Positions 1 to 30,168 of a stretch of 30,168 bases of DNA are shown here, piece after piece. The notes under the pieces were generated by a model. That model had not been told where the DNA came from and searched no databases. It was given only the letters and a program-made list of their open reading frames with translations. The translations under genes and the position numbers were made by a program. Positions within the stretch are counted from its first letter, which is position 1. The number at the start of each line of letters is the position of its first letter. The stretch is from a virus: positions 1 to 30,168 of IMG/VR virus record IMGVR_UViG_3300034012_000155; one strand, written 5' to 3'.

Positions 1-1975
1 CATTAGCGAGACGTCGGACGGCAAGGCGCTTTTCCACTGTCACGGTGGCTGCGATCAGGGGACGGTGTTCTCCGTGATCCGTGAGAGAGGGCTGCTGCCA
101 GAACTCGAGGCCAGACCCGAGCCGCTCGCGCTGATCAAGCCCGTCGCCGTAACGAGACAGCTTGAGCAGGAGTGGCACTACACCGACGAGGAGGGCGTGA
201 CGCTGTATATCAAACAGCGTTACAAGACCACCGACGCCAAGGGTAAGGACTACAAGCTGATCAAGGTCGACGAGGCAGGCCGTCGGCACGCAACGCTGGG
301 CGATGCCCGGATCGTGCCGTACAAGCTGCCCGAGCTGCGTGACGCGATCAGCAAAGGCCGCTACGTCTACCTCACGGAAGGCGAGAAGGCGGCGGATGCC
401 GTGATCTCGCTGGGGTCGGTGGCCACGACCAGCCACGCGGGTAGCGGAACCTGGCCCGACGCCATAACCGAATACTTTGCCGGCGCGAACGTGGTGATCC
501 TGCCCGACAACGACGCGCCAGGCTGGAAGTACGCCAAGAAGGCGGCAGCCAAGATCCTGCCTGTCGCCAAGAGCGTGCGGGTGATCGACCTGGGCGGCGA
601 GGCGCTGGGCGATGACGCCTTCGAGTGGATCTACAGCCAAGGCAAGACGCGCACGGACCTCGCGGATCTGGTCAAGGCGCAGGCGCCCATTACCAGCGAG
701 CAAGAGGTCCATGCGCCAGAGCGGCTTAAGGAAAAGCCGCCGGCAACCGAGGCAGCGCCACCAGCTGAAACGATTCCCGCAACGATTCCCGACGCGCCCA
801 AAGAGCAGCCTAAACGCACCCTCAAGCTCGAGTCCTGGGACGACATCAAAGACGAGCCGGTTGAGTGGCTCATCCATAAGGTGCTGCCCAAAAAAGGCTT
901 TGCCGCGCTCTATGGCCCGCCAGGTAGTTTCAAGTCGTTCATTGCTCTGGACCTGGCAGCGGCCATCGCGCGCGCGCAGCCCTGGATGGGGCAGGACTCG
1001 AGCCCTAGTGATAACGGGGCAATCATCTACATCGCGGGCGAGGGTCATGGGGGCATTGGCGCACGGATCAAGGCCTGCCGCATCCATCACGGCATCGACA
1101 ACGGGGCGCCGATCTACGTCCTGCGCCACCAGGTGAACCTGCGCTCGAGCGCCGACGACATCAATACCTTGATGCTGTCGATTGCGCAGCTGCAGGAGGA
1201 CCGCGGCTTCGTCATCGACCTGATCGTCATCGACACGCTAGCCAGGGCCTTCGGCGGGGGCAACGAGAACAGCTCCGAAGACATGGGCGCGTTCATCACC
1301 AGCTGCGGCCATTTGCAGCAGGTCTTCGCGGCCGCATTGCTCGTGATCCACCACAGCGGTAAGGATCAGGCCAAGGGGCTGCGCGGCCATTCGTCGCTGC
1401 TCGGGGCCGTGGATACGGAGCTGGAACTCCTGCGTTTTGACGATCAGCCGCGGGGCGTGGTCACCATATCTAAGCAAAAGGACGGCGAGGATGGTGTCCG
1501 TTACGGGTTTGAGATGGTGGAGATTGACATCGACGAGCCAGGCGAGAAGGGACTAGGACTTGATGAGCCGCGCAAATCGTTGGCCGTGAATCCCTCAGAC
1601 GGTGATGCGCTGGCGCGCTCCGAGGAGGCCAAGAAAGTAGGCCTTAATCGCTCAGGTAAGGGTAAGAAACAGCAGATCGCGGTGCAGGCTTTGAGGGACG
1701 TAATTAACGCTAAAGGTACACATTGGAAGGTGTCGGTCGGTGTCCGTAAGTGCGCGAAGGTGGACCAATGGAGGGACGAATTTGCGAAAAAGATGGGCAG
1801 TGACGAGGCCGGCAGCGATGCTTTTAGAGCAGCCTGGAGACGCGTAAGGAGCGATTCTGGACGTCCGTCAGACGTGAAAATCGAAGGAGATTGGGCTTGG
1901 ATTGAGCAGTTTGAGGAAAAGACAGATGAATACTTTAGACCTGGACGAATGGTCGAATCGTGTGACGAATCGTGA
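1..1975 (+). CDS. Phage primase-helicase (zinc finger, TOPRIM, RepA-like ATPase), 5' end outside window
   Basis: Reading is open from the first bases of the window (codons start at base 2), so the true start lies upstream. The first codons give FHCHGGCDQGTVF, the end of a CHC2-type primase zinc finger. A GTG at 65 is in frame but would cut this off. Numbering from that GTG, a TOPRIM domain follows, with TEGEKAAD (~104-111) and LPDNDAPG (~147-154). After a Pro/Ala-rich linker (~215-250) comes a RecA-fold ATPase with Walker A GPPGSFKS (284-291) and Walker B LIVIDTLARA (~386-395), plus the VIHHSGKD motif typical of RepA/AAA_25 helicases. The C-terminus (~520-625) is basic and looks like a winged helix. 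The expected role is priming and unwinding at the phage fork. The gene ends inside a 10-bp repeat array, and its TGA is part of an inverted repeat. Confidence 0.9.
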   Translation, partial: ISETSDGKALFHCHGGCDQGTVFSVIRERGLLPELEARPEPLALIKPVAVTRQLEQEWHYTDEEGVTLYIKQRYKTTDAKGKDYKLIKVDEAGRRHATLGDARIVPYKLPELRDAISKGRYVYLTEGEKAADAVISLGSVATTSHAGSGTWPDAITEYFAGANVVILPDNDAPGWKYAKKAAAKILPVAKSVRVIDLGGEALGDDAFEWIYSQGKTRTDLADLVKAQAPITSEQEVHAPERLKEKPPATEAAPPAETIPATIPDAPKEQPKRTLKLESWDDIKDEPVEWLIHKVLPKKGFAALYGPPGSFKSFIALDLAAAIARAQPWMGQDSSPSDNGAIIYIAGEGHGGIGARIKACRIHHGIDNGAPIYVLRHQVNLRSSADDINTLMLSIAQLQEDRGFVIDLIVIDTLARAFGGGNENSSEDMGAFITSCGHLQQVFAAALLVIHHSGKDQAKGLRGHSSLLGAVDTELELLRFDDQPRGVVTISKQKDGEDGVRYGFEMVEIDIDEPGEKGLGLDEPRKSLAVNPSDGDALARSEEAKKVGLNRSGKGKKQQIAVQALRDVINAKGTHWKVSVGVRKCAKVDQWRDEFAKKMGSDEAGSDAFRAAWRRVRSDSGRPSDVKIEGDWAWIEQFEEKTDEYFRPGRMVESCDES

Positions 1976-2074
1976 CGATTCGTCCACCCCCAGAAGAGCG
2001 GTCAAACGCGTGACGAATCGTAGCAAGGGTATATCTTGCTACGATTCGACCGCCCGATCTCACGATTCGTCACG
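1952..2074. repeat. Array of six 10-bp GACGAATCGT repeats in both orientations
   Basis: Six copies of GACGAATCGT or its complement ACGATTCGTC occur in about 120 bases. They lie at 1952-1961 (+, one mismatch), 1964-1973 (+), 1975-1984 (-), 2012-2021 (+), 2041-2050 (-, one mismatch) and 2062-2071 (-). Copies two and three form a perfect inverted repeat with one central base. The array starts inside the 3' end of the primase-helicase gene and fills the gap to the next gene. This arrangement suits binding sites for a replication initiator or repressor. Which of these applies cannot be told from the sequence. Confidence 0.8.
2014..2048. repeat. Long hairpin within the 10-bp repeat array
   Basis: Bases 2014-2027 (CGAATCGTAGCAAG) are perfectly complementary to 2035-2048, giving a 14-bp stem around the 7-base loop GGTATAT. 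No T-tract follows on either side, so it does not look like an intrinsic terminator. It may be an operator, an origin structure or an RNA hairpin. Confidence 0.7.
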
Positions 2075-2097
2075 CTACGTCAGTGGAGACTAACTTA

Positions 2098-2760
2098 ATG
2101 AAGAAAAAACAAAGCAGAAAACCGGGGCAAATTCCGACGCCAGTCGAGGTGCAGTTTCCTGAGTCTGAGTTCTCGAGGTTCTTTAAGGCGCGGATGGTGG
2201 AGCTGGACCGCATCAAGCGCGAGCACGAGGACAAATGGGGTGTGAACAGAGTTATTGCTTTGGTAGACGTAGAGTTTCGTATCAAAGTGTGGAAGCAGGC
2301 CGAGCGGGTCTGGGAGGCGGCAGGGACAGAGGATTTCAACCGGCTGGCCGCGGCGTGCGATGGAATGATTCGCGCATACCGGGCGATGGACAAGTGGGCA
2401 GTTGACGAAGGCATTGCGCCCGCGGGGCAGGTCAAGGCAATCGAATGGGAGATGGACGACGGGGCCGTGATGGCCGTGGTGCAAACCGAGGCCGACGCGG
2501 CGGCGTATCAGCGCACCAGGCCGGACGTGGAGAACCGTCACGTCTGGTCGATGCAAGAGCTGGTGACGATGCTGGAAAGCGGTCTGGGCAGCGACATCGC
2601 CAGGCTGAAGGCGACGCTCGGGATGCCTGCGACCCTCGTCAAGGTTGAGGCCAATGGCTCGGGGTTCGACGACTTCGAGAACGACCTAGACCTGAAAAAG
2701 CCGAGCGCGACACCTAAAATGTTCCCGACCGACATGAAGCCGCTGCAGAAGATGCGTTAG
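2098..2760 (+). CDS. Conserved phage protein of unknown function next to terminase genes
   Basis: A 220-residue soluble protein. I chose ATG 2098 over the in-frame GTG at 2083 because GGAG at 2084-2087 is a plausible ribosome site for it. The N-terminus is basic (MKKKQSRK). The middle is helical, with a DFNRLAAACDGMIRAYRAMD segment, and the end is rich in acidic residues and lysine. I recognise no catalytic motif. Its place between the primase-helicase and the small-terminase-like gene suggests a DNA-handling or packaging helper, but this rests only on position. Confidence 0.75.
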   Translation: MKKKQSRKPGQIPTPVEVQFPESEFSRFFKARMVELDRIKREHEDKWGVNRVIALVDVEFRIKVWKQAERVWEAAGTEDFNRLAAACDGMIRAYRAMDKWAVDEGIAPAGQVKAIEWEMDDGAVMAVVQTEADAAAYQRTRPDVENRHVWSMQELVTMLESGLGSDIARLKATLGMPATLVKVEANGSGFDDFENDLDLKKPSATPKMFPTDMKPLQKMR

Positions 2761-2789
2761 GCGCGTTTAACGGGCTTATAGGGCGCTTT

Positions 2790-2852
2790 ATGGACTCAAA
2801 GACATACCACGGCATGGATCGCATGAAAAAAATCGCTTGGAGGGCGTTTTAA
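2790..2852 (+). CDS. Possible 20-residue leader peptide before terS
   Basis: ATG 2790 opens a 20-codon frame rich in Lys, Arg and aromatic residues. Its TAA (2850-2852) overlaps the start of the next gene as TAATG. The overlap would suit translational coupling. No good ribosome site precedes it, and a frame this short can arise by chance, so support is weak. It is listed because the 91-base gap holds nothing else. Confidence 0.2.
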   Translation: MDSKTYHGMDRMKKIAWRAF

Positions 2853-3298
2853 TGGCTGGCACGCCGAAGTTCCATCAGGATATGAAAATGCTGGCGAAGC
2901 TGCCAGAGGACATGATTTGGTCGATGTTGGAGGCCGGAAAGAGTCACACCGACATCTGCCTCGAGATGGGAATCAGCCGCAAGGCACTCGAGCGCTGGAT
3001 GGACGAGGTCGACATTGACGGTGATAAACTCGCGCGTGCACGCGCACAAGCCGCTGATCGCCTTGCGGTAGAAACGCTACAGATAGCCGATCAGGCAGAT
3101 CCCGAGCACGCCGCGCACGCTCGCGTCCGCATCCAGACGCGCCAGTGGCTGGCGGAACGATGGAATCAGAAGACTTACGGCTTACAAAAAGCGCAGCAGA
3201 TCAACATTAACGTCCAGGATCTGCGCATGAACGCGCTGCGGCACGTCGAGGTGGTCGAGGACTTATCCACAGAAGTCACGCCCAAGTTGTCCACATAA
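2852..3298 (+). CDS. terS: Terminase small subunit-like protein
   Basis: A 148-residue protein starting at ATG 2852, with GGAGG at 2839-2843. Residues ~29-51 (HTDICLEMGISRKALERWMD) form a helix-turn-helix of the kind small terminases use to recognise packaging sites. The rest (RARAQAADRLAVETLQIADQ, then RIQTRQWLAERWNQKTYG) is a helical pattern I know from many phage small-terminase-like proteins. It would bind DNA and hand it to TerL, whose gene begins 351 bases downstream. The last codons encode LSTEVTPKLST; both LST codon sets are DnaA-box-like sequences, so the 3' end may double as a regulatory site. Confidence 0.75.
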   Translation: MAGTPKFHQDMKMLAKLPEDMIWSMLEAGKSHTDICLEMGISRKALERWMDEVDIDGDKLARARAQAADRLAVETLQIADQADPEHAAHARVRIQTRQWLAERWNQKTYGLQKAQQININVQDLRMNALRHVEVVEDLSTEVTPKLST

Positions 3299-3488
3299 GC
3301 CTGTGGACACGCGGCCAAGTGCCCAAGAAAGCAGCAAAACGTGGGTTTTGCACGCATCACAATTTGACATAATGACTCTTGTATTTCTTTGCAAACGTAA
3401 GGCGCGCGTAAGAGAGCAATGAAATCAACGACTTAGCGCAGCGCGGCCTCGATGCCGCGTGTGTGCGGTGCAGCACAAGTTGTCCACA
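3263..3488. promoter_or_regulatory. Cluster of four DnaA-box-like sites (origin candidate)
   Basis: TTATCCACA at 3263-3271 matches the bacterial DnaA box exactly. TTGTCCACA occurs at 3287-3295 and 3480-3488, one base off. TGTGGACAC at 3302-3310 is a fourth, reversed copy with two changes. The two middle copies form an 8-bp inverted repeat (3288-3295 and 3302-3309, loop TAAGCC) straddling the terS stop. An AT-rich stretch (about 3325-3420) sits between the sites. Together these resemble an origin using host DnaA, but function is inferred. Confidence 0.45.
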
Positions 3489-3649
3489 GTGGCGGCTCGG
3501 GCTCCTGGCCGCGGACGGCGCGAGACCCCCCTTCGCTCGGCGCGGCGGGGCGGTTGTGGCGGCGCTTCACACCTACCGATTCCCAAAATCCGAGACTTGC
3601 GTACATAATCACATCGCCGCACCCCCTCCCCCCACCATCACGGAACAAC
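3299..3649. other. 351-bp intergenic region between terS and terL
   Basis: This is the only long gap in the window. It holds DnaA-box-like sites, a 7-bp hairpin (GCAAAAC 3334-3340 with GTTTTGC 3345-3351), an AT-rich patch with an extended -10-like TGACATAAT at 3365-3373, and a 6-bp hairpin CGCGGC/GCCGCG (3442-3447, 3454-3459). The second half is very GC-rich and open in the terL frame from ATG 3452. Its translation (many Pro, Arg, Gly, Ser) does not look like a terminase domain, so I treat it as non-coding. No tRNA was recognised. Confidence 0.6.
3365..3373 (+). promoter_or_regulatory. Possible extended -10 promoter upstream of terL
   Basis: TGACATAAT fits the extended -10 form (TGn plus CATAAT, one base from TATAAT) and sits in the AT-rich part of the gap. 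No convincing -35 element lies about 17 bases upstream. An overlapping TTGACA (3364-3369) has no -10 at proper spacing. It could drive terL and the structural operon. Confidence 0.3.
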
Positions 3650-5086
3650 GTGCCCGCGAAAAAAAATTTAGAAGTTGAGCTGGCGAATAACCCGTTTGTC
3701 GAGTTCGTCAAGCTCTACAAGAACAACCCGGTTCGCTTCGTGCGCGAGGTGCTCAACACCACGCCGGACGAGTGGCAGATTGAATTCCTGAATCACATTG
3801 CCAAGGGCAACAGGCGCATCAGCGTCCGTAGTGGCCACGGCGTTGGCAAGTCGACGGCCGCCGCGTGGGCGATGCTGTGGTATCTGTTCCTGCGCTTCCC
3901 GGTGAAGATCGTGGTCACCGCGCCGACGAGCAGCCAGCTGTACGACGCCCTATTTGCCGAGGTCAAGCGCTGGGTAAAGGTGCTCCCCCCGATGCTGGCC
4001 GACCAGCTCGAGGTCAAGCAGGACCGCATTGAGGTCAAGGATGCGAACACTGAGGCGTTCATATCGGCTAGAACCAGCCGAGCCGAGCAGCCCGAGGCGC
4101 TGCAGGGCGTGCACAGCGATAACGTGATGCTGGTGGCCGATGAGGCGTCCGGTATCCCTGAGCAGGTATTTGAGGCCGCTGCCGGCTCGATGTCTGGCCA
4201 CAGCGCCGTGACGCTGCTGCTGGGCAACCCTGTCAGAAGTAGCGGGTTCTTTTATGACACGCATAACCGCCTGTCGGGCGACTGGGTGACGCTGCGCGTC
4301 TCCTGCGAGAACTCGCCACGGGTGAGCCAGGCGTACATCGAGGAGATGAAGTCGCGTTACGGCGAGGAGAGCAACGCCTACCGCATTCGCGTGCTGGGTG
4401 AGTTCCCGCGCAGCGACGACGACACCGTAATCCCGATGGAGCTGCTCGAGATGGCCCTGGCGCGGGACGTTTCACCAAGCGCGCACGCGCCCGTCGTGTG
4501 GGGTCTGGACGTTGCCCGCTTTGGCAGCGACCGCAGCGCTCTGTGCAAGCGCCAGGGTAACGCGCTGCTGGAGGCGATCAAGACGTGGAAAAACCTGGAT
4601 CTGATGCAGCTCACGGGCGCGGTTGTCGCTGAGTACGAGATCCTCGCCCCCAGCGCCCGCCCTCGCGAGATCCTGGTGGACTCTATCGGCTTGGGCGCTG
4701 GCGTCGTTGACCGCCTGCGGGAGCTGGGTTTGCCTGCCCGCGGCATCAACGTCGCGGAGTCCCCGGCGATGGGATCGACGTACCGGAACCTAAAGGCCGA
4801 GCTCTGGCACAAGGCCAAGGCGTGGCTCGAGGCCCGCGACTGCTGGCTGCCCAAGGATGAGATGCTGGTATCCGAATTGGCGACGGTGCGCTACAGTTTC
4901 ACCAGCAGCGGCAAGATCCAGATTGAGGGTAAGGATGAGATCCGTAAGCGCGGGCTACCTTCGCCGGACCGCGCCGACGCGTTTTGTCTGACGTTTGCAA
5001 GCGATGCCGTAGTGGGCACTTACGGCTCGAGCGCGAGCACGAAGTGGAATCAGCCGCTGCGGCGTAATATTCCGCGGTTGGCTTAA
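3650..5086 (+). CDS. terL: Terminase large subunit (ATPase and nuclease)
   Basis: A 478-residue protein from GTG 3650. The frame is open back to ATG 3452, but that extra 66-residue stretch is low-complexity, and homology-like sequence starts only after the GTG. The ribosome site is weak either way. The ATPase domain has Walker A GHGVGKST (63-69 region) and Walker B VMLVADEAS (D164, E165), followed by LLLGNPVRSSG. The RNase H-like nuclease domain has WGLDVARFGSDRS (D287), EILVDSIGLG (D344) and PDRADAFCL (D443), giving the usual acidic triad. Length is normal for the Terminase_6 type. It pumps DNA through the portal and cuts the concatemer. Confidence 0.95.
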   Translation: MPAKKNLEVELANNPFVEFVKLYKNNPVRFVREVLNTTPDEWQIEFLNHIAKGNRRISVRSGHGVGKSTAAAWAMLWYLFLRFPVKIVVTAPTSSQLYDALFAEVKRWVKVLPPMLADQLEVKQDRIEVKDANTEAFISARTSRAEQPEALQGVHSDNVMLVADEASGIPEQVFEAAAGSMSGHSAVTLLLGNPVRSSGFFYDTHNRLSGDWVTLRVSCENSPRVSQAYIEEMKSRYGEESNAYRIRVLGEFPRSDDDTVIPMELLEMALARDVSPSAHAPVVWGLDVARFGSDRSALCKRQGNALLEAIKTWKNLDLMQLTGAVVAEYEILAPSARPREILVDSIGLGAGVVDRLRELGLPARGINVAESPAMGSTYRNLKAELWHKAKAWLEARDCWLPKDEMLVSELATVRYSFTSSGKIQIEGKDEIRKRGLPSPDRADAFCLTFASDAVVGTYGSSASTKWNQPLRRNIPRLA

Positions 5087-5103
5087 CCTAAAAGGTGAAT
5101 GCG

Positions 5104-5271
5104 ATGAAAAAGACCAAGGCTGAGAAGAAGATTAGCAAGGTGATGGGCGAGTACGGCAAGGGTAAGCTGCACTCCGGCGCCGGCGGTAAAGTTGTCAAGA
5201 ACCCGAAACAGGCTATTGCTATTGCATTGTCTGAGGCGGGTAAATCCAAACCTGCAAAAAGGGGTAAGTGA
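5104..5271 (+). CDS. Small basic conserved phage protein (DUF6496-like)
   Basis: A 55-residue, lysine-rich protein (MKKTKAEKKISKVMGEYGKG...) with AGGTG ahead of ATG 5104. The segment GEYGKGKLHSGAGGKVVKNP followed by QAIAIALSEAG is what I associate with the DUF6496 family, found in phages and bacteria with no known function. Its TGA overlaps the next ATG by one base, implying coupled translation. The strong positive charge is compatible with nucleic-acid binding, but that is a guess. Confidence 0.75.
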   Translation: MKKTKAEKKISKVMGEYGKGKLHSGAGGKVVKNPKQAIAIALSEAGKSKPAKRGK

Positions 5272-5726
5272 TGGACGAAATGCAAGGTAAGGGCATGGCC
5301 TGCCCGCCCGCTACGGGCGACGTTACGTTGAATCTGAAGAACCGCGGCCGCGCCATTGAAGCGGCGATGTACGGCCCGGAGAATCCCGCGCTGCCTAACA
5401 CTGGCTTTTGGCGCGAGATGGCTAAAGAGTGGGAAGTTTCGCCCGAGGACGCGAAGATGTCGCGGTGCGGCAACTGCGGCGCGTTCAACCGCAGCGAGGA
5501 AATGCTGCAGTGCATCGCAAAGGGTATGGGCGAGGACGGCGATCCGTGGTCGGTGATTGACGCCGGCGATCTGGGTTACTGCGAGATCTTCGACTTTAAG
5601 TGCGCTGCCTCGCGTACCTGCCGCGCCTGGATTGCTGAAGACGAAGAAGTTGAGGGCGAAGAGGGCGAGGGCGAGGAGTATGGCAAAGGCAAACCCATGA
5701 TGGAGGGGGAAGACTATGAAGACTAA
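5271..5726 (+). CDS. Cysteine-rich conserved phage protein, possible metal site
   Basis: A 151-residue protein starting at ATG 5271, inside the previous stop codon. Six cysteines sit in an ordered pattern (C66-x2-C69, C81, C104, C111, C117), within CGNCGAFN and GYCEIFDFKCAASRTCRAW. This could hold zinc or an iron-sulfur cluster; the spacing recalls high-potential iron-sulfur proteins, but that comparison is weak. The C-terminal 30 residues are almost all Glu/Gly. I have seen similar proteins beside terminase and portal genes of aquatic phages, without a known role. Confidence 0.8.
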   Translation: MDEMQGKGMACPPATGDVTLNLKNRGRAIEAAMYGPENPALPNTGFWREMAKEWEVSPEDAKMSRCGNCGAFNRSEEMLQCIAKGMGEDGDPWSVIDAGDLGYCEIFDFKCAASRTCRAWIAEDEEVEGEEGEGEEYGKGKPMMEGEDYED

Positions 5727-5877
5727 GCCTGCTGGCTTGTACGCCAACATTGCCGCCAAGCGCGAGCGCATCAAGGCGGGCTCGGGTGAGCGTATGCGTA
5801 AACCTGGGACTGCCGGCGCCCCCACGGCCGGCGCTTTTAAAGCAGCGGCCAAGACGGCCAAGAAACCGAAGAAATGA
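5716..5877 (+). CDS. Small basic phage protein of unknown function
   Basis: A 53-residue protein from ATG 5716, preceded by a GGAGGGGGA ribosome site and overlapping the 3' end of the cysteine-rich gene. The sequence (LYANIAAKRERIKAGSGERM, then a Lys/Ala tail ending KTAKKPKK) is very basic and lacks hydrophobic segments. Its TGA overlaps the next gene's ATG (ATGA). The IAAKRERIKAGSGE core is a pattern I recognise from other phage genomes, where it is unannotated. A DNA-condensing or head-related role is possible but unproven. Confidence 0.75.
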   Translation: MKTKPAGLYANIAAKRERIKAGSGERMRKPGTAGAPTAGAFKAAAKTAKKPKK

Positions 5878-6575
5878 AGGTGGCAATCGTGGTGGCGAGC
5901 GTCTCTGGCAAGTGCTTGCCGGTGATGCTCGCCAGCTGCCGCGAGTACGCGTCCGCCGTCAAGGTCTATCTGCGCACGCCCGTTGAGGCTCCGCGCTACG
6001 ACGTTTATCGGCAGGTGCGCGGCGCAGCGAATAACTTCGGCGCCGATTACAACGAGATCATTGATATCGCGTTTGCCGACGGGTACGACGGCGTGGTGGT
6101 GGCAAATGATGATGTTGTGCTGACGCCGACGAGTTACTACGATTTGCTCGATGACGTGGTGACGCTGCAGCACGAGGTGGGCGAACCTATCGGCTGGGTT
6201 GTGTCTCGCTGCGATTCGGCGCGGCCGATGCAGAATATTCGCAGCAATCCGTTTAAGCAGGAGCTGCAATACTTTAAGTTCCCCTGGGAGGACTGCATTT
6301 GCCCGATGGAGGTGGTCTCGCCTATATTCGGGTATATCTCGCGCCATGCGTGGGCGGTGGCGAAGTTCCCGCCGCTAAATTGGTACTCGGACGATGTGCA
6401 TTGCCGCGATTTGGCGGCTGCCGGGTACGAGAATTTCCTATCGCGCTCGTATGTTCATCACGTCGGATCGCAGTCGACGGGGATGGACGGCGAGGCCTTG
6501 ACTCTGGCGGCGGTTCCCTGGATCAGGGAAAATCGGCCAGAATACGCACTTGAGTGGTTTGGGGCGCAGCAATGA
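5874..6575 (+). CDS. Glycosyltransferase-like protein (GT-A fold)
   Basis: A 233-residue protein that begins with a beta-strand (MKVAIVVASV). It carries VVVANDDVVL (N78-D79-D80), which resembles the DXD motif binding metal and nucleotide sugar, followed by YSDDVHCRDLAAAG (D173, D174) and a histidine pair HHVG (195-196) where GT-A enzymes often have metal or catalytic residues. No membrane segment is seen. It lies among packaging genes, so a likely role is sugar modification of a virion protein or of host surface glycans. It overlaps its neighbours by 4 bases on both sides. Its family assignment is from motifs only. Confidence 0.7.
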   Translation: MKVAIVVASVSGKCLPVMLASCREYASAVKVYLRTPVEAPRYDVYRQVRGAANNFGADYNEIIDIAFADGYDGVVVANDDVVLTPTSYYDLLDDVVTLQHEVGEPIGWVVSRCDSARPMQNIRSNPFKQELQYFKFPWEDCICPMEVVSPIFGYISRHAWAVAKFPPLNWYSDDVHCRDLAAAGYENFLSRSYVHHVGSQSTGMDGEALTLAAVPWIRENRPEYALEWFGAQQ

Positions 6576-6826
6576 CGATTAAACGCGGTTCCGAGGTTTT
6601 CTCTGGCTATAACAAGCCAAAGCGCACGCCTGGCCATGCCACTAAGTCCCATGCTGTGCTTGCAAAGTCCGGTGACGCTGTCAAGTTGATTCGCTTTGGT
6701 CAGCAAGGCGTGAGCGGCTCGCCCGAGGGCAGCAAGCGTAATGAGGCGTTCAAGGCTCGGCACGCGCAGAACATTGCCAAGGGCAAGATGAGCGCGGCGT
6801 ACTGGGCCAACAAGGTGAAATGGTGA
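6572..6826 (+). CDS. Small conserved phage protein of unknown function
   Basis: An 84-residue basic protein from ATG 6572, which overlaps the previous TGA. The pattern TKSHAVLAKSGDAVKLIRFG, then QQGVSGSP, and the end KARHAQNIAKGKMSAAYWAN is strongly conserved in phages in my memory and is always found near portal or terminase genes. No function is known to me. Many Lys/Arg residues suggest contact with DNA or a nucleoprotein. Confidence 0.85.
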   Translation: MTIKRGSEVFSGYNKPKRTPGHATKSHAVLAKSGDAVKLIRFGQQGVSGSPEGSKRNEAFKARHAQNIAKGKMSAAYWANKVKW

Positions 6827-6830
6827 GGAT

Positions 6831-9026
6831 ATGAATACAAACGAAATGCCCGTGTCAGTAGATGTCGCAGCGCCGCAAGTCATGGATGACGGCGAGCTGC
6901 AGGCGATCATTAACGGCGAACTGACGGACGCTGTTTCTTATATTGATTCGGACATTTCTCCGATTCGTGCAAAAGGTACCGAATACTATCGCGGTGACCC
7001 GTTTGGCAACGAAGAGGACGGCCGCTCGCAGGTCGTGGCGATGGAGGTGCGCGACACGGTCTCGGCCATGATGCCTTCGCTGATGCGCGTGTTCTTCTCC
7101 ACCGAGAACGTCGTTGAGTTTGTCCCCCGCGGGCCGGAGGACGAAGCCAGCGCCCAGCAGGCCACCGACTACGCCAATTACGTCTTTACGTCCGATAACA
7201 ACGGCTTTATGCAGTCTTATGCGATCTTTAAGGACGCATTGGTGCGTAAATGCGGCATCGCAAAGTACTGGTGGGAAGACACCGCGCAGGTGCGAATTGA
7301 GGATTATTCGGGGCTAGATGACCAGACTGTCCAGTTGTTGATGTCTGAGGACGCCGAGGTCAAGATCGTTGTCTCGTATCCCGACCCCGCCATCTCGCAG
7401 GAGGAGATCGCGGTGGTGCAGGCACAGGCTGCCGCCGCCGGCGTGGAGGCTCCGCCCGTGCCGATGCTGCACGATGTGCAGATCAAGCGCGTGGTGCGCG
7501 ATGGCCGTATCCGCATCATGGCGGTGCCCCCTGAGGAGCTGATCATTGACCGGCGCGCTCGCTCGTTTGAAGAGGCCGGCATCATCGCCCACCGTCAGAT
7601 GCTCACCGTGGGCGAGCTGCTCGAGATGGGCTACGACATGGACGAGATCGAGCCCAATATCTCGTCGACCGATCTGGACACGAACGACGAATATCTGGCC
7701 CGTCAGCCGCTGTCGACCACGATGGGATCGAATGATTCCATGAACCCGATGCAGCGCCGCCTGCTGTATGTTGAGGCGTATCTGCGGGTGGACTATGACG
7801 GCGACGGGCTGCCTGAGCTGCGCAAGATCTGTTGCATGGGCTCGTCCTACAAGCTGGTTCGCAACCTGCCCGCTTCCTATATTCCGTTCGTCGACTTCCC
7901 GTTTGACCCCGAGCCGCACACCTCACCCATTGAGGCGATGAGCGTGTTCGACATTACGCACGACGTCCAGGAGATCAAGTCGCAGGTTCTGCGCAATACG
8001 CTGGACTCGCTGGCTCAGTCGATCCACCCTCGCACCGCGGTCGTCGAGGGCCAGGTCAATATCGACGATGTGCTCAACAACGAAACCGGCGCCGTGATTC
8101 GTATGCGCGCTCCCGGCATGGTGCAGCCCCTGTCTCAGCCCTTCGTGGGCCAAGCTGGCTATTCGATGCTTGAGTACCTCGACCAGCTGCGCGAGGACCG
8201 CACCGGCATGAGCAAGGCCGCGATGGGTCTGAACGCTGACGCGCTGCAGTCGTCCACGAAGGCGGCGGTTGCGGCCACGATCAGCGCCTCGCACGGCCGC
8301 ATTGAGCTGACCGCGCGCATCATGGCCGAGGGTTTCAAGAAGCTGTTTAAGGGCATTTTGTACCTGCTGACCACGCACCAGGACAAGCCGCGGATGGTGC
8401 GCCTGCGTAACCAGTGGGTCTCTATTGACCCGCGTGCTTGGGATGCGTCGATGGATGTGTCCGTTAACGTGGGTCTCGGCCAAGGCGACACGAATGAGCG
8501 CCTGCAGGCTCTGACGATGATCTCGCAGATGCAAAAGGCGATTGTTGACCAGTACGGCCTGATGAATCCGATGGTCACCCCGCAGATGTATTCGCGCACG
8601 CTGCAAAAGATGGTTGAACTGTCCGGCTTTAAGGATGCTTCTCAGTACTTCCAGATGATTCCGTCGGACTTCCAGATCCCGCAGGAGCAGCCCAAACCCA
8701 CGCCGGAAGAGGTTTTGGCGCAGGTTCAGGCCGAGTCGATTCAGGCTGACATCCAGAAGAAGGCCGCGGAGCTGGAGCTCAAGCGCCAGGAGATGATGCG
8801 CGACGATGACTTCCGCCGCGACCAGCTGGCTCAAGAGTTCCTCTTGAAAAAATACGAACTTGAATTAAAGTACGGCACCCAGATCAGCAACGCCGAATTG
8901 ATGGCGATGCAGAATGTGGACCGTGAGGCAATGCGTCAGCAGACGGCCATCGTGCAGTCTGCTATGCAGGCAGCTCAGGCACCTCAAATGCCTGCCCCCA
9001 TCAACCTTAACGGAATGGCTCAATGA
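6831..9026 (+). CDS. Portal protein (head-tail connector)
   Basis: A 731-residue protein with GAGGAT before ATG 6831. The early part reads SPIRAKGTEYYRGDPFG, then VRDTVSAMMPSLMRVFFS, typical of P22/SU10-type portals that insert in the capsid vertex. The middle contains the long helix region around LRNTLDSLAQSIHPRTAV and the GMSKAAMGLNADAL stretch. The C-terminus (about residues 640-731) is a Glu/Gln/Lys-rich helix or barrel region. Length is normal for podovirus portals. It forms the dodecameric ring through which TerL packages DNA. Stop overlaps the next start as ATGA. Confidence 0.92.
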   Translation: MNTNEMPVSVDVAAPQVMDDGELQAIINGELTDAVSYIDSDISPIRAKGTEYYRGDPFGNEEDGRSQVVAMEVRDTVSAMMPSLMRVFFSTENVVEFVPRGPEDEASAQQATDYANYVFTSDNNGFMQSYAIFKDALVRKCGIAKYWWEDTAQVRIEDYSGLDDQTVQLLMSEDAEVKIVVSYPDPAISQEEIAVVQAQAAAAGVEAPPVPMLHDVQIKRVVRDGRIRIMAVPPEELIIDRRARSFEEAGIIAHRQMLTVGELLEMGYDMDEIEPNISSTDLDTNDEYLARQPLSTTMGSNDSMNPMQRRLLYVEAYLRVDYDGDGLPELRKICCMGSSYKLVRNLPASYIPFVDFPFDPEPHTSPIEAMSVFDITHDVQEIKSQVLRNTLDSLAQSIHPRTAVVEGQVNIDDVLNNETGAVIRMRAPGMVQPLSQPFVGQAGYSMLEYLDQLREDRTGMSKAAMGLNADALQSSTKAAVAATISASHGRIELTARIMAEGFKKLFKGILYLLTTHQDKPRMVRLRNQWVSIDPRAWDASMDVSVNVGLGQGDTNERLQALTMISQMQKAIVDQYGLMNPMVTPQMYSRTLQKMVELSGFKDASQYFQMIPSDFQIPQEQPKPTPEEVLAQVQAESIQADIQKKAAELELKRQEMMRDDDFRRDQLAQEFLLKKYELELKYGTQISNAELMAMQNVDREAMRQQTAIVQSAMQAAQAPQMPAPINLNGMAQ

Positions 9027-9280
9027 CGGAAGACGAGGCGGTAAGGAAAGGCCGTAAGGCGCAGCAACTGCTAGAGGATGAAACCCTAGCGGCTGCGTTG
9101 GCCAAATTGGAGAACGATCAGGTTTGGGTGTTCAAGTCAACGCGAGCAGAAGAAACAGCAAAGCGCGAGCAATGCTGGTCGATGCTCAAGGCAATTGAAA
9201 ATTTGCGGCTTGAGCTCACAAAGGTGATTGATAACGGCAAGGTGGCGCAGCGCGCCATTGAGCGTATTCAAAAGAAATAA
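9023..9280 (+). CDS. Small helical protein between portal and scaffold
   Basis: An 85-residue protein of charged helices (MTEDEAVRKGRKAQQLLEDE...) with no membrane segment and no cysteines. It overlaps the portal stop by 4 bases, so the two are probably translated together. Genes of this size occupy the same slot in many podovirus genomes but carry no function I can name. A role in head assembly is inferred from position. Confidence 0.8.
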   Translation: MTEDEAVRKGRKAQQLLEDETLAAALAKLENDQVWVFKSTRAEETAKREQCWSMLKAIENLRLELTKVIDNGKVAQRAIERIQKK

Positions 9281-9298
9281 CTGAAGGATTTTTAACCA

Positions 9299-10300
9299 AT
9301 GAATGCACCTACGCCCCAGGCAAGTGCGCCCACTGGCCCCCTAAATATGGACCAAGCGGTCCAAGCACTCTCCGCAATGCTGCCTGAAGAAGGACAACAG
9401 GAAAGCGGTGAGACGCAAGAGTCGCAACCTCAAGATGAGGAAGTGACTGCGGCAGCCCCTGAAGAGCTCGCGGAAGACGAAGACAATTCCGCAGAGCAGT
9501 CGGAGGCTGAACAACCTGAGTTAGAGGAAGACACCCAGGACGAGGCAAAGCCCGAGATCTTCACCGTCAAGGTTGACGGTAAGGAGGTTGAGGTTACTTT
9601 GGACGAACTCCAAAAGGGCTATTCACGGACTCAGGATTACACCCGGAAAACGCAGCAGGTCGCCGAGGCGCGTAAAGCCGCCGAAGCTGAATTGCAGGCA
9701 GTCCGGGCCGAGCGAGAGCAATATGCTCAGTTGTTGACGGCGTTAAGTGAGCAAGTCAAGACCGCAGCAGAGCCCAAAATTGACTGGGATCGCCTCTACC
9801 AAGAGGACCCCATTGAATATGTGCGGCAGCGGGAGGTGATGCGAGAGAACCGGGAAAAGGCTGCGGCTATTCAGGCCGAACAGGCGCGGCTTGCCGAGAT
9901 TTCGCAAAAGGAGCAGATGGAGCAGTTTCAGGCTTTGAAGGCCAAAGAGTCTGATGCGCTCATTGAGGCGTTGCCGGCGTGGAAAGATCCCGCGAAGGCA
10001 AAGGCTGAGAAAGCAATGCTCGTTGAATTCGGTCAGAAGATGGGATTCACACCTCAAGAGCTTGGCAACATTTACGACCACCGGGTGGTTTTGGCGCTGC
10101 GTAAAGCTGCGCTGTATGACCAGATGCAGGCCAAACGGGCCAACATCAAACCGGCTAACAACGGACCGCGACCTGCCAAGCCTGGTGCAGCAGGACGGGT
10201 ATCTCAGATGAGTGATAGCGCTCGAGCAAACCAGCGTCTTGCCAAAACCGGCCGCGTCGATGATGCGGCTTCTGCAATCGAACTTCTTTTACCGAGGTAA
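9299..10300 (+). CDS. Capsid scaffolding protein
   Basis: A 333-residue protein with GAAGGA ahead of ATG 9299. The first ~80 residues are highly acidic (many Glu/Asp/Gln). A short beta segment follows (FTVKVDGKEVEVTLDELQKG, then YSRTQDYTRKTQQ), then a long coiled-coil-like helix (~115-225) and a basic tail with Pro and Arg. Acidic plus coiled-coil character and its place right before the capsid gene match scaffolding proteins of SU10/P22-type phages. It would be removed from the prohead after assembly. No protease motif is visible. Confidence 0.85.
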   Translation: MNAPTPQASAPTGPLNMDQAVQALSAMLPEEGQQESGETQESQPQDEEVTAAAPEELAEDEDNSAEQSEAEQPELEEDTQDEAKPEIFTVKVDGKEVEVTLDELQKGYSRTQDYTRKTQQVAEARKAAEAELQAVRAEREQYAQLLTALSEQVKTAAEPKIDWDRLYQEDPIEYVRQREVMRENREKAAAIQAEQARLAEISQKEQMEQFQALKAKESDALIEALPAWKDPAKAKAEKAMLVEFGQKMGFTPQELGNIYDHRVVLALRKAALYDQMQAKRANIKPANNGPRPAKPGAAGRVSQMSDSARANQRLAKTGRVDDAASAIELLLPR

Positions 10301-10303
10301 ATC

Positions 10304-11266
10304 ATGGCTATCGTAACCAATACCTTCACGACCTACTCTGCCAAGGGTATCCGTGAAGACCTGAGCAACGTTATCACCAACATCTCTCCCGAAGAGACGC
10401 CCTTCATGAGCAACATTGGTCGCGAAAACGTGACCAATACGCTTTATGAGTGGCAAACCGACGCGCTGGCTGCCGCTGCTGCCAACGCCCAGCTGGAAGG
10501 CGACGACGTCACTTTTGACGCTGTCACCGCCACTGTGCGTCTGCAGAACTACGCGCAGATCAGCCGCAAGACTATCGTCCTGTCGAACACTGAAGAAGTG
10601 GTCAACAAGGCCGGTCGTCGCTCGGAAGTCGCCTACCAGATCGCCAAGCGTTCCGCGGAACTCAAGCGCGATCAAGAATTCGCGATGCTGAACAACGCTG
10701 GCACTACCTCCGGTAGCACCACCGCTGCTCGCACCTCGGCTTCGCTGGGCGCTTTCATCAAGACCAACGTCGACTATGACACCACCAACGGCGTCAACCC
10801 CAGCTACACCACCCTGCCCACGCTGGGTCGTACTGACGGCACCGTGCGCACCTTCACCGAGACCATCCTGAAGAACGTGATTCAGAAGGTTTGGGCTCAA
10901 GGTGGTACGCCCAAGATCTTGATGACGGGTCCCGTCAACAAGCAGCGCGTGTCTGGCTTTGCTGGTATCGCCTCTTCGCGTTTCAACGTTGAAGGCGGTG
11001 CGCGTCCTGCCACCATCATCGGTGCCGCTGACATCTATGTGTCGGACTTCGGCAACGTGAACGTGGTGCCTAACCGCTTCCAGCGCGAGCGTGATGCTTG
11101 GGTTCTGGACCCGGATTACGCCAAGATGGTCGTGCTGCGCCCGTACCAGCAGGTTGAACTCGCCAAGACCGGCGACGCCGAAAAGCGTCTGCTGATCGTC
11201 GAGTGGGGCCTGAAGGTTCTGGCTGAGAACGCCCACGGCCTGGCCGCTGACCTAGTGACCTCCTAA
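10304..11266 (+). CDS. Major capsid protein (HK97 fold, DUF5309/SU10-like)
   Basis: A 320-residue protein with GAGGT upstream of ATG 10304. The N-terminus (TFTTYSAKGIREDLSNVITN, then SPEETPF) and the blocks EWQTDAL, NYAQISRKTIVLSNTEE and RDAWVLDPDYAKMVVLRPY are features I associate with DUF5309 capsid proteins. No extra Ig-like domain is attached. Codon use is more regular than in neighbouring genes, as expected for a highly made protein. An intrinsic terminator follows 11 bases after the stop. Confidence 0.93.
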   Translation: MAIVTNTFTTYSAKGIREDLSNVITNISPEETPFMSNIGRENVTNTLYEWQTDALAAAAANAQLEGDDVTFDAVTATVRLQNYAQISRKTIVLSNTEEVVNKAGRRSEVAYQIAKRSAELKRDQEFAMLNNAGTTSGSTTAARTSASLGAFIKTNVDYDTTNGVNPSYTTLPTLGRTDGTVRTFTETILKNVIQKVWAQGGTPKILMTGPVNKQRVSGFAGIASSRFNVEGGARPATIIGAADIYVSDFGNVNVVPNRFQRERDAWVLDPDYAKMVVLRPYQQVELAKTGDAEKRLLIVEWGLKVLAENAHGLAADLVTS

Positions 11267-11276
11267 TCGGAGTGAG

Positions 11277-11306
11277 GGGGATCAGGGAAACCTGGTCCCC
11301 TTTTTT
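11277..11306 (+). terminator. Intrinsic terminator after the capsid gene
   Basis: GGGGATCAGG (11277-11286) pairs with CCTGGTCCCC (11291-11300) across a GAAA tetraloop, with one T-G wobble, and is followed by six T. This is a textbook Rho-independent terminator. It would limit read-through from the head genes into the tail genes, raising capsid mRNA relative to downstream genes. Confidence 0.9.
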
Positions 11307-11322
11307 AACTTTTAGCCAAAAA

Positions 11323-11637
11323 ATGACAAATTCAAAACTGTTTGACGTAAACAAAGACCTGGGGATCACCAGGACGTGGCACTACGACGAAGAAAAAGAC
11401 GAGGCCACCATCCAGACGCAGCAAGATGTGTCTGCGATCATTGAAGAGAACAAGCAAGAATTTAATCAGATGGATGAGCGCGCACGCTGGGGCGAATGGT
11501 CTCGCGTGGCGTCGATTCCGTTGAGTCTCTACTACCAGCTCAAGGCTGAAGGCAAGCTAGAGGACGAGGCGTACATGAAGCGCTGGCTAAACGATCCAGA
11601 AAATCGTCATTTCCGCGTGCGTCCGGGGCAGGTATGA
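11323..11637 (+). CDS. Small conserved phage protein of unknown function
   Basis: A 104-residue protein. I chose ATG 11323 because the in-frame GTG at 11272 lies in the terminator hairpin. The chosen start has no clear ribosome site and sits in an A/T-rich leader. The end (RARWGEWSRVASIPLSLYYQ, then MKRWLNDPENRHFRVRPGQV) resembles a short protein family common near capsid genes of T7-like and other podoviruses. No function is known to me. It overlaps the next gene by 4 bases. Confidence 0.8.
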   Translation: MTNSKLFDVNKDLGITRTWHYDEEKDEATIQTQQDVSAIIEENKQEFNQMDERARWGEWSRVASIPLSLYYQLKAEGKLEDEAYMKRWLNDPENRHFRVRPGQV

Positions 11638-12293
11638 AGACGAACTACATCGCTGTCTGCACCCCTGCGCGTGACATGGTGCATACCATGTTCACCTATG
11701 ACCTGGTCAATATGGTGTGCCACCACACGCTGACGACCAACGATGCGATTTCGCTGAAGATCTCCGAGGGCACGCTGATCGCTAACCAGCGCGCCGAGCT
11801 GTCGCTGGATGCGATGCGCGAGGGCTGCTCGCACCTGCTGTTTGTGGATTCGGATATGCGTTTCCCGCAAGACATGATCGGCCGGCTGCTAGCGCACGAT
11901 CTAGACATCGTGGCGGCCAACTGCGCCAGGCGCAGGATGCCAACCGGCCCGACGGCGCAGATCTACAAGGAAAACGGCGACCGCGAGCTGGTCTGGTCAA
12001 TGCCTGAGAGCACCGGCCTGCAGGAGATTGGCTCGGTCGGGATGGGCGTAATGCTCATCAAGGCTGACGTCTTTAAGGGTCTGTCCGAGCCGTGGTACGA
12101 GACGCCGTGGCGTAGCGACAAACGGGGCTACATTGGCGAAGACGTTTTCTTTTGCAACAAGGCTCGGGCTGCTGGATTTAAAATCTGGATTGATCACGAC
12201 GTGTCGAAGGAAATCGGCCACGTCGGCACGTTTGAATACAAGCACGAGCACACCTGGATCGTGAAGGATCTAGAGAAGGAAAAGGCGCCCTAA
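11634..12293 (+). CDS. Second glycosyltransferase-like protein (GT2/Anp1 type)
   Basis: A 219-residue protein with no membrane segment. LLFVDSDMRFP (D72-S73-D74) is a clear DXD motif preceded by hydrophobic strand residues, and GEDVFFCNKARAAGFKIWID (E169, D170) matches the acceptor-side acidic pair of GT-A enzymes. H196 lies in a GHVGTF segment. Such enzymes move sugars from nucleotide sugars to a protein or glycan. Located between the capsid and adaptor genes, it may decorate virion proteins or alter the host surface. It is different in sequence from the protein encoded at 5874-6575. Confidence 0.8.
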   Translation: MKTNYIAVCTPARDMVHTMFTYDLVNMVCHHTLTTNDAISLKISEGTLIANQRAELSLDAMREGCSHLLFVDSDMRFPQDMIGRLLAHDLDIVAANCARRRMPTGPTAQIYKENGDRELVWSMPESTGLQEIGSVGMGVMLIKADVFKGLSEPWYETPWRSDKRGYIGEDVFFCNKARAAGFKIWIDHDVSKEIGHVGTFEYKHEHTWIVKDLEKEKAP

Positions 12294-12916
12294 TGGCACT
12301 GTCAACGTACACGGAACTCAAGGCGTCGGTGGCCGACTGGCTTAACCGCACCGATCTGACCAGCGTCATCCCGGACTTTATTGCTCTGGCTGAAGCGCAG
12401 ATCGAGCGCACGCTGCGCACGCGCCAGATGATCGTGCGCGCCACGGCGTCGATTGATACCGAGTACAGCGCGGTGCCGGCCGATTTCCTTGAGACTAAGT
12501 CGATCAAGCTGAACACAAATCCCGTGACGGCGCTCACGTTTGAGTCCGTCGACGCACTTGATAGTCTTAAATCTACAACTTATATTTCTGCGGGTAAACC
12601 CCAGTATTTCAGCATTGTCGGCGGTCAGGTCCGGGTGCTGCCAGTGCCTGATAGCACCTACACCGCCGAGCTGATCTACTACGCCAAGCTGTCCAAGTTG
12701 TCGGGTAGCAATGCGACGAATTGGCTTTTGACGCAAGCCCCGGACGTGTACCTTTATGGCTCACTGATGCAGGCCGCGCCTTATCTTAAGGATGATTCGC
12801 GGGTGGCGGTTTGGGCGGCGATCTACACCCGCGGCCTCGAGGAGTTGCAGGTCGCTGACGACCGCGGCGCAACGTCTGGCGGCTCCATAATGATGCGAGC
12901 CAGGACTTTCGGATAA
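12293..12916 (+). CDS. Head-tail adaptor protein (SU10/gp11-like)
   Basis: A 207-residue protein whose ATG overlaps the previous TAA (TAATG), with AAGGA upstream. The start (LSTYTELKASVADWLNRTDL, then IPDFIALAEAQIERTLRTRQ) and the later VRVLPVPDSTYTAELIYYAK followed by LYGSLMQAAPYL are typical of podovirus adaptors that sit under the portal. It would join the portal to the nozzle encoded at 19268-20749. Confidence 0.85.
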   Translation: MALSTYTELKASVADWLNRTDLTSVIPDFIALAEAQIERTLRTRQMIVRATASIDTEYSAVPADFLETKSIKLNTNPVTALTFESVDALDSLKSTTYISAGKPQYFSIVGGQVRVLPVPDSTYTAELIYYAKLSKLSGSNATNWLLTQAPDVYLYGSLMQAAPYLKDDSRVAVWAAIYTRGLEELQVADDRGATSGGSIMMRARTFG

Positions 12917-12929
12917 AGGAGTTTTTGAA

Positions 12930-13328
12930 ATGTCATCGTTTACCGACTACACCGAGAACCTGGTTCTCAATTGGCTGTTGACCACCAATAGCGCCACCCG
13001 CCCGACCGCCTGGTATGTGGGCCTTTTCACTGCTGCCCCGTCCGATACGGGTGGCGGCACTGAGGTCTCCGGCAACGGTTATGCCCGAGTCGCCACCGGC
13101 ACGATTAGCGTGTCTGGCACGTCGCCCACCAATGCCACGAACTCCGCGGCCATTGAATTCGCTGCAGCCTCTGGCGGCAACTGGGGTTCGATTGGCTGGG
13201 CTGCGATTTTCGACGCCTCCACTGGCGGCAATATGCTGGCCTGGGCTGCGTTGTCTACCGCACGTACCATCAACGACGGCGACGTGCTGCGTATTCCTGC
13301 CGGCGATCTGGACGTCACCTTGACGTAA
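12930..13328 (+). CDS. Tail-fibre-like small structural protein
   Basis: A 132-residue, beta-rich protein with AGGAG before ATG 12930. The pattern TAWYVGLFTAAPSDTGGGTE, then YARVATGTIS, and the ending NDGDVLRIPAGDLDVTLT is shared by small phage tail or fibre proteins I have seen. No enzymatic motif. It starts a block of fibre genes, so a virion-surface role is likely. Confidence 0.75.
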   Translation: MSSFTDYTENLVLNWLLTTNSATRPTAWYVGLFTAAPSDTGGGTEVSGNGYARVATGTISVSGTSPTNATNSAAIEFAAASGGNWGSIGWAAIFDASTGGNMLAWAALSTARTINDGDVLRIPAGDLDVTLT

Positions 13329-13335
13329 TCCGCAA

Positions 13336-14148
13336 ATGGCTGCTTACGGCGTAGGGGCATACGGCGCAGGCCAGTATTCGGATCCTCGGGTCGGGTACGG
13401 CTACGGCTCTTACGGCGCAGGCAACTATTCCCGTGGATCATTTCAGCCTAGTCTGACCATTGCGGCCACGTCGGCCGCGACGGTTTCGGCTGTCCGCTAC
13501 GTCACCGCCACGGTGTCTATTGCGGCCTCGTCCACGGCGTCCGTCTCTGCCACCGCGGTGCGCAGCGCCGCGTTTACCGCTGCCGCATCGTCTTCTGTTT
13601 CTGTTGCAGCGCAGCGCGTTACTTTCGCAACGGTTGCCGTGGCGGCGTCGTCGTCTGTCAACGTTTCCGCGCTGCGGTACGCCATCGGAGCCTTTACGGC
13701 GGCCAGCTCGTCGGCGGCTAGCATTTCCGCGGTGCGGTACGCCATTGCTTCGTTTGCTGCTAATGACGTTAGCGCGATGGCGGTCTCGGCGGTCCGGGTG
13801 CCGCTCATTAGCATCCTGATAGAGGCCTGGGCTGACATGACGGTCAGCACCAGCGTTATCGTGAACCAAGCGGTTACGATTAACGCGGAGTCTGAAGTCG
13901 CCGTCAATGGCGTGCGCATCCAGCCTAGCGCGATATTGTTGCCATGCGTGTCTAGCATGGCGGTCAATGGTGTTCTAAAATGGGTGCAAGAATCTGATAC
14001 ATCGGAAACATGGACGAGCATCCCGGATACAAGCGAGGTCTGGACTGCGGTTTCTGATGGATCGACAAGCTGGACCGCGCAAGGCGATACGTCCGAGTCT
14101 TGGACCCCAATCCCTGTGAATTCTGAAACGTGGCAAATCGCCGCATGA
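13336..14148 (+). CDS. Tandem-repeat tail-fibre-like protein
   Basis: A 270-residue protein built almost wholly from repeats. Residues 4-32 hold two YG-rich units (YGVGAYGAGQYS and YGYGSYGAGNYS). Residues 40-219 are nine units of exactly 20 residues with a core like AASSSVSVSAVRYA; units 6-9 are more diverged. Residues 221-270 are five units of exactly 10 residues, like DTSETWTSIP, each with a Trp at position 6. There is no signal peptide. Such regular alternation of small and hydrophobic residues suggests a beta-helix or fibrous shaft. It is likely a fibre component, although I recognise no family. Confidence 0.8.
   Translation: MAAYGVGAYGAGQYSDPRVGYGYGSYGAGNYSRGSFQPSLTIAATSAATVSAVRYVTATVSIAASSTASVSATAVRSAAFTAAASSSVSVAAQRVTFATVAVAASSSVNVSALRYAIGAFTAASSSAASISAVRYAIASFAANDVSAMAVSAVRVPLISILIEAWADMTVSTSVIVNQAVTINAESEVAVNGVRIQPSAILLPCVSSMAVNGVLKWVQESDTSETWTSIPDTSEVWTAVSDGSTSWTAQGDTSESWTPIPVNSETWQIAA
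13453..13992 (+). repeat. Nine coding repeats of 60 bp
   Basis: These bases encode nine consecutive units of exactly 20 residues (protein residues 40-219). The best-conserved units are 1, 4 and 5 (SAVRY or SALRY near position 12-16). The DNA units are diverged, so the array is old rather than freshly copied. Confidence 0.8.
13996..14145 (+). repeat. Five coding repeats of 30 bp
   Basis: These bases encode five units of exactly 10 residues (protein residues 221-270) with pattern D-T-S-E-x-W-T. The unit is half the length of the 20-residue repeat before it. Trp is conserved in all five units. Confidence 0.85.
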
Positions 14149-14156
14149 GGTGCTAA

Positions 14157-14822
14157 ATGGCCGATACGACTACCACTAACCTATTGCTGACCAAGCCCGA
14201 GGTCGGCGCCAGCACGGACACCTGGGGTACCAAGATCAACACCGATCTGGACACCATCGACGCGCTGTTTGATGCCGGCCCGATCCTTAAGATTACTAGG
14301 GGCGGAACTGGTGGCTCTACTGCATCGGCTGCTCGTACTGCGCTCGGTCTGGCGATTGGAACTGATGTTCTCGCGCCAAATGGATCTGGCGCCTCGCTGA
14401 CGAGCCTCAATGCGTCTAACATTTCCACAGGAACAATACCGACCGGGATTCTGGCGGTTACTCAAGCCGCAAAAACAGCCGATACCACGATTGCCACAAC
14501 AGGATTTGTCGACCGCCTCCGTAGCCTTCTGGCTCCTACGACAACCAGCTCCGGAGGAACTCTTGTTCTTGGTGATCGGGGTACTCTTGTTGCTGTGACT
14601 GCAGGCGTGACTGTCCCGGCCAACGTGTTTGCGGCCAATGATGTTGTAACCATCTACAACAACAGCTCATCCAGCATCACTATTACGCAAGGGGCAAGTT
14701 TGACGCTGCGCCAAGTTGGCACTGCTAACACCGGGAACCGAACACTAGCGCAACGTGGTCTTGTGACGATTGCATTCATTTCTGCGACTGAAGCTGTCAT
14801 CTCTGGCGGGGGCCTGACGTAA
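14157..14822 (+). CDS. Tail fibre protein
   Basis: A 221-residue protein. The start ([20 protein letters not shown], then [10 protein letters not shown]) is a common N-terminal motif of phage tail fibres, and [20 protein letters not shown] is the widespread fibre repeat segment. The rest is beta-rich with many Thr/Ser/Val ([31 protein letters not shown]), as in a fibre tip. It overlaps the following gene by one base. Confidence 0.85.
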
Positions 14823-15607
14823 TGGCTGGTATCCACAACGTGTTGGCGGGGGCGTTTGGCGGCCCTTTGGTCACACCTACCGTTGAATATTTAGTTATTG
14901 CTGGTGGTGGTGGTGGCGGCGCATCTAACGGCGGCGGCGGTGGCGCAGGGGGATATCGGACAGCTTCTGGCCTCGATGTGACCGCAGGCTCCGCGATTAC
15001 CGTTACCGTTGGCGGCGGAGGCGCAGGTAAAAATACTTCAGGCGGGACTGTGTTCGGCGCTGGTTCAGACGGCGGGAATTCAGTTTTTGGAACAATTACT
15101 TCTACTGGAGGTGGCGGTGGTGGGGGTAGCCTTGAAGCTGGGCGTAATGGAGGCTCTGGCGGCGGTGGAGGCAATGAAGGTCGTGCAGCAGGTACGGGCA
15201 CCGCAGGTCAAGGTAACAACGGCGGCTCTAACAGTGCAGGCGGTGGTGGTGGTGGTGCTGGTGCGGCAGGCAGCGGCACGAACGGGGGGAATGGTTCTTC
15301 TTCGTCCATTTCCGGGTCTTCTGTTACTCGTGGCGGCGGTGGTGCGGGACGTTCATCTGGGGCAACTGGTGGCTCTGGTGGCGGCGGTGGGCCAAACGTT
15401 AACGGAACCGCAAACACAGGTGGCGGCGGTGGCGGTTGGAACGATACAGGCAGCTCAAGCGCAGGTAACGGTGGCTCTGGCATCGTGATCATTCGCTACG
15501 AGGACATCTATCCCGCTGCAGCGTCTACTACCGGATCTCCTAGCGTGTCTGTTACGGGCGGTTATCGTATCTACACCTGGACTGGATCCGGGTCGATTAC
15601 GTTCTGA
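14822..15607 (+). CDS. Glycine-rich tail-tip adhesin
   Basis: A 261-residue protein with many Gly runs (about residues 25-215), starting VEYLVIAGGGGGG and ending SGIVIIRYEDIYPA, then GGYRIYTWTGSGSITF. This layout (short start, polyglycine sandwich, conserved end) matches phage glycine-rich adhesins such as the T-even gp38 type, where loops between Gly strands bind the host receptor. The order fibre then glycine-rich tip is expected. The GGT/GGC codon runs may slip during copying and vary the loops. Confidence 0.8.
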   Translation: MAGIHNVLAGAFGGPLVTPTVEYLVIAGGGGGGASNGGGGGAGGYRTASGLDVTAGSAITVTVGGGGAGKNTSGGTVFGAGSDGGNSVFGTITSTGGGGGGGSLEAGRNGGSGGGGGNEGRAAGTGTAGQGNNGGSNSAGGGGGGAGAAGSGTNGGNGSSSSISGSSVTRGGGGAGRSSGATGGSGGGGGPNVNGTANTGGGGGGWNDTGSSSAGNGGSGIVIIRYEDIYPAAASTTGSPSVSVTGGYRIYTWTGSGSITF

Positions 15608-15615
15608 GGTAAGTC

Positions 15616-15993
15616 ATGGCCCACTTTGCACAACTTGATGAAAATAACTTGGTGACGCAGGTAATCGTCGTCAATAACGCCGAATGCCTAGACGAGCAAG
15701 GGAACGAGTCTGAGGTCGTTGGTGCAGCGTTTTGTAACTCGCTGTTCGCAGGTCGCTGGGTAAAAACTAGCTATAACGGCACGATCCGGAAGAACTACGC
15801 CGGTATCGGATATGAGTATGACGAGCAACGTAACGCGTTCATACCTCCTAAGCCTTTTAACAGTTGGACGCTCAACGATGACACCTGTTTGTGGCAGGCG
15901 CCTATACCCATGCCGCAAGACGGCAAAAAATACTTGTGGAATGAATCTTCGTTGGCTTGGGATATCGTGCCAGAAATTCAAATTACGGAATAA
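15616..15993 (+). CDS. Conserved phage protein near tail fibres
   Basis: A 125-residue protein with GAGGT upstream of ATG 15616. The blocks MAHFAQLDENNLVTQVIVVN, SYNGTIRKNYAGIGYEYD and AFIPPKPFNSWTLND are very characteristic of a small family I know from cyanophages and other aquatic phages. Function is unknown; it commonly lies by fibre genes, so it may be a fibre accessory or chaperone. Confidence 0.85.
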   Translation: MAHFAQLDENNLVTQVIVVNNAECLDEQGNESEVVGAAFCNSLFAGRWVKTSYNGTIRKNYAGIGYEYDEQRNAFIPPKPFNSWTLNDDTCLWQAPIPMPQDGKKYLWNESSLAWDIVPEIQITE

Positions 15994-15996
15994 ACC

Positions 15997-16197
15997 ATGA
16001 GCGTCGAAGTCGTCAAAGTCGCCACCACCGCGCAATACGGCGGCAGCGGGGCCGCTGTCTACTTTGGCCTCACGGCCAACGAGATCGCGGCCTTCGGCGG
16101 CTTGATCATCGCCATCATCGGCTTGGCGGTAAACATCTGGTACAAGCACCAGCACCTGCAGCTCGCCAAGGAAAAGGCGAAAGCCGAAGAGGAGTAG
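15997..16197 (+). CDS. Holin (HP1-like, one membrane segment)
   Basis: A 66-residue protein starting at ATG 15997. The N-terminal part (AQYGGSGAAVYFGLTANEIA) leads into one membrane segment (about 27-48), then a charged tail (HQHLQLAKEKAKAEEE). The GGSGA... layout and the HQHL end are typical of HP1-type holins. It would oligomerise in the inner membrane and time lysis. It opens a cassette that ends with the endolysin. Confidence 0.75.
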   Translation: MSVEVVKVATTAQYGGSGAAVYFGLTANEIAAFGGLIIAIIGLAVNIWYKHQHLQLAKEKAKAEEE

Positions 16198-16200
16198 CCC

Positions 16201-16293
16201 ATGCTTGACTGGCTGATTGGCTTTACCGTCGCGTCATTCCTAGTCGCGTCGCTGATCGGCTTAATCAAGCTCGGTATCTGGGTGCTGATGTGA
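16201..16293 (+). CDS. 30-residue single-span membrane protein
   Basis: ATG 16201, three bases after the holin stop, with GAGGAG upstream. It encodes only 30 residues, nearly all hydrophobic (MLDWLIGFTVASFLVASLIG...), with a Lys near the end. Too short for normal gene callers, but the ribosome site, tight spacing on both sides (next ATG at 16295) and consistent membrane character support a real gene. It may regulate the holin, but this is a guess. Confidence 0.55.
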   Translation: MLDWLIGFTVASFLVASLIGLIKLGIWVLM

Positions 16294-16294
16294 C

Positions 16295-16756
16295 ATGGAC
16301 CCAATCACCGCTTTCGCGGCCGCGCAGGCCGCCGTCGCCGGAATTCAGAAAGCCATAAAGCTTGGCAAGGACATCAATGGCCTAGTGGGCGAATTTGGCA
16401 AGTTCTTCGACGCGAAGGATGTCGTCCAGAAGGCCGCGAATGACAAGGCTAAGAAGGGCCAGTCAGACACCGGCAAGGCAATGGAAATAGTGATGCAGGC
16501 CAATGCTTTGCGCGAGGCCGAAGAAGCTCTGAAGCATCAACTCGTCTACGGCGGCTACCCAGAACTCTGGGAGATGATGCTCAAGGAGCGCATGAAGATT
16601 AAGCAGGCCAGAGACAAAGCCGAGCGAGCGGCGAAGATTGAGAGGCGCCGTGTCATGGCCCAGCGTCTACTGGCGGCTCAGATCATCGGCGGCGCAATCG
16701 CTGTCATCCTTATCGGCGGCATCATCATCTTTATCATCAGGCAGGCGATGGCGTGA
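16295..16756 (+). CDS. Conserved phage protein with C-terminal membrane anchor
   Basis: A 153-residue protein: amphipathic start (~1-40), charged helical middle (~45-125, many Lys/Arg/Glu), and one strong membrane segment at about 127-148. The layout (MDPITAFAAAQAAVAGIQKA... and a YGGYPELWEMMLKERMKIKQ core) is a family I recognise from aquatic phages, function unknown. Its place between the two holin-type genes suggests a lysis or membrane role. Its TGA overlaps the next GTG. Confidence 0.8.
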   Translation: MDPITAFAAAQAAVAGIQKAIKLGKDINGLVGEFGKFFDAKDVVQKAANDKAKKGQSDTGKAMEIVMQANALREAEEALKHQLVYGGYPELWEMMLKERMKIKQARDKAERAAKIERRRVMAQRLLAAQIIGGAIAVILIGGIIIFIIRQAMA

Positions 16757-17370
16757 GCGACGAGAAGATCAACCACAACAGCCTAATCGAGAAGGTTTTA
16801 GGCTACGTTGATTCGCCGTTCAAGCTATTCGCCATCCTGCTCATGGCGGTCTTCGCGTTCGTGGGGTACTTTGTCTGGCAGAACCAGGCGATTCTGATTG
16901 GCGCTTACAAGGAACAAAAGAAGCTGCCAAGCATCGCCGAGGATCGGGTAGAAGATGTAGCGGCGCATTTGTTTAAGAACACCGATGCCGCGGTGGTGGC
17001 GATCTTCAAGGTTAATCCGATGTTTGGTACCCGAGTTCTGTATAGGGCGTACACCAAGCAGGGAAGGGAGAAGGAGCACGACGGGCTGGATGTTGGACTG
17101 TTCACCTCAAACGTGAACAACAACCGAGACGTCGTGGCGCTAATGGCCGGCGAGATTCCTTGCGGCCATTACAAGACGGCGCAGTCAGAGATCGGCCTGT
17201 GGTACATGGAAAAGGGAATGACCTACGGGTGCCGCATAGGCGTGCCGCCAGAGCCTGGCAAGCTGGTGGGGCAGATTACGGTAGGCTGGAAAGAGGAGCC
17301 GCCAGATGTCGATCAGTACCGTGTGCTTTTGCAAATTGCCGCAACGATGCTTTCAAGGAGTAAACAGTAA
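16753..17370 (+). CDS. Membrane-anchored protein with outer domain, unknown function
   Basis: A 205-residue protein from GTG 16753 (GTGA overlap with the previous stop). One membrane segment lies at about 23-43, and the rest (~45-205) is probably periplasmic. It has two cysteines (C137, C160) that could form a disulfide. The strand and helix pattern (DAAVVAIFKVNP, then GLWYMEKGMTYGCRIGVPPE) recalls a GAF-like fold, but this is uncertain. It is unlike known spanins, although the topology would allow envelope contact. Confidence 0.75.
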   Translation: MSDEKINHNSLIEKVLGYVDSPFKLFAILLMAVFAFVGYFVWQNQAILIGAYKEQKKLPSIAEDRVEDVAAHLFKNTDAAVVAIFKVNPMFGTRVLYRAYTKQGREKEHDGLDVGLFTSNVNNNRDVVALMAGEIPCGHYKTAQSEIGLWYMEKGMTYGCRIGVPPEPGKLVGQITVGWKEEPPDVDQYRVLLQIAATMLSRSKQ

Positions 17371-17868
17371 ATGGAATGGCTCAAACAGATCGCGCCCACC
17401 ATCGCTACAGCGTTGGGCGGCCCACTAGCAGGGATGGCCGTCTCGGCCATATCTAAGGCTATCGGCGTTGACGAAGAAAAGGTTGGCGATTTGATCGCTA
17501 ACAACAAACTCACGGCCGACCAGATCGCCCAGGTCAAGCTCGCCGAGATTGAGCTTCAGAAGCAGGCTAACGAGCTGGGCCTGAACTTCGAGAAGCTGGC
17601 GGTGGATGACCGCAAGTCTGCCCGCGAGATGCAGGCAACGACGAGATCTATCGTGCCGCCGTTGCTAGCTGCAATTGTTACCGTCGGGTTTTTTGGCATT
17701 CTTGTGATGATGCTAATGGGGACGGTTGAATCCGACAACCCGCCGATCTTGATGATGTTGGGCAGCCTTGGCACCGCCTGGACCGGCATCATCGCCTACT
17801 ATTTTGGATCGTCTGCTGGCTCCCAGGCCAAGACGGAAATGTTGTCTAAAGCACCGGCAATCAAATGA
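17371..17868 (+). CDS. Second holin-like protein (GTA_holin_3TM type)
   Basis: A 165-residue protein. Residues ~1-30 are amphipathic, 50-90 form a charged helix, and two membrane segments follow (~96-117 and ~126-146). The end MLGSLGTAWTGIIAYYFGSS, then AGSQAKTEML is a hallmark of the 3TM holin family found in phages and gene-transfer agents. It overlaps the endolysin gene by 4 bases (ATGA), the normal holin-endolysin arrangement, so this is probably the main holin. Confidence 0.8.
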   Translation: MEWLKQIAPTIATALGGPLAGMAVSAISKAIGVDEEKVGDLIANNKLTADQIAQVKLAEIELQKQANELGLNFEKLAVDDRKSAREMQATTRSIVPPLLAAIVTVGFFGILVMMLMGTVESDNPPILMMLGSLGTAWTGIIAYYFGSSAGSQAKTEMLSKAPAIK

Positions 17869-18377
17869 AAGAAAACTTCGACGAAGCCCTTAAGGCCATC
17901 CTCCACCACGAGGGAGGGTATGTACACCACAAACTTGATCCGGGCGGCATGACCAATTTAGGGGTGACCAAACGCGTCTGGGAAGAGTGGGTCGGCCACG
18001 AGGTGGATGAGAAGGCGATGCGTGCGCTGACGCCTGAGATCGTCGGCCCGATGTACAAGACCAAGTACTGGGACAAGATACGCGGCGACGATCTTCCCAC
18101 TGGCGTGGATTACGTCGTCTTCGACGCAGCGATTAACAGCGGGCCAGGCCGTGCTGCCAAGTGGCTGCAGCAAACCGTGGGCGCTGTGCCCGACGGGGCA
18201 ATCGGCGCCGGCACGCTTGGCAAGGTGGCGGCGATGGAGCCGGCCGATATCATTGAGAAGTACCAGGCGACGCGCCTAGCGTTCATGCAAAGCCTGCCGA
18301 CCTGGGAAACCTTTGGCAAGGGCTGGGGTCGGCGGGTGGCCGAAGTTGGTGCCGCCGCCGAGAAGATGGTCGGATAA
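17865..18377 (+). CDS. Endolysin, GH108 lysozyme-like muramidase
   Basis: A 170-residue enzyme. HHEGGY near the start (E16) is the catalytic motif of the GH108 family, followed by DPGGMTNLGVTKRVWEEW. The C-terminal part (DYVVFDAAINSGPGRAAKWL, then QQTVGAVPDGAIG) is the peptidoglycan-binding half. No signal peptide, so it depends on a holin. It cuts the glycan chain of the cell wall at the end of infection. Confidence 0.92.
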   Translation: MKENFDEALKAILHHEGGYVHHKLDPGGMTNLGVTKRVWEEWVGHEVDEKAMRALTPEIVGPMYKTKYWDKIRGDDLPTGVDYVVFDAAINSGPGRAAKWLQQTVGAVPDGAIGAGTLGKVAAMEPADIIEKYQATRLAFMQSLPTWETFGKGWGRRVAEVGAAAEKMVG

Positions 18378-18383
18378 TTCGTC

Positions 18384-19265
18384 ATGGCCAACCTTAACCA
18401 ACAGATTCAAGTTCCTGCGCCGCCCGATATCGGCTCGGCGCCGCCAGGCTATGACCGCGGCTTTGTTGACCAAAGCAACGGGGCACTGCGCACGTTCTTC
18501 ATCAAGTTGGTTAATTCAATGGCCGCGCTTTTTAGCCCGCGTGGCGGCAAGTACATCAACACGCCTTATGGGGCGTTTCAGGATTCGACGGACCAGTCTG
18601 ACGGATCAACCGCGGTCGCGTACTTCTTCCGATTCAATACGACCGACTACAGCAATGGCATTTCGCTGTACCCCAGGACTGCATCATTCACGGGGTCTAT
18701 TGCCACCACGACGCTGACGGTGTCGGCGGTTTCCGCTGGCGCTCTTTTCCCGTCGATGCAGATATCTGGCACGGGCGTCACGGCCGGCACGAGGATCGTC
18801 GCGCAGTTGACGGGCACGACGGGCGGCGCTGGAACTTACACGGTTTCCGCGTCGCAGACCGTCACCTCCACCGCCATGACGGGCGATCTGCCTTCAAGGG
18901 TTCAGGTCGATCAGGATGGTGTCTATAACGTGCAATTTAGTGCGCAGTTCATCAACACGACCAACGACGTCCAAGAGATAGATATCTGGTTCCGTAAAAA
19001 TGATGTCAACGTCGCTGACTCAAACAGTCAATTCGGCATCAAGGCGCGCAAATCAACCGGCTCGGCTAGCCGTCTGATTGCTGCTATGAACTTTTATCTG
19101 CAACTGGATAAGGGCGATTATTTCGAGATGATGTGGCGGGTCAGCGATTCAGGCGTCTCGCTCGAGCAATTCCCAGACGTTGCGGCTAGCGGATCGACGC
19201 CCGCAATCCCGGCCACTCCGTCTATCATTATGACTGTTACTTTTGTCTCTAACAGATCGGCCTGA
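18384..19265 (+). CDS. Fibre-like virion protein with an inserted beta module
   Basis: A 293-residue protein. Residues ~45-95 and ~170-290 look like the two halves of one jelly-roll-like domain ([17 protein letters not shown], later [20 protein letters not shown] and [10 protein letters not shown]). Between them (~100-166) lies a module, [20 protein letters not shown]... to [17 protein letters not shown], common in many unrelated phage and bacterial proteins. The short Pro-rich start may attach to the tail. No enzyme motif is seen. Confidence 0.75.
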
Positions 19266-19267
19266 CC

Positions 19268-20749
19268 ATGCCTTACATCAAGCTGCAGATCCCGCCAGGC
19301 GTCTACCGTAACGGCACCGAATATCAGTCGGCTGGCCGGTATTACGACGCCTCTCTCGTTCGCTGGTACGAGGGCACCATGCGCCCGGTTGGCGGGTGGC
19401 GCAAGCGTTCCAATTCACAGATGACTGGCGCCTGCCGCGGCTTTCTGAACTGGCGCGACAACGCTGGGAACCGCTGGATTGCTGCTGGCACGCATTCCAA
19501 GCTGTACGCCATGAATGAGGCGGGCACTCTTAAAGATATCACCCCGACAGGTTTCACGGCTGGATCAGCGGACGGCGTGAGCAAGGTCGGCTACGGCTAT
19601 GGCCCTTACGGCGCCTATGCTTACGGCGTGGCGCGCCCTGATACCGGCAGCTTTACACCGGCCACCACCTGGAGCCTGGATACCTGGGGCGAGTACATGG
19701 TGGGCTGCTCCAACTCTGACGGCAAGCTCTACGAGTGGCAGCTAGGTTTTTCCACGCCCACGCTGGCCGCTGCGATCACGAACGCGCCCACGGGTAACGA
19801 GGCGGTAATGACCACGTCGGAGAGGTTCGTTTTCGCTCTGGGCGCGGGTGGCAACACCCGTAAGGTGGCCTGGTGCGATCAGGAAGACAATACGGTGTGG
19901 ACACCGGCGGCAGATAACCAGGCCGGCGATTTTGAGCTGACGACTGTGGGCGACATCAAGTGCGGCAAACGCATTCGCGGCCTGTCGATCATCTTTACTG
20001 ACGTGGATGTACATACCGCGACGTATGTGGGTTTACCCTATGTGTACTCGTTTGAGAAGGTCGGCTCGGCCTGCGGGGTGATTTCCTCGCAATCCGTGGC
20101 GGCCATTGAGACGGCCGCGGTCTGGATGTCGCGCTCCGGGTTCTGGATTTATGACGGATACGTCAAGCCTCTGCCGTGCGACGTGTCAGATTTTGTCTTC
20201 CAAGACATCAACTACGCGCAGGCCAGCAAGATCTACGCGGTCAATAATTCCAAGTACGGCGAGATCTGGTGGTTCTACCCGTCGGCCTCCGCGACGGAAA
20301 ATGATTCTTACGTTGTATATAACTACCGCGAGAACCATTGGGCGATTGGCGATCTGGCGCGCACCGCTGGCACCGACCGCGGTGTGTTCTCTAATCCGCT
20401 GATGGTGTCTTCTGACGGATACATCTACGAGCACGAGGTGGGCTATGCCTACGATTCGGCGGTGCCTTTTGCCGAGTCCGGCCCGGTCGAGCTGGGCAAC
20501 GGCGATCAGACGATGAGCGTGCGCCAATTGGTGCCGGACGAGCAGACGCTGGGCGAGGTCCAGGTCTCCTTTAAGGTGCGCCAGTACCCGATGTCCACCG
20601 AGACGACATACGGTCCGTATACCGCATCTCAGCCTACCGATGTGCGCTTTTCTGGCCGCCAGGTCAAGGTGCGCTACACCGGGGCGGTGCTGGACGATTG
20701 GCGGGTCGGCGTGCCTCGGATGGAGGCGATTGCAGCCGGTGGCCGTTAA
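19268..20749 (+). CDS. Tail nozzle / DNA stabilisation protein
   Basis: A 493-residue protein rich in Trp, Tyr and Gly, with a regular strand pattern like a beta-propeller. The start (YIKLQIPPGVYRNGTEYQSA, then GRYYDASLVRWYEGTMRPVG) and the middle (NTVWTPAADNQAGDFELT) match proteins called P22 gp10-like stabilisation or podovirus nozzle proteins. It closes the tail under the adaptor and keeps packaged DNA in. It overlaps the next gene by one base (TAATG). Confidence 0.85.
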   Translation: MPYIKLQIPPGVYRNGTEYQSAGRYYDASLVRWYEGTMRPVGGWRKRSNSQMTGACRGFLNWRDNAGNRWIAAGTHSKLYAMNEAGTLKDITPTGFTAGSADGVSKVGYGYGPYGAYAYGVARPDTGSFTPATTWSLDTWGEYMVGCSNSDGKLYEWQLGFSTPTLAAAITNAPTGNEAVMTTSERFVFALGAGGNTRKVAWCDQEDNTVWTPAADNQAGDFELTTVGDIKCGKRIRGLSIIFTDVDVHTATYVGLPYVYSFEKVGSACGVISSQSVAAIETAAVWMSRSGFWIYDGYVKPLPCDVSDFVFQDINYAQASKIYAVNNSKYGEIWWFYPSASATENDSYVVYNYRENHWAIGDLARTAGTDRGVFSNPLMVSSDGYIYEHEVGYAYDSAVPFAESGPVELGNGDQTMSVRQLVPDEQTLGEVQVSFKVRQYPMSTETTYGPYTASQPTDVRFSGRQVKVRYTGAVLDDWRVGVPRMEAIAAGGR

Positions 20750-21114
20750 TGGATGAACTAGAGTTTCAGAGATGCGCCAAATACCTAGAGGCGGCATTAG
20801 AATACTCTGGAGGGACACACGGAATTGAGGATATTGCGGAGGGTGTGCGAGACGGGCGGTTTCAGTTCTGGCCGGCTCCGAACTCCGCGGCAATTACCGA
20901 GATCATTGTCTATCCGCGACTGAAAGAGCTTCATTGCTTTCTGGCCGGCGGCGACCTCGATGAACTCAAAGTCATGCGACCATACGTCGAGGCTTGGGCA
21001 AAGCGTCATGGTTGCAGCAGGTCAACGTTCTCGGGCCGCAGAGGCTGGGAACGAACCTTTATGAAGGAAGAAGGCTACAGGCCCCAGTGGTTTGTAGTGA
21101 GCAAGGAGCTTTGA
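20749..21114 (+). CDS. Small conserved phage protein, possibly GNAT-like or internal virion
   Basis: A 121-residue protein starting at ATG 20749, within the previous stop. The pattern KYLEAALEYSGGTHGIEDIA, then GRFQFWPAPNSAAITEIIVY, LHCFLAGGDLDELKVMRPYV and GCSRSTFSGRRGWERTF is conserved in many podoviruses between tail and ejection genes. The fold recalls GNAT acetyltransferases and T7 gp13, but no clear acetyl-CoA loop is seen. Function is therefore left open. Confidence 0.75.
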   Translation: MDELEFQRCAKYLEAALEYSGGTHGIEDIAEGVRDGRFQFWPAPNSAAITEIIVYPRLKELHCFLAGGDLDELKVMRPYVEAWAKRHGCSRSTFSGRRGWERTFMKEEGYRPQWFVVSKEL

Positions 21115-21115
21115 A

Positions 21116-22312
21116 GTGGCAACACGACTACCGTACTACACCGGCGAAGACGACATTTATTCGCAGTTGATGCGGCAATTCCAGACGGAACTGCCGTATT
21201 ACAGCGCGCCCGTCGCTGGCGTTACCGGCGGCTATAACCCGATGCTGTATTCAATGCCGCCCGGCCTTGGCTACAACGCTGGTCTTCTTGGCGATACCGG
21301 CCTGTTCGCTGGTGCCGCAGACAGCGCAAGCGATGGCGGACTTATCGGGTCATCGCCAACCAGCGGCGGCTTCGGCGGCTTTGGTGGGTTTGGCAGTAGC
21401 GGTGTTTCCGCTAATGGAAGCGTAAGCACAGGATTCGGTGGTCTGTCCTTGTCCCCTGAAGGCGTTGTCTCGCCCAATAGTCTTAGCGTTCCGAACTCAA
21501 TTGCTCTGGGACTAGCTGGTTTGGTGACCGGCCTTCCTCTTGGCTTAATTGGCATGATTGGAAATCAATCGGCGGCCCAGGCCGCACAAGCGCTTTCTCA
21601 GTCCTTGTCCGACACGATGGGCGTAAATGCTCCTGACGGCATCACCGCCACGGCCGGACCTAGTGGCACAGGCGGCGCCGCTGCATCCGCTGCCTCCGCT
21701 GCCGCGGCTGCGGCCTCTGCTGCTGGCCTATCTGATGCCGCAATAGGCGCTGCCAGCCAGGCGGCGGCCAATGCTGCCATTAGCGGAGCTAGCCCGTCGG
21801 AAGCCGCCGCGATTGGCGCTGCGGCAGCGGGGCAGGCGGGAATGGCATCTGAAGGCATTAGCGGCGATTCGGCTGCGGCTATCGCAGACGCATCTTCAGC
21901 AGGAACTGCAGCCGACGCGCCTAGTGCTATCGGCGGCGACGGCGGTGGTGGTCCCGGCGGCGGAAAGATCATCTGCACCAAGCTGCACGAGCTGGGCAAG
22001 ATGCCCACCGAGATCTACGAGGCGGACCAAGCCTTCGGCGCGATGCTGGTCAACGAAAGCCCTGAGACCTATCAGGGATATGCCTGCTGGGCGCAGCACG
22101 TTGTGCGCTGGATGGGCCGCGACGACTTGTTTGGCAAGTTCGTTGTCTTTGCGGCGTACCACATTGCAACGCCCTGGTCCAAAGCGATGGCGCAAGAGAT
22201 GGGCGTGAAGGTTGAAAGCGGATGGTTCGGTCGCTTCTTGATGAAGCAAGGCCTTAAGGTTTGCCGAGCCATTGCTAAGATGAATCAGGATAGGAGCGTT
22301 CAAAATGTCTAG
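21116..22312 (+). CDS. Internal virion protein with low-complexity centre
   Basis: A 398-residue protein from GTG 21116, supported by AAGGAG at 21103-21108. Parts: Tyr/Pro/Gly-rich N-terminus (1-110), a hydrophobic segment (~127-150) that could cross a membrane, an Ala/Ser/Gly-rich stretch (~180-285), and a compact C-terminal domain (~286-398) with KLHELGKMPTEIYEADQAFG and HIATPWSKAMAQEMG. That last domain is shared with other phage tail or ejection proteins. It may be released into the host envelope during DNA entry. Confidence 0.75.
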   Translation: MATRLPYYTGEDDIYSQLMRQFQTELPYYSAPVAGVTGGYNPMLYSMPPGLGYNAGLLGDTGLFAGAADSASDGGLIGSSPTSGGFGGFGGFGSSGVSANGSVSTGFGGLSLSPEGVVSPNSLSVPNSIALGLAGLVTGLPLGLIGMIGNQSAAQAAQALSQSLSDTMGVNAPDGITATAGPSGTGGAAASAASAAAAAASAAGLSDAAIGAASQAAANAAISGASPSEAAAIGAAAAGQAGMASEGISGDSAAAIADASSAGTAADAPSAIGGDGGGGPGGGKIICTKLHELGKMPTEIYEADQAFGAMLVNESPETYQGYACWAQHVVRWMGRDDLFGKFVVFAAYHIATPWSKAMAQEMGVKVESGWFGRFLMKQGLKVCRAIAKMNQDRSVQNV

Positions 22313-23054
22313 AAGCAGCGGCGGCACCCAAACCACCAGAACCGAGATCGACCCGGAAGTTAAAACCGCGTATCTGCAGAACCTGCAGCAAGCGCGCAAC
22401 GTCGCAGCAGCACTGCCGGCGCGCGAGTTCGCTGGATTTAATCCGCTGTATCAGGCCGGCGAAGCGCAGCTCACGAACCTCGGCCTCACGCCCTTCACGG
22501 GCGAAGAGATCACCGCGTTCCAAAATCCTTACGAGCAGCAGGTGGTGCAGAACACTCTGCAGGACATTGAGGACCAGCGACGCATGGGGCAACTAGCCGA
22601 GGCCCAGCGCGCCACGGCCGCTCGTGCCTTTGGCGGCTCCCGTCAGGGCGTGCAGCAGTCGCTGACCAATGCGGCCGCTTTGCGCCAGGCGGCCACGACT
22701 GCCGCGAACCTGCGCCAGCAAGGCTTCGGCCAAGCGGCGCAGCTTGCGCAGCAGGCGCGCAACATTGGCCGCCAGGGCGCGATGGACGTTATGGGTCTGG
22801 GCGGTGCCCGCCAGGCGTTTACGCAGCAGCAACTGGATGCATTGCGTGGCCTGGGCCTCGAGCGCCTTGGCATCTCTCAGGCTGGTCTGAGTCTGCAGTT
22901 GCCTAATCTAGGAATGACGCAGTCGGTGCCGCTGTATCAGAACCGTGCCGCGGGCGCACTGGGCGGCGCTTTGGGTGGCGCGCAACTGGGACAGATGGCC
23001 GGTTTCGGCGCTGGCCCTGGCGCTGCTCTTGGCGCGTTGGCTGGTCTGCTGTAA
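22305..23054 (+). CDS. Internal virion / ejection protein, glycine-zipper C-terminus
   Basis: A 249-residue protein with AGGAG ahead of ATG 22305 and an 8-base overlap with the previous gene. The helical middle is rich in Gln, Ala and Arg (ARAFGGSRQGVQQSLTNAAA), and the C-terminal ~35 residues (GALGGALGGAQLGQMAGFGA) are a glycine-zipper-like membrane segment. This matches T7 gp14-type or other small ejection proteins that form a channel in the outer membrane. Confidence 0.8.
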   Translation: MSRSSGGTQTTRTEIDPEVKTAYLQNLQQARNVAAALPAREFAGFNPLYQAGEAQLTNLGLTPFTGEEITAFQNPYEQQVVQNTLQDIEDQRRMGQLAEAQRATAARAFGGSRQGVQQSLTNAAALRQAATTAANLRQQGFGQAAQLAQQARNIGRQGAMDVMGLGGARQAFTQQQLDALRGLGLERLGISQAGLSLQLPNLGMTQSVPLYQNRAAGALGGALGGAQLGQMAGFGAGPGAALGALAGLL

Positions 23055-23063
23055 GGGGGAAAC

Positions 23064-24701
23064 ATGGCAACGTCTTTCGATATTGGCGGACTTCTTGGCA
23101 GCGCTTTCGGCGGCGGCTTGTCTGGCCTCGAGGATCTGCTGACGCCGGAGCAACTCGCTGCGATACAGCGGCAGTCTGGCCTCTCGGCCGCTGCAGCACT
23201 GCTCCAGGCCGCGGGGCCTTCCACGACGCGCACGAGCCTTGGGCAAGCACTTGGCTCGGCCTTTACGGCTGGACAGGCTGGGATGCAGCGCGGAACTGAG
23301 TCTGCACTGCAGCAGATGCTGACGCGCCAGAAGCTAGACGAGGCAAAGCGTGCTCGGGATCTGCAGGCCAACATCGCCAAGATCCTTACGGGCGGTGCCG
23401 CGCCTGCGGGTGGCGAGGTGACGGCAGAAGAGGCGCTTGCCGTGCCTGGCATGGCCGCTGGCCCGACCACCGAGCGCGCCGCCCTGATTGGGCAACCGCG
23501 CGCTGCGGCCGCGGGGCCGCAGATGAGCGCGGCAGAACAGCAGGCAAACGTCTATCGGCGCTTGGCTGGCGTATATGCCGCCAACAATAGACCCCAGGAC
23601 GCAAAGATTTATAACGAAATGGCCGAGAGCATGGCTCCGAGCCGCCCCGAAATTGTTGGCGCCCCCATCAGGACAAAAACTGGATACGTTCAGCAAACGA
23701 AGACCGGGCAATTCATTCCGCTGCCGAAAGATTACGAGCCTGTTTCTAAGCCCACTGGAGCGCCGGAGGTGCGAACTGATTCGGCTACTGGTCGCCAGGT
23801 TCTGGTGCAAGGATATGAAGACGGCACCTTCCAAACCGTCCCGGGATTTGGGCCTAAGCGTGAATTTAAAGAGATCAACCTTGGCGGTAGTGTCCAGTTG
23901 ATGGACGTGAATGCAATCCCCGCGACTGGAATGAATCTTCCCAAGAGCCTCGCGCCGACAGTTGTTGGCGGCGAAACGGGCGGCTTTTACGTTCTTGGCG
24001 GTGGGCGAGGCGGCGTTCCGAGGCCTCTTGCTGCGCCCGGTGTCGCGGCTCCTGCTGCAGCCGTTCCTTCCCCCGCTGCGCCTGCTAGAGCACCGGCTGC
24101 TGTGGCTGCGCCTGCAGCAGCTCCTGCCGCTGCGCCTGCGGGGCCGACGACGGCCACGACGGGCTTGCAGCCGGTCATCCCTGGCACGGGTAAAGCATTC
24201 CAGAATGAAGAGGCTTTGCGCGGTGAATTTACAAAGGCAATGGATCCTTTCGTAAAACTTGCACAAGCATTCACTAAAGTCGAGGCTGCCGCCAGCAACC
24301 CGTCTGCAGCCGGAGATATTTCTCTCGTTTATGGATACATGAAAATCCTTGACCCTGGATCTACTGTTATGCAGGGCGAACAGGCCACCGCAACAAACGC
24401 TGGCGGCATACCTGAACGAGTTCGAGCAATGTACAACAAGGCTTTGACCGGAGAAGGTCTTGATTCGAAAGTTCGCTCTGACTTCTTGCAACAAGCTAGA
24501 AATCTTGTTGGCTCGCAAAGAGATTTGGCGAACGATTACATTGAACGCTACAAAGAAATCGCGAAGGGCTATCAGTTGGCTCCTGACAAAATCGTCTTTG
24601 ACCCGTTCAAGCGCGTTAAAAAGCCAGAAGAAATTATTGGTGGCGCAACTCCTGGAACCGGATTCATCCAGCAATTTAATTTGATCCCGCGGCGGCCTTA
24701 A
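23064..24701 (+). CDS. Internal virion / ejection protein
   Basis: A 545-residue protein with GGGGGAA-type ribosome site before ATG 23064. Glycine/alanine-rich start, long helical part (~60-115), a beta-rich middle (~200-310), an Ala/Pro-rich linker (~319-362), and a C-terminal domain (~370-500) with LVYGYMKILDPGSTVMQGEQ, then ATATNAGGIPERVRAMYNKA. That motif is widely shared by ejected and internal phage proteins. It probably helps build the DNA conduit. Confidence 0.8.
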   Translation: MATSFDIGGLLGSAFGGGLSGLEDLLTPEQLAAIQRQSGLSAAAALLQAAGPSTTRTSLGQALGSAFTAGQAGMQRGTESALQQMLTRQKLDEAKRARDLQANIAKILTGGAAPAGGEVTAEEALAVPGMAAGPTTERAALIGQPRAAAAGPQMSAAEQQANVYRRLAGVYAANNRPQDAKIYNEMAESMAPSRPEIVGAPIRTKTGYVQQTKTGQFIPLPKDYEPVSKPTGAPEVRTDSATGRQVLVQGYEDGTFQTVPGFGPKREFKEINLGGSVQLMDVNAIPATGMNLPKSLAPTVVGGETGGFYVLGGGRGGVPRPLAAPGVAAPAAAVPSPAAPARAPAAVAAPAAAPAAAPAGPTTATTGLQPVIPGTGKAFQNEEALRGEFTKAMDPFVKLAQAFTKVEAAASNPSAAGDISLVYGYMKILDPGSTVMQGEQATATNAGGIPERVRAMYNKALTGEGLDSKVRSDFLQQARNLVGSQRDLANDYIERYKEIAKGYQLAPDKIVFDPFKRVKKPEEIIGGATPGTGFIQQFNLIPRRP

Positions 24702-24711
24702 GGATTGATCC

Positions 24712-26736
24712 ATGACAAACATCGAACGAATCCAAGAAAACATTCGCCGGCTGCAGGCTCAAGGTCAATCGGGTGAGGTTCTTACTGAGTACCTGAAGAG
24801 CGAGGGTTATACGCCAACTCGTTACGAGCAAGCTGTACAGCGCGTCTCCAAGCTGGCTGGACCTCCTGTTAAGGCTGGCTTTGGCCGTTCTGTTTTGCAA
24901 GGTCTGTCGTTCAACTTCGCGGATGAGGTTGAAGCTGCAATGCGCGCCGGTGCTGTTTCTGGCCCGCGATACGAGCAGGAACTTGCGCGAGTCCGTGAAG
25001 GCATCAAGCAATACGAAGAAGCATATCCTGGCCGCGCTTTTGTCGGTGAGGCGCTTGGTGGGTTGGCCCCGACTGTTGCCGGGCTTGTCGCTGCTCCTTT
25101 CACTGGCGGCACGTCTGCTGTCGCCACTGGTGCGCGAGTTGGGCAGCAAGCCGCCAAGATCCCCGGCCTGCTGTCTCAGGTTAAGCGCGGCACCGTTGCA
25201 GGCGGAACGACTGGCGCCATTTCTGGCGCTGGTGGCGCAGAAGGTGGAGCAGGTGATCGACTGATGGGCGCTGCGGTTGGCGGTGCTACTGGTGGAGTTC
25301 TTGGCGCCGCTACGCCTGTCGCAACGACTGTTGTTAAGGCTGGTGCAGAAAAAGTCGGAACAGGCGTTCGTAGGGCCGGCGAAGCTGTTGGAGTTGTTGC
25401 TCCACGAGACGCAGCGACTGACGCAACCAGGAAGGCTCAGGAAATCCTAGCTCGCAAGATTGCCCAGGAAGGCATGACTCCTGAGCAACTCGCCGCCCGA
25501 CAGGCTGAAACTGTTCGCGCCCTTGGTGCTCGAGATGAGACGCTGGCAGACATTGGCGGCGAAGGTATGCGCCGTCTGGCTCGTGGCGCGATGGCGATCC
25601 CGCAGTCCGCTGAGACCGAGGCTCGCCAGATGCTGGCCGAGCGCGCTGTCTCTGCAGGTCCGCGGATCATCAAGGACATTACGGAACTGACGGCCGTCGG
25701 CGCCCGCGATCTGGATGAGGTGGCAACCGACATCATCACCCGCCGCTCTAATTTGGCATCTCCTTTTTATGAGCAGGCGCGAGCTGCGGGACAGGTCGAA
25801 TCGTTCGCAATTGATAACCTACTGAAGAAGTCAAAAGACATCCAGCAAGCAATTGCTAATGCGCGTCGTCTTCCTCAGTACGCTGACCTGCCAGACAACG
25901 ACATGAATATGCTTGATAAGGCATATAAGTACGTCGGGGACTTGGCAGAAACTGCGAAGCGTAATGGCGAAGGCGAGAGGTTCAGTGACCTTGACAACCT
26001 GCGCACGCAACTTCGTTCAGCGATCACTGACAAGGTTCCTGTTTATGGCAAGGCGCTGGATACGTTCTCCGGCGAATCTTCTTTGCTTGACGCGCTGACC
26101 TCTGGCCGCGAAAAGTTTCTGCGCAAGTCTCCTGCAGAAATTCGCCGCGAGATCAGCGGCTTTAAGGACGAAGGGCAAAAGCAAATGTATCGCCTTGGTG
26201 CGATCCAGACGCTGCGCGATGAGATCTATGGGATGCGCGAAACCGCTGATGTGGCGAGCAAATTCCTTAACGACCGCAACATGAAAGATCGCTTCGGCCT
26301 GATCTTTAACTCGACGGGCGAATACGAGAATTTCATTAAGAACCTGCAGCGCGAGCAATCTATGGCGCGCACTCGCGGGATGATCGAAGGCGGTTCTCCT
26401 ACCACTAGGATCGCTCAAGAGGTCGCCGAGATTCAAGGTCCTGCGCCTTCGGAAATTATCTCGTCTGGCGCTCAAATGGTTCGTGGCGATATCCTTGGCG
26501 GCGGCGCCAGCTTGCTGCGCCAACTGGTGCCGCGGATGCAGGGCATGGATGAGAACGTCGCCGAGCAGCTTACCCGTAGCGTGCTGGACCCGAGTTTCGC
26601 GCGCCAGCAGGAGACGCTTATTGGCCTGACGCCCGTGCTTGATGAGCTGCGGCGCAGGGCCATGCAGCAGCAAGTGCGCGCTACTGGATACTCCGCTACC
26701 GCGGGCACCGCAGTGCCGGGTCTGCTCGGAGACTAA
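24712..26736 (+). CDS. Large internal core / ejection protein
   Basis: A 674-residue protein with AAGGA upstream of ATG 24712. The N-terminus is helical; around residues 105-205 there are glycine-rich hydrophobic stretches (GGLAPTVAGLVAAPFTGGTS; GGTTGAISGAGG) that look membrane-inserting. The remaining two thirds are soluble helices (AREM/ARQMLAERAVSAGPRI; NNLLKKSKDIQ-like). It is the largest of the ejection set, comparable to T7 gp16-like or P22 gp16/gp20-like proteins by layout rather than sequence. No lytic transglycosylase motif is seen. Confidence 0.75.
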   Translation: MTNIERIQENIRRLQAQGQSGEVLTEYLKSEGYTPTRYEQAVQRVSKLAGPPVKAGFGRSVLQGLSFNFADEVEAAMRAGAVSGPRYEQELARVREGIKQYEEAYPGRAFVGEALGGLAPTVAGLVAAPFTGGTSAVATGARVGQQAAKIPGLLSQVKRGTVAGGTTGAISGAGGAEGGAGDRLMGAAVGGATGGVLGAATPVATTVVKAGAEKVGTGVRRAGEAVGVVAPRDAATDATRKAQEILARKIAQEGMTPEQLAARQAETVRALGARDETLADIGGEGMRRLARGAMAIPQSAETEARQMLAERAVSAGPRIIKDITELTAVGARDLDEVATDIITRRSNLASPFYEQARAAGQVESFAIDNLLKKSKDIQQAIANARRLPQYADLPDNDMNMLDKAYKYVGDLAETAKRNGEGERFSDLDNLRTQLRSAITDKVPVYGKALDTFSGESSLLDALTSGREKFLRKSPAEIRREISGFKDEGQKQMYRLGAIQTLRDEIYGMRETADVASKFLNDRNMKDRFGLIFNSTGEYENFIKNLQREQSMARTRGMIEGGSPTTRIAQEVAEIQGPAPSEIISSGAQMVRGDILGGGASLLRQLVPRMQGMDENVAEQLTRSVLDPSFARQQETLIGLTPVLDELRRRAMQQQVRATGYSATAGTAVPGLLGD

Positions 26737-26748
26737 TCCGAGGTCTTC

Positions 26749-27126
26749 ATGCCAAACAAACCGAACGACGAGCAGGCAAAGCAATTCGACGGTTTCGTAA
26801 AGCACTGGCAGCAGGTGCTGAACCTGCAGGATTGGCGCATGGAGCGAGGCTCACGCCCTGCTCGTGGCGCGATGGCCTGCGTCGAGTGTGACAGCCCTGC
26901 TCGCCTGGCGATTTATCGCTTGGGCGACTTCGGCAGCGAGAAGATCACGCCGACCTCGCTGTCTCATACGGCGCTGCACGAGACGCTGCACGTCTTTCTT
27001 TTCGAGCTGGTGGCTGTGGCGCAGGACCCGAAGGCTACGCCTGAGCAGTTGGAGAGCGCAGAGCATCGCGTTATTAATGTGCTTGAGCGCGTTTTAGGGA
27101 GCATAGATGGCCACGGTTCTGACTGA
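26749..27126 (+). CDS. Zincin-like metalloprotease
   Basis: A 125-residue protein. HETLH (residues 77-81) inside SHTALHETLHVFLFELVAVA is a clear HExxH zinc motif, and a downstream AEHRVINVLE (E105/H106) may give the third ligand. The N-terminal part carries QDWRMERG, which recurs in related small phage zincins in my memory. No signal peptide or membrane segment. It might process a virion or host protein. The end overlaps the next gene by 20 bases in another frame. Confidence 0.75.
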   Translation: MPNKPNDEQAKQFDGFVKHWQQVLNLQDWRMERGSRPARGAMACVECDSPARLAIYRLGDFGSEKITPTSLSHTALHETLHVFLFELVAVAQDPKATPEQLESAEHRVINVLERVLGSIDGHGSD

Positions 27127-28081
27127 CGACGAGTTTCTCGAGCTGTGGAACCTCCACAAAAGCGCCGCGAAGATCGCAAAAATTACCGGCATCAACGAGC
27201 GCAAAGTACATTCGCGCCGCCGCACGCTTGAGCAGAAGTACAACCTCGTGCTGGTCGCTGGCGATAAGCGCACGAATGCGTTCGGGAAAGAGGCAGAGAA
27301 CCACGCAGCGCGCTATCACCTTGGTATCGAAAATGGTACGGTGATCGTCTTCTCGGATGCGCACTTCTGGCCCGGCATCCGCACCACTGCCTTCAAAGGT
27401 CTTTTGTGGGCGATTAAGGAGCTCAAGCCCAAGGCTGTAATAAATAATGGCGACGCTTTTGACGGCGCCGCCATCAGTAGATTCCCCAGGGTGGGGTGGG
27501 ATTCAAAGCCTAGCGTCGTGCAGGAACTTAAGGCTTGCGAGATGTACTTAGGCGAGATCGACGACGAGGCAAAGAAGGCTTATAGCAAGGTCAAACTGGT
27601 CTGGACGCTCGGCAACCACGACGCGAGATTTGAAAACAGATTGGCTAATACTGTCCCCGAGTTCATGGCCGTCGGCGGGTTTAAGCTGAAGGATCATTTC
27701 CCGGCCTGGATTCCGTGCTGGAGCTGCTGGCCGACCGAGGATGTTGTCGTTAAACACCGCATGAAGGGCGGCGTTCACGCCACGCATAACAACACCGTCA
27801 ACGCTGGTAAGACCATCGTGACGGGTCACCTGCATTCGCTAAAAGTTACGCCATTCTCCGACTACAACGGAGAGCGTTATGGAGTGGATACGGGCACGCT
27901 TGCCGAGACCAACGGCCCGCAGTTCGTGGATTACCTCGAGGACAATCCGACGAACTGGCGTTCCGGATTTGCCGTGCTCACATTCCATAATGGCCGCCTT
28001 CTGTGGCCGGAGTTGGTCCATGCTATAGCACCAGGTGCTATACAGTTTCGCGGCCAGGTCATCGACGTGAGCAAGCTGTGA
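27107..28081 (+). CDS. Calcineurin-like metallophosphoesterase with N-terminal HTH
   Basis: A 324-residue protein. Residues ~17-40 (KSAAKIAKITGINERKVHSR) look like a helix-turn-helix. The phosphoesterase domain has the full metal set: SDAHFW (D84, H86), NNGDAFDG (D116), TLGNHDARFE (N170, H171, D172), H224/H227 and TGHLHS (H241, H243). Such enzymes act on DNA, nucleotides or phosphoproteins. The HTH suggests nucleic acid. It overlaps the zincin gene at its start and the next gene's GTG at its stop. Confidence 0.85.
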   Translation: MATVLTDDEFLELWNLHKSAAKIAKITGINERKVHSRRRTLEQKYNLVLVAGDKRTNAFGKEAENHAARYHLGIENGTVIVFSDAHFWPGIRTTAFKGLLWAIKELKPKAVINNGDAFDGAAISRFPRVGWDSKPSVVQELKACEMYLGEIDDEAKKAYSKVKLVWTLGNHDARFENRLANTVPEFMAVGGFKLKDHFPAWIPCWSCWPTEDVVVKHRMKGGVHATHNNTVNAGKTIVTGHLHSLKVTPFSDYNGERYGVDTGTLAETNGPQFVDYLEDNPTNWRSGFAVLTFHNGRLLWPELVHAIAPGAIQFRGQVIDVSKL

Positions 28082-28242
28082 GCCTTGCCTTCTGGTTCGT
28101 GCTGGTGCCGACGCTGTGCTACGCCGCCGCGATGGGCGTGTACCTGCTTCGCGGCGACTGGTCGATGGGGATCGTTTATTCCGGCTACGCCTGGGCCAAT
28201 ATTGGCCTGCTGTGGCTGGAGGTGATTAAGAGCCGCGTTTAA
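28078..28242 (+). CDS. Small two-span membrane protein
   Basis: A 54-residue protein from GTG 28078, overlapping the previous TGA by 4 bases. Two hydrophobic segments (about 3-24 and 29-49) are joined by a short loop with LLRGDWSMG. No ribosome site is clear, so translation is probably coupled. No family is recognised. Its role may be in the host membrane. Confidence 0.7.
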   Translation: MSLAFWFVLVPTLCYAAAMGVYLLRGDWSMGIVYSGYAWANIGLLWLEVIKSRV

Positions 28243-28256
28243 CCTAAAATCACGTC

Positions 28257-29015
28257 ATGGCCGACTACATCCGCCCCACCCCGCGCAACCCTATTCTGGG
28301 TCTGCTTGCTGACGCCATGATGGGCGGCCTGTCCTACATGGAAGATCCGCGACGCACGCAGCAGATGCGCGGCGTCGGCGGCCTGCTCTCGGACACCGGC
28401 CTCGCTCAGACTGTGGAGCGTCTTGCCTACGGCGAGCCGCTGACTAAGGGCGCCGGCTTTGCCACGCGAATGAAGCCGGAAACGGCTAACGCGGTGATGA
28501 CGCTGGCCCCCGAGGCTGTGCCGATTGGGCGCGCGGCGATGGCCGGCGTGAGGGCGACTAAGGGGTTGCCGGTGGGGGCAAGCGTTAAGCCTGTCGATTT
28601 TTCTTACAGAGGATCGCACACCGCCCCCGGTCCTGACTTTGGGGCTCCTCTTTTTGATTTGACGGGCAAGGGTGAAATGTATCCGGCCGATGTTTATTCG
28701 GCTAATGCTGCTCGCTATTACGGAACTGGGAATCCGGCTGCGGATAGAGAGGCGTTTGCGCTGGCTAACAGAGTCAGAAACAAGCCTGACGCCGTTGTCA
28801 CGGCTTATAGAGCGGTTCCCAAAGATGAAAAAATCACGTCAATAAATGAAGGCGACTGGGTTACCTTGAGCAAAGATTATGCAAAGCTGCATGGCGAGTC
28901 GGCTCTTCGTGGGAATTACAAAATCCTCGCGGAAAAAGTAAAAGCGAAAGAGCTTTACACCAACGCCGATTCAATTCACGAGTTTGGCTACTGGCCTGGG
29001 CTGCTTGCCGACTAA
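28257..29015 (+). CDS. Putative ADP-ribosyltransferase-like protein
   Basis: A 252-residue protein. The N-terminal ~110 residues are helical (MGGLSYMEDPRRTQQMRGVG). The C-terminal part has an R-S-E pattern of ADP-ribosyltransferases: YRAVP (R185), WVTLSKDYAKLHGE (S205) and IHEFGYW (E242), with SYRGSHTAPG before it. I recall similar domains in phage and toxin-like proteins. It could modify a host protein. The assignment needs a structure search; a single E at 242 without a second E two residues before gives lower certainty. No ribosome site is clear. Its stop overlaps the opposite-strand gene. Confidence 0.55.
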   Translation: MADYIRPTPRNPILGLLADAMMGGLSYMEDPRRTQQMRGVGGLLSDTGLAQTVERLAYGEPLTKGAGFATRMKPETANAVMTLAPEAVPIGRAAMAGVRATKGLPVGASVKPVDFSYRGSHTAPGPDFGAPLFDLTGKGEMYPADVYSANAARYYGTGNPAADREAFALANRVRNKPDAVVTAYRAVPKDEKITSINEGDWVTLSKDYAKLHGESALRGNYKILAEKVKAKELYTNADSIHEFGYWPGLLAD

Positions 29016-29725
29016 CGCGCTCGACGCGCAATCAGATCCAGAACCTCGCGGTCGCCAGCCTGATCCTCGGTCGGCGCGAACAAAGCGCGATTTCTCTCCA
29101 CCGCGCCCACGCGGGGCTCGCATAGGTAGTACACAGCCAGAGACTTGCGGTATTGCCCCGGCGGGCAGGTGATCGGCTCGGGCAATCCATGCCACGCATT
29201 CGTAGTGTCGAAGATCACGGCGCGGTTAAAGAGCGGCGCGATGGACTTAACGAGCTTGCCAGGCTTGCCGCCGTCGTCGGTCCATAGGCCCAGTGCGCCA
29301 CCCCATGTCTGATCCCAATCAGGATTGAGGTACACGATCAAGTTCAGCCGGCGCTCGAGGCCGAGCTTGGGGTGGATGCTGTAGTCCAGATGCGTATTGA
29401 GCTTTCCACCGGCGCCGTGGATGTGCAGCCCGCCGCCGTGAAGGCCGTGATCCGGGTAGAGCTTGCAGTGGGTGAGGCGCTCAAAGATCCGATAACACTC
29501 TGGCGAGTTGATGTCGGTAAAGAACTGATACAAATTTGGTGCAAAAAAGTGCCAATTATTTAGCGTCTTTTTCACCTCGATGGCGTTGTCGTAACTGTGC
29601 CAGGCGCTGCTGTCGTAAGGCGGGAATTCGCCAGCAAGTTTGTGCGCCAGCTCGTCGTCGAAGAAGTTGTCCAGCACCAGGTGCGGGAACGGCTCCAGAC
29701 TTTCCCAATGGTTCTCGTTTGTCAT
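29012..29725 (-). CDS. 2OG-Fe(II) oxygenase
   Basis: A 237-residue protein on the - strand. HLD (H112, D114) within KLNTHLDYSIHPK and a distal His in AWHGLPEP (H179), followed by R193 in QYRKSLAVYY, make the iron and 2-oxoglutarate site of the prolyl-4-hydroxylase-like superfamily. NLIVYLNPDWDQTWGGALGL is the typical central block. Such genes are common in aquatic phages. Substrate is unknown; proteins and nucleic-acid bases are both possible. It overlaps the upstream resolvase by 4 bases. Confidence 0.9.
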   Translation of the reverse strand: MTNENHWESLEPFPHLVLDNFFDDELAHKLAGEFPPYDSSAWHSYDNAIEVKKTLNNWHFFAPNLYQFFTDINSPECYRIFERLTHCKLYPDHGLHGGGLHIHGAGGKLNTHLDYSIHPKLGLERRLNLIVYLNPDWDQTWGGALGLWTDDGGKPGKLVKSIAPLFNRAVIFDTTNAWHGLPEPITCPPGQYRKSLAVYYLCEPRVGAVERNRALFAPTEDQAGDREVLDLIARRAR

Positions 29726-30168
29726 TGCTTTACACCATAGGCGGCGATCAGGACGGCATCGCTGCGGCCGTCATCCTTGACGCGAGAGAACATATCGGCG
29801 TGCTCGGGGAACAGCTGGGCGGCGCGGTAGCGAGACCCATCCTTTCCCTGGGGCACGTCCAGCGCCTTCTGCCAGGTGCGCGGCGGGATCGTCGTGGTGG
29901 GTACTTCGCAGGCCGCCAGTATCCCAAGGACTACACCCAGACTCTGGCCCATGCTAAACATCGACGTGACGCCTTGGCCTGGCATGGCGTTTAGGCGCTC
30001 GAGGTAGGCGGAGTCTGCTTTGGCGCCGCGAATGATGAGGGATAAAGCCTGCGCATTGACCATGCGCTTAGTTTTGTTGTTGCGCTCCAGCGTCACGGTG
30101 GGCATATCGTGAACCTCCAGCAGCTGCCCGTCCACGATCAGCGCGATGGCGCCGTTTAGGCCGACGTC
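29722..30168 (-). CDS. RuvC-like Holliday junction resolvase, 5' end outside window
   Basis: On the - strand, open to the window edge. The first visible codons read DVGLNGAIALIVDGQLLEVH, where the first Asp fits the first catalytic residue of the RuvC/RNase H fold, so the start lies beyond 30168. Later SAYLERLNAMPGQGVTSMFS and VKDDGRSDAVLIAAYG carry the Glu and Asp residues expected. It would resolve branched DNA during replication or before packaging. The - strand genes probably belong to an early operon read in from outside the window. Confidence 0.88.
   Translation of the reverse strand, partial: DVGLNGAIALIVDGQLLEVHDMPTVTLERNNKTKRMVNAQALSLIIRGAKADSAYLERLNAMPGQGVTSMFSMGQSLGVVLGILAACEVPTTTIPPRTWQKALDVPQGKDGSRYRAAQLFPEHADMFSRVKDDGRSDAVLIAAYGVKQ

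Follow-up and report, generated by a model that had tools for sequence, protein, structure and literature searches.

The alpha protein of P4 unites a primase, a helicase and a repeat-binding winged-helix domain (PMC4234260, citing Ziegelin and Lanka 1995; Yeo et al. 2002). The P4 alpha helicase belongs to SF3. The crenarchaeal plasmid pRN1 has a stem-loop origin directly downstream of its replication gene, of which the structure is kept while the sequence varies, and its replication protein ends in a winged helix (PMC4234260). RSF1010 (IncQ) combines a RepA-family helicase with iterons and the priming hairpins ssiA and ssiB (PMC4234260). Moreover, in the PLE satellite replicon (RepA and iterons) and in the ICP1 nuclease Odn, the domain that binds the origin varies jointly with the iterons, and the two are exchanged as one module; an origin-directed nuclease was suggested as the driver of this swapping (PMC8263062). 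Iteron origins and swapped reader modules are already known, and what we describe here is likely a variant of these.

For most environmental phages the origin is unknown. Here, we examine a repeat array at positions 1944-2071 of a viral contig, which is likely a phage replication origin whose iterons would be read by the C-terminus of the phage's own primase-helicase and which would be exchanged as a cassette; both binding and origin activity are inferred.

A repeat array at the end of a primase-helicase gene

The window, that is, the whole stretch of 30,168 bases that was analysed, is IMG/VR record IMGVR_UViG_3300034012_000155, an incomplete genome of which a DNA search of INPHARED found no near relative. 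Its primase-helicase consists, in order, of a Toprim-like primase, a RepA-family AAA_25 helicase and a C-terminal winged-helix-like domain; the 5' end of the gene is cut by the window edge and the stop codon lies at 1973-1975 (Table 1). The window also encodes a phrog_1216 portal and an Sf6-like terminase small subunit (terS). In longer relatives the module runs nuclease-like, SSB-like, primase-helicase, array, conserved unknown gene and terS (names by eye), and no gene for a DNA polymerase was seen in it.

Two side observations concern the gene content. In one relative of the window phage, a DNA methyltransferase-like gene with a TSPPY motif (L082:3236-4228) lies directly upstream of the primase-helicase, a position occupied in other relatives by an SSB-like gene. 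In the window, an iron/2-oxoglutarate oxygenase-like gene (29012-29725, minus strand) was seen, by eye only, beside a Holliday junction resolvase gene.

Table 1. Positions of the features discussed in the text, numbered from the first base of the window.
Feature	Positions	Strand	Basis or remark
Primase-helicase gene	2..1975	+	Pfam AAA_25 E=8e-38, weak Toprim_2; PHROG primase/helicase families
AAA_25 (RepA-like) helicase domain	827..1372	+	Pfam
C-terminal winged-helix-like domain, inferred iteron reader	1688..1912	+	AlphaFold2; identity tracks repeat type
Predicted recognition helix (SDAFRAAWRRVRSD region)	1805..1849	+	AlphaFold2 model; repeat-tracking columns
Weak seventh iteron GACGAATGGT	1944..1953	+	
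Iteron GTCGAATCGT	1952..1961	+	one mismatch
Iteron GACGAATCGT	1964..1973	+	exact; left palindrome half
Iteron GACGAATCGT	1975..1984	-	exact; right palindrome half
Iteron GACGAATCGT	2012..2021	+	exact; hairpin 5' arm
Hairpin	2014..2048	+	perfect 14-bp stem 2014-2027/2035-2048, 7-nt loop 2028-2034
Iteron GTCGAATCGT	2041..2050	-	one mismatch; hairpin 3' arm
Iteron GACGAATCGT	2062..2071	-	exact; outermost
Downstream gene	2098..2760	+	function unknown; kept in relatives; served as linkage control

The first-pass annotation had reported six 10-bp repeats in both orientations, two of them with one mismatch, two copies forming a perfect inverted repeat and two more lying in a hairpin with a 14-bp stem. 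All of this held. Between 1952 and 2071 we counted four exact and two one-mismatch GACGAATCGT-type sites, in both orientations, the first copies overlapping the 3' end of the primase-helicase gene; the inverted repeat is a perfect 21 bp with a 1-nt centre (1964-1984), and the hairpin is confirmed as well (2014-2048).

The density of sites, which had been judged beyond chance, was also confirmed. With at most one mismatch allowed, the 30 kb contain 10 matches, as against 1.95 ± 1.42 in shuffled sequences (0/100 shuffles reach 10), and outside the array there are only two isolated matches of this kind, at 20451 and 25795. No other 300-nt segment of the 30 kb stretch holds six copies of any 8-mer. 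The runner-up 8-mer cluster, with five copies of CCACCGCC at ~15.1 kb (15001-15530), was rejected as a second site array, being a glycine-rich coding repeat. Frequent occurrence of the 10-mer elsewhere had been proposed as a refuting test; it is not frequent over the whole stretch, and the origin reading survives. Two criteria for an iteron origin are met: the repeat cluster exceeds chance and is essentially confined to one place in the genome, and the gene of a candidate initiator, the RepA-type primase-helicase, ends inside the array. The GC skew, also proposed as a check, shows no switch at the array, but it follows gene orientation and is thus uninformative.

A search against Rfam gave no match. 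A small ORF over the array (1926-2093) was judged a by-product; it is open in the nearest relatives, and the stretch is not kept across the family. A GANTC methylation site inside the repeat unit was rejected, since relatives have AAATC instead.

The array is kept in relatives while its sequence changes

We compared over 200 relatives, drawn from IMG/VR contigs, cultured roseophages and two phage-plasmids, and three scans of viral contigs yielded three primase-helicase families, namely W (window type), S and R (roseophage type). The presence of the array in these relatives is shown directly: right behind the primase-helicase gene, 43/43 W, 90/98 S and 71/77 R loci have their top 7-mer at least four times (close relatives being counted separately), compared with 3-6% of upstream control windows. 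The common layout comprises direct repeats, an inverted copy, a spacer, a pair of copies around a hairpin and further copies. Conservation in relatives was another proposed check, and the answer is divided: only close relatives have the 10-mer unchanged, whereas the architecture is kept in nearly all.

Repeat units are 10-12 bp long and vary among relatives, yet all copies within one array change together. They include GTGACGAATCGT, GGTCGAATCGT, GGTCAAATCGT, GAACAAATCGT and GGGACAAATCG in W; GGTTACAAA, GGTAACAAAC, TGCGACAAA and ATCAGAA in S; and TGTATAAA, ACTACAAA, TGTCCTAAA, CGTACCA, ATGTGAA and more in R. In roseophage CRP-823, all 10 copies of ACTACAAA fall within the array. It should be noted that in two loci (L015:5437-5590 and L020:3947-4100) the array is separated from the primase stop codon by an additional, AT-richer stretch of ~150 nt, which has a lone iteron copy close to its beginning; this stretch could conceivably be an unwinding element.

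Beyond these phages, repeats follow the AAA_25 gene in Rhizobium phage RHph_N65 and in two phage-plasmids, from Caenibius sp. (L260:34251-34600) and Methylobacterium currus (L259:9601-9900). The Caenibius and Methylobacterium repeats are TGCGGAAG (12 copies) and CGCAACA (eight copies), with a hairpin. Both phage-plasmids are closed circles with phage genes, and in the Methylobacterium one the Toprim primase has a gene of its own. A scan of 20 phage-plasmid proteins, which are not all that the two encode, recognised no other replication initiator. The array was absent after the gene in four distant RepA-helicase phages (Vibrio 1.210, Caulobacter GB2A, MW202711 and Microcystis Mae-JY30).

The C-terminal domain of the primase-helicase changes together with the repeats

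AlphaFold2 predicts for the C-terminal domain the order H-E-E-H-H-E-E, which is that of a winged helix, with a modest mean pLDDT of 72. A fold search with two C-terminal models against the PDB gave nothing significant (best E about 0.4), and the sequence profile of the domain matched no PDB chain.

The joint change of iterons and C-terminus is nevertheless shown. When helicase and downstream gene are controlled for, repeat similarity correlates with C-terminal identity at 0.70 in W, 0.55 in S and 0.32 in R, exceeding all permutations in each family (0/500), although effects of relatedness are not fully removed by these permutations. In the same test the downstream gene gives 0.19 in W, -0.21 in S and 0.29 in R, so that in the R family its separation from the C-terminus is weak. 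With the C-terminus taken into account, repeat type does not follow the AAA_25 helicase core; in W and S it follows neither this core nor the downstream gene. As the array touches the C-terminal codons, linkage adds to the co-segregation.

Individual pairs illustrate this trend. Among the cultured roseophages, CRP-831 and CRP-821 carry TGTATAAA whereas CRP-823 and CRP-811 carry ACTACAAA; the C-terminal domain is 99-100% identical within a repeat type and 73-79% from one type to the other, whereas identity in the helicase part is 95-100% whichever of these phages are paired. Similarly, two S loci (L195 and L202) with the repeats GTAACAA and ATCAGAA have helicases 98% identical and C-termini 24% identical. 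Loci with the CTACAAA repeat, whose helicases are 57-97% identical to that of CRP-821, have the helix motif NPDSAYS in common, with one exception (L122) that has the repeat without the motif. The single best repeat-tracking column lies inside the predicted recognition helix in R and S, but outside it in W. Overall, the C-terminal domain is likely the iteron reader, its binding being inferred from the joint change of domain and repeat.

These data also bear on three other explanations of the array. According to the first, the repeats follow the initiator or regulator of the host species, in line with their differing between phages with presumably different hosts. However, CRP-821 and CRP-823 infect the same host strain, FZCC0197 (PMC12629253), and one strain with two repeat types indicates that the reader is encoded by the phage, not by the host; repeat type moreover tracks a phage protein domain. 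We strongly disfavour this explanation and consider it very improbable.

A packaging site (cos or pac), with the repeats as sites of the terminase small subunit, would fit the position of terS 0.8 kb downstream of the array in the window. Cos sites can carry repeats in both orientations. However, repeat type does not correlate with terminase small subunit identity (rho 0.07 and 0.02), and in CRP-823 terS lies ~3.3 kb away on the circular record with several genes between. Terminase binding was rejected on the basis of the missing correlation, and a packaging role is highly unlikely.

The third is a site for partition or another form of segregation, to which a protein of the phage or of the host would bind. 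Centromere-like sites, too, typically consist of clustered repeats, and one of the two phage-plasmids has a ParA gene. Against this, reading the W-family gene lists by eye gave no recognisable ParA or ParB, the repeat type goes with the C-terminus of the primase-helicase, and a strictly lytic lifestyle is described as probable for the roseophages (PMC12629253). This explanation, too, has very little likelihood.

Pairing in the hairpin is conserved

The hairpin of the window has a folding energy z of -6.3 relative to shuffles. The pairing of its inner stem (2021-2025/2037-2041) is kept in relatives while the sequence changes, and this kept pairing is shown: across 17 distinct W hairpins, pairing holds in 96% of cells, and 8/15 pairs changed on both sides, compared with 1-2 in slid controls. 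Since the outer arms are iterons, concerted change is expected there anyway; two-sided changes, without mismatch, are likewise seen in the inner pairs, both at the edge of the iteron and past it. That pairing rather than sequence is kept in the inner stem argues for a formed hairpin or cruciform.

Some further observations concern its sequence. One W-family phage (L019:2400-2540), with a primase-helicase 79% identical to that of the window, has an S-type hairpin core (GAGAGTCT..AGACTC), and hairpin core and protein family are therefore not strictly linked. The inner sequence was not used as evidence in the form of a family marker, because pattern counts are loose and exceptions such as L019 occur. 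In W, S and R, one or two extra bases are usually seen by eye on the 5' side between iteron arm and inner palindrome (AG before GGTATACC, GA before GAGTCT, AA before CCTTTAGG), an asymmetry that might set strand choice.

The alternative raised in the first-pass annotation, a multi-site operator, can be weighed here. According to this, the primase-helicase C-terminus or a regulator binds the array and controls the downstream structural operon, or autoregulates, without there being an origin. The array ends only 26 bp before the next gene (2098), and iteron initiators often regulate transcription as well. However, no promoter-like or terminator-like site was found in the array above chance, specificity tracks a replication protein, the array is on the 3' side of the gene for the reader, a conserved hairpin with compensatory changes is unexpected for a plain operator, and the phage-plasmids keep repeats at the same place. 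An operator in place of an origin is thus unlikely but is not excluded as a second role, and a phage origin with initiator sites, the other reading originally offered, remains the best supported.

Discussion

We propose that the winged-helix-like C-terminal domain of the primase-helicase would bind the 10-12-bp iterons and that, with sites occupied in both orientations, the RepA-type helicase would be assembled at the array. Opening of the DNA would then expose the hairpin strand, on which the primase part could make the first primer, to be extended by the host polymerase (a polymerase gene was not seen in the replication module of the relatives). Reader domain and iterons would form a specificity cassette that is swapped among related phages, whereas helicase and neighbouring genes stay. 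That the iterons are bound, that the array acts as an origin and that the hairpin serves in priming is inferred, without binding or replication data.

A bolder reading, as likely to fail as to hold and to be taken as one joint claim, is that phages and phage-plasmids widely share an origin class that has not been described so far, that its C-terminal reader and the adjacent iteron-hairpin origin are exchanged freely as a specificity cassette, that selection (exerted, for instance, by origin-directed nucleases, by satellites or by co-infecting relatives) has diversified this cassette, and that a protein-to-DNA recognition code can be read from natural variation. The roseophage paper (PMC12629253) mentions neither iterons nor repeats, and we found no description of this origin type in the literature searched; as subscription journals were mostly uncovered, an earlier one is not excluded.

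In practice, repeats and a hairpin after a RepA-type primase-helicase provide a sequence rule for finding origins in hundreds of contigs, and the many reader-repeat pairs are a natural library that could yield a winged-helix recognition code. Moreover, cultured roseophages that share a host strain allow direct tests of origin warfare or incompatibility among phages.

By analogy, the candidate origin likely works like that of P4 alpha, yet it is a member of no family tested. As in P4 alpha, primase and helicase are found in one protein; the predicted element order of its C-terminal domain fits a winged helix, at modest confidence, and repeat binding is inferred here. Unlike in P4 alpha, the helicase is RepA-type (Pfam gives AAA_25 only, with no SF3/D5-type match), the C-terminal domain has no sequence match to any PDB chain and a conserved hairpin is present; in contrast to P4 with its crr, no second repeat region was found in the window (an incomplete genome) or in the complete CRP-823 and CRP-821. 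The structure-conserved stem-loop downstream of the replication gene is shared with pRN1, which differs in having no iterons and in its archaeo-eukaryotic primase and SF3 helicase, the latter absent here. With RSF1010, the locus shares a RepA-family helicase, iterons and a hairpin, whose priming role is inferred here. However, RSF1010 uses three separate proteins (RepA, RepB' and RepC) in place of one fused protein, and its RepC binds 20-bp iterons, compared with the shorter units here and a reader inferred to be fused to the helicase. The PLE satellite has RepA_N and three ~30-bp repeats, whereas here we find short repeats, a C-terminal reader, a helicase-primase and no RepA_N Pfam match, in phages and phage-plasmids. 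As in PLE and Odn, reader domain and iterons change jointly, and the satellite offers a parallel to the rapid exchange of origin specificity in virulent phages.
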